From Isoptericola variabilis 225 (lineage in GTDB: Bacteria; Actinomycetota; Actinomycetes; Actinomycetales; Cellulomonadaceae): a stretch of DNA of 64,000 nt. The notes beneath the pieces are model-generated. The model made no database searches. It was not told where the DNA came from and worked only from the letters and a program-made list of their open reading frames with translations. This document shows positions 1 through 64,000 of this stretch, one piece after another. Every line of letters begins with the position of its first letter. The first letter of the stretch is position 1. A program made the position numbers and the translations under genes. The stretch is from positions 2,170,001-2,234,000 of the forward strand of contig NC_015588.1 of the NCBI RefSeq assembly GCF_000215105.1, written 5' to 3'.

Positions 1-921
1 GCGCGAGCCGCCGCTCTTGCCCTTGCTCGTGCTCTTGCTCGTGCTCGTGCGGCCGGTCCCCTTCGCCGTGCCGCCCGACTCGGCGGAGCCGCCGGAGCCC
101 TTGGCGCCGTCGGACCCCTTGGTGTCCTTGCCGCCGCCCTTGGCGCTCGCGACGCTGCGCTTGAGCGCCTCCATGAGGTCGATGACCTCGGCGCCCTCCT
201 CGCCCTCGGGCTTGGCGCCGAACGTCTCGGCGGTGTCCACGGCCTCGCCCTGCTCGATCTTGGCCTCGATGAGCTGACGGAGCTGCACCTGGTACTCGTC
301 CTCGAACTCCTCGGGCGTGAAGTCGGACTCGAAGCTCGTGACGAGCTGCTGGGCCATCTTGAGCTCGGTGCTCGAGACCTTGACGTCCTCGTCGAGCGAC
401 CCGAAGTCGGGCTCGCGGACCTCGTCGGCCCACAGCAGCGTCTGCAGCACGAGCACGTCGTCGCGCACGCGCAGCGCCGCGAGCCGCGTGCGCTGGCGCA
501 GCGCGAACTTCACGACGGCGGTCCGGTCGGTCTCCTCGAGCGTGCGGCGCAGCAGCACGTAGGCCTTGGGGCTCTTGCTGTCGGGCTCGAGGTAGTACGT
601 GCGGTCGTACATGATCGGGTCGATCTGCTCGCTCGGCACGAACTCCACGACCTCGATCTCGCGGTTGCTCTCGGCCGGCAGGGCCGCGAGGTCCTCCTTG
701 GTGATGACCACCGTGTGCTCGCCGTCGTCGTACGCCCGGTCGATGTGCTCGTACGGCACCACCTCGCCGTCGAGCTCGCACACCCGCTTGTACCGGATGC
801 GCCCGCCGTCGGCGTCGTGCACCTGGTGCAGCGGGACGTCGTGGTCCTCCGTCGCGCTGTACAGCTTCACCGGGACGTTGACGAGACCGAAGGTCACCGC
901 GCCCTTCCAGATCGCCCTCAT
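1..921 (-). CDS. ku: Ku protein, non-homologous end joining (3' end cut by window)
   Basis: Bacterial Ku forms a ring-shaped homodimer on double-strand break ends and recruits LigD. The protein starts MRAIWKGAVTFGLVNVPVKLYSATED, a typical Ku N-terminus, and continues through the conserved beta-barrel/arm region (for example FGLVNVPVKLY, DRTYYLEP, RRTLEETDRTAVVKF). From about residue 260 it becomes a low-complexity Gly/Ser/Lys/Thr tail (GKGTGRTSTSKSTSKGKSGG). Such basic tails are known in actinobacterial Ku and bind DNA. The 307 codons seen already cover the usual core, so only the end of the tail is missing. ATG at 921 is the first start giving the family N-terminus. LigD lies about 1.2 kb away on the other strand, which supports the assignment. 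Confidence 0.95.
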   Translation of the reverse strand, partial: MRAIWKGAVTFGLVNVPVKLYSATEDHDVPLHQVHDADGGRIRYKRVCELDGEVVPYEHIDRAYDDGEHTVVITKEDLAALPAESNREIEVVEFVPSEQIDPIMYDRTYYLEPDSKSPKAYVLLRRTLEETDRTAVVKFALRQRTRLAALRVRDDVLVLQTLLWADEVREPDFGSLDEDVKVSSTELKMAQQLVTSFESDFTPEEFEDEYQVQLRQLIEAKIEQGEAVDTAETFGAKPEGEEGAEVIDLMEALKRSVASAKGGGKDTKGSDGAKGSGGSAESGGTAKGTGRTSTSKSTSKGKSGGSR

Positions 922-1025
922 CGCTCCATGGTGGTCCGGACCGCGCCGTCCCGCCACCGCCCGGCCTGACCAGCGGCGTCGCGGGGACCGTGAGCGACGC
1001 CCGCCGGGTGGGTAGGGTGCGGCCC

Positions 1026-1544
1026 ATGGCGACGGTGCTCCCCTTCGACGGCCACACCCCCGAGATCGACCCGACGGCGTGGGTCGCCCCGACGGCGACG
1101 CTCGTCGGACGAGTCCGGGTCGGCCCGCACGCGTCCGTGTTCTACGGCGCGGTGCTGCGCGGCGACATGGACGAGATCACGCTCGGCGAGGGCAGCAACG
1201 TGCAGGACAACTGCGTCGTGCACACGGACGAGGGCGTGCCGACACGCATCGGCGCGGGCGTCGGCGTCGGCCACGGCGCGATCGTGCACGGGGCCACGGT
1301 CGAGGATGGCTGCCTCGTCGGCATGGGGGCGACGCTGCTCAACGGCTCGATCGTGCGGACGGGCGCGTTCGTCGCTGCGGGCGCCCTGGTGCGCGAGGGG
1401 CAGGAGATCCCCGCCGGGCACCTCGCCGCGGGCGTCCCCGCGACGGTCCGCGGCGAGCTCGACGCGGCCATGGCCGCGCGCGTCGCGGAGAACGCCGTCG
1501 CCTACCGGCGGCTCGCGGCCCGGCACCGCGACTCGGTGGGCTGA
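1026..1544 (+). CDS. Gamma-carbonic anhydrase-like hexapeptide-repeat protein
   Basis: A 172-residue left-handed beta-helix protein of the YrdA/PaaY/gamma-carbonic anhydrase group. Repeated hexapeptides (WVAPTATLVGRVRVGPHASVFYG) run through most of the chain, followed by a C-terminal helix. Histidines consistent with a trimer-interface metal site are visible in VVHTDEG and GVGHGAIVHG. These proteins are trimers that bind Zn or Fe; many are annotated as carbonic anhydrases without proof, so the substrate is uncertain. The upstream in-frame ATG-less extension is Arg-rich and not family-like, so I chose ATG 1026 (MATVLPFDG). Divergent from Ku. Confidence 0.85.
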   Translation: MATVLPFDGHTPEIDPTAWVAPTATLVGRVRVGPHASVFYGAVLRGDMDEITLGEGSNVQDNCVVHTDEGVPTRIGAGVGVGHGAIVHGATVEDGCLVGMGATLLNGSIVRTGAFVAAGALVREGQEIPAGHLAAGVPATVRGELDAAMAARVAENAVAYRRLAARHRDSVG

Positions 1545-1553
1545 GGAGCCGCG

Positions 1554-1772
1554 TCAGGTCAGCGTGAGGACGCCGAGCACGCCGACGGCGACCGCGAGCG
1601 CGAGCGACACCCCGATCAGGACCGCGTGCACGGTGTAGAAGCGGGTGCGCCGGCCGGCGTCGTCGCGGGCGCGCGGGTCCGCCGCGACGCGCCGGAAGAA
1701 CCGCGGCCAGACGAGCAGGTTCCAGGCGGCGACGACGAGCAGCAGGACGGACCAGCCGAGGGGCAGGCTCAC
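1554..1772 (-). CDS. Small SCO4848-type membrane protein
   Basis: A 72-residue protein with two hydrophobic segments (about residues 5-20 and 48-70) separated by a basic stretch (WPRFFRRVAADPRARDDAGRRTRFYTVHAV). The arrangement resembles the small actinobacterial membrane family annotated SCO4848; no function is known to me. The GTG start at 1772 overlaps the stop of the upstream redox gene by 4 bases (GTGA), so the two are very likely translationally coupled. The short length and overlap fix the start. Confidence 0.7.
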   Translation of the reverse strand: MSLPLGWSVLLLVVAAWNLLVWPRFFRRVAADPRARDDAGRRTRFYTVHAVLIGVSLALAVAVGVLGVLTLT

Positions 1773-2062
1773 GACAGCCCGCCCGCGGAGGACACGGCGT
1801 CGAGCTTGGCGCCGAGCTCGGCGTCGGCCGGCTCGACGAGCACGTCGCCGTCGGGGAAGACGAGCACAGGGATGTTCTTGCGACCGCTGAGCGCCTCGGC
1901 GTCGTCGGCGCGCTCGGGCGCGGCCACGAGGTCGACGTAGTCGTACTCGACGCCGCGCGAGTCGAGGAGCCGCTGTGCGCGGCGGCAGTCGCCGCACCAC
2001 GCGGCGCCGTACATCGTGAGGATCCCCGGTCGGGCGAGGTCGGACGCGGCACGCTCGGTCAT
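1769..2062 (-). CDS. Glutaredoxin/mycoredoxin-like thiol oxidoreductase
   Basis: A 97-residue thioredoxin-fold protein. The active site CGDC lies in MYGAAWCGDCRRAQRLLD at about residues 17-34, and the cis-Pro motif is KNIPVLVFPDGD at about residues 62-73. In actinobacteria such proteins use mycothiol (mycoredoxin) or thioredoxin reductase (NrdH); which applies here cannot be read from the sequence. ATG 2062 is divergent from ligD with only 33 bases between the starts, so the two genes share a promoter region. The 3' end couples to the small membrane protein. Confidence 0.85.
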   Translation of the reverse strand: MTERAASDLARPGILTMYGAAWCGDCRRAQRLLDSRGVEYDYVDLVAAPERADDAEALSGRKNIPVLVFPDGDVLVEPADAELGAKLDAVSSAGGLS

Positions 2063-2095
2063 GCGCAGCAGCCTACGACGCGCCACGATGGTCGG

Positions 2096-4657
2096 ATGGC
2101 ACGGTCCTCCGCCTCGGGCGGCACGACGAAGCAGACGGTGTCCGTCGAGGGCCACCGTCTCCAGCTGACCAACCTCGACAAGGTCCTCTACCCCGCCACC
2201 GGCACGACCAAGGGCGAGGTCCTGCACTACCTCGCCGAGATCGCGCCCGTGCTCATCCCCCACGCGGCGAACCGGCCCGCGACGCGCAAGCGCTGGCCCG
2301 ACGGCGTCGACGGCCAGGTGTTCTTCCAGAAGAACGCGGACAAGTCGACCCCGTCGTGGGTCCGCACGCGCCGCATCGAGCACAAGACCAGCGCCAACGA
2401 CTACGTGCTCGTCAACGACCTCGCCACGCTGACCTGGCTCGGCCAGACCGCGACGCTCGAGGTCCACGTGCCGCAGTGGCAGTTCGGCCGCACCGGCGTG
2501 CGGCACAACCCCGACCGGCTCGTGCTCGACCTCGACCCCGGCCCGGGCGCCGGCCTGCCCGAGTGCGCGCAGGTCGCACGGTGGGCGCGCGCGATCCTCG
2601 TCGGCATGGGGCTCGAGCCGATGCCCGTGACGAGCGGCTCCAAGGGCATCCACCTGTACGCGGCGCTCGACGGCAAGCAGGACTCCGAGCAGGTCTCCGC
2701 CGTCGCCAAGGAGCTCGCGCGCTACCTCGAGTCCGAGCACCCCGACCTCGTCGTGAGCGACATGAAGAAGTCGCTGCGCGGCGGCAAGGTGCTCGTCGAC
2801 TGGTCGCAGAACAACGGCAACAAGACGACGATCGCGCCCTACTCGCTGCGCGGGCGCGACCACCCGACCGTCGCGGCGCCGCGCACGTGGGACGAGCTCG
2901 ACGACCCGGACCTGCGCCACCTCGAGTACCCCGAGGTGCTCGAGCGCGTCGCGCGCGACGGCGACCTGCTGGCCGACCTCACCCAGGGGCACCTCGCGGC
3001 GCTCGAGCCCACGCCCGAGCACATGGCGAGGTTCGAGCGCCTCGAGGTCTACCGCTCCAAGCGCGACCCGGACAAGACCCCCGAGCCGTTCGGCCCGTCG
3101 TCGCCCGCGGCGGACGCCCCGCCGGGCGACACGAGACCGACGTTCGTCATCCAGGAGCACCACGCCCGTCGGCTGCACTGGGACTTCCGCCTCGAGCACG
3201 ACGGCGTCCTCGTCAGCTGGGCGCTGCCCAAGGGCGAGCCGACGGATCCGGCGAAGAACCACCTCGCCGTCCAGACCGAGGACCACCCGCTCGAGTACGG
3301 GTCGTTCGAGGGCACGATCCCGGCCGGAGAGTACGGCGCCGGCGAGGTGACGATCTGGGACGCCGGCACGTACGACCTCGAGAAGTGGGTCGACGGCAAG
3401 GAGGTCATCGTCACGCTGCACTCCGAGCGCCGCGGGTCGCGGCGGCTCGCGCTCATCCAGACCGGAGGGCGGGACGGCGACGAGAACAGCTGGCTCATCC
3501 ACCGCACCAAGGAGCAGCCGGGCGGCGCCGGTCCGGCCGAGGAGCCGGCGACCGGGCGTGACGGCCCGGGCCGCCGGCCGAGGTCGGGCACCGCGCGGCG
3601 CGCACCCGTCGAGCTGCCCGACCGGCCCATGCTCGCGACCGCCGCCACGCAGCGCGAGCTGCGCGGCCTCGACGCGGCCGAGTGGGCGTTCGAGATGAAG
3701 TGGGACGGCTTCCGCACGCTCGCGACCGTGACGATGCCCGACGACGGGACCCGGGGCGGCGAGCCGAGCGTGCGGCTCACGAGCCGCACCGGCCTGGACA
3801 TGACCAAGACCTACCCCGAGCTGCAGGCGCTCGCCGGGATGCTGTCGCCGGACGACCTGCCCGCCGTGCTCGACGGCGAGATCGTCGCGCTCGACGCGCG
3901 GGGCCGCCCCGAGTTCCGCCGCCTGCAGCAGCGCGCCAACCTGCAGAAGAAGGGCGACGTCGAGGCCGCGCGGCGCCGCGTGAAGGTCGATCTCATGCTG
4001 TTCGACGTCCTGGCGCTCGCGGGCGAGACGCTCACGGACCGCACGTACGACGAGCGTCGCCGCCTGCTCGAGCGGACCGTGCGCCCGGCGCGGCCCGTGC
4101 ACGTGCCGCCCGCGTTCGACGGCGACCTCGAGGCCGCCACCGACACCTCGCGCGAACTGCGGCTCGAGGGCATCCTCGCCAAGCGCCGGTCGTCGCGGTA
4201 CGCGCCCGGGCGGCGGTCGCGCGAGTGGCTCAAGCTCAAGCACTCGCGCATGCAGGAGGTCGTCGTCGTGGGCTGGCGGCCGCTGCACGCGGGCGAGGCG
4301 CGGGAGGACGACCGGACGATGGGCTCGCTCCTGCTCGCGCTGCCCGCACCGCAGCACGGCGACGGCGCGCTGCGCTACGTCGGCAAGGTCGGCACCGGCT
4401 TCCGCGAGAAGGAGCGCACCCAGATCGCGACCCGGCTGCGCGGGATCGAGCGCGCGACGCCGCCGGTCGACGGCGTCCCGCGCGCGGAGGCGCGCCACGC
4501 GCGCTGGGTCACGCCGCGCCTCGTGGGCGAGGTCGAGTACGGCGACTGGACGGCCGACCCGACCGACCCGGACCTCGTCGACGAGGCCCGGCTGCGGCAC
4601 GCGACGTGGCGAGGGTGGCGCGAGGACAAGGCCCCGGCGGACGTGCGCCCCGAGTGA
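2096..4657 (+). CDS. ligD: Multifunctional ATP-dependent DNA ligase LigD
   Basis: An 853-residue end-joining enzyme with three modules in the order polymerase/primase, phosphoesterase, ligase, as in Mycobacterium LigD. The primase module occupies about residues 10-290, with the metal-binding acidic motif LVLDLDPGPG near 143-152. The 3'-phosphoesterase module starts at about residue 349 (FVIQEHHARRLHWDFRLEHDG). The ligase module has the nucleotidyl-lysine motif MKWDGFR with Lys near 535, followed by the DGEIVALD and EGILAKRR motifs and a C-terminal OB fold. A Pro/Gly/Arg-rich linker near 480-510 joins the last two modules. It acts with Ku to process and seal double-strand breaks. ATG 2096 gives the family N-terminus. 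Confidence 0.97.
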   Translation: MARSSASGGTTKQTVSVEGHRLQLTNLDKVLYPATGTTKGEVLHYLAEIAPVLIPHAANRPATRKRWPDGVDGQVFFQKNADKSTPSWVRTRRIEHKTSANDYVLVNDLATLTWLGQTATLEVHVPQWQFGRTGVRHNPDRLVLDLDPGPGAGLPECAQVARWARAILVGMGLEPMPVTSGSKGIHLYAALDGKQDSEQVSAVAKELARYLESEHPDLVVSDMKKSLRGGKVLVDWSQNNGNKTTIAPYSLRGRDHPTVAAPRTWDELDDPDLRHLEYPEVLERVARDGDLLADLTQGHLAALEPTPEHMARFERLEVYRSKRDPDKTPEPFGPSSPAADAPPGDTRPTFVIQEHHARRLHWDFRLEHDGVLVSWALPKGEPTDPAKNHLAVQTEDHPLEYGSFEGTIPAGEYGAGEVTIWDAGTYDLEKWVDGKEVIVTLHSERRGSRRLALIQTGGRDGDENSWLIHRTKEQPGGAGPAEEPATGRDGPGRRPRSGTARRAPVELPDRPMLATAATQRELRGLDAAEWAFEMKWDGFRTLATVTMPDDGTRGGEPSVRLTSRTGLDMTKTYPELQALAGMLSPDDLPAVLDGEIVALDARGRPEFRRLQQRANLQKKGDVEAARRRVKVDLMLFDVLALAGETLTDRTYDERRRLLERTVRPARPVHVPPAFDGDLEAATDTSRELRLEGILAKRRSSRYAPGRRSREWLKLKHSRMQEVVVVGWRPLHAGEAREDDRTMGSLLLALPAPQHGDGALRYVGKVGTGFREKERTQIATRLRGIERATPPVDGVPRAEARHARWVTPRLVGEVEYGDWTADPTDPDLVDEARLRHATWRGWREDKAPADVRPE

Positions 4658-4673
4658 CTGGCACGCTGGGCCC

Positions 4674-5819
4674 ATGACGCCCTTCCCCGCCCACGTCCAC
4701 GCCGAGCGCCGTCGTCGCGCCGCCGCGCAGGCCACCGAGGCCGGGCTCGACGGCGTGCTCGTCACGCCCGGACCCGACATGACGTACTTCCTCGGGTACA
4801 CGCCGTCGGCCGTGACCGAGCGGCTCACGATGCTCGTGATCGACGCGGGCTACCCCGACGCCGCGACCGCCGTCGTGCCCCGGCTCGAGGAGCACGACCT
4901 GGAGATCGGTGCGGTGGGTGGCGTCGAGACGCTCGCGTGGTCCGACGGCGAGGACGAGCACGAGGTCGCCGCGCGGCTCCTGCGCGACGGCGGCCGGTAC
5001 GCGATCAGCGACACCGCGTGGGCGCTGCACGTGCTCGGGCTGCAGCGCGCGGCGCCGGAGGCGTCGTTCGAGGCCGTGACCCGGGCGCTCCCGCTGCTGC
5101 GCGCCGCGAAGTCGCCCGAGGAGGTCGCGCGCCTCGCGGCCGCCGGGGCCGGCGCCGACGCGGCGTTCCGCGAGATCGTGCGCCGTCCGTTCGCCGGCCG
5201 GCGCGAGCGCGACGTCGCGGCCGACCTCGCCGAGCTGCTCCGCGAGCACGGGCACGAGCAGGTCGACTTCACGCTCGTGTGCGCGGGCGAGAACGGCGCG
5301 GACCCGCACCACGCCGCGTCCGACCGGGTGCTGCGCGAGGGCGACACGGTCGTCATGGACTTCGGCGGCCTCGCCGACGGGTACGGCTCGGACACGACGC
5401 GCACCGTCCACGTCGGCGAGCCGACCGCGCTCGAGCGCGAGGTGCACGACGCCGTGCGTGCCGCCCAGCAGGCCGGCGTCGAGGCGGTGCGGCCGGGCGC
5501 GACGTGCGAGGACGTCGACCGCGCGGCCCGCGCCGTGATCGAGGAGGCCGGCTTCGGCGAGCACTTCGTGCACCGCACGGGCCACGGCATCGGCCTGACG
5601 ACGCACGAGCCGCCGTACATGGTCACGGGCGAGACGACGCCGGTCGGCCCGGGGATGTGCTTCTCGGTCGAGCCCGGGATCTACCTGCCCGGGCGGTTCG
5701 GCGTCCGCATCGAGGACGTCGTCGTCGCGTTCCCGGTGGGCGTGCCCGGGCTCGAGGACGTGCCCGACGGCGCGGCACGCCTCAACACGACGACCCGCGA
5801 GCTTGTCGTGGTCGAGTAG
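4674..5819 (+). CDS. M24 family metallopeptidase (Xaa-Pro peptidase type)
   Basis: A 381-residue cytosolic aminopeptidase P/prolidase-like enzyme. An N-terminal creatinase-type domain (about 1-150) precedes the pita-bread catalytic domain. The five metal ligands of the family are visible in order: Asp in VMDFGG, Asp in GSDTTRTVHVG, His in HRTGHGIGL, Glu in SVEPGIYLPG and Glu in VRIEDVV. This supports an intact dinuclear metallopeptidase that cleaves N-terminal or dipeptide Xaa-Pro bonds. It starts 16 bases after ligD on the same strand, but a functional link is not implied. Confidence 0.92.
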   Translation: MTPFPAHVHAERRRRAAAQATEAGLDGVLVTPGPDMTYFLGYTPSAVTERLTMLVIDAGYPDAATAVVPRLEEHDLEIGAVGGVETLAWSDGEDEHEVAARLLRDGGRYAISDTAWALHVLGLQRAAPEASFEAVTRALPLLRAAKSPEEVARLAAAGAGADAAFREIVRRPFAGRRERDVAADLAELLREHGHEQVDFTLVCAGENGADPHHAASDRVLREGDTVVMDFGGLADGYGSDTTRTVHVGEPTALEREVHDAVRAAQQAGVEAVRPGATCEDVDRAARAVIEEAGFGEHFVHRTGHGIGLTTHEPPYMVTGETTPVGPGMCFSVEPGIYLPGRFGVRIEDVVVAFPVGVPGLEDVPDGAARLNTTTRELVVVE

Positions 5820-5862
5820 GCGCCTCGGCGGTGCGTACGGCGCCGGCCACCCTGCCCGCTGC

Positions 5863-6738
5863 TCAGCCGGCCGCGAGCGCCGGTCCGGCGTCGTGCGACA
5901 TCATCCCGTCGGACGCGGGCCGCGGCAGCCACAGCGGCAGCGACCGCTCCCCCGCCCACGGCGCGACGCCGAGCTGCTCGAGCCGCGCGTGGCTCGCCCA
6001 CCGCCAGCGCGGCGCGGCGCGGCAGCCGGCCGCGACGTCGTCGAGGAACGTGCCGATCGGCACGGCGGGCGCGATCGCGTCGAGCACCCCCTCGGTGCGC
6101 CGCTCGGCGAGGAGCACGATCCACGCGGCGAGGTCGCGCACGTCGATCACCTGGACGAGGTCGCCGGGGTTGCCCGGGGCGAGCACGTCGGGCGGGCCGC
6201 CGTCGGCGACCCGCGAGAGGCGCGCGGGCCAGTACGTGAACCGTCCGGTCGGGTCGCCCGGCCCGACGATGAGCCCCGGGCGCACGACGACGGAGCTCGC
6301 CGCGCCGTCGCGCACGAGCTGCTCGCACGCGACCTTCATGGGCCCGTACGCGTCCGGGCGGGTGCGGAGGTCGACGTCGTCGTGCTCGGGCTCGTGCAGC
6401 GGCAGCGTGTCCGGACCGCCGTGCGGCGTCGCGTCGTCGGCGTACACGCTGATGCTCGAGACGAAGACCCAGTGCGCGTCCGCGAGCGCCGCGACGGCGG
6501 ACCGGACGTGCGACGGCGTGCGCGAGACGTCGACGACGGCGTCGAACCCCTCGGCGGCGAGGTCGTCCGGGATGCCGTCGGCGCGGTCCAGGACGACGTG
6601 GCGTGCGCCGTCGGGCACGGTGCCCGAGCGGCCCCGGTTGGCGGCGACGACCTCGTGGCCGCGCTCGAGCGCCGCCTCCACGACCGCGCGCGAGAGGAAC
6701 ATCGACCCGCCCAGCACCAGCAGCTTCATGGGTGCCAC
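5863..6738 (-). CDS. NAD-dependent epimerase/dehydratase family protein
   Basis: A 291-residue extended SDR-type protein. The Rossmann motif is LLVLGGSMFLSRAVVEAAL at the N-terminus, a variant of GxxGxxG. The catalytic region contains FVSSISVYAD and a Tyr-x-x-x-Lys pair in DAYGPMKVACEQ. Proteins of this type in actinobacteria are often annotated as reductases acting on nucleotide sugars or isoflavone-like substrates; the substrate here is unknown. ATG 6738 or the internal ATG three codons later are equally possible starts. It is convergent with the M24 gene. Confidence 0.8.
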   Translation of the reverse strand: MAPMKLLVLGGSMFLSRAVVEAALERGHEVVAANRGRSGTVPDGARHVVLDRADGIPDDLAAEGFDAVVDVSRTPSHVRSAVAALADAHWVFVSSISVYADDATPHGGPDTLPLHEPEHDDVDLRTRPDAYGPMKVACEQLVRDGAASSVVVRPGLIVGPGDPTGRFTYWPARLSRVADGGPPDVLAPGNPGDLVQVIDVRDLAAWIVLLAERRTEGVLDAIAPAVPIGTFLDDVAAGCRAAPRWRWASHARLEQLGVAPWAGERSLPLWLPRPASDGMMSHDAGPALAAG

Positions 6739-6923
6739 GGTGCTGGCCGGCGCCCTTGGCCGCTAGTGGTTCCGCGGCCGGCAGAACCGGTCGTGTCGGT
6801 GGCGGGTGGGAGGCTGGGACCGTTCGCGGGGGCTCAGTTCGGCCTCGGCGAGGGCTTGTCCGTCCTCGAGCTGTCGGCCGCGGGTCCGTTCGCCGAGAGC
6901 GGACGAATCCGCCCGATTTGGAC

Positions 6924-6939
6924 TAGAACGTATGTTCGA
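6924..6939. promoter_or_regulatory. LexA-type SOS box
   Basis: TAGAACGTATGTTCGA matches the actinobacterial/mycobacterial SOS consensus TCGAAC-N4-GTTCGA at all but one base. It sits 20 bases upstream of the DUF222/HNH gene start. Members of the 13E12 family are known LexA targets in Mycobacterium tuberculosis, which makes the position meaningful. Confidence 0.75.
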
Positions 6940-6959
6940 TCCGCGCTAGTCTTGCCGCC

Positions 6960-8699
6960 ATGACGGACCGGGCCGCTGACGCACCGGCCCCCGACGGCGG
7001 GGGCCGACTCGGCAATGGCCGCACGGGTCCGGGCGACGGCGTCGCGGGCGTCGGCTCCGACGTCGCCCGGCTGCGGGCCGAGCTCGACCGCCTGCTCTCG
7101 CTCGACCTGAACACCGACTGGCGGGTCCTGGCAGAGCGCGCGGTGCGGGAGGCGGCCGACCACATCGACCACGACTGGCCGACCGCCACCGGCGACGTCC
7201 CGGTCGCTCCGGCGCCCGGGACGGCCGAGTGGCTCGCGGCCGCGGGCGTGCCCTCGGGAGTCGTCGACGCGCTGGACGTCACGGGCCCGGCCTCGCTGCG
7301 CGACGTCGACGCGACATGGGACCTGCTCGAGGCCGTGCAGCGCAGCATCAACGCACTCGAGGCGGTGCGGGCCGTGCTGGTCGAGCGGGGCCGCCGCCAG
7401 GCCGAGCGCTGCCAGGACGCGCTCGTCGACGACACGGACCCGGTCGCCCGGACCGCGAGCGCCACGCGGCGCTCGGAGCTCGCGCAGCGCGCGACCGTGG
7501 CCGACCTCGCGGGCGTCCTGCACGTGGGCGAGACCGCTGCGGGCACGCTCATGGACCACAGCCAGACGCTGGCGACCAGGGCGCCCGGAACGCTCGCGGC
7601 GCTCGCGCGCGGCGACCTGTCGTGGCGTCACGCGACGGCGATCGCCAAGCACGTCGACGACCTCGACCCGGCCGCAGCCCGCCGCGTCGAGACGGCGGTG
7701 CTCGCCGGCGCGGGCACGCTCACGCCGCGGCGGCTGGAGGACCGCGTCCGCGCCGCGCGCGAGGAGGCCCAGCCGACGCCGCCCGACGTCCGGCACGCCG
7801 AGGCACGCGCCAACGCGGGCGTGTGGGTCGACCCGGCCAAGGACGGCATGGCATACCTCACCGCGTACCTGCCGGCCGCGTTCGCGTACGCCGCCTACGA
7901 CCGCCTGACAGCGACGGCCCAGTCGGTGCGCGCGGACGGCGACGGGCGGAGCACCGGCCAGCTGCGCGCTGACGTGCTGTGCGACCTGCTGCTCGACGAC
8001 GGCACGCTGGACGTGTCGACCGCGTGGGCGGCGGGCGGTCCACCACCTCCCGACGACACCGACATCGACGATCTACCGCGCCCCGGCGTCGGCTCGCTGG
8101 CGCCGCTCGCGCGCTCGATCAAGCCACGTGTGACGGTGACCGTGCCCGTCCTCACGCTGCTCGGCATGACCGACGCGCCCGCGACGCTCGAGGGCCACGT
8201 CCCCATCGACCCGGACACGGCTCGTGCGCTGTGCGCGCACGCGCCGTCGTTCCGGCGCGTCCTCACGCACCCCGAGACGGGTGCGCCGCTGTCGGTCGGC
8301 CGCAGCACGTACGCCGTGCCCGCCGACCTCAAGGCGGTGCTCGCCGAGCGCGACCGCACCTGCCGGTTCCCGGGCTGCACGCGACCGGCGCGCCGCACCG
8401 ACGTCGACCACACGACGCCGTGGTCGCACGACGGCGTCACGGCCGCGGGCAACCTCGCGCACCTGTGCCGGCGCCACCACGTCCTGAAACACCAGACGGC
8501 GTGGAGCGTGCGTCACGTGTCGACGCCCGAGGCGGCGGCCGCCACCGGAGGCGTGCTCGAGTGGACCTCTCCCACGGGTCGGGTACAACGGACCTACCCC
8601 GAACGGCCGGCCGCCACGCGGCACGCCACGACGCCGCAGCCGTTCCTGCCGCCCGACCTCGCGGCCGACGAGGACGACGCCGGCGACCCACCCTTCTGA
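6960..8699 (+). CDS. DUF222/13E12-type HNH endonuclease-like protein
   Basis: A 579-residue protein of the actinobacterial 13E12 repeat group. A long helical DUF222 region (about residues 30-400) precedes a C-terminal HNH nuclease domain at about 465-510: CRFPGCTRPARRTDVDHTTPWSHDG then NLAHLCRRHHVLKH. It contains the expected Cys pairs, the DVDH core and a terminal HH. Family members are multicopy genes with poorly known roles, some SOS-induced. A near-consensus LexA box lies 20 bases upstream, which suggests DNA-damage control. ATG 6960 is just downstream of the box, so the transcript leader must be very short or absent. Confidence 0.9.
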   Translation: MTDRAADAPAPDGGGRLGNGRTGPGDGVAGVGSDVARLRAELDRLLSLDLNTDWRVLAERAVREAADHIDHDWPTATGDVPVAPAPGTAEWLAAAGVPSGVVDALDVTGPASLRDVDATWDLLEAVQRSINALEAVRAVLVERGRRQAERCQDALVDDTDPVARTASATRRSELAQRATVADLAGVLHVGETAAGTLMDHSQTLATRAPGTLAALARGDLSWRHATAIAKHVDDLDPAAARRVETAVLAGAGTLTPRRLEDRVRAAREEAQPTPPDVRHAEARANAGVWVDPAKDGMAYLTAYLPAAFAYAAYDRLTATAQSVRADGDGRSTGQLRADVLCDLLLDDGTLDVSTAWAAGGPPPPDDTDIDDLPRPGVGSLAPLARSIKPRVTVTVPVLTLLGMTDAPATLEGHVPIDPDTARALCAHAPSFRRVLTHPETGAPLSVGRSTYAVPADLKAVLAERDRTCRFPGCTRPARRTDVDHTTPWSHDGVTAAGNLAHLCRRHHVLKHQTAWSVRHVSTPEAAAATGGVLEWTSPTGRVQRTYPERPAATRHATTPQPFLPPDLAADEDDAGDPPF

Positions 8700-8727
8700 G
8701 TCCGCCCCGAGGTGCTACCGTCGCGGC

Positions 8728-9192
8728 GTGCCGACCACTCCCCCGCCCACCGTGACGTTCCGTGCCGCGACGCGCGACGACCTGCCGCGCATCGTCGAGC
8801 TCATCGCCGACGACGCGGTCGCCGCGGCGCGCACCGGCTCGTTCGGCCCGTCGCACGTCGCCGGCTTCGAGGCGATCGAGGCGAGCCCCAACGACGAGCT
8901 CGTCGTCGCCGAGCACGACGGCGAGGTGGTCGGCGTCATGCAGCTGACGTTCATCCCGGGCATCGCGCGCAACGGCGCGACGCGGCTGCAGGTCGAGGCG
9001 GTCCGCGTCGACCGGCGCCTGCGCGGTCAGGGCGTCGGCCGCCTGCTCATGGAGCACGCGCACGCCCGCGGACGCGAGCGGGGCTGCGCGCTGGCGCAGC
9101 TGACGTCGGACAAGGATCGCCCCGAGGCGCACCGGTTCTACCGGTCGCTCGGGTACGTACAGTCGCACGAGGGCTTCAAGCGGCCCCTCTGA
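8728..9192 (+). CDS. GNAT family N-acetyltransferase
   Basis: A 154-residue single-domain acetyltransferase. The acetyl-CoA pyrophosphate-binding motif is RRLRGQGVGRLLMEHAHARG (about residues 95-114), and the C-terminal motif is RPEAHRFYRSLGYVQSHEGFKRPL. The N-terminus is the standard FRAATRDDLPRIVELI. The acceptor substrate is unknown. The start is GTG at 8728; no earlier in-frame start gives a family-like N-terminus. It ends 20 bases before a convergent VOC gene. Confidence 0.9.
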   Translation: MPTTPPPTVTFRAATRDDLPRIVELIADDAVAAARTGSFGPSHVAGFEAIEASPNDELVVAEHDGEVVGVMQLTFIPGIARNGATRLQVEAVRVDRRLRGQGVGRLLMEHAHARGRERGCALAQLTSDKDRPEAHRFYRSLGYVQSHEGFKRPL

Positions 9193-9212
9193 CCGCCCCT
9201 CGCGCGGGAGTC

Positions 9213-9611
9213 TCAGGCCTGCTCGATCTCGGCGACCGACCGCAGGATGCAGAACTCGTTGCCCTCGGGGTCGGCGAGCACGACCCACCCGGTGCCCGGG
9301 CCCGCGATGCCGCGGTGGTCGGCGACCTGCGTCGCCCCGAGCTCGAGCAGCCAGGCGAGCTCGTCGTCGCGCCGCCGCTCGGTCGGGCGCAGGTCGAAGT
9401 GCATCCGGTTCTTGACCGTCTTGCCCTCCGGGACGTTCTGGAACAGCAGGGCCTGCCCCTCGCCGTCGGGGTCGACGATCCCGACCTCGGCGTCGCCCGG
9501 CGAGCCGGGCTCATCGGGATCGTCGACGTAGCCGAGGACCTGCTTCCACCACTGTGCCTGCGCGTACGCGTCCCGGCAGTCGATCGTCACGTGCGAGATG
9601 AAGGCCACCAT
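9213..9611 (-). CDS. VOC/glyoxalase-fold protein
   Basis: A 132-residue protein with the two beta-alpha-beta-beta-beta modules of the vicinal oxygen chelate fold: MVAFISHVTIDCRDAYAQAQWWKQVLGY at the N-terminus and VVLADPEGNEFCILRS at the C-terminus. Conserved His, Glu and Asp positions (HVTID, MHFDL, DPEGNEFC) fit a metal site. Actinobacteria carry many such proteins, from glyoxalases to antibiotic-binding proteins, and the specific role cannot be deduced. I chose ATG 9611 because the six residues before it are Arg-rich and not family-like. Confidence 0.85.
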   Translation of the reverse strand: MVAFISHVTIDCRDAYAQAQWWKQVLGYVDDPDEPGSPGDAEVGIVDPDGEGQALLFQNVPEGKTVKNRMHFDLRPTERRRDDELAWLLELGATQVADHRGIAGPGTGWVVLADPEGNEFCILRSVAEIEQA

Positions 9612-9732
9612 GCGCCGACGGTCCCACACGGCGCCCGCGAGCGCACGGACATTGCGACGCGCTCGCGCGTCGCCGCGTCAACGGTGGCGTCACCTCGGCG
9701 GGCGCGGCGCGCGTGCGCGCTACGGTCGTGCC

Positions 9733-10353
9733 GTGACACCGACCATCCGGCCGGCGCGGCTCGATCCTGCGGGCCTGGCCGCCGACGCGGCGGCGTGCGC
9801 CGCGATCTACGCCCCGTACGTGACGGGCACGTCCACGAGCTTCGAGGAGGTGCCGCCGTCGGCCGAGGAGATGGCGGCGCGCATCGCCGCGTGCTCGGCG
9901 ACGCACGCCTGGCTCGTCGCCGAGCGGCCTCACGGCGAGCAGCCCAACGGCGAGCAGCCCAACGGCGAGCGGCGCGACGGCGAGATCCTCGGCTACGCGT
10001 ACGGCAGCGCGTACCGCGCCCGCCCGGCGTACCGGTGGACGGCGGAGGTCACGGTCTACCTGGCGCACGACGCCCCGCGGCGCACGGGCGCCGGACGCGC
10101 CCTGTACGACGCCCTGCTGACGCGGCTCGCCGAGCGCGGCTACCACCGGGCGATGGCGGGCGTCACGCTGCCGAACGACGCGAGCGTCGGGCTGCACCGT
10201 GCGGTCGGGTTCACCGAGATCGGCACCGAGCGCCGCGTCGGGTGGAAGCTCGGCGCGTGGCGCGACGTCCTGCGCCTCCAGCGCGACCTCGAGGTGCCCG
10301 ACGGGCGGGAAGGCGGCGGGAAAGAGCGCGCCGCGCCGGCCGAGCCCCGCTAG
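9733..10353 (+). CDS. GNAT acetyltransferase, phosphinothricin acetyltransferase-like
   Basis: A 206-residue protein resembling the PAT/methionine sulfoximine acetyltransferase group: AAAIYAPYVTGTSTSFEEVPPSAEEMAARI at about 22-50, GYAYGSAYRARPAYRWTAEVTVYL at about 90-113, and the CoA loop RRTGAGRALYDALL. An unusual hydrophilic insertion near residues 66-84 is encoded by three-and-a-half 15-base tandem repeats (repeating GEQPN) and sits in a surface-loop position. The start is GTG 9733. Whether it modifies phosphinothricin-like amino acids or another amine is unknown. Confidence 0.85.
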   Translation: MTPTIRPARLDPAGLAADAAACAAIYAPYVTGTSTSFEEVPPSAEEMAARIAACSATHAWLVAERPHGEQPNGEQPNGERRDGEILGYAYGSAYRARPAYRWTAEVTVYLAHDAPRRTGAGRALYDALLTRLAERGYHRAMAGVTLPNDASVGLHRAVGFTEIGTERRVGWKLGAWRDVLRLQRDLEVPDGREGGGKERAAPAEPR

Positions 10354-10362
10354 CGTGACGGC

Positions 10363-10744
10363 GTGACCTTCACCGTCCGCCGCACCGTGCTCGACGACGC
10401 GCCCGCGGCCCGCCGCCTCGGCGCCGAGGCGTTCGGCGGTTCCGCCCAGCAGCCCCCGCCCGACCCGCGGCTTCGCGAGCTGGACGCGCGGGTCGGGCTA
10501 CGACCGCACGACCACGATCGAGGTCGACGACGTCGTGCGCGTCGTGCCCGACGACGTCCCGCCGTCGGACCCGGCCGCCGACCGGCTCACGTTCACGTCG
10601 GCCGGGATCGCGCAGGCGTACGCGGGCGCGCAGTCGTGCGCGAACCTGCGCCTCGCGGGCCACCTCACGGGCCCGACCGGCGACGACGCGCTCTGGGACG
10701 CGCTGTGGGGCGGCCGCCAGGTCCACGTCCGCGACTACTTCTGA
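10363..10744 (+). pseudogene. Degraded Eis-like/GNAT gene: N-terminal scrap joined out of frame to a C-terminal domain
   Basis: The frame opening with GTG 10363 encodes a GNAT-like start (VTFTVRRTVLDDAPAARRLGAEAFGG) and then turns into Arg-rich nonsense. From about 10490 a different frame reads GSGYDRTTTIEVDDVVRVV and continues to a stop at 10744, ending LWDALWGGRQVHVRDYF. That second part looks like the C-terminal carrier-like domain of an Eis-type acetyltransferase, but the match is weak. Family proteins are around 400 residues, so the central acetyltransferase core appears deleted and the ends joined out of frame. A sequencing error alone would not restore the missing core. Confidence 0.5.
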
Positions 10745-10763
10745 CGCGGCTACGGTGGTGCCC

Positions 10764-11456
10764 GTGACGACCTTCCGCGAGCGCCTGCGCGACCTGCCGG
10801 TCTTCCCCGAAGACCTGCCCGGGTGGGAGGTCGCCGACCTCGACGCCCTGCCCGCGACGCCGCACGAGCTCTTCGTCGCGTGGTTCGACGACGCCGTCGA
10901 CGCCGGCCTGCTCGCCCCGCACGCCGCGACGCTCTCGACGACCGACGCCGCGGGCCGCGTGCACGCACGGACGCTGATCTGCAAGGAGGTGACCGACGAC
11001 GGCTGGTGGTTCGCCGGGCACGCCGACAGCCCCAAGGGCCGCGACCTCGAGTCGAACCCGCACGCCGCGCTCACGTTCTTCTGGCGCGAGCTCGGCCGCC
11101 AGGTGCGCGTGAGCGGACCGGTGACGCCCGACGCCGAGGCCGGCGCCGCGGACTTCCGCGCCCGCCCGGACGCCTCGCGCGCCGCCGGGCTCGTGGGGCG
11201 CCAGAGCGAGCCGCTCGGCTCGCTCGCCGAGCACCGTGCCGCGTGGGCCGACGCGCTCGAGCGCGTACGCGCCGAGCCCGCGCTGGTCGCGCCGACGTGG
11301 ACCGCGTGGGTGCTCGCGCCGACCGAGGTCGAGTTCTGGGCGACCGGGACGGGCACGGGGCAGACCCGCGTGCGCTACCGCACCGACCTCGCCGCCTCCC
11401 TCGAGGCCGGCGACCGCACACCCGCCCCCTGGACCAAGGAGCTGCTGTGGCCGTGA
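10764..11456 (+). CDS. Pyridoxamine 5'-phosphate oxidase (PNPOx) family protein
   Basis: A 230-residue flavoenzyme-like protein. The FMN-binding split barrel is visible in HAATLSTTDAAGRVHARTLICKEV (about 55-80), DSPKGRDLESNPHAALTFFWRELGRQVRVSGPV (about 95-127) and the C-terminal TRVRYRTD. The layout is that of pyridoxine/pyridoxamine phosphate oxidases, but actinobacterial paralogues include other FMN- or F420-dependent oxidoreductases, so vitamin B6 synthesis is only one possibility. GTG 10764 is preferred; GTG 10755 adds three residues. The 3' end overlaps the next gene by four bases. Confidence 0.8.
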   Translation: MTTFRERLRDLPVFPEDLPGWEVADLDALPATPHELFVAWFDDAVDAGLLAPHAATLSTTDAAGRVHARTLICKEVTDDGWWFAGHADSPKGRDLESNPHAALTFFWRELGRQVRVSGPVTPDAEAGAADFRARPDASRAAGLVGRQSEPLGSLAEHRAAWADALERVRAEPALVAPTWTAWVLAPTEVEFWATGTGTGQTRVRYRTDLAASLEAGDRTPAPWTKELLWP

Positions 11457-12214
11457 CCCCCGCCGACGACGCCCGCGACGACGCCGTGCCGGCCGACGTC
11501 CCCGCCGACGTGCCCGCCGACGTCCCCGCCGACGTCGTGAAGCACGCGCGCGACGACGCCGCCGCGGCGCTCGACGCGCTGCTCGCCGTCGTGCGCGCAC
11601 ACGACGACGCGACGTGGCGCGAGCCGTCGCCCCTGCCCGGCTGGACGCGCGGCCACGTGCTCGCGCACGTCGAGGGCGTCGCCGGTGCGCTGGCCCGCCA
11701 GGCGGAGTACGCGCGGCGCGGCGAGAAGGTCGCCCCGTACGACGGCGGGCAGGCCGGCCGGGACGCCGCGATCGAGGCGGGCTCGACGCGCACGACGGCC
11801 GAGCACGTCGCCGCGCTCGAGGCGGCACGGTCGCGGCTCGCCGCGGCGTGGCCGGAGCCGGGCGACGCGCTGTGGTCGGCGCCGGTCGCCTACCGCGACG
11901 GGGTGCTCACGGGGGCGCTGCTCGCCTGGTGGCGCGAGGCGCGCATCCACGCGGTCGACGCGACGGCCGGCCTGCCGGACGCGATCGGGCTCGACACCTG
12001 GGACGAGCGCTTCCGCGCGCACCTGGCCGACTTCCTCGCCGTCCGGCTGCCCGACGACGCGGCCGACGTCGAGCTCGTCGGCGCGCCCGCCGACGTGGCC
12101 GCGTGGCTCGCCGGCCGCACGCCCGCGGGCGAGGTGGCCGCGCGCCGCGGCGGCGACGTCGTGCCGCTGCCGGACCTCGGCCCGTGGCCGTCCTCGGCCG
12201 CCCCGAAGGCCTGA
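11453..12214 (+). CDS. Mycothiol-dependent maleylpyruvate isomerase family protein
   Basis: A 253-residue DinB-fold protein of the MDMPI_N type: ALDALLAVVRAHDDATWREPSPLPGWTRGHVLAHV carries the metal-binding His of the four-helix bundle, with a second His in AWWREARIHAVDATAGL. The family uses mycothiol as cofactor or leaving group; many members are not true maleylpyruvate isomerases. GTG 11453 forms a GTGA overlap with the upstream stop, so translation is coupled to the PNPOx-like gene. Right after the start come four 12-base tandem repeats encoding ADVP-ADVP-ADVP-ADV, an unusual flexible leader. Confidence 0.8.
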   Translation: MTPADDARDDAVPADVPADVPADVPADVVKHARDDAAAALDALLAVVRAHDDATWREPSPLPGWTRGHVLAHVEGVAGALARQAEYARRGEKVAPYDGGQAGRDAAIEAGSTRTTAEHVAALEAARSRLAAAWPEPGDALWSAPVAYRDGVLTGALLAWWREARIHAVDATAGLPDAIGLDTWDERFRAHLADFLAVRLPDDAADVELVGAPADVAAWLAGRTPAGEVAARRGGDVVPLPDLGPWPSSAAPKA

Positions 12215-12248
12215 CCTGCGGCGTCGCTCGGGCGCCCTCGACGCGGCG

Positions 12249-12264
12249 TGTGACGTACGTCACT
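12249..12264. promoter_or_regulatory. CRP/GlxR-type operator, distal site
   Basis: TGTGACGTACGTCACT fits the CRP-family consensus TGTGA-N6-TCACA at 9 of 10 positions. It lies 72 bases upstream of the mqo start. In actinobacteria the matching regulator is the cAMP receptor GlxR/Crp. Confidence 0.65.
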
Positions 12265-12301
12265 GCAGGTCAGCGACCTGTGTGACGTTGCTCTCATTCT
12301 T

Positions 12302-12317
12302 TGTGACAGTTTTCACG
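12302..12317. promoter_or_regulatory. CRP/GlxR-type operator, proximal site
   Basis: TGTGACAGTTTTCACG fits TGTGA-N6-TCACA at 9 of 10 positions. It is centred 53 bases from the distal box, about five helical turns, so both sites would face the same side of the DNA. It ends 19 bases before the mqo start codon, a position more typical of repression. Confidence 0.65.
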
Positions 12318-12336
12318 AAAGCCGTACGATGGCGGC

Positions 12337-13923
12337 GTGACCTCGCCTGCACAGACCCCCCGGGACGCCGCCTCGCTCGTCCAGAAGGACACGGTCGACG
12401 TCGTCCTGATCGGTGGCGGCATCATGAGCGCCACGCTCGGCACGCTGATCCAGCAGCTCGAGCCGACGTGGTCGATCCGCATCTACGAGCGCCTCGACGA
12501 CGTCGCGCTCGAGTCGTCGAACCCGTGGAACAACGCGGGCACGGGGCACGCCGCGCTGTGCGAGCTCAACTACACCCCCGAGCGCCCCGACGGGTCGATC
12601 GACATCTCCAAGGCGGTGAGGATCAACGAGCAGTTCGAGGCCTCTCGCGAGCTGTGGCACCACCTGCTCGCGACCGGGCGCCTGGCGGACGACTCCTTCA
12701 TCCACCGCACCCCGCACATGACGTTCGTGCGCGGCGAGGAGAACGTCGACTACCTGCGCCGCCGCCACGCGACACTGAGCGCGCACCCGCTGTTCCGCGA
12801 CCTCGAGTTCACGACGGACCGCTCGGTCATCGCGCAGTGGGCTCCGCTGCTCACGGAGGACCGCGACCCGTCCGAACCGGTCGCCGCGACGCGCTCGACG
12901 GCCGGAACGGACATCGACTTCGGCAACCTCACGCGCCAGCTCGTCGCGGCCATGGTGGACCAGGGCGCCGAGCTCTTCCTCCAGCACGAGGTCCGCTCGA
13001 TCAAGCGCACGCGCGACGGCCGCTGGCGCCTGCGCGTCAAGGACCGCTCGTGGAACGCCCCGCAGCGCCGCAGCACCGTCACCGCGCGGTTCGTGTTCGT
13101 CGGCGCGGGCGGCGGCGCGCTGCCGCTGCTGCAGTCGGCCGGCATCCCGGAGATCAAGGGCTTCGGCGGCTTCCCCATCTCGGGCGAGTTCCTGCGCACC
13201 TCCAACCCCGAGGTCGTCGCCCGGCACCACGCCAAGGTCTACGGCAAGGCCGACGTCGGCGCGCCGCCTATGTCGGTGCCGCACCTCGACACGCGCGTCG
13301 TCGACGGCAAGACGTACCTCATGTTCGGCCCCTACGCCGGCTTCAGCCCCAAGTACCTCAAGAAGGGCAAGTACCTGGGCCTGATCACGTCGCTGCGTCT
13401 CGACAACCTCGGCTCGATGATCGGGGCGGGCCTGAAGAACCTCGACCTCACCCGGTACCTCGTCGGCCAGCTCGCCGCCGCGCCGGAGACGAAGTTCCAC
13501 GCGCTGCAGCAGTTCATGCCGACCGCGCACCCCAAGGACTGGGAGAAGATCACCGCCGGCCAGCGCGTCCAGGTCATCAAGAAGGACGCCGACGGCAAGG
13601 GCGTGCTGCAGTTCGGTACCGAGGTCGTCGCCTCGGCCGACGGCTCGATCGCGGGTCTGCTCGGCGCCTCGCCGGGCGCCTCGACCGCGGTCTCGGCCAT
13701 GGTCGACGTGCTCAAGCGGTGCTTCCCCGACCGGTTCCGCACGTGGCGCGGCACGCTCGCCTCCATGATGCCGAGCCTCGACGGCGGCGTCCCGGCCGAC
13801 GCCCGCGAGATCGAGACGACGCAGGACGCGGCCGCCGAGCTCTCGGCCGCCGAGATCACGCCGGGCCCCGACGGGGTGCTGCCGGCGTCGGTGTACGAGT
13901 CGCACGCCGACTCGCGCCTCTGA
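12337..13923 (+). CDS. mqo: Malate:quinone oxidoreductase
   Basis: A 528-residue peripheral membrane flavoprotein that oxidises malate to oxaloacetate and passes electrons to the quinone pool, joining the TCA cycle to respiration. The FAD Rossmann motif is VVLIGGGIMSATLGTL near residue 22. Characteristic Mqo stretches follow: LESSNPWNNAGTGHAALCELNY, TDIDFGNLTRQL, VGAGGGALPLLQSAGIPEIKGFGGFP and GASPGASTAVSAMVDVL. The length is normal for the family. The start is GTG 12337. Two CRP-type boxes in the 122-base upstream gap suggest cAMP/GlxR control by carbon source. Confidence 0.97.
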   Translation: MTSPAQTPRDAASLVQKDTVDVVLIGGGIMSATLGTLIQQLEPTWSIRIYERLDDVALESSNPWNNAGTGHAALCELNYTPERPDGSIDISKAVRINEQFEASRELWHHLLATGRLADDSFIHRTPHMTFVRGEENVDYLRRRHATLSAHPLFRDLEFTTDRSVIAQWAPLLTEDRDPSEPVAATRSTAGTDIDFGNLTRQLVAAMVDQGAELFLQHEVRSIKRTRDGRWRLRVKDRSWNAPQRRSTVTARFVFVGAGGGALPLLQSAGIPEIKGFGGFPISGEFLRTSNPEVVARHHAKVYGKADVGAPPMSVPHLDTRVVDGKTYLMFGPYAGFSPKYLKKGKYLGLITSLRLDNLGSMIGAGLKNLDLTRYLVGQLAAAPETKFHALQQFMPTAHPKDWEKITAGQRVQVIKKDADGKGVLQFGTEVVASADGSIAGLLGASPGASTAVSAMVDVLKRCFPDRFRTWRGTLASMMPSLDGGVPADAREIETTQDAAAELSAAEITPGPDGVLPASVYESHADSRL

Positions 13924-13932
13924 CGGGAGGGC

Positions 13933-14592
13933 TCAGGCCGCCGCGGGCAGCGGCTTGGCCCACTCGCGCACGTGCACGACGACGGTGCGCCCGTCCGCGC
14001 GGGCGTCCAGTCCCTGCTCGGTGAGCGCCGCGACGACCCGCCCGACGACGTCGCGCACCGCGGCCTCGGCGCGAGCCTCGTCGGCGCGGAGCACGCCGCA
14101 CCGCACGACCAGCCGGCCAGCGGCGAGCTGCTCGAGGTCGGGCTGCGTCACCAGGGCGTAGGCGCCGCCGTCGGGCAGCACCTCGCGCAGCTCCGCCTCA
14201 CCGCACTCGCGGCAGCACGAGAAGCCCAGGCGTGCGGCGACACCCTCGCGCCCGAGCGCGGCGAACGCGCGCTCGACGCGGACGTGGTCGCTCGCGGCCG
14301 GGTCGGCCTGCGCGAGCGCCGCCGCCCGGACGTCCCACTCGTGGCGCACGACGCGCTCGACGCTGCCCGCGCTCGGCGCGTCGTCGGCCAGCGCGGCGAG
14401 CTCGAGCGCACGGCCGAGCACCTGCTCGAACGTGCAGCACCCGGCGCGGACCATGGCCCGGGCGGTGCTGCGCACGTCGGCGAGGACGTCGTCCGCGGTC
14501 AGCTCGACGGCCTCCGCCTCGTCGCCCCAGGAGCCCTCCGCGACATCGGCGGCATCGGCTGCGACACCCGGTGAGAACTCGTTCGTGCTCAT
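13933..14592 (-). CDS. Uncharacterised DUF6891-like protein
   Basis: A 219-residue soluble acidic protein. The stretch VERAFAALGREGVAARLGFSCCRECGEAEL resembles the core of DUF6891 proteins, in which a first half binds and a C-terminal half is mixed alpha/beta. The cysteines in CCTFEQVL and SCCREC could bind a metal, which is an inference. No function is known to me. ATG 14592 (MSTNEFSPG) is preferred because the upstream in-frame extension is Arg/Pro-rich. It is convergent with mqo, with nine bases between the stops. Confidence 0.55.
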   Translation of the reverse strand: MSTNEFSPGVAADAADVAEGSWGDEAEAVELTADDVLADVRSTARAMVRAGCCTFEQVLGRALELAALADDAPSAGSVERVVRHEWDVRAAALAQADPAASDHVRVERAFAALGREGVAARLGFSCCRECGEAELREVLPDGGAYALVTQPDLEQLAAGRLVVRCGVLRADEARAEAAVRDVVGRVVAALTEQGLDARADGRTVVVHVREWAKPLPAAA

Positions 14593-14657
14593 GCATCCAC
14601 GGTAGGTCGGCACGCCCGCACGGCGAGGTGCCACGCCGGGCGCGTACGGTGTGGCCC

Positions 14658-15704
14658 ATGACGGATCCCGCACAGGTCGAGCTCGGCGTCGACACGTTCG
14701 GCGACGTGACGTTAGACGACGACGGCAGGCCCAAGAGCCAGGCGCAGGTGCTGCGCGACCTCGTCGAGCAGGGCGTCCTGGCCGACCAGGTCGGGCTCGA
14801 CGTCATCGGCGTCGGCGAGCACCACCGGGAGGACTTCGCCGTCTCGGCGCCCGAGGTCGTGCTCGCGGCGATCGCGGCGCGCACGACGCGGATCCGCCTC
14901 GCCTCGGCGGTGACCGTGCTCAGCTCGGACGACCCGGTGCGCGTGCACCAGCGCTTCGCGACGCTCGACGGCGTCTCCGGCGGCCGGGCCGAGGTCATCC
15001 TCGGCCGGGGGTCGTTCGTCGAGTCGTTCCCGCTCTTCGGCTACGACCTCGAGCAGTACGAGGAGCTGTTCTCCGAGAAGCTCGACCTCTTCGCCGCGCT
15101 GCTGCCGCAGAAGCCGGTCACGTGGTCGGGGCGGCTGCGGCCGGCGCTGACGGGGCAGCGGGTGTACCCGCTCGTGGAGCACGGGCCGCTGCGCACGTGG
15201 GTCGGCGTCGGCGGCAACCCCGAGTCCGTCGTGCGCGCCGCGCGCTACGGCCTGCCGCTCGTGCTCGCGATCATCGGCGGCAGCCCGTCGCACTTCGTGC
15301 CGCTCGTGCAGCTGTACCACCGGGCTCTCGACACGCTCGGCCGCGAGCGGCTTCCGGTCGCGGTCCACTCCCCCGGCCACGTCGCCCCCACCGACGAGGA
15401 GGCCAAGGAGCAGCTCTGGCCGCACTACCAGGTCATGACCGAGCGGATCGGCCGCGAGCGCGGCTGGGGCCCGACGACGCGCAGCCACTTCGAGATGGCC
15501 GCGAGCCGCGAGGGCGCGCTCTACGTCGGCTCCCCCGAGACCGTCGCGCAGAAGATCGCGCGGACGGTGCGCGAGCTCGGCCTCGCGCGCTTCGACCTCA
15601 AGTACTCGAACGGCACGCTGCCGCACGCGGCGATGATGCGGTCGATCGAGCTGTACGGCACGCAGGTCGCCCCGCGCGTGCGCGAGCTGCTCAGCGGCGG
15701 CTGA
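14658..15704 (+). CDS. LLM class flavin-dependent oxidoreductase
   Basis: A 348-residue bacterial luciferase-like monooxygenase. Family landmarks are QVGLDVIGVGEHHREDFAVSAPEVVLAAIAARTTRIRLASAV (about 48-90), HQRFATLDGVSGGRAEVILGRG (about 97-118) and WVGVGGNPESVVRAARYGLPLVLAI. Such enzymes use reduced FMN or F420; cofactor and substrate cannot be decided here. The 3' end overlaps the convergent ketopantoate reductase-like gene by 14 bases. Confidence 0.9.
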   Translation: MTDPAQVELGVDTFGDVTLDDDGRPKSQAQVLRDLVEQGVLADQVGLDVIGVGEHHREDFAVSAPEVVLAAIAARTTRIRLASAVTVLSSDDPVRVHQRFATLDGVSGGRAEVILGRGSFVESFPLFGYDLEQYEELFSEKLDLFAALLPQKPVTWSGRLRPALTGQRVYPLVEHGPLRTWVGVGGNPESVVRAARYGLPLVLAIIGGSPSHFVPLVQLYHRALDTLGRERLPVAVHSPGHVAPTDEEAKEQLWPHYQVMTERIGRERGWGPTTRSHFEMAASREGALYVGSPETVAQKIARTVRELGLARFDLKYSNGTLPHAAMMRSIELYGTQVAPRVRELLSGG

Positions 15705-16662
15705 CGCGGGCGGCGAGCCGGCCGAGCAGCTCGTCGAGCACGGGCGTCGCGATCCCGTGCGCGGCCGCGCGGCGGGCGACCGCCCCGCCGATCGCGTCGA
15801 GCTCGCCCGGGCGCCCGGCCTCGAGGTCCGCCTGCAGCGAGGAGCGCATGGTCCGGTGGAAGCCCCGGAGGATGCCGAGCAGCTCGTCGCCCGTGGTCGG
15901 CACGCCCTCCGCGGTCGCGACCGCGGCGACCTCGGCGAGCAGCGCGGCTGCGAGCGCCGGGTCGGCGTCGAGCGCGTCGCCGACGCCCGAGCGCCACGTC
16001 GACGTGAGCAGCGCGTGCGGGGCGAGGAAGCGCAGCTTCTTCCACAGCACCTCGGCCTCGGTGCCGCCCGTGGTGACCTCGATGCCGGTGTCCCGCAGGG
16101 CACGCACGACGTGCAGGTCGGCCGCCGCGTCGGGCACGACGACGCGCAGCAGGTCGCCGCGGTGGCGCACGGTGAGCGCGCCGGTGTCGCCCCCGTGGTC
16201 GTGCCCGGTGCGCAGCGTCTCGCCCGCGATGGTCGCGCCCACGACCGGCGGGCCGTCCGCCGGCGCCCCGGGACGCCCGTCGCGCACAGCCCTGCGCAGC
16301 ACGTTCATGTGCTCGAGCCCGTTGAGCAGCGCCACGACCTCGGTCGGCCGCGCGGCCGCGACGAGCTCGGCGGCGGCCGGCACGCCCTCGGCCTTGACCG
16401 CGACGACGACGCGCGCGCCGCGCGGGACCGCCGTCGTCGCGTGCAGCGGCGCGTGCCACGACCCGAACCGGTCGGTCACGATCTCGAGCCCGTGCTCCGC
16501 GACGCGGCGCGCGGTGCGCTCGCGGCCGACGAGCACGACCTCGTGCCGGGCGCGCTGGAGGAAGGCCGCCACGAGCCCGCCGATCGCGCCGGGGCCGACG
16601 ACGGCGATCACGGGGTTGCGCGGGTCGCCCGCCGGTGCGGGCCCGCGGTCGGGGCTGGTCAT
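15691..16662 (-). CDS. Ketopantoate reductase (PanE/ApbA) family protein
   Basis: A 323-residue NADPH-dependent reductase. The N-terminal Rossmann motif is [29 protein letters not shown]. The catalytic Lys lies in [14 protein letters not shown] (family VKA), the [14 protein letters not shown] segment is the conserved LQNG-like loop, and the C-terminal helical domain contains [14 protein letters not shown]. Annotation as 2-dehydropantoate 2-reductase is usual, but other 2-oxo acid reductases share this fold. ATG 16662 overlaps the pntB stop (ATGA), so it is the last gene of the coupled pntA-pntB unit, where its NADPH need fits transhydrogenase output. Confidence 0.85.
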
Positions 16663-18056
16663 AGTGCCTGGATGATCCTCTCGACCTGGTCCTTCGCGTC
16701 GCCGAACAGCATCGCGGTGTTCTCCCGGAAGAACAGCGGGTTCTGCACGCCCGCGTAGCCGGTGGCCATCGAGCGCTTGAACACGACGACGTCGCGCGCC
16801 CTCCACACCTCGAGGACCGGCATGCCCGCGATGGGCGAGCGCGGGTCCTCCTGCGCCGCGGGGTTGACGGTGTCGTTGGCGCCGATGACGAGCACGACGT
16901 CGGTGTCCGGGAAGTCGCCGTTGATCTCGTCCATGCCGAGGACGACGTCGTAGGGCACCTTGGCCTCGGCGAGCAGCACGTTCATGTGGCCCGGGAGGCG
17001 GCCCGCCACGGGGTGCACCGCGAACCGCACGCGGACGCCGCGGTCGCGCAGCTTCTCGACGAGGTCGGCGACGGGGTACTGCGCCTTGGCCACGGCCATG
17101 CCGTACCCGGGCACGACGATCACGGAGCCGGCGTTGGTCAGCAGCTCGGCGACCTCGGCCGCGAAGGTCTCGCGGTGCTCGCCCTGCTCGCCGGCGGCCG
17201 CGACCGTGCCGCCCTCGGCGCCGAACCCGCCGAGGATGACGGACACGAACGACCGGTTCATGGCCCGGCACATGAGGTACGACAGGATCGCGCCGGACGC
17301 GCCCACGAGCGCGCCGGTGATGATGAGCAGGTCGTTGCCCAGCATGAAGCCCGCCGCGGCCGCGGCCCACCCCGAGTAGGAGTTGAGCATCGACACCACG
17401 ACGGGCATGTCGCCGCCGCCGATCGACGCGACGAGGTGCCAGCCGAGCGCGAGGGCGATCACGGTCATGAGGATCAGCGGCACCAGCCCGGCGCCGGAGC
17501 CCGCCGCACCGAGGTACCACGCCAGCAGGGCCGCCGACGCGACGACGGCCGCGAGGTTGAGCCAGTGGCGTCCCGGCAGCATGAGCGGCGCGGACCGCAC
17601 GCGCGCCGAGAGCTTGAGGTAGGCCACGACCGAGCCGGTGAACGTGACGGCGCCGATGAAGACGCCGAGGAACACCTCGACGAGGTGGACGGTGTCAGCG
17701 CCGGGCTCGGACAGGGCGGAGCCGAAGCCCACGAGCACCGCCGCGACGCCCACGAACGAGTGCAGGAGCGCGATGAGCTCGGGCATCTGCGTCATCTCGA
17801 CGTTCCTGGCCCGCCAGGTGCCGACCGTCGCGCCGACCACGAGCACGACGAGGATGAGCGCCGCGGTCACCTGCCACGGGCGGGCCGACTGCGCGAGCGC
17901 GAGCGCGACGGTCGCGGCGAGCGCGAGCGCCATGCCGATCATGCCGAGCACGTTGCCGCGGCGCGCCGACTCCTGCCGCGACAGCCCCGCGAGCGAGAGG
18001 ATGAACAGGATGCCGGCCACGACGTACGTCGCCTGCACCACCGACGTCGTGCTCAC
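16659..18056 (-). CDS. pntB: NAD(P) transhydrogenase subunit beta
   Basis: A 465-residue membrane subunit of the proton-translocating transhydrogenase, which reduces NADP+ with NADH using the proton gradient. About nine hydrophobic segments fill residues 1-270 (domain II). The C-terminal NADP(H)-binding domain III contains [53 protein letters not shown] and [17 protein letters not shown], all diagnostic. The GTG start at 18056 overlaps the pntA stop by four bases. Confidence 0.97.
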
Positions 18057-19654
18057 GCGGTCACCCCCGTGCTCGGGCGGGCGGCAGCGGGCGCGCGCGT
18101 GTCCTTCCGGAACATCCGGATCATGCGGTTCGCGACGAGGAAGCCGCCGAAGACGTTGATGCTCGCGACCGACGCCGCCACGACGGCGAGCGCGGTGACG
18201 ACCCACGACTCGTGGCCGATCTGCAGCAGCGCGCCGACGAGGATGATGCCGCTGATCGCGTTCGTCTGGGCCATGAGCGGGGTGTGCAGCGCGTGGGTTA
18301 CGGCCGAGATGACGTAGAAGCCGACGACGACGGCGAGCGCGAACACGGTGAAGTGCCCGGCCGCCTCGGGCGGGGAGGCGGAGATCGCGAGCCCGGCGAG
18401 CACGGCGCCGAGCGCGGCCAGGACGGTCCGACGGCGCGTGCGGCGCGCGCGCTCGGCGGCCGCCTCGGCGGGGGTCGGGCCGGGCGCCGGCGCCGGGGAC
18501 TCCTCGACCGGGGCCGCCGGTCGCGCCGCGGAGACCTGCACGGGCGGCGGCGGCCAGAGGACCTCCCCGTCCTTGGCGACGGTCATGCCGCGCACCACCA
18601 CGTCGTCGAGGTCGACGACGAGCCGCCCGTCCGTGGCCGGCGTGAGCAGCGCGAGCAGGTTGACGACGTTCGTGCCCACGAGCTGCGACGTGTGCTGCGG
18701 CATGCGGGCCGGCAGGTCGGTGTACCCGAGGACGATCACCCCGTTGTCGCTCACGACCCGCTCGCCGGGGACGGTGAGCTCGCAGTTGCCGCCGCCGGGC
18801 GCCGCGAGGTCGACGATCACGGAGCCGGGGCGCATGGCCGCGACCATGTCGGCCGTGATCGTCGTCGGCGCCGTGCCGCGCACGAGCGCGGTCGTGATCA
18901 CGATGTCGGCACCCGCCGTCTCGGCCGCGTAGGTGCGCAGCGCCGCGGCCTCCTGGTCGTCGGTGAGCGCCCGCGCGTACCCGTCGGCGCTCACCTCCTG
19001 CGTGGCGCCCTCGGCCCGGACGAACGTCGCGCCCATCGACTCGATCTGCTCCCCGACCTCGGGGCGCACGTCGAAGGCCCGCACCTGCGCGCCGAGCGAG
19101 GACGCCGTCCCGATCGCGGCGAGCCCGGCCACGCCGGCGCCGATGACGAAGACCGTCGCGGGCGGCGTCGTGCCGGCGGCCGTGACCTGGCCCGCGAACA
19201 TGCCGCCGAACTCCTCGGCCGCCTCGACGACCGCGCGGTACCCGGCGACGTTCGACATCGCCGAGAGCACGTCGAGCGCCTGCGCGCGCGAGATGCGCGG
19301 GACGGCGTCGAGCGCGAGCGCGGTCACGTGCCGCGCGGCGAGCGCCTCGACGCGCGCGGGGTGCGCCGCGGGCGCGAGCTGCGCGACGAGCGTCGCTCCC
19401 GGCCGCAGCAGGGCGATCTCGTCGTCCGACGGCGGGTTGACCGCGGTCACGACGTCGCACGCCCACACCGCCTCGCGCTCGCCGACGCTCGCCCCCGCCT
19501 CGACGTACTCGCGCGTGGGCAGGTGGGCGCGCTCGCCCGCGCCGGCCTCGACGACGACGTCGTACCCCAGCTCGCGCAGGCGCCGGACCGTCGCGGGTGT
19601 CGCGGCGACGAGCCGCTCGCCCGCGCGGGACTCCCGCGGGACCCCGATCTGCAT
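18053..19654 (-). CDS. pntA: NAD(P) transhydrogenase subunit alpha (fused PntAA-PntAB)
   Basis: A 533-residue protein joining the NAD(H)-binding domain I (about 1-370; [53 protein letters not shown]) to membrane helices of domain II (about 430-515; [29 protein letters not shown]). In many actinobacteria these are two genes, so the fusion is noteworthy. An Ala/Pro-rich linker near 385-425 lies at the junction. A strong ribosome-binding site (GAGGAGGCG) precedes ATG 19654. It is divergent from treY. Confidence 0.97.
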
Positions 19655-19769
19655 GCCGACACGCCTCCTCGCCTCGCGGACGCCCCGAACCTATCGCCTC
19701 GCGCGTCGGCGTGGGGCTCGCGGCGCGGGTGTCGCTGCGGACGTCGCCCGAGCGTGTGACGCTGAACCC

Positions 19770-22271
19770 ATGCACACCCACCTGCCCGGCCCCGGACGTC
19801 GACTGCCCGTGAGCACCTACCGGTTGCAGCTGGGTCCGGACCTCACGTTCGCCGACGTCGAGAAGGCGCTGGACTACCTCGACGCGCTGGGCGTCACCGA
19901 CCTGTACCTGTCCCCCGTGCTGCAGGCCGCGCCGGGCTCGACGCACGGGTACGACGTCGTCGACCACACGCGGATCAGCGACGTGCTGGGCGGGCGGGAG
20001 GGGCTCGAGTCGCTCGCGGCCGCCGCGCACGGGCGCGGCATGGGCGTGATCGTCGACGTCGTGCCCAACCACATGGCCGTGCCGACGCCCGCGTGGCACA
20101 ACCGGGCGCTGTGGTCGGTGCTGCGGCACGGCACCGAGTCGCCCTACGCGCGGTGGTTCGACGTCGACCTCGACGAGGAGGCGGACGGGCTGCTCATGCC
20201 CGTGCTCGGCGCGCGCATCGGCGACGTCCTGGCCTCGGGCGAGCTGCAGGTGGACCGCGCCGTCGTGCCGGGCGAGGAGGCCGACGGCGAGCAGGTGGTG
20301 CTGCGCTACCACGACCACGTGTTCCCGGTGCGCCCCGAGACCGAGGACCTGCCGCTCGCCGAGCTGGTCGGGCGCCAGCACTACCGGCTCGCGTACTGGC
20401 GCGTCGCCGACGAGGAACTCAACTACCGGCGGTTCTTCGACGTCGGGACGCTCGCCGCGATCCGCGTCGAGGACCCCGAGGTCTTCGACGCGACGCACGC
20501 GCTGCTGCTCGAGCTGCACGGCGCGGGCGTGATCGACGGGTTCCGCATCGACCACCCCGACGGGCTCGCGGACCCGCGCGGCTACCTGCGCCGGCTGCAC
20601 GAGGCGACCGGCGGCGCGTGGATCGTCGCGGAGAAGATCCTCGAGGGCGACGAGGAGCTGCCCGACGACTGGCCCGTCGCCGGCACGACGGGCTACGACA
20701 CCGCGTGGCGCCTGCACGCGCTGCAGGTCGACCCGGCCGGGGCCGTGCCGCTGTCCACGCTGCAGCATGAGCTCACGGGCGAGTCGGCCGACCTGCACGC
20801 GGTCGTCGAGGAGGCCAAGCGGCAGATCGTCGAGACCTCGCTGTACGCGGAGATCCATCGCCTGACCACGCTGCTCGACGAGATCTGCGACGACGACGTG
20901 CGGCTGCGCGACCACACGTTCCGGTCGCTGCACGACTGCGTCGTCGAGCTCGTGGTGGCGTTCGACCGCTACCGCGCGTACGTCGTTCCCGGCGAGCCCG
21001 CCCCTCCCCTGGCCGAGCGCGTGGTGCGCGAGGCGGCCGAGGTCGCGCGCTCGCGCCTCGAGCCCGACCGGCACGACACGCTCGACGTCGTCGTCGACCT
21101 CGTGCTCGGCAAGGAGGTCGGCAGCGCGGGGCGGCGGGGCGAGGAGCGGCGTGCCGAGCTCGTGGTGCGCTTCCAACAGGTGTGCGGCGCGGTCATGGCC
21201 AAGGGCGTCGAGGACACCGCGTACTACCGCTGGACCCACCTGGTGAGCCTGTGCGAGGTGGGCGGCTCGCCGTCGCGGTTCGGCATCGACCCGGACGAGC
21301 TGCACGCCTTCGCGCGCCGGACGGCGGCGTCGTGGCCCGCGACGATGACCGCCGGCTCGACGCACGACACCAAGCGCAGCGCCGACGTGCGCTCGCGCAT
21401 CGGGGCGATCGCGGCGCGCGCCGAGGAGTGGGTCGCCCTCGTGCGCCGCCTGCGCGAGGCGACCGCCGACCTGCGCCCGGCCGACCTCGACGGGCGCACC
21501 GAGAACCTCCTGTGGCAGACCCTCGCGGGGACCTGGACGCCCGGCGGCCCGATCGACACCGACCGTCTCACGGGCTACCTGCTCAAGGCGGCCCGCGAGC
21601 AGAAGACGTGGACCACGTGGACCGCGCCCGACGAGGCGCGCGAGGAGGCCATGACCGGCTACGCGACCGCGCTCCTCACGCACCCGGAGGTCGTCGAGGC
21701 GTTCGGCGCGTGGGTCGAGCGCGTGACGCCGACGGTGCGGCGCTCGGTGCTCGCCACGACGCTGCTCCAGCTCACCGTGCCGGGCGTGGCCGACGTCTAC
21801 CAGGGCACCGAGGTCACGGGGACCTCGCTCGTCGACCCCGACAACCGACGGCCGGTCGACCTCGCCTGGCGCGCGCGGCTGCTCGCGATGCTCGACGGCG
21901 GCCGCAGCCCGCACGGCGACCTCGCGGCGGAGAAGCTCGCCCTGGTGGCCGCGGCGCTGCGGACGCGGCGCGCGCTGCCCGGCGCCTTCGTGGGCCCCGA
22001 CGCCGGGTACGAGCCGCTGCCGAGCACCACGGGCCACGCGGTCGCGTTCGCCCGCACGCTCGCGGGTGAGCCGCGCGTCGCGGTCGTCGCCACGCGGCTG
22101 TCCGACGAGGGCCACGCCGCGCGGTCGCTCGCCGAGGCGACCGTCGTCCTGCCGGAGGGAGCGTGGCGCTCCGCGCTGTCCGGCGTCGTGCACGACGGGG
22201 GCGCCGTGCGCGTGCGCGACCTGCTCGGGCCGTGGCCCGTCGCCCTGCTCGTGAAGGAGGACCATGCCTGA
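19770..22271 (+). CDS. treY: Maltooligosyl trehalose synthase
   Basis: An 833-residue GH13 enzyme that isomerises the reducing-end glucose of maltodextrins to a trehalosyl unit. TreY marks are [55 protein letters not shown] at the N-terminus, [10 protein letters not shown], the nucleophile region [43 protein letters not shown] and the late [19 protein letters not shown] 19770 (MHTHLPGPG) is the first start giving a family-like N-terminus. The 3' end overlaps treZ by eight bases. Confidence 0.97.
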
Positions 22272-24084
22272 GGTGACCGACCGCCCGCCGACGACACCGG
22301 TGCGGGTGTGGGCGCCGCGCGCCGACGCCGTGACGCTCGTGCTGCCCGTCGCCGGCGAGGACGCGCGCGAGGTGCCGATGGAGGACGACGGCGGCGGCTG
22401 GTGGCGCTCGCCCGAACCCCTGCCGCACGGGACCGACTACGCGTTCTCGCTCGACGGCGGGCCGCCGCGGCCCGACCCGCGCAGCCCGTGGCAGCCGCAG
22501 GGCGTCCACGGCCCGTCGCGCACGTTCGACACGGCGCTGCACGCGTGGGGCGACCACGCGTGGCAGGGCCGGTCGGTCCTCGGCGCGGTCGTGTACGAGC
22601 TGCACGTCGGCACGTTCACGCGCGGCGGGACGCTCGACACCGCGGTCGGGCGCCTCGACCACCTCGTGGACCTCGGGGTCGACATGGTCGAGCTCATGCC
22701 GGTGGCCGCGTTCCCCGGCACGCGCGGGTGGGGGTACGACGGCGTCGCGCTCTGGGCGGTGCACGAGGCGTACGGCGGGCCCGCGGCGCTGCAGCGGTTC
22801 GTCGACGCGGCGCACGCGCGCGGCATCGCGGTGTGCCTCGACGTGGTCGACAACCACCTCGGCCCGTCGGGCAACTACCTCGGCGAGTTCGGGCCGTACT
22901 TCACCGACCGCCACCACACGCCGTGGGGCCAGGCGGTCAACCTCGACGGCCCGGACGCGGCCGAGGTGCGCGCGTTCCTCGTCGACAAGGCGCTGCGCTG
23001 GTTCCGCGACTTCCACGTCGACGCCCTGCGGCTCGACGCCGTGCACGCGCTCGTCGACGACTCCGAACGCCACGTGCTCGCCGAGCTCGCCGACGCCGTG
23101 GCCGGCCTCGAGCGCGACCTCGGCCGGCCGCTGTCGCTCGTGGCGGAGTCCGACCTCAACGACGCGCGCATGGTGACCCCGACGTCCGAGGACGTCGAGG
23201 GCCGGCCCGGCTACGGCATGACGGCGCAGTGGGCCGACGACGTCCACCACGCCCTGCACGCGTGGCTCACCGACGAGACGCACGGCTACTACGTGGACTT
23301 CGGCTCGTCCGAGGTGCTCGCCAAGGCCCTCGTCGACGTGTTCGTGCACGACGGCGGGTACTCGACGTTCCGCGGCCGCGAGTGGGGGGCGCCGGTGCCG
23401 CCCGACGTCGACGGCCGCCGGTTCGTCGTGTTCGACCAGAACCACGACCAGGTCGGCAACCGCGCGCTCGGCGACCGGCCGTCGCGCACGCTGGCGCGCG
23501 GCGCGCTCGCCGCGAGCGCCGCCGTCGTGCTGCTCGGGCCGGGCACGCCGATGCTGTTCATGGGCGAGGAGTGGGGCGCCCGCACGCCGTTCCAGTACTT
23601 CACCGACCACTCCGAACCGGAGCTGGGGGCGGCGGTGCGCGAGGGCCGCACGGCCGAGTTCGGCACGCACGGCTGGTCGGAGCTCTACGGCCACGAGGTC
23701 GAGGTGCCGGACCCGCAGGCGCCGTCGACGTTCGCCGCCTCGAGGCTCGACTGGTCCGAGCGGGACACCGACGACGGGGCGCGGATGTTCGACGTGTACG
23801 CCGCGCTGGTGCACCTGCGGCACACGCTGCCGGCGGTCGCGTCGGGCGACCGGCGGGCGACGCACGTGCGCACGGGCGACGACTGGGTCGTGATGACGCG
23901 CGAGCCCCCGTACGGGCGGGGCGACGTCGTGGACGTCGTGGTGGTCCGCGCGGAGGGCGGGGCGACGGTGCCCGTCGAGGGCGGCCCGCACCGGGTCGCG
24001 CTCACGTGGGGCGCGGTGTCGCTCGACGACGACGCCGGGACCGTGCACCTGCCCGGTCCCGGCTTCGCCGTGCTGCTGCGCTGA
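22264..24084 (+). CDS. treZ: Maltooligosyl trehalose trehalohydrolase
   Basis: A 606-residue GH13 enzyme that releases trehalose from the TreY product. An N-terminal carbohydrate-binding/E-set domain ([14 protein letters not shown]) precedes the barrel. The nucleophile Asp lies in [15 protein letters not shown], the acid/base Glu in [15 protein letters not shown], and the transition-state Asp in [17 protein letters not shown]. The start overlaps treY by eight bases, so the pair is coupled. A glycogen debranching gene (treX/glgX), often next to treYZ, is not in the window. The stop abuts the stop of the convergent channel gene with no spacer, and TGATCA lies at the centre of a short palindrome. 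Confidence 0.97.
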
Positions 24085-24936
24085 TCAGCGCCGGGCGGTG
24101 CCCACCAGCTCGGGCTCGGCGGCCACGACGCCGCGGCGCTTCGGCGCGGTGCGCCCGTGCGTCGCGTAGAGCGTGAGGCCGACGAACGTCAGGCCGCCGA
24201 CGAGGTTGCCCACCACGGTGGGGATCTCGTTCCAGAGCAGGTAGTCGCCGATCGTGAAGTCGCCGCCGAGCATGAGGCCGGACGGGAAGAGGAACATGTT
24301 GACGATCGAGTGCTCGAAGCCCATGTAGAAGAAGAGCATGATCGGCATCCACATGCCGACGACCTTGCCGATGACGCTGTCGGACATCATCGCCGCGACG
24401 ACGCCGGTCGAGACCATCCAGTTGCACAGCACGCCGCGCACGAACAGCGTGAGCATTCCGGCGGCGCCGTAGTCCGCGTAGCCGACCGTGCGGCCCTCGC
24501 CGATCTCGCCGATGGCCTGCCCGACGGCGCTCGGCTCGGTCGCGAAGCCGTAGGTGAAGTAGATCGCCATGAGGACGGCGACGAGGAACGCGCCCGCGAA
24601 GTTGCCGCAGAAGACGAGGCCCCAGTTGCGCAGCACGCCGGGGAACGTGACGCCCGGGCGCTTGTCGAGCCAGGCGAGCGGGGCGAGCGTGAAGACGCCC
24701 GTGAGCAGGTCGAACCCCATGAGGTAGAGCAGCACGAACCCGACCGGGAAGAGGATCGCGCCCGCGAGCGGCTGGCCCGTCTGCACCGAGACGGTGACCG
24801 CGAACGCGGCGGCCAGCGCGAGGATCGCCCCGCCCATGAAGGAGCGGATGAGCGTGTCCCGCGTGGACATGAGGACCTTGGACTCGCCCGCGTCGATCAT
24901 CCGCGTGACGAGGTCGGTCGGCTTCACGTAGGGCAT
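24085..24936 (-). CDS. Formate/nitrite transporter family channel
   Basis: A 283-residue FNT-family pentameric channel for small monovalent anions (formate, nitrite, hydrosulfide). Six hydrophobic helices are visible, with family signatures LVTRMIDAGESKVLMSTRDTLIRSFMGGAILALAAAFAV, CGNFAGAFLVAVLMAIYFTYG and VRGVLCNWMVSTGVV, and the central His in FEHSIVNMFLFP. The sequence does not tell formate from nitrite specificity, and no nitrite reductase or formate lyase gene is nearby. ATG 24936 (MPYVKPTDLVTRM) is preferred over the upstream Arg-rich extension. Confidence 0.93.
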   Translation of the reverse strand: MPYVKPTDLVTRMIDAGESKVLMSTRDTLIRSFMGGAILALAAAFAVTVSVQTGQPLAGAILFPVGFVLLYLMGFDLLTGVFTLAPLAWLDKRPGVTFPGVLRNWGLVFCGNFAGAFLVAVLMAIYFTYGFATEPSAVGQAIGEIGEGRTVGYADYGAAGMLTLFVRGVLCNWMVSTGVVAAMMSDSVIGKVVGMWMPIMLFFYMGFEHSIVNMFLFPSGLMLGGDFTIGDYLLWNEIPTVVGNLVGGLTFVGLTLYATHGRTAPKRRGVVAAEPELVGTARR

Positions 24937-25065
24937 GGCCGGTACCTCCGGGTCTCGTCCGCGCGCCGGAGCGGCACGCGTCCTGTGTCCCGTAGGGTGC
25001 CGCACCGGCGTTTCGCCCGGCCGACCGCCGCGTTACGGCGACGGCGCGAGTTCCTCACCGCGCGC

Positions 25066-25089
25066 GCCGGGGCGCCGTGAGGCCCCGGC
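25066..25089. terminator. GC hairpin between MFS gene and formate/nitrite channel gene
   Basis: GCCGGGGC and GCCCCGGC form a perfect 8-bp stem with an 8-base loop. There is no T-run, so it may be only a weak terminator for the upstream MFS transcript. Confidence 0.4.
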
Positions 25090-25114
25090 GGCGCGGCTCG
25101 CGCGCACGCGCCGC

Positions 25115-26632
25115 TCAGGCGCGCACGCGCCGCAGCGCGACGAGCGCGACCACCGCCGCGCACGCGGTCAGCGCGGCGCCGATGAGCGACGTCGTGCCGA
25201 CGCCGCTCGCGAACGCGGCGTGCGCCGACTCGAGGAGCGCGTGGCCCTGGGCGGCCGGGAGCTCGCCCGCAACGCGCACGGCTCCCCCGAGGGTCTCCGA
25301 CGCCGCGGCCGCGTCGGTGGCCGGCACGCCCGCCGGCACCTCGACGCCCCGGTGGTACGCCGTGGTGAGGATGCTGCCGAGCACGGCCGTGCCGAGCACC
25401 GCGCCCACCTCGTACGCGGTCTCGGAGATGGCCGACGCCGCACCCGCCCTCGACGGCGGCACGGACGACACGACGAGGTCGTTCGACACGGTCTCGGCCG
25501 CGCCCACGCCGACCGCGAGCAGGACGAACGCGAGCAGGAGCGGGCCGACGTCCGAGGCGCCCGCGACGACGGCGGTGACCGCGTACGCGACCGTCGTCAG
25601 GAGCAGCGCCCCCGCGACGACGCGCGCGGGCCGGACGCGGCGGACGACCCGCACGACCGCGAGCCCGGCGACCACCATGCCGACCGTGCCGGGCAGCAGC
25701 ACGAGGCCCGCCTCCAGCGGCGACAGCCCGACCACGAGCTGGAGGTCCTGCGAGACGAACAGCAGGAACCCCACGAGCGAGAACACCGACAGCAGGTTGA
25801 TCACCACGCTGCCGCCGAACTCGGGCACGGCGAACAGCCGGACGTCGAGCATGGGTCGCGGGCGGCGCAGCTGCCGGCGCACGAAGAGCGTCCCGGCGGT
25901 CATCGCGATCGCGACGGGCAGGACCGCCGCGGGCGACGCACCGTCCCTCGCGAACGCCTTGATGCCGAGGACGAGGGGCGCCATCGTCGCCATGACGAGC
26001 CCGACGGAGACCAGGTCGACCGGGACGGGAGCGGGGTCGCGCGACTCGGGGACCAGGCGCGGCGCGGTCGCGAGGAACACCACGAGCACGGGCACCGTGA
26101 GCAGGAACACCGAGCCCCACCAGAAGTGCTCGAGCAGCAGGCCGCCGACGATCGGGCCGACGGCCGAGCCTGCGGCGAAGCCGGCCGCCCAGACCGCGAC
26201 GGCGAGCCGCCGCTCCTGGCGGTCGGTGAACACGTTGCGCAGGATCGAGAGGGTCGACGGCATGAGCATCGCGCCGAAGAAGCCGAGGCCGGCACGCGCG
26301 GCCACGAGCGCCGCGGCGGTCGGGGCGAACGCGGCGACGACCGACATCGCGGCGAACCCGCCGGCGCCCCACAGCAGGAGGCGCCGCCGTCCGACCCGGT
26401 CGGCGAGCGAGCCCATCGGCACGAGCAGCCCGGCCAGAACGAGCGGGTAGACGTCGACGACCCAGAGCAGCTGGGTGCCCGTCGGGCGCAGGTCCGAGGA
26501 GATCTGCGGCAGGGCGAAGCTCAGCACCGTGTTGTCGACCGAGACGAGCAGCACGGGGAGCATGAGCACGGCCAGCGCGGTCCAGCGGGCGGCGCGGTTC
26601 GTGAGGTCGAGGGGCGCGGGCTTGCGGCGCAC
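25115..26632 (-). CDS. MFS drug exporter, DHA2 (EmrB/QacA) type
   Basis: A 505-residue transporter with about 14 hydrophobic segments. Family motifs are MLPVLLVSVDNTVLSFALPQIS (TM1), GSLADRVGRRRLLLWGAGGFAA (motif A) and GFAAGSAVGPIVGGLLLEHFWWGSVFLL (motif C, marking drug:H+ antiporters). The likely start is GTG 26632. The longer in-frame extension is antisense to the TetR gene and Arg/Ser-rich. The 5' end overlaps or abuts the 5' end of the divergent TetR gene, leaving no intergenic promoter region. Confidence 0.85.
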   Translation of the reverse strand: MRRKPAPLDLTNRAARWTALAVLMLPVLLVSVDNTVLSFALPQISSDLRPTGTQLLWVVDVYPLVLAGLLVPMGSLADRVGRRRLLLWGAGGFAAMSVVAAFAPTAAALVAARAGLGFFGAMLMPSTLSILRNVFTDRQERRLAVAVWAAGFAAGSAVGPIVGGLLLEHFWWGSVFLLTVPVLVVFLATAPRLVPESRDPAPVPVDLVSVGLVMATMAPLVLGIKAFARDGASPAAVLPVAIAMTAGTLFVRRQLRRPRPMLDVRLFAVPEFGGSVVINLLSVFSLVGFLLFVSQDLQLVVGLSPLEAGLVLLPGTVGMVVAGLAVVRVVRRVRPARVVAGALLLTTVAYAVTAVVAGASDVGPLLLAFVLLAVGVGAAETVSNDLVVSSVPPSRAGAASAISETAYEVGAVLGTAVLGSILTTAYHRGVEVPAGVPATDAAAASETLGGAVRVAGELPAAQGHALLESAHAAFASGVGTTSLIGAALTACAAVVALVALRRVRA

Positions 26633-27158
26633 CGCGGTCCAGGACGTGCGCGCCTTCGCCGAGCTGCTCACCGACGGCGGCGAGCGCGCGGCGACGCTCG
26701 ACGCCGTCGCGGCGCGCGCGGGCGTCTCCAAGGGCGGCCTGCTCTACCACTTCCCCTCGCGCGACGCGCTCGTGGAGGGCCTCACCGCGCACCTGCGCGA
26801 GCTCACCGAGGCCGACGTCGCGGTCATGCGCGCGGCCCCCGCCGGCCCGGTCGACCACCTGCTGCGCACCTCGACCGACACCGACGGCGAGCTCGAGGTC
26901 GTCTACCTCGCCGTGTCGCGGCTCGCGCAGGGCGCCTACCCGCGCGCCCGCGCGGCGCTCGACGACGCGCACGACGCCTGGGTCGAGGCCGTGGCGGAGG
27001 AGGTCGGCGACCCGACGGTCGCCCGCGCCGTCGTGCTCCTCAGCGACGGGCTGTACGCGCGCACGGCGCTCGGCGCCGGCGGGCCGCGCGTGACCGACGC
27101 CGAGCTCGACGAGCTCGTGGCGCTCGTGCGGACGCTCGCCGCGGCGCGCCGCTCGTGA
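26619..27158 (+). CDS. TetR family regulator, divergent from the MFS exporter
   Basis: About 179 residues. The N-terminal helix-turn-helix is AFAELLTDGGERAATLDAVAARAGVSKGGLLYHFPSRDALVEGL; the all-helical C-terminal ligand domain follows. The start is not clear: TTG 26619 gives a normal short N-terminus, GTG 26601 adds six residues, and GTG 26646 would begin inside helix 1. With TTG 26619 and the MFS GTG 26632, the two divergent genes overlap by 14 bases. The likely role is repressor of the exporter, inferred from position. Confidence 0.75.
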   Translation, partial: GLRRTAVQDVRAFAELLTDGGERAATLDAVAARAGVSKGGLLYHFPSRDALVEGLTAHLRELTEADVAVMRAAPAGPVDHLLRTSTDTDGELEVVYLAVSRLAQGAYPRARAALDDAHDAWVEAVAEEVGDPTVARAVVLLSDGLYARTALGAGGPRVTDAELDELVALVRTLAAARRS

Positions 27159-27194
27159 CAGCCCGGCGCGCGCCACGGCGGACGGCCGACGTGC

Positions 27195-27914
27195 TCAGCC
27201 GGCGGCGCGCGCCCGCTCGATGCCGTCGAGCAGCAGGTCGAGGGTGAACTCGAACTCGGTCTGGCTGTCGCACCAGCCGAGCGTCGGGTCGCCGGCGTCG
27301 TGCAGCTCCGCGGCGACCATCGCCGTCAGGTGGGGCAGCGCCTCGGCCATGGCCGCGAGCGCGGCCTCGGCGGCGTCGTCGGCGTCGTCCGTCTCCGGTG
27401 CGCCGCCGGCGCCGGCCGGGCTGAAGAGCTCCTGCGAGAAGCCGAGGACCATGCTGCCGAGCGCGTGCATCGCCCGGTGCGCGAGCCGGTAGGAGCACCC
27501 GCCGCGCACCATCGCGCCGAGCACCTCCTCGTAGAGGCCGAACACCGCGGGCGGGATGCTCGTGCGGGTGCCGAGGAGCGCGGGCGCCCAGGGGTGGCGG
27601 AGCATGACCGTGCGGGCGGCGAGGCAGCGCTCGCGCACGACGGCGCGCCAGTCGTCGGCCGGAAGGTGCCGGCGACCGATCTCGGCGTGCACCTCGGACG
27701 CGACGACCTCGACGAGGCCGTCGAGCAGCGCCTCCTTGCCCTTGACGTGGTGGTAGAGCGACATCGCCTCGACGCCGAGCTCGGCCGCGACGTGCCGCAT
27801 GGTCACCGTCGCGAGGCCGCCGGCGTCGGCGAGCAGGGCCGCCGCCCGCAGCACGCGGTCACGGCTCAGCGGCGTCCGTCCGGGGGCCCGCCGCGTCGGC
27901 TCCGTCGTCGTCAT
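27195..27914 (-). CDS. TetR family regulator with TetR-type C-terminal domain
   Basis: A 239-residue protein. The DNA-binding region is LSRDRVLRAAALLADAGGLATVTMRHVAAELGVEAMSLYHHVKGKEALLDGL, typical of the tetracycline-repressor-like subgroup. The C-terminal domain (RHPWAPALLGTRTSIPPAVFGLYEEVLGAMVRGGCSYRLAHRAMHALGSMVLGF) resembles TetR_C_11-like ligand domains. An acidic insert (ETDDADDAAEAA) sits near residue 180. Target genes are not evident; no divergent partner gene is intact on its promoter side. Confidence 0.9.
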   Translation of the reverse strand: MTTTEPTRRAPGRTPLSRDRVLRAAALLADAGGLATVTMRHVAAELGVEAMSLYHHVKGKEALLDGLVEVVASEVHAEIGRRHLPADDWRAVVRERCLAARTVMLRHPWAPALLGTRTSIPPAVFGLYEEVLGAMVRGGCSYRLAHRAMHALGSMVLGFSQELFSPAGAGGAPETDDADDAAEAALAAMAEALPHLTAMVAAELHDAGDPTLGWCDSQTEFEFTLDLLLDGIERARAAG

Positions 27915-28077
27915 GCGCCTCCCCTCCTCCGACCGACCTTACGCCGTACGGCGGCCGGATCAGGCGCCGGCGCCGGGGCGCACGACGGCGCGCAGCAGCG
28001 TGGGGAGCGAGTCCCACGCCTCGCGCAGCGCGCGGTCGCGGTCGGCCGCCCCGGCGATCCACAGCGCGGCCTCGTTC

Positions 28078-28203
28078 ATGGCCCTGCGCGACGAGGACTT
28101 CGGGCAGCGGCACTTCATCGTCGCCGCGCCCGACGGCGTGCTCGTCGACGTCATCACCCCCGTCGCTCCGTCCGCGGAGTACGCGGCGGGGTACGTCGGA
28201 TGA
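28078..28203 (+). pseudogene. C-terminal fragment of a VOC/glyoxalase gene
   Basis: Only 41 codons remain (MALRDEDFGQRHFIVAAPDGVLVDVITPV and a short tail). This is the last beta-strand module of a VOC protein; whole family members are about 120-140 residues. Nothing upstream in any frame supplies the first module. On the opposite strand a 39-codon frame starts at 28079 (NEAALWIAGAADRDRALREAW) and reads well but matches nothing I know. Confidence 0.55.
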
Positions 28204-28387
28204 CGACGCTCCCGAGGGCTGCACCCAGGGTCGGACGTCAGGGTCCTCCCCCACCGGGCGTCATCCCGGCGTACGACGAAAGGTGGACCCGGAAACCGCC
28301 CGCAGGTGGATCCGCCCGGCACGGTGCGCGGCGCACGATGGGGACGTCATCGACGCACGTCGCCCGTGAACCCGAGGAGCCGCACAC

Positions 28388-28516
28388 ATGTCCCGCGTCT
28401 GGAAGACCGTCCTCGTCCTCGCCGCGACCGGCACCGCCGTCGCGCTCCTGCGCGCGCGGCTCGACGGCCGGGTCGAGCCCGCCACCGTGGAGCCCGCGCC
28501 GACGACGGGTGCGTGA
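28388..28516 (+). CDS. Small membrane-anchored protein
   Basis: A 42-residue protein, MSRVWKTVLVLAATGTAVALLRARLDG then a short Glu/Pro/Thr tail. It has one hydrophobic segment at about residues 6-21 after a basic start, so it is predicted to be a single-pass protein. A good ribosome-binding site (GAGGAG) lies eight bases upstream of ATG 28388. The stop overlaps the start of a second small membrane gene. Function unknown. Confidence 0.5.
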   Translation: MSRVWKTVLVLAATGTAVALLRARLDGRVEPATVEPAPTTGA

Positions 28517-28700
28517 GGACGTGGCCGTCGACGCACCCGTCCGCACCCCCGGCGCCGCGCGGCCGCCGCGCCCGCTCGAGCGGGTCCGGCGGGCACTCGC
28601 CGTGCCGCTGCTCGTGCTCGGCTCCCTGCTGGGCGCCGCGCTCGTCAGCGCGCTGATCCTCGCCGTCGACCGGCTGCTGCCCGCAACCCTGCTGCGCTGA
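28509..28700 (+). CDS. Small single-pass membrane protein
   Basis: A 63-residue protein: a basic, Pro/Arg-rich N-terminal half and one long hydrophobic helix (LAVPLLVLGSLLGAALVSALILAVDRLL). The GTG start at 28509 overlaps the upstream small gene by eight bases; GTG 28521 is an alternative. The pair looks like a two-gene unit coding for small membrane proteins of unknown role. It is convergent with the mannonate dehydratase gene, with seven bases between stops. Confidence 0.5.
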   Translation: MREDVAVDAPVRTPGAARPPRPLERVRRALAVPLLVLGSLLGAALVSALILAVDRLLPATLLR

Positions 28701-28707
28701 GCGCGGC

Positions 28708-29829
28708 TCAGGCGCCGGCGCGCACGGCGTCCCAGACGCCGAGGAGGTACTGGATCCCGAGCGCACGGTCGTACAGGCCGTAGCCGGGCCGCGGGCGGTT
28801 GGTGGTGTTCTCGTCCCACAGGTGCCGGCCGTGGTCGGGCCGGACGTAGCCGGTGTAGCCGGCCTCGGCGTAGGCGCGCATGATGCCGACCGTGTCGACG
28901 TCGCCCTCGCACGCGCGGTGCGCGACCTCGGTGAACGTGCCGCCGCCGAGGTGCTTGATGTTGCGCACGTGCGTGAAGTGGATGCGGTCCATGAAGGTGC
29001 GCACGGCGTCGAGAGCGTCGTTCGCCGGGTTGGCCGAGAAGCTGCCCACGCACAGCGCCAGGCCGTGATGCGGGCTGTCGTTGAGGGACAGGACGCGCGC
29101 CAGGTCGTCCTTGGTCGACACGATGCGCGGCCACCCGAACAGGTCGAACGGCGGGTCGTCCGGGTGCACCGCGAGCCGGATGTCGTGCTCCTCGCACGTC
29201 GGCACGACGGCGTCGAGGAAGTACGCGTAGTTCGCGTACATCGCCTCGTGGTCGACGTCGGCGTACGCCGCCGCGAGCTCGGGCAGGTGGGCCAGGCGCT
29301 CGGGCTCCCACCCGGGCAGCGTGAGGTCGGGCGCGCCGGCGAGCACGGCCTCCGCGATGCGCGCCGGATCCATCCCGTCGACGACGCCCTGGTCGTAGAA
29401 CAACGCGGTCGACCCGTCGGGCAGCGGGTGCCACAGGTCGGTGCGGAGCCAGTCGAAGACCGGCATGACGTTGTAGGTGACGACCTTGACGCCCGCCCGC
29501 GCCAGCCGCTCGAGCGTGACGACGTAGTTCTCGATCGCCTCGTCGCGGCTCGTCCCGAGGACCGTCCTGCCCAGCTTGATCGACTCGTGGACGTTGACCG
29601 ACTCGACGACCTCGGCGTCGAAGGCCTTCGTCACGCCGCGCTCGCGCGCCTCGGCGGGGACGGTGGTGATCCGGGAGACCTCGGCGTCGATCTCCTCCTG
29701 CGACCACGCCTCGCCGGCCTGCTTGTGGTGCAGCGACCAGACGATGGTCTCCACGCCGGGCACCTGACGGATCTGGTCGAGCGAGACCGTGTCGTTGCCC
29801 TCGCCGTACCAGCGGAACCCCATCTTCAT
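28708..29829 (-). CDS. uxuA: Mannonate dehydratase
   Basis: A 373-residue TIM-barrel enzyme that dehydrates D-mannonate to 2-keto-3-deoxygluconate in hexuronate catabolism. UxuA landmarks are MGFRWYGEGNDTVSLDQIRQVPGVETIVW at the N-terminus, VVTYNVMPVFDWLRTDL, the metal/substrate region AVHPDDPPFDLFGWPRIVS, LCVGSFSANPAND, FTHVRNIKHLGGGTFTEVAH and VRPDHGRHLWDE. The preferred start is ATG 29829 (MKMGFRW), with GAGGGAGA upstream. Two LacI-type operators lie 26-81 bases upstream. No other glucuronate gene is adjacent, so it is probably a stand-alone member of a hexuronate regulon. Confidence 0.95.
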   Translation of the reverse strand: MKMGFRWYGEGNDTVSLDQIRQVPGVETIVWSLHHKQAGEAWSQEEIDAEVSRITTVPAEARERGVTKAFDAEVVESVNVHESIKLGRTVLGTSRDEAIENYVVTLERLARAGVKVVTYNVMPVFDWLRTDLWHPLPDGSTALFYDQGVVDGMDPARIAEAVLAGAPDLTLPGWEPERLAHLPELAAAYADVDHEAMYANYAYFLDAVVPTCEEHDIRLAVHPDDPPFDLFGWPRIVSTKDDLARVLSLNDSPHHGLALCVGSFSANPANDALDAVRTFMDRIHFTHVRNIKHLGGGTFTEVAHRACEGDVDTVGIMRAYAEAGYTGYVRPDHGRHLWDENTTNRPRPGYGLYDRALGIQYLLGVWDAVRAGA

Positions 29830-29854
29830 CCTCGGGAATCTCCCTCGCTCGGAT

Positions 29855-29866
29855 GCAAACGTTTGC
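29855..29866. promoter_or_regulatory. LacI-family operator, site 1
   Basis: GCAAACGTTTGC is a perfect 12-base palindrome with the central CG typical of LacI/GalR operators. It is located 26 bases upstream of the uxuA start. Confidence 0.75.
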
Positions 29867-29898
29867 CACATGCTAGCGGCTGCGGTGCACAGCATGGT

Positions 29899-29910
29899 GC
29901 AAACGTTGGC
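29899..29910. promoter_or_regulatory. LacI-family operator, site 2
   Basis: GCAAACGTTGGC is a near copy of site 1 (one mismatch to the palindrome), centred 44 bases further upstream, about four helical turns. Two phased sites suggest looping or cooperative binding by a UxuR-like repressor encoded elsewhere. Confidence 0.65.
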
Positions 29911-29933
29911 AGGCCCAGACGGGAGAGCGAACG

Positions 29934-30377
29934 CTACGCGCGCGCCTCCAGGAGGCTCGCCAGCCGGGCGAGGTCCTTCGTCGTCGCACGACGCATCGCG
30001 GCCTCCATGACCGGTGCGGCCACCGACGCGAAACCCGACGGCTCGCCCGTGTTGCGCAGCGTCATGAGCGTGCCGCCCGGCGCCGCCGACCACGTGTACT
30101 CGGTGCGCATCGGGAACGGGCCCTGCGCCGTGGACATCACCAGCCGCTCCCCCGGCTCGAGCTCCTCCACCCGGTACGTGTACGCGATCCGGCGGCCCAG
30201 GAAGCGGGCGACGAACTCCATCTCCGATCCCACCGCGACCGGAGGGTCCGTGCGCCACACGACCGACTCGATGGTGGCGTACCACTCCGGCGCGGTGGTC
30301 GGGTCGGCGGCGTAGGCCGCGACCTCGTCGACGGGTGCACGGATCACGCGCTCGACACGGACGTCCACCGCCGCCAT
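29934..30377 (-). CDS. SRPBCC/START-like protein
   Basis: A 147-residue helix-grip protein: VDVRVERVIRAPVDEVAAYAADPTTAPEWYATIESV at the N-terminus (strand, helix pair and PxxW-like segment), a central beta sheet (VGSEMEFVARFLGRRIAYTYRVEELEPGERLVM) and a long C-terminal helix (MEAAMRRATTKDLARLASLLEAR). Members bind hydrophobic ligands; the ligand is unknown. ATG 30377 is clear. The 5' end is divergent from the GCS2-type ligase gene. Confidence 0.88.
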   Translation of the reverse strand: MAAVDVRVERVIRAPVDEVAAYAADPTTAPEWYATIESVVWRTDPPVAVGSEMEFVARFLGRRIAYTYRVEELEPGERLVMSTAQGPFPMRTEYTWSAAPGGTLMTLRNTGEPSGFASVAAPVMEAAMRRATTKDLARLASLLEARA

Positions 30378-30516
30378 GAACCCTCACCTCGTCGCGTCTG
30401 CTGAGGCACATCACACCACCCCACCGGCGGGCGCGCGAGGCACGAGCGCCCTTCCTCCTGCAGAGACGCCGCGTTGCGGCCACGATGGAGGAACCGGCGG
30501 ATGCGGGGGTGACCGG

Positions 30517-31668
30517 GTGCGGACGTTCGGCGTGGAGGAGGAACTGCTGCTGGTCGACGCGCGGACGCTCCTGCCGCTGGCCGCCGGGGAGGGTGCCGTG
30601 CACCACGCACGGGGGGACGAGGCGACCGTCCGTCCGGCGCCGACGCCGTCGGGCACCCACACGCTGACGCTCGAGTTCCAGCAGGAGCAGGTCGAGGTCG
30701 TGGGGCCGCCCTGCCGGACGCTCGCCGAGCAGCTCGCCTCGATCCACGACGGCAGGCTCCACGCCGACGAGTCCGCACGGGCGGTCCGCGGCCGGGTTGT
30801 TGCGCTCGCGACGCCCGTGTTCGGCGGCCTCCCGCACCTGGCACCGGGCGAGCGGTACCGCCGGATCCAGGAGCACGTCGGGCTGCTCGCCGCCGAACAG
30901 CTCACGTGCGGTTTCCACGTGCACGTCGAGGTCGACGACGCGGACGAGGGCGTCGCGGTGCTCGACCGCATCCGCGTGTGGCTCCCGGTCCTCCTGGCGC
31001 TCAGCGCGAACTCGCCGTTCTGGTACGGGGTCGAGTCGGGCTTCGCGAGCTACCGGTACCAGGTCATGCTCCGCTGGCCCACCGCCGGGCCGTACGAGGC
31101 GTTCGGTTCGCACGCCGGCTACGAGCGGCACGTCGGCTCGCTCCTGCGCTCGAGGGTCCCGCTCGACGACGGCATGGTCTACTTCGACGCCCGCCTCTCG
31201 ACGCACGCACCGACCGTGGAGGTGCGGGTCGCCGACGTCTGCATGGACCCGACGCACGCCGCCGTGCTCGCGGCGCTCGCGCGCGCCCTCGTCGAGACGG
31301 CGGCGCGCGACCGGCGCCGCGGCGTCCCGCCCCAGCCGGTGAGCGTGACGGAGCTGCGCGCGTGGAGCTGGCGCGCGAGCCGGTTCGGTGTCGACGAGCT
31401 GCTGGTCAGCCCGACGACGGGGACGCCGGCGCCCGCGGGCGACGTCGTCACCGAGCTCCTCCTGCTGCTGCACCCCGTTCTCGACGAGTACGGCGAGGAG
31501 GAGCTCGTCCGGTCCGTCGTCACCTCGATCCTCGCGGACGGCGCCGGCACGCGGCGACAGCGTGCCGCCTACGCGCGCCGGCAGCGGGCCACCGACGTCG
31601 TCGCCGACGCGCTCGACGTCGGCACTCCCTCCGCGCAACCGCACCCGCGTGCGAGTGGTGCGCCGTGA
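30517..31668 (+). CDS. GCS2-family carboxylate-amine ligase (YbdK-like)
   Basis: A 383-residue ATP-grasp-like ligase related to glutamate-cysteine ligase type 2. Family marks are the N-terminal TFGVEEELLLVDARTLLPL, EFQQEQVEVVGPP, CGFHVHVEVDD, LLALSANSPFWYGVESGFASYRYQVMLRWPTAGP and HAPTVEVRVADVCMD. Actinobacterial relatives include weak glutamate-cysteine ligases and EgtA; since mycothiol producers lack glutathione, the real substrate is uncertain. GTG 30517 gives the family N-terminus. The stop overlaps the serine hydrolase start (GTGA), so the two are coupled. Confidence 0.88.
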   Translation: MRTFGVEEELLLVDARTLLPLAAGEGAVHHARGDEATVRPAPTPSGTHTLTLEFQQEQVEVVGPPCRTLAEQLASIHDGRLHADESARAVRGRVVALATPVFGGLPHLAPGERYRRIQEHVGLLAAEQLTCGFHVHVEVDDADEGVAVLDRIRVWLPVLLALSANSPFWYGVESGFASYRYQVMLRWPTAGPYEAFGSHAGYERHVGSLLRSRVPLDDGMVYFDARLSTHAPTVEVRVADVCMDPTHAAVLAALARALVETAARDRRRGVPPQPVSVTELRAWSWRASRFGVDELLVSPTTGTPAPAGDVVTELLLLLHPVLDEYGEEELVRSVVTSILADGAGTRRQRAAYARRQRATDVVADALDVGTPSAQPHPRASGAP

Positions 31669-32678
31669 CCGCCCTCCCCGCCGTCGACGAGCGGGCGCTC
31701 GAGGACACGGTCGCCCGGGCGCGGTTCAGCGGCGTCGTCACCGTCGACGTCGGCGACCGCCGCGTGCTCGGCCGGGCCTACGGCTTCGCGCACCGCGCCC
31801 ACCGCGTGCCGAACACCGTCGAGACGCGCTTCGGCCTGGCCAGCGGGGGCAAGACCTTCACGGCCGTCGCCGTGATGCGGCTCGTCGAGACCGGGGTCCT
31901 GGACCTCGGCGACCCGGTGCGCCGGTACCTCGGCGAGGACCTCCCGCTGGTCGACGACGCCGTGACGATCGAGCACCTGCTCGAGCACACGTCCGGCATC
32001 GGCGACTACCTCGACGAGGAGGCCGGCTGGGACGTCCACGACTACGTCCTGCCGGTGCCGGTCCACCTCCTCGACCGTACGGAGGCGTTCGTCCCGGTCC
32101 TCGACGGGTTCCCCCAGACGTCCGTTCCCGGCGAGCGGTTCGCGTACTGCAACGGCGGCGACGTCGTCCTCGCTCTGGTGGCCGAGCGCGCGTCGGGCCG
32201 CCCGTACCACGAGCTCGTGGAGCAGGAGGTGTGCGCGCGGGCGGGGCTCGCCCGGACCGGCTTCCCGCGCTCGGACGAGCTGCCCGCCGACGTCGCGCTC
32301 GGCTACCTGCACGACGACGGCGACCGGTCGAACGTCCTTCACCTGCCGGTCCGGGGCAACGGCGACGGCGGGATCTGCAGCACCGCGTCGGACCTCCACC
32401 GGTTCTGGCGGGCGCTGGTCGCCGGCGAGGTCGTGTCACCGGCGACGCTGGCCGCGATGACGCGCCCGCGGCACGACGTGCCCGCCGAGGACCTGCGCCA
32501 CGGCCTCGGACTGTGGCTGCACCGCACGGGGCCCGCGCTCGTCATGGAGGGCTACGACCCCGGTGTGTCGTTCCGGTCGACGCACGACCCGACGACCGCC
32601 ACGACCGTCAGCGTGCTGGGCAACACCTCCGAGGGCGCCTGGCCGGTCATCGGCATGCTCGCCCGGGCGTTCGACTGA
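31665..32678 (+). CDS. Beta-lactamase-fold serine hydrolase
   Basis: A 337-residue class C beta-lactamase/D-aminopeptidase-like protein. The nucleophile motif SxxK is in GLASGGKTFTAVAVMRLVE (near residue 63), the YxN motif is AYCNGGDVVLALV, and the helix after it is LLEHTSGIGDYL. No signal peptide is visible, so it is probably cytoplasmic and an esterase or peptidase rather than a resistance enzyme. GTG 31665 is coupled by a 4-base overlap to the upstream ligase gene, an unusual pairing that may reflect a joint pathway. Confidence 0.88.
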   Translation: MTALPAVDERALEDTVARARFSGVVTVDVGDRRVLGRAYGFAHRAHRVPNTVETRFGLASGGKTFTAVAVMRLVETGVLDLGDPVRRYLGEDLPLVDDAVTIEHLLEHTSGIGDYLDEEAGWDVHDYVLPVPVHLLDRTEAFVPVLDGFPQTSVPGERFAYCNGGDVVLALVAERASGRPYHELVEQEVCARAGLARTGFPRSDELPADVALGYLHDDGDRSNVLHLPVRGNGDGGICSTASDLHRFWRALVAGEVVSPATLAAMTRPRHDVPAEDLRHGLGLWLHRTGPALVMEGYDPGVSFRSTHDPTTATTVSVLGNTSEGAWPVIGMLARAFD

Positions 32679-32813
32679 CGGCGCGGGCCCTCCGCCGGTC
32701 GCTGCCGGAGTCTCGACCTGCGCGCGGGACCGGCCCGCGTGAGGATGGGACCCAGCACACCTGCGCCCGGCGCGTCGAACGCCACCGGAGCCACGGACCG
32801 TCGAAGGAGACAC

Positions 32814-33278
32814 GTGCCGAGCATCCCGATCGTCGACGAGCGCGCCGCGAGCGGCGGCATCGAGCTCCACGACCACTCCTGGGTGATGTGGGGCGAGTTC
32901 GACCACGGCACCGCGCAGCTCCTCGAGGGCCGGGTGTCCGAGCACCTCACGCACGTGCGGGGCAGCACCCTCGACGTCGACGCGTCGCGCGTCACGTTCC
33001 TCGACGCCGGCGGGCTGCGGCTGCTGTGGCGTGCCCTGTACGCCGCCGACCGCGTCGTCCTGACGCGTGTCAGCAAGCCGGTCCGTGACGTGCTCGAGCT
33101 GAGCGGGACGGCCGACCTGTTCGAGATCCTCGACGTCGGGCATCTCCAGCTCGGCACGGACGCCGAGCAGTCGGATCTCGCGGCCGGGCTCGATGCCCGC
33201 GGCCGCGAGCGCGAGCACCGCGGTCGTGAGGTCCTCGAGCGACCGGGCCGGCGTGCGCAGCTTCCTCGGGGCGCGTAG
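32814..33278 (+). CDS. STAS-domain protein (anti-sigma factor antagonist-like) with an abnormal tail
   Basis: 154 codons from GTG 32814, which has an excellent ribosome-binding site (GAAGGAGA). Residues about 10-107 form a STAS-type fold: WVMWGEFDHGTAQLLEGRVSEHL, then GSTLDVDASRVTFLDAGGLRLLWRALYAA, where the Ser of the usual DSxG is replaced by LDAGG, then VLELSGTADLFEIL. STAS proteins capture anti-sigma kinases; lack of the phosphorylatable Ser would make regulation unusual. The last 45 or so residues are Arg/Glu-rich and are simply the antisense of the adjacent dinB remnant, so the natural C-terminus was probably lost at about 33140. Confidence 0.7.
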   Translation: MPSIPIVDERAASGGIELHDHSWVMWGEFDHGTAQLLEGRVSEHLTHVRGSTLDVDASRVTFLDAGGLRLLWRALYAADRVVLTRVSKPVRDVLELSGTADLFEILDVGHLQLGTDAEQSDLAAGLDARGREREHRGREVLERPGRRAQLPRGA

Positions 33279-33954
33279 CGCACCTTCCAGACCCACGCGG
33301 ACGACGTCCCTGCCCTCGGCTTCGACGTCCGCGTGCACCTGCGCGACGAGTTCGAGCAGCGCCGTCTCGACCTCCTCGGGCGTGGTGAGTGGTGCCGACG
33401 CCCCACAGGTCGACCGTCGGGCGCTCCCCCATGACCTCGAACCAGCTGTCCGCCGTCAGCCGGAAGACTCCCGCAGGCTTGCCGAAACCGGTGGCGATCT
33501 TCGCGCGGATCCGGTTGTCCCCGATGCCGACCGAGCAGTGCAGGCCCGTGGCGCGCAGGACGGAGTCCTGGATGCGGCGAGCCACCTGCTCGGGGTCCTC
33601 GGCGTCGCAGCCGACGAAGGCCTCGTCCCAGCCGAGGACCTCGACCACGGTGCCGAGCCCGCGCAGCGCCTCCATCACCTGCTCCGACGCCGCCCCGTAC
33701 GCCTCGTGGTCGACCGGCAGCACGATCGCGTCCGGCACCTTGCGGACCGCGAGGCGCAACGGCATGCCGGAGCCGACGCCGAACGCGCGCGCCTCGTACG
33801 ACGCGGTCGAGACCACGGCCCGCTCCCCCGGGTCGCCGCGCCTGCCGACGATCACAGGCTTGCCGGCGAGCTCCGGGCGGCGCAGGACCTCGACCGCGAC
33901 GAGGAACTGGTCCAGGTCGACGTGCAGCACCCACCGGAAGGCGCGCGGGCTCAT
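33135..33954 (-). pseudogene. Decayed DNA polymerase IV (DinB) gene with internal deletion and frameshifts
   Basis: The first 175 or so codons from ATG 33954 (good GGAGGT site) are a clean Y-family N-terminus: RWVLHVDLDQFLVAVEVLRRPELAGKPVIVGRR, STASYEARAFGVGSGMPLRLA, EVLGWDEAFVGCD and CSVGIGDNRIRAKIATGFGKPAGV, reaching LWGVGT. The reading then breaks. The next recognisable part, in another frame, is the little-finger domain (EEVETALLELVAQVHADVEAEGRDVVRVG, then the KVRYAP motif in a third frame, then LEPGREIRLLGVRAEL-like sequence). About 90-100 residues of the thumb are missing between them. No stop ends the gene; it runs into the STAS gene on the other strand. Non-functional. Confidence 0.75.
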
Positions 33955-34075
33955 ACGGGCCACCTCCGCACCCATTGCAGCACGTGGGCCGGGCCGGGCG
34001 CCGCCCCTGTTGCGGGGCCCACCGGCATCGGTGAGCGTGAGGGTGACCCATGACGAGCAGCAGAGGGAGACGGCC

Positions 34076-34276
34076 GTGCAGATCGACAAGGAACAGATCC
34101 TGGAGCTCTTGAGGTCCCGGGGCGAGCAGGGCAAGGCCGACGAGGCCGGCTCCGAGCTGCCCGACACGGTCGACACCGACCGGGACGCCGGCCTGCTCGG
34201 CAAGTACGGCATCGACGTCCAGGACCTCCTGCGCACGTTCGGCGGCGACAAGCTGGGCGGCCTCTTCGGCGGCTGA
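34076..34276 (+). CDS. Small conserved actinobacterial protein of unknown function
   Basis: A 66-residue acidic protein beginning VQIDKEQILELLRSRGEQGKADEAGSELPDTVDTDRDAGLLGKYGID, with a Gly-rich end (FGGDKLGGLFGG). Similar short proteins occur in other actinobacteria, but I know of no function. GTG 34076 has an AGGGAGA site seven bases upstream. No transmembrane segment or metal motif is visible. Confidence 0.65.
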   Translation: MQIDKEQILELLRSRGEQGKADEAGSELPDTVDTDRDAGLLGKYGIDVQDLLRTFGGDKLGGLFGG

Positions 34277-34323
34277 CGCCGCACTCGCGCTCCCGCCGTC
34301 GCTGGGCCCGCGTGCTCCCGGCG

Positions 34324-36226
34324 CTACGGCGACGTGGAGCCGGTGGGCGCCGGCTCGGTCGACGCCGCGGGCTCCTGCGCGGGCGCCGACTCCTGCGTCG
34401 GCGACGACTCCTCCCCCGTGGGCTCCGGCGAGGAGGGCTCGGGCGTCGTCGTCTCGGGCGTCGACGTGGGCTGCTCCGCGGTGGGTTCAGGCGCGGGGGC
34501 GGGCTCCTGCGTCGGCTCGGGCGTGGGCGCCGGTGTGCTCGTGCTCGGCTCGGAGGCCGGCGGCGACGGGTCGCTCGACGGCGCCTCCGTCGGCGGAGGT
34601 GCCCCCTCGGTGGACGGCGACGGAGACCCCGCCGGCACGGGGGTCGGTTCGACGAGCGGGGCGTCGGCGAGGATCTCGACGATCTCCGCCTTGACGGCCT
34701 CGAGCGTCGCGATGATCTCGGTGATGCTGCGCGACGTGATGCCCTCGGCGAAGCGGACCAGCTCGTTCCAGACCTCGCCCAGCGCGCGGAGCTGCTGCTC
34801 CCCCGGTTCCCCGGTGACCGACAGCACGAGCTGGCTGGCGATCGCAGCGGTGATGCACTCGTAGCAGTCGTAGTTCGCCGCGACGGCGAGGTTCTGCGGG
34901 ACCACCACGCGGGCGTCGTCCATCACGAGCACGACCTGGAACGCGACCGCGACGGCCACGCAGTCGGTGCACGACGCGTAGGCGTGCGCCTCGTTGACCT
35001 TGAGGACCTCGTCACCGTCCGCCCAGACCACGGCGAAGGCGACGTCGTACGTGACGGAGCCGTCCGCCGTCGCCACGGCGAGGGCCTGGTTGTCGCCCTC
35101 GGAGGGCGGGAGCGGCTTGTCGAACGGGAAGACCCAGACGTCCTCGTGCGCGCCGCCCGAGCCGTCGCCCGGATCCTGCGACGGTGCGGTGCCGGCGCCG
35201 TCGGCGTCCTCGGTGGGGACCAGCACGAGGGCGAGCGCCGGGTCGTCCCTGGTGGGCAGCGGTTCGCCCTTCTCGAACGCCGCGACGAGCGGCTGCCCGC
35301 CGGAGAGCACGCGCTCGGCGGCCGCGCCCGCCTGCGGCGCACCGGTGGACGTGGCCGGCGACGTGCCGCCGGGCTCGTCGGCGACGGCGGGAGCGGCGGC
35401 GGGACGGACGTGCTGCGCCGGTTGCAGGAGAGCGGTGAGCGTCCCGCGCTCGTCGGGCTGGATCGGGCGGTGCGTGCCCGGGTCGGGCCACCACGCCCAC
35501 GCGAGGCCGCCCAGCACGGCCGCGCCCAGCGCCGCGGCGGCGACCCGCTTCGGCGCCGAGTCCCTGCTCCACCTGACCAGGCCCCGGAAGAACCGGAAGC
35601 CGATCCGGCCGAGCACGAGGGCGCAGCCCCAGCAGGGTGGGTCGGATCCGGTGGTAGAGGTCCGGGACGCCCGCCAGGTCGGCCAGCACGTGGTACCCGT
35701 TGAACCGCAGCAGCGGCAGCAGCTGCGTCACCATCTGCAGGATCTGCGTCGCCACCAGCAGCAGGGCTTCCCAGCCGGTGGCCCACCACCAGACGTAGGT
35801 GCCGACGACGACCACCGCGTTGAAGTAGAGGCCACCGAGGTCGGTACGGAGGCGGCCGGCCCGGTCGAGCCGATAGCTGTCCGTGACGTCCGTGTAGAAC
35901 GCCGGCCACACCAGGTACAGGCTGGCTCCCATGGAACCCGGCACTCCGCCGCTGTAGCGATTCGCGGCGGCGTGCCCGAACTCGTGCAGGCCCCCGGAGA
36001 ACACCGTCACCACGAACACCAGGAGCAGCAGGTGCGGCCGCTCGAAGGCCTCGTACGCGGACGCACCGAGCCCCCGCTCGAAGAAGACCCAGAGCACCAC
36101 GGCCAGGAAGGCGCAGACCATGGGCACGGCGATCACGGGCCGGAAGAGGAACCGGAACGGGTCCGTCAGTCGGCGGGTGGTCCTCGGGTCGTTGACGGCG
36201 ATCCGGGGCTTCGCCGCGGAGGGTGG
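34324..36226 (-). pseudogene. Disrupted M50-type zinc metalloprotease gene (putative peptide zinc metalloprotease)
   Basis: Two open stretches in different frames belong to one actinobacterial family. The upstream part (about 36226-35630) has membrane helices, the zinc site HEFGHA in FSGGLHEFGHAAANRYSGGVPGS, and the second site region LLRFNGYHVLADLAGVPDLYHRI. Then the frame breaks at about 35615-35640. The downstream part (VLGRIGFRFFRGLVRWSRDSAPKR to stop 34324) is the periplasmic C-terminal domain with conserved VWVFPFDKPLPPSEGDNQALAVATADGSVTYDVAFAVVWADG and two Cys pairs (CTDC, CYEC), ending in a long Thr/Pro/Glu-rich tail. About 100 residues appear missing at the break and about 100 at the N-terminus, where an in-frame stop occurs at 36227-36229. 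Confidence 0.7.
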
Positions 36227-36364
36227 TCAGGAGCCAGAGCTGTGGAGGCTCGTCACCCACATCGACGGGGACCAACGCATCGAGATGGACCGGATCCACG
36301 TCATGCTCGCGAGGACGGACGATGCTACGGGCCGCTAGCCGGGGCATCTGCTGGCGCAACGAAT

Positions 36365-36396
36365 GAGGAGAGCCGGCCGCTGGCCGAGCTCTCCTC
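36365..36396. repeat. Hairpin 1 at left edge of accessory region
   Basis: GAGGAGAGC and GCTCTCCTC form a perfect 9-bp stem around a 14-base GC-rich loop. It lies 12 bases before a second, stronger hairpin; together they look like a terminator cluster. Confidence 0.5.
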
Positions 36397-36407
36397 GTAT
36401 GAACGAC

Positions 36408-36440
36408 GACGCGGGACATCTCTGAAGGATGTCCCGCGTC
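36408..36440. terminator. Strong hairpin 2, terminator-like
   Basis: GACGCGGGACATC and GATGTCCCGCGTC form a perfect 13-bp stem with a 7-base loop. It is followed within about ten bases by TGGTGGACCTAGCGGGA, which resembles the reverse complement of a tRNA 3' end. The same hairpin-then-tRNA-end layout occurs at 48349-48420. Confidence 0.55.
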
Positions 36441-36522
36441 ATCATGGTGGTGGACCTAGCGGGAGGCTTGTCGAAACTTGCCCCAGCGCTGGCGCGGATG
36501 GTCGCGAGCCACAGGGCAATTC

Positions 36523-36621
36523 GGCTCTTCGGACTTTCGGGTGGGTTGAGGGTGTGACGCGACGCGCCTCTACGCGGCGCGTCGCGTCACACCCTCAACC
36601 CACCCGAAAGTCCGAAGAGCC
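36523..36621. mobile_element. 99-bp palindromic miniature element (MITE) derived from an ISL3 end
   Basis: Two 46-base arms are perfect inverted repeats around a 7-base centre (TCTACGC). The arm starts GGCTCTTCGGACTTTCGGG and is identical base for base to the outer left end of the second ISL3 copy (39774-39819). The reverse-complemented right half matches that end for 57 bases. Flanks are imperfect 8-base repeats (GGCAATTC and CGCAATCC), consistent with an old ISL3-type target duplication. It has no coding capacity and should be movable only by an ISL3 transposase in trans. Confidence 0.75.
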
Positions 36622-36935
36622 CGCAATCCAACAGCGAGGGGAAGACCGCCCGCGGGCTCGGACAGACGTCGGCGATCAGCATGCCATCACGAACCTCTTG
36701 GGAGTCGGCTGAGATCATCGCGCTTTTCACGACGAAGGACGTCAGCGCCAGGTCCGGTCGCGCTGCCCGGATGACTGCGTGCTCATCGTCGGCTGCATGC
36801 CGCGGAGTCCGGCGATCATCTGATACGCCACGGCGCGCGCCAGCGGCATGGGCGAGCGCGGTCATCAGTCATCGGACGAGGGCGATGTCCGGCCCCCGGT
36901 GCGGGTTGACTCAGAGGTGGACCTCGTGGAATCCT
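36622..36935. other. Stretch without a supported gene
   Basis: About 310 bases between the miniature element and the monooxygenase operator, less GC-rich than the chromosome. A minus-strand frame (36865 to 36587) ending inside the miniature element contains DDEHAVIRAARPDLALTSFV, faintly like a ribbon-helix-helix protein. It has no clear start, so I treat it as unsupported. Confidence 0.4.
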
Positions 36936-36964
36936 TTCGATTATCGAAGTGTCCGATAGTCGAA
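36936..36964. promoter_or_regulatory. Inverted-repeat operator upstream of the flavin monooxygenase
   Basis: TTCGATTATCG and CGATAGTCGAA are inverted repeats (10 of 11 matched) with a 7-base spacer, ending 15 bases before the monooxygenase ATG. The left half also contains the 13-base palindrome TTCGATTATCGAA. Size and placement fit a TetR- or MarR-type repressor. Confidence 0.55.
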
Positions 36965-36979
36965 CGAGTGGAGTGTGGG

Positions 36980-38176
36980 ATGCGTGCGGTGATCGTGGGC
37001 GGAGGTATCGCGGGGCCGGCGACGGCGATGGCGTTGCAGGCCGTGGGGATCGAACCCCTTCTGCTGGATGCGAACCCGGCCGACAGGGGCGAGGCCGGGT
37101 CGTGGTTCACCATCGCAGCCAACGGGGTCGCCGCACTCGACGCGATAGGGGCGCTGGAGCACGTTCGTGGGCTCGGAGTACCCACCGATCGGAACGTCAT
37201 GGTGAGCGCATCGGGACGCGCCCTCGGTGTCATCCCCTTGGGGTCCCCACGCGAGGACGGCATGGTGGCGCTGTCGTTCAAGCGAACGCGACTGGCCGCA
37301 GCCCTGACGGACCTGGCACGGCAGCGGGGCATCGAGGTGCGCTCACAGTCACGCGTGACCGGCGCATCCACGGACGATCGCGGAGCCAGCGTCACACTGG
37401 AATCAGGCGAGACGATCGCCGGGGACCTCGTGATCGGGGCCGATGGGATCAACTCGGTGGTACGTTCCGCGATCGACCCACAAGCGCCGACGAGGCGTTA
37501 CATGGGGCTGGCCAACTTCGGCGGGATCACGGAGAGCACCGCGCTCGCGGAAAGCCTGGAACCAGGCGCGTGGCGACTGGTCTTCGGCAGGCGCGCGTTC
37601 TTCGGCGCACTGCCGACCCCGGCCGGTGATGTCGTATGGTTCGTCAACGTCCCACGACAGCCCGTCTCACGCCAGGAACGGGCCACCACTCCCCCGGCGG
37701 TCTGGCAGACGTTGCTCGCCGACCTCGCCGCCGCGGACCCCGGCCCGTTCCACGACCTCATCACCACCGGCCGACTCGAACTCGCCGGCGACAACACCTA
37801 CGACCTGCCCCACGTCCCCACCTGGCACCGAGGACGCCTCGGACTCGTCGGTGACGCGATCCACGCGCCCGCCCCGAGCTCAGGCCAAGGCGCCTCGATG
37901 GCACTGGAAGATGCCGTCGTCCTCGCTTCCTGCCTCCACGCGGCGACCACGCCCGAGCGTGCTTTCGCCACCTTCGAGCAGCAGCGACGCAGCCGGGTCG
38001 AACGCATCGTCGCCGAAGGAGCACGGTCAAGCAGTTCCAAGACAGCCGGCCCCGTGCAACGCATCGTGCAAGATGCCATCCTGCGCATCGTCTTCCACCG
38101 CATCGCCACACGAGGCACGCAGGCCTGGATCACCGACCATCGCGTCACCCTCCCCGCTGACGTCGCACGACCCTGA
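36980..38176 (+). CDS. FAD-dependent aromatic-ring-type monooxygenase
   Basis: A 398-residue group A flavoprotein hydroxylase. The FAD Rossmann motif AVIVGGGIAGPATAMALQAVGIEPLLLDA is at the N-terminus, the DG motif is DLVIGADGINSVVR (near residue 155), and the GD motif is RLGLVGDAIHAPAPSSGQGASMALEDAVVL (near 290). Relatives hydroxylate aromatic metabolites, urate or antibiotics (TetX, Rox); the substrate is unknown. Codon use is less GC-rich at third positions than in neighbouring core genes, and it lies between a miniature element and an insertion sequence, so it is probably acquired. An operator-like inverted repeat lies just upstream. Confidence 0.9.
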   Translation: MRAVIVGGGIAGPATAMALQAVGIEPLLLDANPADRGEAGSWFTIAANGVAALDAIGALEHVRGLGVPTDRNVMVSASGRALGVIPLGSPREDGMVALSFKRTRLAAALTDLARQRGIEVRSQSRVTGASTDDRGASVTLESGETIAGDLVIGADGINSVVRSAIDPQAPTRRYMGLANFGGITESTALAESLEPGAWRLVFGRRAFFGALPTPAGDVVWFVNVPRQPVSRQERATTPPAVWQTLLADLAAADPGPFHDLITTGRLELAGDNTYDLPHVPTWHRGRLGLVGDAIHAPAPSSGQGASMALEDAVVLASCLHAATTPERAFATFEQQRRSRVERIVAEGARSSSSKTAGPVQRIVQDAILRIVFHRIATRGTQAWITDHRVTLPADVARP

Positions 38177-38318
38177 CGTCGCTGCAGTCGCCCCGAACTG
38201 GTTCGCGATAGCCGACACCGGCGCATTTCACGGAACCTGGCTCCGTTCGACGCACCCACTCCTAGGCTGGGTGTGCGGAGGAAGCGACCTGAAACCGGCT
38301 CTTCGCAGATGAGGGGGG

Positions 38319-39650
38319 TTACGGTGTGATTCCTCCGGCGACGAGGAGCATGCGGAGGCGGTAGTTGTCGCGGTTGCGGAAGCCGCGGGCGATGCGGCGG
38401 GCGAGCTCGATGATCCCGTTGATGGCCTCGGTGCCGCCGTTGGATGAGCGGCCGGTGTCGAAGTAGGCGAGGAACGCGGTGCGCCACTTGCGCAGGGTGC
38501 GTCCGAGGCGGGCGATCTCGGGGATCGGGCATGACGGCAAGGACGCCAGGACGCGCTCGGCCAGCCGGCGCCCGTGGGTCAGGTCCTTGCTCCGATAGGC
38601 GGTGCGGACCTCCTGGGCGGCCTGCCACGCGACCAGGACTTCCTCGTGGGCATCGTGGGCAGCGATGGCCCGGTTCAACCTGTTGATCTGTCGGTCGGTG
38701 AGGCGTTCGGGGGCGGCGCGCAGGATGTTGCGGATGCCGTAGAGCGGGTCGCCCTTGCGGCCTCGGTGCCCCAGGGTCTGCTGCTGGACCCGGCGGCGGA
38801 CCTCGTCGATCGCCTGGCCCGCGAGCTTGACCACGTGGAACGCGTCCAGCACCGCAGTCGCGTCCTCGAGCCGGTCGTCGATCGCGTTCTTGTAGCCGTG
38901 GAACGGGTCCAGGGTCGCGATCTGCACCCGGCCGCGGAACTCGGCCCCGCGCTCGTCCAGCCAGGAGGCGTAGACCGTGCCGGAACGGCCGGGCACCAGG
39001 TCCAGCAGCCGGGCGTGGGTGTTGCCCTCGCCGTCGCGGGTCAGGTCGACCATCCCGGTCAGCTCCTTGGGCCCACGGTCCTTCGGGCTGACGTGATGCC
39101 ACACGTGCTCGTCTACCCCGAGGGTCGTGACCGCTTCGAAGCGGGACTCGTCGTCGGCTGCATCGGCGAGTACGGGTCGGATCGCGTTCCAGCACGTCCA
39201 CCAGGACACCCCGGGCTGGCGGGCCAGTCCTGCGACCGACGCGTTCTCGGACCGCAGCTGGGCGATCGCCCACCGGGTCGCGCGCGACGTGAGCACGGCC
39301 CGCGGGGCGGCGATCTGAGCGTCCTGCTCGGTGAACGACCCGACCTCGCAGCCCGGATCCGGACAGGCCCACCGCCGCTTGCGCCACCGCAACCGGACCG
39401 GGCGCCCGAACGCCGGGGCATCGATCAGCTCGACCACCCGGCGGCCCTTCGACGCGGCGACCACGCCGCAGGCCGGGCAGCCCATCAGCCCGGGCGCCGA
39501 CTCGACGACCACGAACACGACGTCGTCGTCACGCTCGACGCCGATCACGTGCAACGACTCGAGCCCGACCAGCAGATCACAGCGCACGCAGTACGGATCA
39601 GCGGATCTTGGATCAGGGCAGCAGGACACACAGGCCGTAGGCTCGGACAC
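38319..39650 (-). CDS. ISL3 family transposase, copy 1
   Basis: A 443-residue intact DDE transposase. The N-terminal zinc-finger region has CVSCCPDP, CVRCDLLVGLE and GCPACGVVA, then a second finger (WACPDPGCEVGSF) and a helix-turn-helix region (ASVAGLARQPGVSWWTCWNAI). The catalytic core includes TLGVDEHVWH, TLDPFHGYKNAIDDRLEDATAVLDAFHVVKL and SSNGGTEAINGIIEL. It starts at GTG 39650, which directly abuts the inverted-repeat leader at 39651-39706. No Shine-Dalgarno sequence is visible outside that structure. Confidence 0.92.
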   Translation of the reverse strand: MSEPTACVSCCPDPRSADPYCVRCDLLVGLESLHVIGVERDDDVVFVVVESAPGLMGCPACGVVAASKGRRVVELIDAPAFGRPVRLRWRKRRWACPDPGCEVGSFTEQDAQIAAPRAVLTSRATRWAIAQLRSENASVAGLARQPGVSWWTCWNAIRPVLADAADDESRFEAVTTLGVDEHVWHHVSPKDRGPKELTGMVDLTRDGEGNTHARLLDLVPGRSGTVYASWLDERGAEFRGRVQIATLDPFHGYKNAIDDRLEDATAVLDAFHVVKLAGQAIDEVRRRVQQQTLGHRGRKGDPLYGIRNILRAAPERLTDRQINRLNRAIAAHDAHEEVLVAWQAAQEVRTAYRSKDLTHGRRLAERVLASLPSCPIPEIARLGRTLRKWRTAFLAYFDTGRSSNGGTEAINGIIELARRIARGFRNRDNYRLRMLLVAGGITP

Positions 39651-39706
39651 GTCGAGGCCTCTCGGGAACAGGATGCTTGGTCGCTCCCGATCCTGGAGGC
39701 CTCGAC
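39651..39706 (-). promoter_or_regulatory. Inverted-repeat leader at the transposase start, ISL3 copy 1
   Basis: Outer arms GTCGAGGCCTC and GAGGCCTCGAC pair perfectly. On the transposase strand the loop carries AGCGACCAAGCA. The structure ends exactly at the GTG start codon. The same core and layout occur in copies 2 and 3. Confidence 0.7.
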
Positions 39707-39846
39707 CCCTACCCCGACGTCACCACTACGCCCGGCGTGTCACCGGCCCCCCTCATCTGCGAAGAGCCCTGAAGGCTCTTCGGACTTTCGGGTGGGTTGA
39801 GGGTGTGACGCGACGCGCCGCGTAGAGGCGATGCGGGGAGATAGGG

Positions 39847-39903
39847 GTCGAGGTCCTCAGGATCAGTAGCGACCAAGCAACTGACGTATCCGAGGACCTC
39901 GAC
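39847..39903 (+). promoter_or_regulatory. Inverted-repeat leader at the transposase start, ISL3 copy 2
   Basis: Outer arms GTCGAGGTCCTC and GAGGACCTCGAC are perfect complements. An inner stem TCAGT/ACTGA holds the loop AGCGACCAAGCA. The structure ends one base before the GTG start at 39905. Confidence 0.7.
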
Positions 39904-39904
39904 G

Positions 39905-41240
39905 GTGGACCACCCTACGTCGTGCTGCGCTGCGCGCGGCACGTCCTACTGCCCTTCCTGCGACGAGCTGTTCGGCATCGACGGCCTGCACGTGACCGCG
40001 GTTCGTCGCCGTGACCAGAGTCTCGTCGTCACGGTCGAGACCGCCCCGCAGATCGAGGGCTGCCGCAGGTGCGGGGTGGTGGCCGTGGGCCACGGGCGCC
40101 GGGTCCGGCGCCTGCACGACGCCCCAGCCTTCGGCACGCCGGTGATCGTGGTGTGGCGGCGGCGCAGGTGGCGCTGCCCCGACCCGGACTGCCCGGCCGG
40201 CACGTTCGCCGAGGCCGTCCCCGACCTGGTGGTCGGCGGGGCAAAGCTGACGACCCGGGCGATCTGGTGGGCGATCAACCAGCTGCGCCGCGAGCACGCC
40301 TCCGGTCGCGGGGATCGCCCGCCAGCTCGGCGTGGACTGGCACACCCTGTGGAAGGCCGTCGAACCGGTCCTGGACGACCTCGCCACCGACGAGTCCCGC
40401 TTCACCGGCGTGACGGTCCTGGGCGTGGACGAGCACGTGTGGCACCACACCCCGCACCGGACCAAGGAGAAGGGCCCGAAGGAGATGACCGGCATAGTCG
40501 ACCTGACCCGCGACGACAAGGGCCGCACCCGCGCGAGGTTGCTCGACCTCGTCCCAGGGCGGTCGGGAAAGGTCTACGAGACCTGGCTCAAGGACCGCGG
40601 GGAGGCGTTCACGGCATGCGTGAAGGTCGCCACCCTCGACCCGTTCCGCGGGTACCAGAACGCGATCGACGCCGAGCTCGAGGACGCCGCCGCGGTCCTG
40701 GACGCCTTCCACGTGACTAAGCTCGGGGTCGACGTGGTCGACGAGGTCCGCCGCCGCGTCCAGCAGGACACCACCGGTCACCGCGGCCGCCGGGACGACC
40801 CGCTGTACAAGGTCCGCAACGTCCTGCGCGCCGGCGCCGACCGCCTCACCCAGCGGCAGTGGGACCGCCTCGAGCGCTACCTTCCGGCCGGTGACCCGCA
40901 CGGTGAGGTCTTCCTCGCCTGGCAGTGCTACCAGCGCCTGCGCTCGGTCTACCACCAGGTCGACCTGACCGCGGCGAAGAGAACCGCCGAGCAGATCGTC
41001 GACACCTTCCACACCTGCCCCGTCCCCGAGGTCGCCCGCCTCGGCCGCACCCTGCGCCGCTGGAAGGAGCAGTTCCTCGGCTACTTCACCACCAACCGCT
41101 CGACGAACGGCGGTACCGAGGCCCTCAACGGCGTCATCGAGCTCCACCGCCGCATCGCCCGCGGCTTCCGCAACAAGGACAACTACCGCCTACGAATGCT
41201 CCTCGTCGGAGGAGGACTCACCCACCAAAAACTCCGATGA
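39905..41240 (+). pseudogene. ISL3 family transposase, copy 2, single-base frameshift
   Basis: The N-terminal part from GTG 39905 (zinc fingers YCPSCDELFGIDGLHV, CRRCGVVAVGHG and RWRCPDPDCPAGTF) reads to REHAS at about 40300. There one extra base (region TCCGGTCGCG, 40301-40310) shifts the frame. In the next frame the protein continues VAGIARQLGVDWHTLWKAV, TVLGVDEHVWHH and LDAFHVTKLGVDVVDEVRRRVQQD through STNGGTEALNGVIELHRR to the stop at 41240. Copies 1 and 3 are continuous at this point, so this is a disabling mutation or sequencing error rather than programmed frameshifting. Confidence 0.85.
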
Positions 41241-41243
41241 GCC

Positions 41244-41537
41244 CGTCTACGTCGAGCTACCCGGGGGGCACCACACCTTGGACCGGTTCGATTCACTACG
41301 CTGCTCAGCCTTGACTGACGGCGTTAATGACTTTCTGCAGCGAGCTTTGGGGTGACCAACAGGCCACTGCAGGCTCAGAAGCGCCTAAGGGATGTCCTTC
41401 GCGGTGTCACTTAGCCACAGAGCGAGGGCATCGAGCCGCGCCAGGCCGAGGTTCGCTCTCTCAATGAGGTTGTCGCTCGGAATGCTCCGCTAGCCGCCGC
41501 TGATCCGGATGAGATATCAGACATCATGGACACGCCC
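41244..41537. other. Gap between ISL3 copy 2 and the IS3 element, nothing recognised
   Basis: About 290 bases with noticeably lower GC than the chromosome. Short frames on both strands match nothing I can name, and there is no inverted repeat or tRNA-like sequence. Probably residual island DNA split by the two insertion sequences. Confidence 0.4.
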
Positions 41538-41572
41538 ATGGGGACTGCTGCACGAACGGGTGACAGGTTGGG

Positions 41573-42475
41573 TCACGCAGCCTGAGTGGCTGGCGCGGTC
41601 ATGATGGTCTCGAACTCGATGGGGGTCAACCGCCCGAGAGTGGCCTGTCGACGGCGTCGGTGGTAGGTCCGTTCAATCCAGGTCACCATCGCGATCCGCA
41701 GCTCCTCGCAGGTGGCCCAGAGACGGCGATCCAGGACGTTCTTCTGCAGCAGTGCGAAGAAGCTCTCCATGGCGGCGTTGTCCCCGGCCGCGCCGACGCG
41801 GCCCATCGAGCCGACCATGCCGTGACGGTTGAGGGCACGCACGAATTTCCTGCTCCGAAACTGGGAGCCTCTGTCCGTGTGGACCACGCAGCCGGCGACA
41901 TCGCCGCGCCGAGCGACCGCGTTGTTCAGCGCCGCGACGGCCAAGCGAGACTTCATCCGCGAGTCGATGGAGTAGCCCACGATCCGGTTGGAGTAGATGT
42001 CCTTGAACGCACAGACGTAGAGCTTGCCTTCCGCGGTCCGGTGTTCGGTGATGTCGCCGATCCAGAGCTCGTTCGGCCCATCTGCGCTGAACTCGTGCCG
42101 GATCACGCCGTGCTTGTCGACCACCGCGCACAGGTCGTCGTGGACCGGCGGGCCGGGCTTCTTCGCCTTGCCTCGCTTGGGCTTGCCGAACGCCGACCAC
42201 CAGCCCAGCTGCGAGCAGATCCGCCACGCGGTCCGCTCGGCCATCGGCTCACCGGCGTCACGTGCTTCGTCGACGAGGAACCGGTAGCCGAACTCGGGGT
42301 CGTCCTTGTGCGCGTCGAACAGAGCGTTCGCCCGGTACGCCTCGGTCAGCTCGGCCTCGGTGACCGGTTCCCTCAGCCAGCGGTAGTAGGGCTGGCGAGC
42401 GATCTTGAGCACCCGGCACGTCACCGTGACGGGGATCCCGTCAACGGCCAGCTCGCGGACGAGCGGGTACATCAT
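41573..42475 (-). CDS. IS3 family transposase OrfB (DDE integrase domain)
   Basis: 300 residues. An N-terminal HTH_21-like part (CRVLKIARQPYYRWLREPV) precedes the rve core: IGDITEHRTAEGKLYVCAFKDIYSNRIVGYSI contains the first Asp, CVVHTDRGSQFRS the second, and DNAAMESFFALLQKNV the Glu of the DDE triad. ATG 42475 overlaps the orfA stop as ATGA. The run GGAAAATGATG at the overlap includes A-AAA, a usual site for -1 frameshifting to make the OrfAB transposase. Confidence 0.93.
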   Translation of the reverse strand: MMYPLVRELAVDGIPVTVTCRVLKIARQPYYRWLREPVTEAELTEAYRANALFDAHKDDPEFGYRFLVDEARDAGEPMAERTAWRICSQLGWWSAFGKPKRGKAKKPGPPVHDDLCAVVDKHGVIRHEFSADGPNELWIGDITEHRTAEGKLYVCAFKDIYSNRIVGYSIDSRMKSRLAVAALNNAVARRGDVAGCVVHTDRGSQFRSRKFVRALNRHGMVGSMGRVGAAGDNAAMESFFALLQKNVLDRRLWATCEELRIAMVTWIERTYHRRRRQATLGRLTPIEFETIMTAPATQAA

Positions 42476-42774
42476 TTTCCCGGCAGGTTGGCCTGTGACA
42501 GGTAGGCAGCCGCCCGGCGCAGGACCTCGTTCTCCTGCTCCAGGAGCCGGATCCTCTTCCTCGCTTCACGCAGCTCGGCGTTCTCAGTCGCGGTCGTGCC
42601 GGGCTTGGTGCCGTCCTCGACGTCGGCGGTCTTCAGCCAGTTCGTCAGGCACGACTCGCTGATGCCGAAGTCGGCAGCGATCTGCTTGAGGTGGACGCCC
42701 GGCTCACGGTTCCTCGCGACGCGGACGACGTCGTCGCGGAACTCCTTGGGGTACGGCTTCGGCACAGTGCACAT
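42472..42774 (-). CDS. IS3 family transposase OrfA (helix-turn-helix)
   Basis: 100 residues from ATG 42774 (MCTVPKPYPKEFRDDVVRVARNREPGV). The DNA-binding helix-turn-helix is HLKQIAADFGISESCLTNWLKTADV, followed by a leucine-rich coiled coil (AELREARKRIRLLEQENEVLRRAAAYL) used for multimerisation. It overlaps orfB by four bases and probably supplies the N-terminus of the fusion transposase. Confidence 0.92.
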   Translation of the reverse strand: MCTVPKPYPKEFRDDVVRVARNREPGVHLKQIAADFGISESCLTNWLKTADVEDGTKPGTTATENAELREARKRIRLLEQENEVLRRAAAYLSQANLPGK

Positions 42775-42838
42775 CCTTCCAGCAGTGCTCCTCAGCACCA
42801 CAGATCAGATGTCACCTGTGCGTGCAGCAGTCCCATGC

Positions 42839-43405
42839 TCATGTGGCTTCTGGTGTCGGGATGCTGTCGGTGAGCAGGTGCGCGAGCAGCAGTTTGATGA
42901 CGAGCAGCGGCGCGATCCAGGCCAGCGCGTCCTCCGTCGGCGCAGTGACGATGGTCCACGTGATCAGCGCGGCGGCGCAGGCGAAAGCCACTGGCCGACG
43001 GAGCGCGAGCGGCGTCGACGTGATCAGCAGCGCAGATACGACCAGGCCCAGGTAGAGGACGGCGCTTGCCGACCAGGTCTGTGCGGGGAAGAGCAGGGCG
43101 ACGACGAACGGGTGCACGTGCGCTGCGACGAACAGCACGGAGCGCCGTCGCCAGTGCGGGCCGCGATGGAAGCGTCGTGCCGCTGCCCGTGTGGCGTTGA
43201 CGACGACACCGCCGGCGATGTCGAATCCGAGCACGGCGAGGACGAGCACGTGCGCGGCCCCGTATCCGGAGACGATTCCGCCTGCTGTCGCAGCCGCAGC
43301 TCCCATCAGGGCAGCACCGTATCCGAGCGCGAGCTCCGGCCTCGTCGCGTGCGGCGCGACGAGCAGCGCGTTGACTCGCCCGAACGCGGAGAGTCTGTCG
43401 TTCAT
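42839..43405 (-). CDS. Integral membrane protein of unknown function
   Basis: A 188-residue protein with about five hydrophobic helices (ALGYGAALMGAAAATAGGIVSGYG, AAHVLVLAVLGFDIAGGVVV, SVLFVAAHVHPFVVALLF, ASAVLYLGLVVSALLIT, AFACAAALITWTIVTAP). A conserved-looking polar pair (FDIAGG, HVHPF) lies in the membrane part. I do not recognise the family with confidence. ATG 43405 overlaps the upstream nucleotidyltransferase-like gene as ATGA, so translation is coupled. It is the last gene of the operon starting at the marR-like gene; the IS3 element ends four bases past its stop. Confidence 0.65.
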   Translation of the reverse strand: MNDRLSAFGRVNALLVAPHATRPELALGYGAALMGAAAATAGGIVSGYGAAHVLVLAVLGFDIAGGVVVNATRAAARRFHRGPHWRRRSVLFVAAHVHPFVVALLFPAQTWSASAVLYLGLVVSALLITSTPLALRRPVAFACAAALITWTIVTAPTEDALAWIAPLLVIKLLLAHLLTDSIPTPEAT

Positions 43406-44064
43406 GATGCGTTGGGCCCTTCGTCGTGGGTCGCGGACTCGGATCTCCGGCGGTTCAACCACTCCTGAAGCTCCATCTCCGAGCGGACGGCGTCCTGGAT
43501 GACGGCTTCATAGATCAGGTATCCGGGGACGGGGTCATCGCCTGTGCCACGCGTTCGGGCCGAGCGCTTCAAGGCGAGGATGACGGTCCGGGATTCGTCG
43601 GTCACGAGCGGTGCGAAGCGGCGGAGATGCTCGAGGTCGGGTTGGCGTTCGGGCTCGTCGACGAACCACAGATCCGCGGTCCACAGCTTCTCGCGCGGCG
43701 ACATGATCTCCAGCCCCAGGTAGAAGCCGTCCGGGTATCGCGGGTCGGTGTTCCATCGGCCGGTGTCGTCCCGGATCACGACCTGCCGCACGTCCTCGTG
43801 CGTGGCGAGCTCCGCCCCCAGAGAGGTGATGCGTCCGATGGTCTCCTCGTTCAGCGCCACGCACGAGATGGTGATGTCGATGTCCCGCCGATCGATCACG
43901 CCCAGGCCGGCGGCGCCGACCACGACCGGAGCGCCGACGCGCTCCAGCCGGCGCCACAGGCCCAGGCGCTCACACATCGCCCATGCCTCCTGGTCGAGCC
44001 GCCTCGCCCGCTCCAGCAGATGCTCACCCTGGTGATCCGCCACCGCTCTACGCTTTTCGTGCAC
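43402..44064 (-). CDS. Nucleotidyltransferase-like protein of unknown target
   Basis: About 220 residues. The order helix, Gly-rich strand, then acidic pair (LWRRLERVGAPVVVGAAGLGVIDRRDIDITISC) looks like the hG..h..DxD core of minimal nucleotidyltransferases; a later Asp-rich strand is EKLWTADLWFVDEPE. Similar proteins are annotated only as hypothetical. GTG 44064, five bases after the lysE stop, is preferred; GTG 44043 is also possible. It is fourth-position cargo between an exporter and a membrane protein, so a role in metabolite or tRNA/protein modification is only a guess. Confidence 0.5.
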   Translation of the reverse strand: MHEKRRAVADHQGEHLLERARRLDQEAWAMCERLGLWRRLERVGAPVVVGAAGLGVIDRRDIDITISCVALNEETIGRITSLGAELATHEDVRQVVIRDDTGRWNTDPRYPDGFYLGLEIMSPREKLWTADLWFVDEPERQPDLEHLRRFAPLVTDESRTVILALKRSARTRGTGDDPVPGYLIYEAVIQDAVRSEMELQEWLNRRRSESATHDEGPNAS

Positions 44065-44069
44065 GCCGG

Positions 44070-44711
44070 TCAGCTCTTCGCGGGGGCGAGGGCGAGGGTC
44101 GCGCCCATGCCGACGAGCAACCCGCCGCCGGTCGCGCGCATCGTCGACACCCGACGCGGCGACGTCGCGAACCACTGACGCGCCGCGGAGGCCACCAGGG
44201 CCCAGCACGCATCGCAAGTGAACGCGATCGCCGTGAACACCAGCCCCAGGATCGCCATCTGCACCGCGACGGACCCGTTCTCCGGGCTGACAAACTGCGG
44301 GAGCACCGCCACGAAGAACACGATCGTCTTCGGATTCGTCACACCCACGATGAACCCCTCCCGCAGCACGCGCCACGACGACACCGTGCTCCGCCCTGTG
44401 GCGGCCATCGCCGCGGTGTCCACGCGCCGATGGCGGATCGCCTGCAGACCCAGATACACGAGATACCCCGCCCCCAGCAGCTTGACCACCAGGAACACCA
44501 TCGCGGATTGCGCGACGACGGCGCCGAGCCCCACGGACACCAGGAGAACAAGCGGTAGACCGCCGAGCTCGTTCCCGAGCACGCTCATCAGCCCGCCCCG
44601 CCGGCCCAGCGCCAGGGAGCGGCCGATGACGAACAGCACGCTCGGCCCCGGCACCACGATCAGCACGAACGACATCACGGCGAACGCTACAAGCGCGTGC
44701 ATATCCGGCAT
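44070..44711 (-). CDS. LysE/RhtB family amino-acid exporter
   Basis: A 213-residue transporter with six hydrophobic segments. Family marks are the N-terminal AFAVMSFVLIVVPGPSVLFVIGRSLALGRRGGLMSVLGNELGG, the VKLLGAGYLVYLGLQAIRHRR loop and the FIVGVTNPKTIVFFVAVLPQFVSPENG motif. It exports amino acids or small analogues. It lies directly downstream of a marR-like gene and is probably controlled by it. Confidence 0.93.
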   Translation of the reverse strand: MPDMHALVAFAVMSFVLIVVPGPSVLFVIGRSLALGRRGGLMSVLGNELGGLPLVLLVSVGLGAVVAQSAMVFLVVKLLGAGYLVYLGLQAIRHRRVDTAAMAATGRSTVSSWRVLREGFIVGVTNPKTIVFFVAVLPQFVSPENGSVAVQMAILGLVFTAIAFTCDACWALVASAARQWFATSPRRVSTMRATGGGLLVGMGATLALAPAKS

Positions 44712-44772
44712 CTACTTCTCCTCTACCTCTCCTCGCCCCGCGCGACTGCTTCGATGCGGCGGGGCTGTCATC

Positions 44773-45249
44773 TCAGGGGCTAGGCGTCCCGGGGTCCGCT
44801 GCCACTCGCCGAGTGTGTTCTTCCGCGCTGTTCGCCATCGCGGACAGGAGCCGTTCGAAGGCGAGGATCTGCTCGGCGTCGAACTCCTCCAGAAGCCGGT
44901 GCCCATCCTGCACGAGGGGTCCGTACATCCTCCAGAGGATTTCCTGCCCCTCCGGAGTCAACTCGACCAAGACCTTCCGACGGTCCGCTGGTGCCGGCCC
45001 ACGACGCACGAAACCGCGACGGGACAGGCGATCGACCAGCGTGGTCGTCGCCGCAGGCCGCAGCCCAATAGCCTTCGCCAACTCGCCCGAGGACATTGCG
45101 CCGTCCGTCAGCCAGTCCAGACACCGCAGCTCCGTCGCCCCAAGATCCAATGTGCGACCGACCGCGTCATCGAAGGCTTGCACCACCCGTTGATACCGCT
45201 GAACAGCGACGCCGAAAGCCTCCGCAGCCTCTTCTCGCGACGAGCCCAC
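44773..45249 (-). CDS. MarR family transcriptional regulator
   Basis: A 158-residue winged-helix protein: LGATELRCLDWLTDGAMSSGELAKAIGLRPAATTTLVDRLSRRGFVRRGPAPADRRKVLVELTPEGQEIL contains the recognition helix and the DxR wing (PADRRKV). The GTG start at 45249 has an ideal AAGGAGG site. A -10-like TATGAT occurs on the minus strand at 45287-45282. It heads the operon marR-lysE-nucleotidyltransferase-like-membrane protein. The third ISL3 copy begins 74 bases upstream and may affect the promoter. Confidence 0.92.
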   Translation of the reverse strand: MGSSREEAAEAFGVAVQRYQRVVQAFDDAVGRTLDLGATELRCLDWLTDGAMSSGELAKAIGLRPAATTTLVDRLSRRGFVRRGPAPADRRKVLVELTPEGQEILWRMYGPLVQDGHRLLEEFDAEQILAFERLLSAMANSAEEHTRRVAADPGTPSP

Positions 45250-45346
45250 CCCGGCCTCCTTCGACTGACGAATCTTTCGACGATCATAGTATCGGAGGGC
45301 GCTGCATGATGTGAAGAAGTCGGGCTCTTCGCCGATTCGGTGGGGA

Positions 45347-46666
45347 TCAGGGCGTGAGTCCTCCGCCGGCGAGGAGCATCCGTAGCCGGTAGTTGTCGCG
45401 GTTGCGGTAGCCGCGGGCTAGGCGACGGTGGAGCTCGATGATGCCGTTCATGGCCTCCGTGCCGCCGTTGCTCGATCGGCCGGTGGTGAAGTAGGCCAGG
45501 AACGCTTCGCGCCAGCGGCGCAGGGTCCGTCCGAGACGCGAGACCTCGGGGATCGGGCAGGTGTGGAAGGTCGCGAGGACCTTCTCGGCGCGTTGCTTTC
45601 CGTCCTGCAGGTCGGGTGCGCGGTAGGCGGCGCGCAGCTGCTGGGCGCGCTGCCAGGCGACGAGCACCTCCTCGTGGGCTTCGTCGGCCTCGATCGCCCG
45701 CGCCAGGCGGGCTCGCTGCTTGTCGGTGAGGTTCTCGGCTCCGGCACGCAGGATGGTCTGGATGCCGAACAGCGGGTCTCCCTTGCGGCCGCGATGACCG
45801 GTGGTGTCCTGCTGGACTCGGCGGCGCACCTCGTCGACCACGGCGGTGCCCAGCTTCACGACGTGGAACGCGTCCAGCACCGCGGTCGCATCGGCGAGCT
45901 GGTCGTCGATGGCGGACTTGTAGCCGCCGAACGGGTCCAACGCTGCGACATCGATCGCGGACTTGAAGTCGTCGCCGCGCGCGTCGAGCCAGTCGGCGTA
46001 GGCCTTCTTCGACCGGCCGGGCACCAGGTCCAGCAGCCGGGCGTGCACTCTGCCCTCGTGGTCCCGGGTGAGGTCGACCATCCCGGTCAGCTCCTTCGGG
46101 CCGCGCGCCTTCGGGTTTCCGTGGTGCCAGACGTGCTCGTCCACCCCGAGGCTGGTCACGCCCGTGAACCGGGACTCGTCGGCAGCGAGACGTTCGAGCT
46201 CGGGCTTCACTGCCCGCCACAGCGCCCACCACGACACCGCCAGGCGGCGCGCGAGGCTGCTGATGGTGGCGTGCTCGCGGCGCAATTGCCCGATCGCCCA
46301 CGTCACGGCCCGCGTGGTGATCGAGCCCCGGGCCGCCACGAGCGCCGGGACCTGCTCGGCGAACGTTCCGCGCGGGCAGGTAGCCTCCGGGCACCGCCAG
46401 ATCCGTTGCCGCCACACGAGCCGGACCCGGGCATCGCCATGCGGGACGTCGTGCAGGACCCGTCGTCGCCGTCCCCGGCTCGGGGCCACGACCCCGCAGT
46501 CCGGGCAGCCCTCCAACCGCCACGGCGTCGAGACGGTCACCGTCATCAACGTCTCGGTCCGTTCGACCGTCTCGACCTGCACGCCGGGCAGTCCCAGCAA
46601 GAGGTCACAGCGCGAACACGGGTCAGTGGTGGTGGGCGCGCCAGCGCACCCCGTAGCGTTGGACAA
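45347..46666 (-). CDS. ISL3 family transposase, copy 3
   Basis: 439 residues, uninterrupted. Zinc-finger parts are CSRCDLLLGLPGVQV, GCPDCGVVAPSRG and WRCPEATCPRGTF. A helix-turn-helix region (ATISSLARRLAVSWWALWRAV) precedes the DDE core (TSLGVDEHVWHH, AALDPFGGYKSAIDDQLADATAVLDAFHVVKLG, SSNGGTEAMNGIIELHRR). It is clearly homologous to, but well diverged from, copies 1 and 2, so the three arrived separately. The start is TTG 46666, two nucleotides after the inverted-repeat leader. Confidence 0.92.
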   Translation of the reverse strand: MSNATGCAGAPTTTDPCSRCDLLLGLPGVQVETVERTETLMTVTVSTPWRLEGCPDCGVVAPSRGRRRRVLHDVPHGDARVRLVWRQRIWRCPEATCPRGTFAEQVPALVAARGSITTRAVTWAIGQLRREHATISSLARRLAVSWWALWRAVKPELERLAADESRFTGVTSLGVDEHVWHHGNPKARGPKELTGMVDLTRDHEGRVHARLLDLVPGRSKKAYADWLDARGDDFKSAIDVAALDPFGGYKSAIDDQLADATAVLDAFHVVKLGTAVVDEVRRRVQQDTTGHRGRKGDPLFGIQTILRAGAENLTDKQRARLARAIEADEAHEEVLVAWQRAQQLRAAYRAPDLQDGKQRAEKVLATFHTCPIPEVSRLGRTLRRWREAFLAYFTTGRSSNGGTEAMNGIIELHRRLARGYRNRDNYRLRMLLAGGGLTP

Positions 46667-46667
46667 C

Positions 46668-46727
46668 GTCGAGGTCCTCGAGATCGATCAGGTTGCTTGG
46701 TCGCTCCTGATCATCGGGGACCTCGAC
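46668..46727 (-). promoter_or_regulatory. Inverted-repeat leader at the transposase start, ISL3 copy 3
   Basis: Outer arms GTCGAGGTCC and GGACCTCGAC are complementary. On the transposase strand an inner stem GATCAGG/CCTGATC encloses AGCGACCAAGCAA. It ends one base before the TTG start codon. Confidence 0.7.
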
Positions 46728-46812
46728 CCCTACACCCAGGCCATCACGCCGCCGTCGTCACTCCCCACCGGATCGGCGAAGAGCCACCGCCGCGACCGGT
46801 ACCACTGAGGGA

Positions 46813-48765
46813 TTGGTGCCAGCGATCTCCTACCTGCGGGTCTCCACGAAAGACCAGGCCAGCCGCTACGGGCAAGAAGAAGGCCTGTCCATCCCCGCTC
46901 AACGGGAAGCCGCGCAGCGCAAGGCCGAACAGCTCGGCGCGGTCATCGTCAAAGAGTTCATCGAACCCGGCGAATCCGCCAAGTCCGCCAGACGGCGCGC
47001 CTTGCAGGAGATGCTCGACTACATCGCTGCGAACCCTGTCCGCTACTGCATCATCAACAAGGTCGACCGGATCGCCCGCAATCGCCTCGACGACGCGATC
47101 ATCCACGCCACGCTCCGCGGAGCGAACACCACCCTCGTGTCGGTGACAGAGAACATCGACGAGACCCCGTCGGGCATGCTCATGCACGGCATCCTCGCCT
47201 CGATGGCCGAGTTCTACTCCCTCAACCTCGCCCAAGAGGTCATCAAGGGCATGACCCAGAAGGCCACCATCGGCGGCACCCCCACCAAGGCGCCGCTCGG
47301 GTATCTGAACGTGCGTACCACCGACGCCAAGGGCCGCGAGATCCGCGACATCGCCATCGACCCCGACCGGGCCGACCTGATCCGTTTCGCGTTCACCGCC
47401 TACGCCACCGGGGACTGGTCACTGTCCTCCCTAGCCAAGGAACTCAACGCGCGAGGTCTCACCACGCGGCCTACACCGGCACAGCCGGCCCGGCTGATCA
47501 CGACCACCACGCTTCACAAGGTGCTGACCAACCCTTACTACCAAGGCACAGTCACCTTCCGCGGCCTCACCTACGACGGCGCTCACACCCCGCTCGTCGA
47601 CTCCGAGACCTGGATCCGAGTCCAGGCCCAGCTCGACGCGAAGAACGCCGTCGGCGAACGGCCCCAGAAGTACGACCACTACCTCAAAGGCTCCCTGTAC
47701 TGCTCCTGCGGCGCGAAGCTCATGATCGAACGGCCCCGCGACAAGAACGGCAACCGGTACGAGTACTTCACCTGTTCCGGACGGCGCCGCAAGCGCACCC
47801 CCTGCATCCGCTCCGCGATCCTCGCAGAGCGGATCGAGCAGCGCATCGAAGCCACCTACAACACCAACGGCCTCACCAAGAACGAAGCCGAACGGGTACA
47901 GGGCGTGCTGCGCCGGGTGTTCGACCAGCTCGAAGCCACCAGCGACGACGAACGCAAGCTCCTCGAAGCCCAGAAGGACAAGCTCGAAGCAGAACGACTC
48001 AAGCTCGTCCAGGCCCACTACGCCGACGCGATCCCTCTGGACCTGCTCAAGAGCGAGCAGGAACGCATCCGCACCGGCCTCGACCAGATCACCAGACGCC
48101 TCGACACCATGACGGCCACCTATACCGGCGCCCGGGACGGTCTCGACGAGCTCCTTGACCTGCTTACCGACCTCGGCGATCTCTACAACCGATGCGAACC
48201 CGCTGAACGCCGCATGCTCAACCGAGCCCTGTTCGACCGCATCATCATCGACGAGGACGAGAACATCAGCGTCGTCCCTGCCGAGCCCGCCGCCAGCGTC
48301 CTCGCCCACGTCAACACCGATGTCCCCGAGCCGGTGACCGCAGAAACGAACCTGCCCCGCACTCAGGCGGGGCAGGTTTCGATTTGCTCAACTTACGTGG
48401 AGCTGAGGGGACTCGAACCCCTGACCCCCTGCATGCCATGCAGGTGCGCTACCAGCTGCGCCACAGCCCCGAGAACCGACTCTCGCCGTGGCGATTCGTC
48501 TGATTCGGTGCGTTCCTCCCGGGTTGCCCCGCGGGAACGTCGATATCTTAGGCAGACTTGGTCTCAGGTTCCAAATTCCAGTCGGGCCCCGCCTGCCACC
48601 GGTCGAGCGGGTAGCCGGCGCCCACGTTGTGGGCCACGAGCCGCCACTCCGGCACGGCGTCGGCGCCGTACCGGTGCAGGTGGGACCAGTGCACGTTGTG
48701 CACGCCCGCGATGCCGCGCCACCCGTCCACGTCGATCCCGAGCAGCGTCGTCACGGCGAGCGTGA
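46813..48765 (+). CDS. Large serine recombinase/integrase running through its tRNA attachment site
   Basis: The N-terminal resolvase domain has the catalytic Ser in SYLRVSTKDQASRYGQEEGLSIPAQR and the Arg motif in INKVDRIARNRLDD. The recombinase domain follows (PLGYLNVRTTDAKGREI), then a zinc ribbon (YCSCGAKLMIERP to FTCSGRRRKRTPC) and a long coiled coil (about residues 370-440). After residue 515 or so the frame enters the terminator and tRNA-Ala gene as RGLEPLTPCMPC and then reads antisense of the phosphatase gene to 48765. A C-terminus formed from attR is typical of integrases of this type. The start is TTG 46813 or GTG 46816 with GAGGG upstream. ISL3 copy 3 ends 28 bases before it. Confidence 0.88.
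   Translation: MVPAISYLRVSTKDQASRYGQEEGLSIPAQREAAQRKAEQLGAVIVKEFIEPGESAKSARRRALQEMLDYIAANPVRYCIINKVDRIARNRLDDAIIHATLRGANTTLVSVTENIDETPSGMLMHGILASMAEFYSLNLAQEVIKGMTQKATIGGTPTKAPLGYLNVRTTDAKGREIRDIAIDPDRADLIRFAFTAYATGDWSLSSLAKELNARGLTTRPTPAQPARLITTTTLHKVLTNPYYQGTVTFRGLTYDGAHTPLVDSETWIRVQAQLDAKNAVGERPQKYDHYLKGSLYCSCGAKLMIERPRDKNGNRYEYFTCSGRRRKRTPCIRSAILAERIEQRIEATYNTNGLTKNEAERVQGVLRRVFDQLEATSDDERKLLEAQKDKLEAERLKLVQAHYADAIPLDLLKSEQERIRTGLDQITRRLDTMTATYTGARDGLDELLDLLTDLGDLYNRCEPAERRMLNRALFDRIIIDEDENISVVPAEPAASVLAHVNTDVPEPVTAETNLPRTQAGQVSICSTYVELRGLEPLTPCMPCRCATSCATAPRTDSRRGDSSDSVRSSRVAPRERRYLRQTWSQVPNSSRAPPATGRAGSRRPRCGPRAATPARRRRRTGAGGTSARCARPRCRATRPRRSRAASSRRA
48349..48378 (-). terminator. Hairpin terminator downstream of tRNA-Ala
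   Basis: AACCTGCCCCGC and GCGGGGCAGGTT pair perfectly (12 bp) around a 6-base loop. On the tRNA strand it begins 20 bases after the tRNA 3' end and is followed by TCGTTTCT. It lies inside the recombinase reading frame, so the integrase tail is encoded by terminator DNA. Confidence 0.75.
48398..48470 (-). tRNA. tRNA-Ala (anticodon GGC)
   Basis: 73 nt that fold into a complete cloverleaf: acceptor GGGGCTG/CAGCTCC, D stem GCGC/GCGC, anticodon stem CCTGC/GCAGG with loop ATGGCAT (anticodon GGC), T stem AGGGG/CCCCT with TTCGAGT, discriminator A. The G3-U70 wobble pair, the alanine identity element, is present. CCA is not encoded. The gene lies just downstream of the rsfS-phosphatase cluster on the same strand and serves as the integration site of the recombinase element. 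Confidence 0.97.
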
Positions 48766-49240
48766 TGGCGGCGCCGTGCGACACCACGACGAGAGTCTCG
48801 TCACCCTCCAGCGCGTCCGCGTGCTCGCGCACGGCCTCCGCCATGCGTGCGGCCACGGCGACCTTGGTCTCGGCACCCGCCTCGACCGGGTCGTGCCCGC
48901 GGCGCCACGCGGCGTACTCCTCGGGCCAGCGCTCGGCGATCTCCTCGCCGGTCATGCCCTCCCAGGCACCGAAGGACCGCTCGCGCAGCCGCACGTCGGT
49001 CTGCACGGCGACGTCTCCCCCGAGCGCCTGCGCGTACGCGGCGGCCGTGTCGGCGGCGCGCTCGAGGTCCGAGGACACGATACGCGCGGCCCGATGCGAC
49101 GAGGCCAGCGCGGCCGCCCCCTCGGCGGCCTGCCAGCGCCCGACGTCGTCGAGCGGGATGTCGATCTGGCCCTGCAGCCGCAGGGTCGCGTTGTACGCGG
49201 TACGGGCGTGGCGGAGCAGGACGACGGTCCTCGCCGTCAT
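48548..49240 (-). CDS. Histidine phosphatase family protein (phosphoglycerate mutase-like)
   Basis: 230 residues. The phosphorylated His is in VVLLRHARTAYNATLRLQGQIDIPL (RHA variant of RHG), the acid Glu in RLRERSFGAWEGMTGEEIAERW, and the second His in VVVSHGAAITLAV. In actinobacteria this gene follows rsfS and may act on sugar phosphates or other phosphoesters; true glycolytic mutase activity is unlikely without the full family loops. ATG 49240 lies four bases after the rsfS stop. Confidence 0.9.
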   Translation of the reverse strand: MTARTVVLLRHARTAYNATLRLQGQIDIPLDDVGRWQAAEGAAALASSHRAARIVSSDLERAADTAAAYAQALGGDVAVQTDVRLRERSFGAWEGMTGEEIAERWPEEYAAWRRGHDPVEAGAETKVAVAARMAEAVREHADALEGDETLVVVSHGAAITLAVTTLLGIDVDGWRGIAGVHNVHWSHLHRYGADAVPEWRLVAHNVGAGYPLDRWQAGPDWNLEPETKSA

Positions 49241-49243
49241 GCG

Positions 49244-49690
49244 TCAGCTCCCGTCGTCGGACAGGCGGATCGAGCCGTCGGAGGGCTCGGTCCCGTACTC
49301 GGCGGCCGCTGCGGCGCCGTCGCCGCCGCGGGCGTCGGCGGGCAGGTCGATCGCGGGGCAGTCCTTCCACAGCCGCTCGAGCGCGTAGTAGACGCGGTCC
49401 TCGGCGTGCTGCACGTGCACGACGACGTCGCCGAAGTCGAGCAGCACCCAGCGGGCCTCGGCCTTGCCCTCCCGGCGGATGGGCTTGGCGCCGGCCTTGT
49501 ACATCTGCTCCTCGACGGCGTCGACGATCGCGGAGACCTGGCGCTCGTTGGTGCCGGACGCGATGAGGAACACGTCCGTGAGGACGAGCTGCTCGCTCAC
49601 GTCGAGCGCGATGATCTCCTGAGCCTTGCGGTCCGACGCCGCGCGGGCGGCGACGATCGCGAGCTCGACGGCCCGCTCGGTGGCGGTCAC
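49244..49690 (-). CDS. rsfS: Ribosome silencing factor RsfS
   Basis: A 148-residue Iojap/RsfS protein that binds uL14 and blocks subunit joining when nutrients are low. The family core is KAQEIIALDVSEQLVLTDVFLIASGTNERQVSAIVDAVEEQMYKAG then EGKAEARWVLLDFGDVVVHVQHAEDRVYYALERLW. An acidic C-terminal extension of about 30 residues is normal in actinobacteria. The GTG start overlaps the upstream stop as GTGA. Confidence 0.95.
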   Translation of the reverse strand: MTATERAVELAIVAARAASDRKAQEIIALDVSEQLVLTDVFLIASGTNERQVSAIVDAVEEQMYKAGAKPIRREGKAEARWVLLDFGDVVVHVQHAEDRVYYALERLWKDCPAIDLPADARGGDGAAAAAEYGTEPSDGSIRLSDDGS

Positions 49691-50718
49691 AGGACTCCTC
49701 CGTCCGGCAGGGTGTGCAGGGTCGTGACGGTCGCCGCCGCCTGCTGGTCGGTCTCGAAGCTCTCGTCCGGACCGTCGAGCAGCAGCTTCCACAGCAGCAG
49801 GCCGAGGACGAACGCCACGACCACGAGCACGATGTAGTGCAGCCACGTGTACGAGCTCTCGGGCTCGTCCCAGTCGTCCTCGTCGTCGTCCTCGACCGGC
49901 ACCCCGGCGCGGGCGCGCACGGGCTGCGGGTCGGTGCCGACCAGCGCGTCGAACGGCGACGCGGACGTGCGGCCGGCGGGCTGGCCGGGCTGCGCGCCCG
50001 GCTGGACCTGCGTCGGCTGCGCGGACGCCGTCTCCCACGGCAGGCTCGGCCGTGACGAGCGCTCCGGCACGCCGGCGGACGACGTACCGAACGGGGACGG
50101 GGGCTCGGTGCGCGACGGCGTGGCGGGCGCGGCCGGGGAGCCCCACGGCGACGGCGGCGGCGCATCGGGCGCGCCCGAGGACGACGACGGGGCCGCCGGC
50201 GCCGACGACGGACGGCCGTAGGCGGCCGCCGACGGGGCGGCCGGGCCGGTGAACGGCTGGCGGGAGGTCGTGCGCTGCGGCGCGCTCGGCCGCGCGGGCA
50301 CCTCGGCCGACGGCGCACCGAACCGCTCGCCCTCACCGGGACGCACGACCGGCGTCAGGCGGCCCGTCTCGTCGACGCTGCGCACGCCGCCCGACGTCGC
50401 GGGCGGGCGCACGACCGGACCCTGCGCGCCGTAGCCCTGCGGGGCGGGCGGCGCCAGCTGCGGCGGCTGCTGGGCCGCGGCCTGCTCGCGCAGCGCGCGG
50501 CGCGACGGCGTGGGCCCGCTCGCGCGCGACGACGCCGGGGGCGGCACCGGGGCGGGCGCGGGCACCGACAGCGGCTGCCCGTAGCCCGGCGACGGGTACG
50601 ACGACCCGCCCGGGGCCGGACCCGCGCCGCCCTGGGCGGCCGCCGCTGCCGCCGCGGCGGCCTGCTCGCGCTCGCGGATCTCGCGCCGCGTCAGCGGGCG
50701 CTTGCTGTTGTCACTCAT
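49687..50718 (-). CDS. Pro/Ala-rich protein with one C-terminal transmembrane helix
   Basis: 343 residues. It opens with a charged segment ([24 protein letters not shown]), then about 220 residues of Pro/Ser/Ala/Gly-rich disordered sequence, an acidic block ([15 protein letters not shown]) and a single membrane helix ([20 protein letters not shown]), with a short outer end. It sits between nadD and rsfS, where actinobacteria often carry a divergent membrane or LytR-C-like gene. Its role is unknown to me. ATG 50718 overlaps the nadD end by eight bases. Confidence 0.75.
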
Positions 50719-51316
50719 CGAGACCTCGATACAGACCGTGCTTCGCGATGTACTGGACCACGCCGTCCGGCACCAGGTACCACACGGGCTGACCCGCCTC
50801 GGCCCGGCGCCGGCAGTCCGAGGAGGAGATCGCCAGCGCCGGCACCTCGAGCGTCGTCACCCCGTCGGGCGGCAGACCGTCCACCGTGAGGTGGTGCCCC
50901 GGCCGTGTCACGGCGACGAAGTGTGCCATGTCCCACAGCTGCGCGGCATCCTTCCAGGTGAGGATCTGCTCGATGGCGTCCGCACCGGTGATGAAGAACA
51001 GGTCCGCGTCGGGCCGCTCGGCCCGCAGGTCGCGCAGCGTGTCGACGGTGTACGTCAGCCCCGGGCGGTCGATGTCGACCCGGCTCACCGTGAACCGGGG
51101 GTTCGACGCGGTCGCGATGACCGTCATGAGGTAACGGTGCTCGGCCGGGGAGACCTTCGCGTGCTGCTTGAAGCTCGGCTTGCCCGTGGGCACGAACACG
51201 ACCTCGTCGAGGTCCAGGAGCGCCGCCGCCTCGGAGGCGGCGACGAGGTGCCCGTGGTGGATGGGGTCGAAGGTCCCACCCATCACGCCGAGGCGCGGAC
51301 GGCGCTGCTCGCTCAC
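50711..51316 (-). CDS. nadD: Nicotinate-nucleotide adenylyltransferase
   Basis: A 201-residue NAD biosynthesis enzyme that joins ATP and nicotinate mononucleotide. The nucleotidyltransferase motif [11 protein letters not shown] is in [24 protein letters not shown]; the second signature is the C-terminal [35 protein letters not shown] (ISSSxxR type). [12 protein letters not shown] is also typical. The GTG start lies just downstream of the small membrane gene. It belongs to the proA-nadD-rsfS cluster. Confidence 0.96.
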
Positions 51317-51335
51317 GCTGACCGGACGGACGCGG

Positions 51336-51497
51336 TCAGTGGCGGGAACCGACGTTGCGGAAGGCGTAGGTCACCAGGAGCATGGCGACCAGCGCGCCGA
51401 ACGCGAGGACGCCGAGGACGACGGGCGAGAGCTCGAAGGCGCCCGTCGGAGCCTGCTCGGTGGCCTCCTGGGCGATCTGGACGGCGGTGTGCAGCAC
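51336..51497 (-). CDS. Small single-pass membrane protein upstream of nadD
   Basis: A 53-residue protein, [19 protein letters not shown] then one hydrophobic helix ([24 protein letters not shown]) and a short basic end. The GTG start at 51497 has a very good GGAGGAG site six bases upstream, and the reading fits the gap between proA and nadD exactly. Function unknown. Confidence 0.7.
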
Positions 51498-51612
51498 GGG
51501 TTCTCCTCCTGCGCGGGTCGTTGCTCTGCGGGTCCTGCGGTGCGGTCGGGCGCCGGGCGCAGGACCGCGGGCCCCAGTCTCTCACGGCCGCCGCGCTATC
51601 CCTCAGCACCCC

Positions 51613-52929
51613 TCAGGGACGCACGTGACCGTCGCCCTGCACGACCCACTTGGTCGTCGTGAGCTCCGCCAGGCCCATGGGCCCGCGCGCGTGCAGCTTC
51701 TGCGTCGAGATGCCGATCTCGGCCCCGAGGCCGAGCTGGCCGCCGTCGGTGAACCGGGTCGAGGCGTTGACCATGATCGCCGCCGAGTCGATCTCCGCGA
51801 CGAAGCGGTCGGCCGCGCGCAGGTCGTTCGTCACGATCGCCTCGGTGTGGCCCGAGGACCACGTGCGGATGTGCTCGATCGCCTCGTCGACCGAGTCGAC
51901 GACGCGCACCGCGAGCTCGAGGGCCAGGTACTCGGTCGCCCAGTCGGCGTCGACGGCGGGCACGACCTCGACGCTCTCGGGCGCGAACGCCGAGGACGCC
52001 GCGTCGCCGTGCAGGACGACGCCGGCGCCGGACAGCGCCGCGAGCGCCGCCGGCAGGAACGCCGGCGCGGCGTCCTTGTGCACGAGCAGCGTCTCGGCCG
52101 CGTTGCACACGCCCACGCGCTGCGTCTTGGCGTTCATGACGATCTCGACGGCGGTCGCGACGTCGGCCGACGCGTCGACGTACACGTGCACGTTGCCGAC
52201 GCCCGTCTCGATGACCGGCACCTGCGACTGCTCGACGACGGTGCGGATGAGGTCGGCCCCGCCGCGCGGGATGAGCACGTCGACGAGCCCGCGGGCGCGC
52301 ATGAGGGCGACGCTGCCGGGACGCCCGTACGCGTCGATCGACTGCACGAGGTCGCCCGGCAGCCCCTGCGCCTCGAGCGCGCGGCGCATGACGCCCGTGA
52401 TGACGGTGTTCGACGCCGCCGCGGCGCTCCCGCCGCGCAGGATCACGGCGTTGCCGGACTTCAGCCCCAGGCCCGCGGCGTCGACCGTGACGTTGGGGCG
52501 CGCCTCGTAGATCATCCCGACCACGCCCATGGGCACGCGCAGCTGCCGCACGCGCAGCCCGTTGGGCAGCGTCTGGCCGCGCACGACCTCCCCCACCGGG
52601 TCCGGCAGCGCCGCGAGCTCGCGCAGCGCGTCGGCGATCGAGCCCACGCGCGCGGGCGTGAGCGTGAGCCGGTCGAGCAGCCCGGGGGTCATCCCGTCGG
52701 CGCGCCCCCGCTCGACGTCGTCGGCGTTCGCCTCGACGATCTCGTCGGCCGCGTCGACCAGGGCGTCCGCGATCGCGTGCAGAGCGGCGTCCTTCGTCGC
52801 GCGCGACGCCGTCGCGAGCGCCCGCGAGGCGACCTTCGCGCGGCGTGCGACGTCGTGCACGGCCGCGGTGACGTCGTCGGGCACGTCGGCGCCCGCGGCG
52901 GACCGGGTCTCGGGGAACGTGGTGGACAT
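51613..52929 (-). CDS. proA: Gamma-glutamyl phosphate reductase
   Basis: A 438-residue enzyme for the second step of proline synthesis. Landmarks are [38 protein letters not shown], the NADPH/substrate region and the catalytic Cys in [20 protein letters not shown] (near residue 276), then [12 protein letters not shown] and [33 protein letters not shown]. It is separated from proB by a single MFS gene on the other strand, an interruption of the common proBA order. Confidence 0.97.
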
Positions 52930-53043
52930 GCTCCCGAGACTACGACGCCGACCGCGTGGTGGACAGGCCGTTCCGGCCCTCGGGCAGGCGGCCCGCTACG
53001 ATGCCGCGGCGACCACGTCCGGGCGCAGGAAGGACCACCGACG

Positions 53044-54432
53044 ATGACATCCTCCGCGCCGGCACCCGCCGCCACCCGCACCGAGCGGCTCGACCGGCTA
53101 CCGTTCACGCGCGCCCACCGCCGGCTGCTCGTCGGGTCCGGCATCGGCTGGGCGCTCGACGCGATGGACGTCGGCATCATGTCGTTCGTGCTCGTGGCGA
53201 TCGCCGAGCAGTGGTCGCTGACCACCGGCGAGCGGTCCCTGCTGGCGTCGATCGGGTTCGTCGGCATGGCCGTGGGGGCGGCGCTCGGCGGCCTCCTCGC
53301 GGACCGGATCGGACGGCGCTCGGTCTTCGCGCTCACGCTCCTCGTCTACGGCCTGGCGACCGGCGCGTCCGCCCTCGCCGCGGGCGTAGCGGCGCTTCTC
53401 GCGCTGCGGTTCGTCGTCGGGCTCGGCCTGGGTGCCGAGCTGCCCGTGGCCTCGACGCTCGTGAGCGAGTACTCGCCCGCGCGCATCCGCGGGCGGGTCG
53501 TCGTCGTGCTCGAGTCGTTCTGGGCCGTCGGCTGGATCGCCGCGGCCGTCGTCGGCCTGCTGCTCGTGCCGTCCTCCGACGACGGGTGGCGCTGGGCGTT
53601 CGCCATCGGCGTCGTCCCGGCGCTGTACGCCCTGTACGTGCGGGCACGGCTGCCGGAGTCCGTGCGCTTCCTCGAGCGCCAGGGCCGGCACGACGACGCC
53701 GAGGCCGCGGTGCGCGCGTTCGAGCGCTCGGCGGGGGTCGCCGCGCCCTCGGCCGCGCCGCCCGCCGCCGAGGAGCACGGACCGGCCGCTCGCGAGCACG
53801 CCCCGCGCGTGCCGGTCCGCGCGCTGTTCACCGCCGCCCTGCGCCGCCGCACCGTCGCGCTCTGGCTCACCTGGTTCGGCGTGAACTTCGCCTACTACGG
53901 CGCCTTCACGTGGATCCCGACGATCCTCGTCGAGGACGGATTCAGCATGGTCCGCTCGTTCGGCTACACGCTGATCATCACGCTCGCCCAGCTGCCCGGG
54001 TACGCGGTCGCCGCGTGGCTCATCGAGGCGTGGGGCCGCCGCGCGGTGCTGCTCACGTTCCTCGGCGGCTCGGCCGTCTCGGCGGTCGCGTTCGGGCTGG
54101 CCGGCTCGGTGCCGGCGATCCTGGCGGCCGGGATCGCGCTGTCGTTCTTCAACCTCGGCGCCTGGGGCGCCCTGTACGCCGTCACGCCCGAGAGCTACCC
54201 GACTCCGGTCCGCGCCACGGGTGCGGGCGCGGCGACGGCGTTCGGTCGCCTCGCGTCGATCACGGCGCCGCTCGTGGTGCTCCCGCTGCGGGACCAGATC
54301 GGCACGGCCGGCGTCTTCACCGTCTTCGCGGCCGCGTTCCTGCTGGCGATGGCCGGCTCGGCGATGCTTGTCGAGCTGCGCGGCCGCCGGCTCGAGGAGG
54401 ACGTCGACGAGGCGGCCGCCGAGGCAGGCTAA
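53044..54432 (+). CDS. MFS transporter (metabolite:H+ symporter type)
   Basis: 462 residues, 12 hydrophobic segments. Marks are LLVGSGIGWALDAMDVGIMSFVL (TM1, DAMDVG), GGLLADRIGRRSVFALTLLVYGLATG (motif A), LGAELPVASTLVSEYSPARIRGR and TPESYPTPVRATGAGAATAFGRLASITAPL near the end. These fit the aromatic-acid/sugar porter subgroup rather than drug exporters. ATG 53044 has AGGAAGGA upstream. It sits on the opposite strand between proA and proB. Confidence 0.9.
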   Translation: MTSSAPAPAATRTERLDRLPFTRAHRRLLVGSGIGWALDAMDVGIMSFVLVAIAEQWSLTTGERSLLASIGFVGMAVGAALGGLLADRIGRRSVFALTLLVYGLATGASALAAGVAALLALRFVVGLGLGAELPVASTLVSEYSPARIRGRVVVVLESFWAVGWIAAAVVGLLLVPSSDDGWRWAFAIGVVPALYALYVRARLPESVRFLERQGRHDDAEAAVRAFERSAGVAAPSAAPPAAEEHGPAAREHAPRVPVRALFTAALRRRTVALWLTWFGVNFAYYGAFTWIPTILVEDGFSMVRSFGYTLIITLAQLPGYAVAAWLIEAWGRRAVLLTFLGGSAVSAVAFGLAGSVPAILAAGIALSFFNLGAWGALYAVTPESYPTPVRATGAGAATAFGRLASITAPLVVLPLRDQIGTAGVFTVFAAAFLLAMAGSAMLVELRGRRLEEDVDEAAAEAG

Positions 54433-54437
54433 CGCGC

Positions 54438-54476
54438 GGGTCGACGCGGGGTCGACGCAGGGTCGACGCCGGGTCA
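54438..54476. repeat. 11-bp tandem repeat at the 3' ends of the MFS gene and proB
   Basis: GGGTCGACGC followed by one variable base occurs three times in a row (54438, 54449, 54460) with a partial fourth copy that enters the proB stop region. It lies in the short convergent gap and probably arose by slippage. Confidence 0.7.
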
Positions 54477-55619
54477 GGGGCGCGCGACGGCCTGCTCGAG
54501 CACGAGGTCGTCGCGGTGCACGACCTCGCGGTCGTACCCCTCCCCCAGCTCCTCGCGCAGCTCGTACGTCGAGCGGCCCAGCAGCGCCGGCAGCTCGCTG
54601 GAGTCGAACGCGACGAGCCCGCGCGCGACCACCGCGCCGTCGGGCGCGACGAGCTCGACCGGGTCGCCGGCGTCGAACTGGCCCTCGACGCGCGTGATGC
54701 CGGCCGGCAGGAGCGACGCGCGACCGCCGAGCACCGCCCGGGCCGCGCCGGCGTCGAGGTGCAGGCGCCCCTGCGACCGTGCCGCGTGCGCGATCCACAG
54801 CCGGCGCGCCGACGCGCGTCGGCCGGTGGCGGCGAAGAACGTGCCCACGTCCTCGCCCGCGAGCGCCGCGGCCGCGTTCTCGGCCTTGGTGAGCACGACG
54901 GGCACGCCCGAGCCGGTCGCGATGCGCACCGACTCGAGCTTGGTGACCATGCCGCCCGTGCCGACCGCGCTGCCGCGCGCGGTGACCTCGACGCCGGCGA
55001 CCTCGGCGAGGTCCGTCACCGTGGGGATGCGCCGGGCGCCCGGGCGCGACGGCGCGGCGTCGTGCAGCCCGTCGACGTCGGTGAGCAGCACCATGGCGTC
55101 GGCGCGCACGAGGTGGGACACGAGCGCGGCGAGGCGGTCGTTGTCGCCGAAGCGCAGCTCGTCCGTGGTGACGGCGTCGTTCTCGTTGACGACCGGCACG
55201 ACGCCGAGCGCGAGCAGCTTGTCGAGCGAGCGCTGCGCGTTGCGGTACCGCACCCGGCGCACGGTGTCCTCGGCGGTGAGCAGCACCTGCCCGACCCGCA
55301 GCCCGTGCTCCGCGAACGCCTCGGTGTACCGGGCGACGAGCTGGCCTTGCCCGAGCATGGCCGCGGCCTGCATGGTCGCGAGGTCCCGGGGCCGCGCGGT
55401 GAGCCCGAGCGGGCCGATGCCCGCCGCCACGGCGCCCGAGGTGACGAGCACCACCTGGCCGCCGTCCGCGCGTCGGGCCGCGAGCACGGCCACGAGCGCA
55501 CGCAGCGCCTCCAGGTCGAGGTGGCCGTCCGGGCCCGTGAGCGACGATGACCCGATCTTGACGACGACGCGGTGCGCGTGGCGCAGGCTGGCCCGGGTGG
55601 TGGCGTTCACGGTGCCCAT
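54474..55619 (-). CDS. proB: Glutamate 5-kinase with PUA domain
   Basis: A 381-residue first enzyme of proline synthesis. The kinase core shows HRVVVKIGSSSLTGPDGHLD, VLVTSGAVAAGIGPLGL, VPVVNENDAVTTDELRFGDNDRLAALVS and LTDVDGLHD. GTGGMVTKLESVRIATGSGVPVVLT precedes a C-terminal PUA domain (about 285-370; RASLLPAGITRVEGQFDAGDPVELVAPDG). Feedback inhibition by proline is normal for the family. ATG 55619 is the family start. Confidence 0.97.
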   Translation of the reverse strand: MGTVNATTRASLRHAHRVVVKIGSSSLTGPDGHLDLEALRALVAVLAARRADGGQVVLVTSGAVAAGIGPLGLTARPRDLATMQAAAMLGQGQLVARYTEAFAEHGLRVGQVLLTAEDTVRRVRYRNAQRSLDKLLALGVVPVVNENDAVTTDELRFGDNDRLAALVSHLVRADAMVLLTDVDGLHDAAPSRPGARRIPTVTDLAEVAGVEVTARGSAVGTGGMVTKLESVRIATGSGVPVVLTKAENAAAALAGEDVGTFFAATGRRASARRLWIAHAARSQGRLHLDAGAARAVLGGRASLLPAGITRVEGQFDAGDPVELVAPDGAVVARGLVAFDSSELPALLGRSTYELREELGEGYDREVVHRDDLVLEQAVARP

Positions 55620-55634
55620 CTTCGCGCGGATCGC

Positions 55635-55712
55635 CGAGATAGCGATCCGTCGCCCGGATAGCGGCCGGTCGCCGCGGTTCGGGCCCCGAACCGTCGACGG
55701 ATCGCTATCTCG
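55635..55712. repeat. Nested 78-base inverted repeat between proB and obg
   Basis: Outer arms of 18 bases (starting CGAGATAGCGATCCGTCG) are perfect complements. Inside lies a second perfect 9-bp inverted repeat, CGGTTCGGG/CCCGAACCG. The spacer holds another GGATAGCGG, echoing the arm. The shape resembles a REP or tiny palindromic mobile repeat, or a strong processing/termination hairpin between obg and proB. Confidence 0.7.
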
Positions 55713-55721
55713 CGGTGGGGT

Positions 55722-57245
55722 CTACTCGGCGTCGGGGTCGGTCCAGTGGCCGGCCTCGCGCTCGGTCCACAGCTCGCGGCGCGCCTCGGCCTTGGCGTCC
55801 ATGCGCTCGGTGTGCTCCTTGCGCTTCTGGGCGCGGGTCGGGCGGTGACTCTCCTCGAAGCGCAGGTCGGTGCCGCGCGCGCCGAGCAGCTCGGGACCGG
55901 TCGTGAGCGTCGGCTCCCAGTCGAAGACGACGGCGTCGCGCGGGTCGCCGATGCGCACCTCGTCGCCCGCGACGGCGCCGGCCTCGAAGAGCTTGTCCTC
56001 GACGCCGAGCTTCGCCAGGCGGTCGGCGAGGAAGCCGACGGCCTCGTCGTTGTTGAAGTCGGTCTGGCGGACCCAGCGCTCGGGCTTGGCGCCGCGCACC
56101 TCGAAGAACACGTCGCCCGTCGAGCCGTCGGTGCGGCGCGTGACGGTGAAGCCCGACTCGTCGACGGCCTTGGGCCGCAGCACGATGCGGGCGGGCTCGG
56201 GCGGCGGGGCGGCCGCGCGGGCCCGCTCGACCAGCTCGCCGAGCGCGAACGTGAGCGGGCGCAGGCCCGCGTGCGACGCCGTCGAGACCTCGAAGACGCG
56301 CAGCCCGCGCGCCTCGAGCTCGGGGCGCACCATCTCGGCGAGCTCGCGCGCCTCGGGCACGTCGATCTTGTTGAGCACGACGAGCCGCGGGCGCTCGGAC
56401 AGCGGGACGCGGCCGCCGGAGATCTCGAGGTCGCCCGCGTACGCCGCCAGCTCGGCCTCGATGACGTCGAGGTCGCTGACCGGGTCACGGCCGGGCTCGA
56501 GCGTCGCGCAGTCGAGCACGTGCACGATGACGGCGGTGCGCTCGATGTGGCGCAGGAACTCCAGGCCGAGGCCCTTGCCCTCGCTCGCGCCCGGGATGAG
56601 GCCCGGCACGTCGGCCACGGTGTACCGCACGTCGCCGGCCTGGACCACGCCGAGGTTCGGCACGAGCGTGGTGAACGGGTAGTCGGCGATCTTGGGCCGC
56701 GCGGCCGAGATCGCCGCGACGAGCGACGACTTGCCGGCGCTCGGGTAACCGACGAGCGCGACGTCGGCGATCGTCTTGAGCTCGAGCACGACGTCGGCCT
56801 GCTCGCCCGGCTCGCCGAGCAGCGCGAAGCCCGGCGCCTTGCGCCTGGGCGACGCGAGCGCCCGGTTGCCCAGCCCGCCGCGGCCGCCGCGCGCGACGAC
56901 GTACTCGGCGCCCGCGCCGACGAGGTCGGCCAGGACGGTGCCGTCGGGGGACTTGACGACGGTGCCGTCCGGGACGCGCAGCACGAGGTCCTCGCCCTTG
57001 GCGCCGTCGCGGTCGTCGCCCATGCCCTGGGTGCCGTTGCCGGCGCGCCGGTGCGGCGAGTGGTGGTACTCGAGCAGGGTCGTCGTCGACGGGTCGACGA
57101 CGAGCTTCACGCTGCCGCCGTCGCCGCCGTTGCCGCCGTCGGGGCCGGCGAGGGGCTTGAACTTCTCGCGGCGGATCGAGGCGACACCGTGCCCGCCGTC
57201 ACCGCCTGCGGCGTGCAGCACCACGCGATCGACGAAGCTGGCCAT
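55722..57245 (-). CDS. obgE: GTPase Obg/CgtA
   Basis: A 507-residue ribosome-associated GTPase. The Gly-rich Obg fold is at the N-terminus ([41 protein letters not shown]). The G domain has the P-loop [36 protein letters not shown] (near 166-200), [16 protein letters not shown] and NKIDVPEA. The actinobacterial C-terminal OCT domain and an extra acidic/basic tail follow. It acts in 50S maturation and the stringent response. It lies downstream of rplU-rpmA on the same strand after a terminator. Confidence 0.97.
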
Positions 57246-57278
57246 GGTCCGATCCTCTCTCAGGCGGAAGGTGGGGAC

Positions 57279-57317
57279 AGCACGAGGGGCGCACCGCGAC
57301 GGTGCGCCCCTCGTGCT
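57279..57317 (-). terminator. Terminator between rpmA and obg
   Basis: An 18-bp perfect stem (AGCACGAGGGGCGCACCG with its complement) and a 3-base loop lie 20 bases past the rpmA stop. No strong T-run is present, but the stem is very stable, as is usual in high-GC actinobacteria. Confidence 0.8.
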
Positions 57318-57337
57318 GAAGACTGCTGCGCTACGGC

Positions 57338-57595
57338 TCAGACCTCGGCCGCGACGATGTCGACGACCTTGCGGCCACGACGCGTCGCGAAGGCCACCGA
57401 GCCGGCGGTCAGCGCGAACAGCGTGTCGTCGCCACCGCGGCCGACGTTCTCGCCCGGGTGGAAGTGGGTGCCGCGCTGGCGGACGAGGATCTCGCCGGCC
57501 TTGACGACCTGGCCACCGAACCGCTTCACGCCGAGGGACTTGGCGTTCGAGTCACGACCGTTGCGCGAGGAGCTCGCGCCCTTCTTGTGTGCCAT
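57338..57595 (-). CDS. rpmA: 50S ribosomal protein bL27
   Basis: 85 residues, the full bL27: [65 protein letters not shown]. The N-terminus is the mature form near the peptidyl transferase centre and has no cleaved leader as in Firmicutes. It lies downstream of rplU. Confidence 0.98.
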
Positions 57596-57663
57596 CTTTC
57601 AGAACCTGCTTTCGAAGAACGAGGAGTGTTCGCCGCTGCCGGGGCCGGGCCCCGGGCGGGAAG

Positions 57664-57972
57664 TCACTTGATGCCGGTGACCTTGAGGCGGGTCAGCTGC
57701 TGGCGGTGACCCTGGCGCTTGCGGTAGCCGGTCTTGTTCTTGTACTTGAGGATCGTGATCTTCGGGCCCTTCTGGTCCCGGACGACCTCGGCGGTGACCT
57801 TGACCTTCGCGAGCTTCTCGGCGTCGGTCGTCACCTTCTCCCCGTCCACGAGCAGGATGGGGAGCAGCTCGACGGTGTCACCGGCCTTGGCGTCGAGACG
57901 GTCCATGACGACGATGTCCCCGACGGACACCTTTTCCTGACGGCCACCGGCCTTGACGATCGCGTACACCAT
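57664..57972 (-). CDS. rplU: 50S ribosomal protein bL21
   Basis: 102 residues: [49 protein letters not shown] to [28 protein letters not shown] end. ATG 57972 gives the standard actinobacterial start. An in-frame ATG at 57984 adds MSSN, but its spacing to the AGGAGAG site is too short. It heads the rplU-rpmA operon. Confidence 0.98.
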
Positions 57973-58316
57973 GTTGCTGCTCATCTCTCCTGGTCTTGGC
58001 GTGCTCGCACGACGTCGGTCACCGGCTTGGTCTGGAACTCGGGCCGCCGCGGCGGTCGAGTGCGGTGCGCCGTGGGCACACGGGACAGGCACGCTGCGGG
58101 CGCGCCGACCCACAAGACTACGCGACGCCCGCGCGTCGATCAAACGGCCCCCGGCCCGCGCGCGCGTGACGTCGGGCACGCGGGCGGCCGCGCCCGACGC
58201 CGGCCCCTCGCGCGTACGCGCGTGCGCGCGCTGTTCTTATGGTGCAGGTCACTCGGAAATCGCCTTCTGGTAAAGTGTTGGACTGCTTTTGTCCGCTGCG
58301 AGAGGATCCCGCCGCC
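57973..58316. other. Divergent promoter region of rplU and the BCCT transporter
   Basis: About 340 bases without a gene. It must hold the promoter of the ribosomal operon (left) and of the transporter (right). A -10-like TAAAGT at 58271-58276 lies 41 bases before the transporter start, but no good -35 is seen. The middle is rich in CGCG alternation (58155-58235). Confidence 0.5.
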
Positions 58317-60263
58317 ATGGCGCGCACGACACGCAGTACTTCAGGCAGCTCCGAGTACCGACATCACCAGCCCGGCCACCGCCGGGTCGCAGGCTCCGCC
58401 GAGCGCGTGATCCGCGAGGTCACCGACCCGAGCACCGCCGAGGGCGTCCACCCCGCGCTGCTCCCGGGCATCGGCGTCGAGCGCACCCGGACCACCTTCT
58501 CCACCAACTGGTGGGTCTTCGCCCTCGCCGCCGCGCTCGTCGTGGGCGTCATCGCGTGGGGCGTCGTCGGGCCCGACAGCCTGGCGGCCGCCTCAGCCGC
58601 GGGCCTGGGCTGGGTGTCCGGCTCCTTCGGGTGGATGTTCGGGCTGCTGACGGCCGTCGTCTTCGGCTACATGATGTGGCTCGGCTTCGGCCGCCACCGC
58701 AACATCCGCCTCGGCCAGGACGACGAGAAACCGGAGTTCTCGACCGTCTCGTGGGTCGCGATGCTCTTCTCGGCCGGCATCGGCATCGGGCTGCTGTTCT
58801 ACGGCCCGTACGAGCCGATGACGTACTTCCTCGACCTGCCACCGGCGTTCGAGGGCACCGAGCCCGGCTCGAACCCCGCGATGCACGCCGCGCTCGCGCA
58901 GACGATCTTCCACTGGGGCCCGGTCGCCTGGGCCTACTACGCGCTCGTCGGCGGCGCGGTCGCCTACGCCGCATACCGCAAGGGGCGCAGCCCGCTCATC
59001 TCGTCCCTGCTCGAGCCGATCTTCGGCAAGCGCACCGAGGGCCCGCTCGGCGCGGTCGTCGACTCGTTCGCGATCATCGTGACGCTGTTCGGCACCGCCG
59101 TCTCGCTCGGCATCGGCGCGCTGCAGATCGGCCGCGGCGTCGAGATCGTCGGCGGCGTCGGCCCGCTCGCCAACGGCGCGATCGTCGGCATCATCGCGGT
59201 CCTGGCCGTGGCGTTCATCCTCTCGGCCGTCTCGGGCGTCAAGCGCGGCATCCGCGCGCTGTCGAACGTCAACATGGTCGTCGCCGGCCTGCTCGGCGTG
59301 TTCGTCTTCGTCGTCGGCCCGACCGTGCTGATCCTCAACCTGCTCCAGGGCACGGTCATGACGTTCGTGGGCCAGTTCTTCACGCTCATGGCCCAGAGCG
59401 CCGCCACGGCCCCGGACGCCCAGGCGTTCATGGACGGCTGGACCACCTACTACTGGGCCTGGTGGGTCTCGTGGACGCCCTTCGTCGGCCTGTTCATCGC
59501 GCGCATCAGCCGCGGGCGCACGCTGCGCGAGTTCGTCACCACCGTGATCGTCGTGCCGAGCGTCGTGTGCCTCGTGTGGTTCACGGTGCTGGGCGGCACG
59601 TCGATGTGGACCGAGCAGGTCAGCGGTGCGCTCAGCTCGGCGGCCTCGCCGCAGGACATGCTGTTCGCGCTGCTCGCGCAGCTGCCGGCCGGCACGTTCA
59701 CCTCGCTCGCGGCCATGGTCTCGATCATCATCTTCTTCGTGACCAGCGCCGACTCGGCCTCGATCGTCATGGCCGGGCTGTCCCAGCGGGGCAACCCGAC
59801 GCCGAGCCGCTGGACCACGATCACGTGGGGCGTCGCGCTCGCCGCGATCGCGAGCGTCCTGCTCGTCGCGGGCGGCTCCGTCGCCCTGGCGGGCCTGCAG
59901 AGCCTCGTGATCATCACCGCGCTGCCGTTCGCGTTCGTGCTGATGACGATCATGGTCGCCTGGACCAAGGACCTGAACCGCGACCCGCTCACCCTGCGCC
60001 GCCGCTACGCCCGCGAGGCGCTCGTCCAGGGCGTGCGCACGGGCATCGAGGAGCACGGCGACGACTTCGTCGTGGGCGTCGTGCCGACCGAGCACGACCA
60101 GGGCGCTGGCGCGTGGCTCGACACCGACGACCCCGCGCTCACCGAGTGGTACCAGCCCGAGGAGGTCGCGGCGTCGACCACCGCGGGCGACGCCGCCGCG
60201 GAGGACGTCGTGGCCGACGACGCGGCGCCCGACGGCTCGCCCGAGCTCACCCGGGCGCGCTGA
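58317..60263 (+). CDS. BCCT family betaine/choline/carnitine transporter
   Basis: 648 residues, 12 hydrophobic helices. The BCCT signature is YYWAWWVSWTPFVGLFIARISRGRTLREF (near 380-410), and the glycine-rich TM1' region is VAMLFSAGIGIGLLFYGPYEPM. It imports trimethylammonium osmoprotectants with Na+ or H+. The N-terminal 60 residues and the acidic C-terminal tail (about 590-648) are cytoplasmic and, in relatives such as BetP, sense osmotic stress. ATG 58317 is the first start after the promoter region. Confidence 0.95.
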   Translation: MARTTRSTSGSSEYRHHQPGHRRVAGSAERVIREVTDPSTAEGVHPALLPGIGVERTRTTFSTNWWVFALAAALVVGVIAWGVVGPDSLAAASAAGLGWVSGSFGWMFGLLTAVVFGYMMWLGFGRHRNIRLGQDDEKPEFSTVSWVAMLFSAGIGIGLLFYGPYEPMTYFLDLPPAFEGTEPGSNPAMHAALAQTIFHWGPVAWAYYALVGGAVAYAAYRKGRSPLISSLLEPIFGKRTEGPLGAVVDSFAIIVTLFGTAVSLGIGALQIGRGVEIVGGVGPLANGAIVGIIAVLAVAFILSAVSGVKRGIRALSNVNMVVAGLLGVFVFVVGPTVLILNLLQGTVMTFVGQFFTLMAQSAATAPDAQAFMDGWTTYYWAWWVSWTPFVGLFIARISRGRTLREFVTTVIVVPSVVCLVWFTVLGGTSMWTEQVSGALSSAASPQDMLFALLAQLPAGTFTSLAAMVSIIIFFVTSADSASIVMAGLSQRGNPTPSRWTTITWGVALAAIASVLLVAGGSVALAGLQSLVIITALPFAFVLMTIMVAWTKDLNRDPLTLRRRYAREALVQGVRTGIEEHGDDFVVGVVPTEHDQGAGAWLDTDDPALTEWYQPEEVAASTTAGDAAAEDVVADDAAPDGSPELTRAR

Positions 60264-60274
60264 CCGCGCGCGCA

Positions 60275-60318
60275 CCGAGGGCCCGGACACCTGCCGCTGC
60301 AGGTGGCCGGGCCCTCGG
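60275..60318. terminator. Bidirectional terminator between BCCT gene and dodecin
   Basis: CCGAGGGCCCGG and CCGGGCCCTCGG pair perfectly, with an inner CACCTGC/GCAGGTG stem continuing the hairpin. It lies between the convergent stops of the transporter and dodecin genes. Confidence 0.85.
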
Positions 60319-60329
60319 CGCGTCCGGCA

Positions 60330-60539
60330 TCAGTCGTCGAGGACGAACGTCACCTGCAGGTCGACCTGCCAGGCGACGATGTTGCCGTCGGACACCTCGA
60401 CCTTCTGCTCCTTGACCCACGCGCCCGTGATGTTGCGCACCGTCGCGCTCGCGCGGTTGAGGCCCACCCGGATGGCGTCCTCGAAGCTCGTGTCGGAGCG
60501 CGCGGTGATCTCCGTGACGCGTGCGACCGTCCCTGCCAT
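60330..60539 (-). CDS. Dodecin (flavin storage protein)
   Basis: 69 residues: MAGTVARVTEITARSDTSFEDAIRVGLNRASATVRNITGAWVKEQKVEVSDGNIVAWQVDLQVTFVLDD. This is a full dodecin, which assembles into a hollow dodecamer binding flavins or CoA. The Trp that stacks on flavin (GAWVKEQ) and the QV(D)LQVTF strand are present. It is convergent with the BCCT gene. Confidence 0.95.
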   Translation of the reverse strand: MAGTVARVTEITARSDTSFEDAIRVGLNRASATVRNITGAWVKEQKVEVSDGNIVAWQVDLQVTFVLDD

Positions 60540-60641
60540 GCCGTCCTCCGATCGTCGTGGCCGGCGCCCGGACGCGCCGGCCGGTCCCTACGAGCATCGC
60601 CCCGAGCGGTGACGCTCGCCAGACGGGGTCACGATGGTCGG

Positions 60642-61247
60642 ATGAGGGCCACCCGCCTCCCCACGGGATCCGGCGGCGTCGACGACGTGGTCACGGCCGC
60701 GCTGCGCGCCGTCGACCGGCGCGGGTTCCTGCCCGACGCGCGGCACCGGCACGCCGGCGAGGACCGCCCGCTCGACATCGGGCAGGGCCAGACCTGCTCG
60801 CAGCCGTCGACCGTCTCGGCGATGCTGCGCCTGCTCGACGTGCCCCGGGGGGCGCACGTGCTCGACGTCGGCGCGGGATCGGGGTGGACGACGGCGCTGC
60901 TCGCGCACCTCGTCGGGCCGGACGGCGAGGTGCTCGGCGTCGAGCGGCACCAGGAGCTCGCCGCGTGGGGCGCGGCGAACGTCGAGCGCGCCGGCATGCC
61001 GTGGGCGCGGGTCGTCGAGGCGACCCCGGGCGTGCTGGGCGCGCCGCGCCCGGGCGGGTGGGACCGCGTCCTCGTCTCCGCGGCCGCGGACCGCCTCCCC
61101 GACGAGCTCGTGGACCAGGTCGCGCCCGGCGGACGCATGGTCATCCCCGTGCGGCACGCGATGGTGCTGGTCGAGCGGTCCGACGACGGACGCGTGCGCA
61201 CGAGCGAGCACGGGACGTACTCGTTCGTCCCGCTGGTCGAGGACTGA
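60642..61247 (+). CDS. Protein-L-isoaspartate O-methyltransferase-like protein
   Basis: A 201-residue SAM methyltransferase. The motif DIGQGQTCSQPSTVSAMLRLLDV is the PCMT-specific substrate loop and VLDVGAGSGWTTALLAHLVGPDGEVLGVER is motif I. WDRVLVSAAADRLPDELVDQVAPGGRMVIPV is motif II/III. Repair of isoaspartyl residues in aged proteins is the usual role; actinobacterial versions of this short type are also found with unknown targets. ATG 60642 is chosen; it is divergent from dodecin. Confidence 0.88.
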   Translation: MRATRLPTGSGGVDDVVTAALRAVDRRGFLPDARHRHAGEDRPLDIGQGQTCSQPSTVSAMLRLLDVPRGAHVLDVGAGSGWTTALLAHLVGPDGEVLGVERHQELAAWGAANVERAGMPWARVVEATPGVLGAPRPGGWDRVLVSAAADRLPDELVDQVAPGGRMVIPVRHAMVLVERSDDGRVRTSEHGTYSFVPLVED

Positions 61248-61299
61248 GACCCCACCCACGGTCTTCGCGGGGCGTTCACGAGTGCCCCGAGCGAGTCAA

Positions 61300-61315
61300 C
61301 CTACGGTCCCGTAGG
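61300..61315. promoter_or_regulatory. Palindromic operator upstream of the desaturase
   Basis: CCTACGGTCCCGTAGG has perfect 7-base arms around TC. It lies 80 bases upstream of the desaturase ATG. The TACG-type palindrome fits TetR regulators that control fatty acid desaturase genes in actinobacteria. Confidence 0.55.
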
Positions 61316-61394
61316 CTCGGGTCATCCGAACGACCGGGCACCCCGCCCACCCCCTCGGCTGGGAAGTCGAGCACCGACCCCCAGCGAGGCATGC

Positions 61395-62489
61395 ATGTCC
61401 ACTGCCACCGTCCCGACGAGCCCCGCCGCCGAGCGCGTCGCGGCCGCACCGTTCACCAGCTCGTACAGCACCCTGTCCCGTGCGGTGCGCGAGGCAGGTC
61501 TGCTGCGGCGGACCTACGGCTACTACCTCGCCACGGCCGCCGCGCTGGCGGTCGTGCTCGGCGGGCTGGTCACGGCGTTCGTCCTGCTCGGGGACTCGTG
61601 GTTCCAGCTGCTCGTCGCGGCGGGCCTGGGCGTGGTGCTGACGCAGCTCGCGTTCCTCGCGCACGAGGCCTCCCACCGGCAGGTGTTCGCCTCGGGACCG
61701 GTCAACGACCGCGTCGGGCGCCTGCTGGCCAACGCCGTCGTCGGCATCAGCTACTCGTGGTGGATGACCAAGCACACGCGGCACCACGCCAACCCCAACC
61801 ACGTGGGCAAGGACCCCGACGTCGCGAACGACACGATCGTGTTCACCGAGGAGGGCGCCCGCGAGCACCGCGGCCTGCTCGCGCTGGTCACGCGGTACCA
61901 GGGCTGGCTGTTCTTCCCGCTGCTCACGCTCGAGGGCCTCAACCTGCACGTGACGTCGGTGCGCTCGCTGCTCGTCGGGACGCGCGCCGACCGGCCCGTG
62001 CGCGTGCGCGAGCTCGTGACGATCGCCGTGCGGCTCGCCGCCTACGTGACGGTGCTGTTCTGGTTCCTGCCGCTCGGGCTCGCGTTCGCGTTCCTCGGCG
62101 TGCAGCTCGCCGTCTTCGGCGTGTACATGGGCGCGTCGTTCGCGCCCAACCACAAGGGCATGGCGATGATCCCGGAGGGCAGCAAGCTGGACTTCCTGTC
62201 CAAGCAGGTGCTGACCTCGCGCAACATCCGCGGCGGCGGGCCGATGAGCGTGCTCATGGGCGGGCTCAACCACCAGATCGAGCACCACCTCTTCCCGAGC
62301 ATGCCCCGCCCGCACCTGGCCCGTGCGCGGCTCATCGTGCGCGAGCACTGCGCCGAGCTCGGCCTTCCCTACACCGAGACGAGCCTCGTGCGCTCGTACG
62401 CGATCGTGGTCGGGTACCTCAACCGCGTGGGCCTGGCCGCGCGCGACCCGTTCGACTGCCCGATGCGCCGCACCCTGCGCGGCTACTGA
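61395..62489 (+). CDS. Membrane fatty acid (acyl-CoA/acyl-lipid) desaturase
   Basis: A 364-residue integral membrane di-iron desaturase. The three histidine boxes are intact: HEASH (near residue 93), HTRHH (near 130) and HQIEHH (near 295). Four hydrophobic helices (around 50-85 and 215-250) fit the family topology. It introduces a double bond, probably at delta-9, to adjust membrane fluidity; position and carrier are not decidable. A ferredoxin or reductase partner is not nearby. ATG 61395 is supported by the normal N-terminus. A palindromic operator lies upstream. Confidence 0.93.
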   Translation: MSTATVPTSPAAERVAAAPFTSSYSTLSRAVREAGLLRRTYGYYLATAAALAVVLGGLVTAFVLLGDSWFQLLVAAGLGVVLTQLAFLAHEASHRQVFASGPVNDRVGRLLANAVVGISYSWWMTKHTRHHANPNHVGKDPDVANDTIVFTEEGAREHRGLLALVTRYQGWLFFPLLTLEGLNLHVTSVRSLLVGTRADRPVRVRELVTIAVRLAAYVTVLFWFLPLGLAFAFLGVQLAVFGVYMGASFAPNHKGMAMIPEGSKLDFLSKQVLTSRNIRGGGPMSVLMGGLNHQIEHHLFPSMPRPHLARARLIVREHCAELGLPYTETSLVRSYAIVVGYLNRVGLAARDPFDCPMRRTLRGY

Positions 62490-62512
62490 GCGCCGGCGAG
62501 GCCCGCCGCGGC

Positions 62513-63550
62513 CTACTCGTCGGGCGGGAGGAACGCTGCCGGGTTCATATCCTCCATGAGCGCGTCGACGTCGACCTCGCTCATCCCCATGCCGAGGATG
62601 ACCTCGCGCAGCTCGTCGAGCGACGGCGAGTCGGGGGCAGGCCTTGGCAGGTCGTCGGGAACAGGCGGGAGCACGGGTACCGGCGGAAGGGGTCCGAGCC
62701 GCAGCCTGCTGCCCACCTCGGCCAGCATCTCGGTCGTGTGCCGCACTGCGAGGTCTGCGCGTGCCTGGCGGGCTGCGGCGTCGAGCGGCGCAGCGTCGAT
62801 CGCCAGCTCGAGATCGACCGACGCCCGACGGCGGCGAAGTCGCGTGCCGCGCGCCAGCTCAGCACGATCGGTGGTCAGGAGCGGAAACAGCCAGAGCTTC
62901 TCCCTGGGTGCCTTCGACCACCACGCACGCCAGGCTGGGTCGGCGTTCAGCGCGTCGGCGATCGCCACCGACGCCCAGTCATGGGCGGCTGATGCGCGGA
63001 CGCCCACGTCGTGCCCTGCGCCGATGCTCATCCAGCTCGGGTGGTCCCACTCAGGTGCGGGGTCCAGCTCGAGGACTTCGCCCGTCGCACGCTCGTAGGC
63101 GTGCTCGACGACGGCGAGGAATTCGGCTCCTTCCGCCAGCTGCCAGGGTGTGGCTGCCAGAGCCTCCGGGTGCTCGACGACCGATGTCCAGGTCTCGTAC
63201 CCGGCGCTCACGACCGCACAACGAGCGTCACGAAAGACGTCGTCCGACATCGGGATCGCCGGACCTGCGGGGTCGTCATGGGTGTCGTGGACCGGCTGGC
63301 CTGCGTGCGCCGGGGTGTCGAGCGCCGCGAACGCTGCGCGAAACTCGTCGGCGAAGCTGACCATGTCATGTTCCGAGAGGCCTGCGAGCGCCTCGACCAA
63401 CGGCGCGAGGGCCTCCTCGTCGATCCGACCACCCGTGAGCGCGATCAGCTCCCAGAACTGGATGCCCGTGCCCGCACGTTCGCGTCCCACCAGGGTCGCT
63501 CCTTCCGTCCTCACCAACCGGCTCGCGAACTGCAGCGCCCGGCCGCTCAC
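62513..63550 (-). CDS. DUF4240 domain protein
   Basis: 345 residues. The N-terminal 165 or so residues match the DUF4240 pattern: QFWELIALTGGRIDEEALAPLVEALAGLSEHDMVSFADEFRAAFAALDT, MSDDVFRDARCAVVSAGYETWTSVVEHPEAL and EFLAVVEHAYERATG. The C-terminal half is unrelated to anything I recognise and ends with a Pro-rich linker (GPLPPVPVLPPVPDDLPRPAP) and a helical MSEVDVDALMEDMN segment. Function unknown; DUF4240 is linked to WGR-like proteins and contact systems in some genomes, but nothing here shows that. ATG 63550 is assumed. Confidence 0.75.
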   Translation of the reverse strand: MSGRALQFASRLVRTEGATLVGRERAGTGIQFWELIALTGGRIDEEALAPLVEALAGLSEHDMVSFADEFRAAFAALDTPAHAGQPVHDTHDDPAGPAIPMSDDVFRDARCAVVSAGYETWTSVVEHPEALAATPWQLAEGAEFLAVVEHAYERATGEVLELDPAPEWDHPSWMSIGAGHDVGVRASAAHDWASVAIADALNADPAWRAWWSKAPREKLWLFPLLTTDRAELARGTRLRRRRASVDLELAIDAAPLDAAARQARADLAVRHTTEMLAEVGSRLRLGPLPPVPVLPPVPDDLPRPAPDSPSLDELREVILGMGMSEVDVDALMEDMNPAAFLPPDE

Positions 63551-63595
63551 GAGGTCCGACGTTGGCCAGCCGAACTGGCCGCAGGGGCCCGAGTC

Positions 63596-64000
63596 TCAGC
63601 GGTGGAGGCGGCAGCGGGCCTGGTAGGACTCGGTGCCGCCGACGTGCTCGGCGACCGGCGTGAGCGCGTCGCCCGCCGGGGTGCCGCCGTCGGGCAGCCG
63701 CACGTGGTAAGCCGCGTCACGGCCGCACACCGCGCACACGGCGGTGAGCTTGGTGACCGACTCGGCCACGGCCATGAGGGCCGGCAGCGGCTCGAACGGC
63801 CGCCCGTCGAAGGTGACGGACAGCCCCGCGACGACGACCACCAGCCCCGCGTCGGCGAGCCCGACGGCGACGTCGACCAGCCCCGGCCCGAAGAACTGGG
63901 CCTCGTCGACCGCGACCATCCGCGTGCCGAACTCGACGAGCCGCGGGATCTCGGACGCCGCCGCGACCGTGCTCGAGGGGACCTCGAGCCCCGAGTGCGA
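63596..64000 (-). CDS. tdk: Thymidine kinase (5' end cut by window)
   Basis: The last 134 residues of a TK1-type thymidine kinase. Visible are the catalytic DEAQFFGPGLVDVAVGLADAGLVVVVAGL, the lasso FDGRPFEPLPALMAVAESVTKLTAVCAVCGRDA with the zinc Cys pair, and the end GGTESYQARCRLHR with the other zinc ligands (C and H). It phosphorylates thymidine in salvage. The N-terminal P-loop lies beyond the right edge. The next gene on the same strand is the DUF4240 protein. Confidence 0.93.
   Translation of the reverse strand, partial: SHSGLEVPSSTVAAASEIPRLVEFGTRMVAVDEAQFFGPGLVDVAVGLADAGLVVVVAGLSVTFDGRPFEPLPALMAVAESVTKLTAVCAVCGRDAAYHVRLPDGGTPAGDALTPVAEHVGGTESYQARCRLHR

Follow-up and report, generated by a model that had tools for sequence, protein, structure and literature searches.

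A hairpin leader and a fixed antisense -10 hexamer at ISL3 transposase genes suggest IS10-like antisense control

Three ISL3 elements with hairpin leaders in Isoptericola variabilis 225

The window, by which we mean the whole 64,000-nucleotide stretch of Isoptericola variabilis 225 DNA analysed here, contains three ISL3 insertion sequences, each with a hairpin leader at the start codon of its transposase gene. The features of the three copies are listed with their basis in brackets.

38297..39768, minus strand: ISL3 element copy 1, terminal repeats at 38297-38318 and 39747-39768 (sequence)
38319..39650, minus strand: transposase of copy 1, GTG start at 39650 (ORF list and Pfam)
39651..39706, minus strand: 56-nt hairpin in the leader of copy 1, 0 nt upstream of the start codon (sequence, folding and covariance model)
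39658..39663, minus strand: Shine-Dalgarno (SD)-like GAGAGG in the 3' arm, copy 1 (sequence; relatives' statistics)
39638..39643, plus strand: antisense -10 hexamer TAGGCT (putative pOUT) in codons 3-5, copy 1 (sequence and conservation)
39690..39695, minus strand: sense -10-like CAGGAT (putative pIN) in the 5' arm, copy 1 (sequence; relatives' statistics)
39774..41243, plus strand: ISL3 element copy 2, transposase frameshifted (sequence, ORFs)
39847..39903, plus strand: 57-nt hairpin in the leader of copy 2, 1 nt upstream of GTG 39905 (sequence, folding and covariance model)
39892..39896, plus strand: SD-like GAGGA in the 3' arm, copy 2 (sequence)
39912..39917, minus strand: putative antisense -10 TAGGGT, copy 2 (sequence and conservation)
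39858..39863, plus strand: sense -10-like CAGGAT in the 5' arm, copy 2 (sequence; relatives' statistics)
45323..46785, minus strand: ISL3 element copy 3 (sequence and Pfam)
45347..46666, minus strand: transposase of copy 3, TTG start at 46666 (ORF list and Pfam)
46668..46727, minus strand: 60-nt hairpin in the leader of copy 3, 1 nt upstream of the start codon (sequence, folding and covariance model)
46675..46679, minus strand: SD-like GAGGA in the 3' arm, copy 3 (sequence)
46654..46659, plus strand: putative antisense -10 TAGCGT, copy 3 (sequence and conservation)
46710..46715, minus strand: sense -10-like GATGAT in the 5' arm, copy 3 (sequence; relatives' statistics)

According to the first-pass annotation of this DNA, each hairpin immediately precedes the start codon of one of three ISL3 transposase genes. 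The placement holds in all three copies, the hairpins ending 0, 1 and 1 nt from GTG 39650, GTG 39905 and TTG 46666, respectively. All three transposases match Pfam ISL3 domains as well, with the correction that the transposase of copy 2 is frameshifted and lies in two pieces. Those of copies 1 and 3 carry PF01610, PF13542 and PF14690 (in copy 3 the PF14690 score is slightly below its cut-off), and in copy 2 the PF14690 and PF01610 matches are spread over the two overlapping ORFs created by the frameshift, 39905-40720 and 40332-41240. Copy 2 probably makes no full transposase, and it retains both leader and antisense hexamer. The terminal inverted repeat GGCTCTTC is found at 38297/39768 in copy 1 and at 45323/46785 in copy 3; copy 2 has GGCTCTTC at its start, 39774, and GATGAGCC, one base off and overlapping the stop codon, at its end, 41243.

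An Rfam search of the window returned only a tRNA at gathering score and no family fitting the leaders; two matches near the leaders of copies 1 and 2 were far below gathering score (E-values of 0.67 and 3). The leader is a candidate RNA family without a match in the Rfam copy searched. Elsewhere in the neighbourhood, two overlapping ORFs on the minus strand (41573-42801) resemble an IS3-type transposase pair, and a long ORF beside copy 3 (46813-48765), recombinase-like by eye, overlaps a tRNA gene on the opposite strand (48398-48470); ORF and tRNA are possibly the end of an integrated element.

The leader hairpin is real and recurs among ISL3 elements

As judged by RNA folding, the leaders of copies 1-3 have z-scores of -4.1, -4.7 and -4.4, with 0 of 200 shuffles folding as well in each case. 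The antisense strands of the same segments also fold better than all 200 shuffles (z-scores of -3.1, -5.0 and -4.1).

Relatives were drawn from 244 sequences, comprising ISL3 genes from genomes and from named contigs and including copy 2 of the window. A hairpin candidate was present in 240 of these (two had no tblastn hit and two no hairpin), and 206 were kept after the exclusion of 7 with low scores and 27 that failed the start-codon rule, several of them through another local hairpin having been picked. The 206 reduce to 145 unique leaders and, with the chance hit L160 removed, to 102 nonredundant ones (<85% leader identity); without L071, L074 and L225, which have mis-called starts, 99 remain. 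A wider set holds 81 representatives, L289 and L074 having been removed from it.

A stem score of at least 16.5 is reached by 115 of the 145 unique leaders versus 13 of 166 control segments, and a score of at least 18 by 35 leaders versus no control, while a threshold of 15 discriminates badly (142/145 versus 64/166). In 120 of the 145, a gap of 0-1 nt separates the hairpin from the start codon. When stem, in-frame start codon and the antisense hexamer described below are combined – the combination that we refer to as the detector – only 2 of 772 control positions qualify. Scanning both strands of the window for stem plus hexamer gave nine matches, and a start codon was present as well only at the three leaders. 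The leader hairpins are real in all three copies and recur across a large branch of ISL3.

Pairing is kept while the loop varies

The first-pass annotation had proposed that pairing rather than sequence is kept in the stem, and the relatives bear this out: on a tree of the 99 leaders, 21 branch events alter both partners of a pair with pairing kept, so that 21 compensatory double changes fall on the stem diagonal versus 0-2 on the neighbouring, shifted ones. With a tree-based null limited to the stem, a home-made substitute for R-scape, E falls below 0.05 for four of the 13 stem pairs (99 leaders); when all column pairs are admitted, the best stem pairs reach E-values of 0.1-0.3 and the top pair, 26-39, is a non-stem one. 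Among 49 diverse leaders, two-sided changes occur at 8 of the 11 outer pairs, and 54 cells are altered on both sides versus a shuffle mean of 20.3 and 2-18 for slid structures. Between subfamilies the arm sequences are wholly different and yet pair, and since these arms were located by searching for pairing, the weight of this comparison rests on the control positions (2/772). Taken as a pattern of substitutions, the stem pairing is under selection.

Across the 3.31-Mb genome the 12-mer loop AGCGACCAAGCA has three exact occurrences, one at each of these leaders; other ISL3 copies in the same genome carry AGCGCCAACC or TTGCGACCAAGCA. Its supposed invariance extends to the three copies of the window, where it is identical, but not to the nonredundant relatives, only 12 of 99 of which carry it exactly, and the loop is ruled out as an invariant recognition motif. 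The annotation had staked the structure on covariation and on the presence of the loop motif in relatives; covariation was found, whereas the motif is missing in 87 of the 99. Its suggestion of an RNA switch gained no support as far as a ligand-type switch is concerned, the loop varying between subfamilies. By eye, a U-turn (YUNR) can be seen in the antisense loop of several subfamilies and is missing in others, and we make no claim of it.

A -10 hexamer is fixed on the opposite strand of codons 3-5

Three positions are strongly fixed within the first 42 coding bases, start codon aside: A at +8 (93%), T at +12 (94%) and A at +13 (92%). Read on the opposite strand, codons 3-5 spell TANNNT at +8 in 93 of the 102 nonredundant leaders, with the next-best register reached in 3 of 102. 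TANNNT is the -10 element of sigma70 promoters. The T at +12 is the wobble base of codon 4, and it is T in 94% of cases regardless of the amino acid, being kept with Ala, Pro, Ser, His, Cys, Thr, Leu, Phe and others; the share of wobble T in codons 15-59 is 13.6%. The coding oddity of a codon 4 that nearly always ends in T would be accounted for by an antisense promoter.

The hexamer is kept in 37 of 40 leaders with local tblastn identity below 45%, identity classes that refer to local pieces, often to the N-terminus alone. Plasmid relatives (L247-L251, 28-35% identity) show it by eye as well; in three others (L246, L252 and L254) it lies one codon off the annotated start at an unchanged distance from the hairpin. 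In 37 of the 102 leaders there is a sense TANNNT that shares T+12 and A+13, so part of the signal is open to another reading, and the antisense -35 is weak (at the best spacer, 18, at least 4 of 6 matches in 20 of 93). The hexamer, which lies outside the palindrome, had been overlooked in the first-pass annotation.

At the standard distance from -10 to start, antisense transcription would begin at the start codon (predicted at ~39650 in copy 1 and ~46666 in copy 3), and the hairpin would therefore be transcribed as antisense RNA. A U-run terminator downstream of the antisense hairpin was considered and set aside as a feature of few leaders: a sense A-run of at least three, the counterpart of a U-run following the antisense hairpin, is present in only 2 of 99. 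Three individual leaders (L248, L251 and L199) do have a sense A-run before the hairpin, that is, an intrinsic-terminator-like U-run after the antisense hairpin.

SD-like and -10-like sequences in the arms of the hairpin

According to the first-pass annotation, no normal ribosome-binding site is visible outside the hairpin; what it had overlooked is that one can be read inside, in the 3' arm, as GAGAGG (7 nt upstream of the start codon) in copy 1 and GAGGA (8 nt upstream) in copies 2 and 3. SD-like matches occur in 76 of the 99 leaders versus 17.3 expected from shuffles, an unspecific enrichment in that other windows of the G-rich leader match in 10-88 of 99. The mean unpaired probability of the SD window is 0.21 in the full leader versus 0.47 if the RNA starts in the loop; it falls below 0.1 in only 13 of 99 leaders, and the start codon is unmasked (mean unpaired probability of 0.57). 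The proposal that the leader restricts transposase translation is plausible because the SD-like sequence sits in the 3' arm.

The 5' arm carries NANRAT (GAGGAT, GATGAT or CAGGAT) in 88 of the 99 leaders versus 6.0 expected, and mirrored in 8 of 99. In the wider set of 81 representatives, 5'-arm NANNNT is found in 74 (37.9 expected) and its mirror in 29 (34.3 expected). The hexamer lacks the T at position 1 in nearly all 99 leaders, and a complete TANNNT in sense orientation is found in the 5' arm of 6 of the 81 wider-set representatives, not above shuffling (9.1); the six elements (L256, L259, L261, L265, L272 and L273) are all distant ones. A -35 for the sense hexamer was absent, at most 4 of 88 leaders having 4 of 6 matches at any spacer. 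Used as a -10 element, the hexamer would start the mRNA 4.5 nt before the hairpin midpoint (88 leaders; ~39683 in copy 1 and ~46703 in copy 3), with a predicted sense/antisense overlap of median 34 nt (88 leaders). Because no -35 accompanies it, the sense promoter is the weakest and least certain step of the antisense reading that we put forward below.

An ordinary sense promoter between the terminal repeat and the hairpin was rejected, TANNNT being found there in only 6 of 97 leaders versus 35.8 expected under mononucleotide shuffling. In the leaders generally, the sense strand of the 75 nt before the hairpin is G-rich and TANNNT-poor.

A probable IS10-like antisense brake on the transposase

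The hairpin with its compensatory pairing, the antisense -10 in fixed register, the sense -10-like hexamer and the SD-like sequence of the 3' arm all emerge from the sequence statistics above. We propose that they are probably parts of one antisense control module, a brake on the transposase that resembles that of IS10 but sits in an IS family unrelated to it. An antisense RNA would be fired at the start codon by a sigma70-type promoter whose -10 lies on the opposite strand within codons 3-5; transcription would run outward through the palindrome and yield a stable, RNA-OUT-like hairpin RNA of perhaps 60-70 nt. The RNA-IN-like transposase mRNA would begin in the loop, from the weak -10-like hexamer of the 5' arm, and carry the loop, the 3' arm, the SD and the start codon, with ~34 nt of overlap between it and the antisense RNA. 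Base pairing between these RNAs would block ribosome binding, and repression would rise with IS copy number. Read-in transcripts from outside would hold the whole palindrome, whose fold would mask most of the SD. Working promoters, start sites at the usual distance, the antisense length, the pairing between the RNAs and the effect on transposition are predictions of this proposal. That the antisense RNA represses translation we infer from the match to the IS10 geometry and from the outward promoters reported for IS1411.

IS10 is an IS4-type element, ISPpu9 belongs to the IS110 family, and IS200 differs from the ISL3 leader module in transposase class and layout. The transposases of the window match ISL3 Pfam families, which places them outside IS10. 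According to the passages covered, RNA-OUT of IS10 is 69 nt long and complementary to RNA-IN over its first 35 nt, and pIN, the promoter of the sense RNA, is atypically weak (PMC5006887, PMC1994261). The ISL3 leader would share with IS10/Tn10 an outward antisense promoter near the transposase start, an antisense RNA over the ribosome-binding region and a weak sense promoter, and its predicted overlap of 34 nt compares with the 35 nt of RNA-IN/RNA-OUT. It differs in its transposase and in where its putative promoters lie: codons 3-5 house the antisense -10, and the 5' arm holds the sense -10-like hexamer.

A review, in the parts covered, names IS10, IS1999, IS30 and IS200 as insertion sequences with antisense promoters, and describes IS200 tnpA as controlled by a cis-encoded sRNA together with mRNA secondary structure, a combination of leader structure and antisense RNA akin to the one proposed here; IS30 and IS1999 share the promoter antisense to the transposase within the IS, which in IS30, unlike the ISL3 leader, lies mid-element (PMC9330008). 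In ISPpu9, the antisense RNA is likewise directed against a structured transposase 5' leader (Asr9/Ssr9), but Asr9 appears, from the passages covered, to help translation (PMC8450116); we count this against a brake, since antisense RNA aimed at a structured leader is evidently able to activate. Within ISL3 itself, IS1411 and ISPfr2, read from plasmid records, have the hairpin and the antisense hexamer; in IS1411 the same layout is seen by eye, with antisense TAAGAT and a less regular stem that the detector misses. Outward-directed promoters are reported for the left end of IS1411 in secondary mentions (PMC3485313, PMC9330008), and the literature passages covered make no mention of antisense control in IS1411 or ISPfr2. 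Our literature search, spanning titles, starts of abstracts and passages, returned no description of this ISL3 module, a result that speaks for those parts of the sources and not for absence from print.

Could the palindrome serve read-through protection alone, masking in the sense mRNA the SD of transcripts that come from outside, with the antisense hexamer used otherwise? The SD-like sequence in the 3' arm, its lower unpaired probability in the full leader than after a loop start (0.21 versus 0.47), the folding z-scores and the scarcity of upstream sense TANNNT are all as such a function would have it. It leaves unexplained, however, why antisense TANNNT is fixed (93/102) and why NANRAT is one-sided, and we regard it as unlikely. 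We give still smaller odds to an outward promoter selected for transcription of neighbours or for transposition itself, the hairpin being its 5' leader or terminator: the hexamer does point outward, such promoters are reported for the left end of IS1411 in the mentions cited above, and the A-run of L199 would yield a U-run after the antisense hairpin, but IS neighbours are arbitrary, and neither the palindrome on the SD and start codon nor the predicted 34-nt overlap would be explained.

The autoregulatory DNA palindrome bound by the transposase that the first-pass annotation had offered is very improbable in the light of the relatives. Dyad symmetry adjoining the start codon would suit it; the arms, however, are wholly different between subfamilies, even though 74 of 97 leaders carry an exact terminal repeat GGCTCTTC. 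The element is also asymmetric, with NANRAT in 88/99 5' arms and mirrored in 8/99, and the fixed antisense hexamer lies outside the palindrome. Finally, pairing of CTAC in codons 4-5 with an upstream GTAG, which would lengthen the sense hairpin around the start codon and do away with the antisense promoter, is barely credible and was rejected, for although the minimum-energy folds of copies 1 and 3 close around the start codon, the hexamer is kept regardless of the upstream TAG (in 41 of 44 leaders without it and 52 of 55 with it) and A at +8 goes unexplained.

Extent of the module and its remnants

Of 213 loci that contain an ISL3 ORF, 159 are detector-positive, as are 83 of 114 representatives. 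These concentrate in one large branch, which contains IS1411 (78 of 95 rows); the other branch has 5 of 19 rows, one of them discounted. L244 (IS1411), L248 and L159 were missed by the detector and are read as true cases. On the tree of 114 rows, the presence label needs 21 changes, 16 of them forced by well-supported branches, versus a shuffled mean of 27.4 (0 of 500 shuffles as low), a count that mixes losses, decay, misses and several origins.

Among distant ISL3 elements of Bacillota and Pseudomonadota, the layout was not seen in six of the seven read (Halomonas, ISAtc2, Planococcus, L. paracasei L290, ISSm4 and ISPpu12). L289 from L. paracasei is detector-positive, yet irregular and out of register, and was counted as chance. 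Both Lacticaseibacillus paracasei leaders, L289 and L290, fold better than shuffles (z-scores of -2.3 and -3.3) and may hold another structure; the other five distant leaders read fold no better than shuffles.

Whether the wider picture holds we regard as an even call: a large ISL3 branch, from Actinomycetota to Pseudomonas (IS1411), would carry an ancient RNA-IN/RNA-OUT module that arose independently of IS10 yet comes very close to it in geometry, its antisense promoter lying in codons 3-5 and its sense promoter in the 5' arm, and truncated remnants that keep the module may repress intact copies in trans. If the antisense reading proposed above is right, the ISL3 module would be a further, widespread case of antisense control in an insertion sequence. 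It would have converged on the geometry of IS10, and it would explain what keeps ISL3 copies silent in high-GC Gram-positives.

Searched with a covariance model built on the leader, 94 of 220 genomes of the window's family have matches at E<=0.01 and 73 of 220 at E<=1e-4, the E-values being rough. Fifteen leader matches were chosen for lacking a full transposase and are not a random sample of the covariance matches; transposase fragments lie near 10 of them. By eye, the antisense hexamer is kept in 11 of these 15 remnants (L297, L298 and L300-L312). One, L303, is apparently internally deleted, an N-terminal piece being followed directly by a C-terminal piece. In six remnants (L298, L301, L302, L303, L306 and L307) the left end reads GGCTC(A/G)TC instead of GGCTCTTC, with the same base changed (one mismatch allowed), and the right end of copy 2, GATGAGCC, is the variant that matches the left end of those six.
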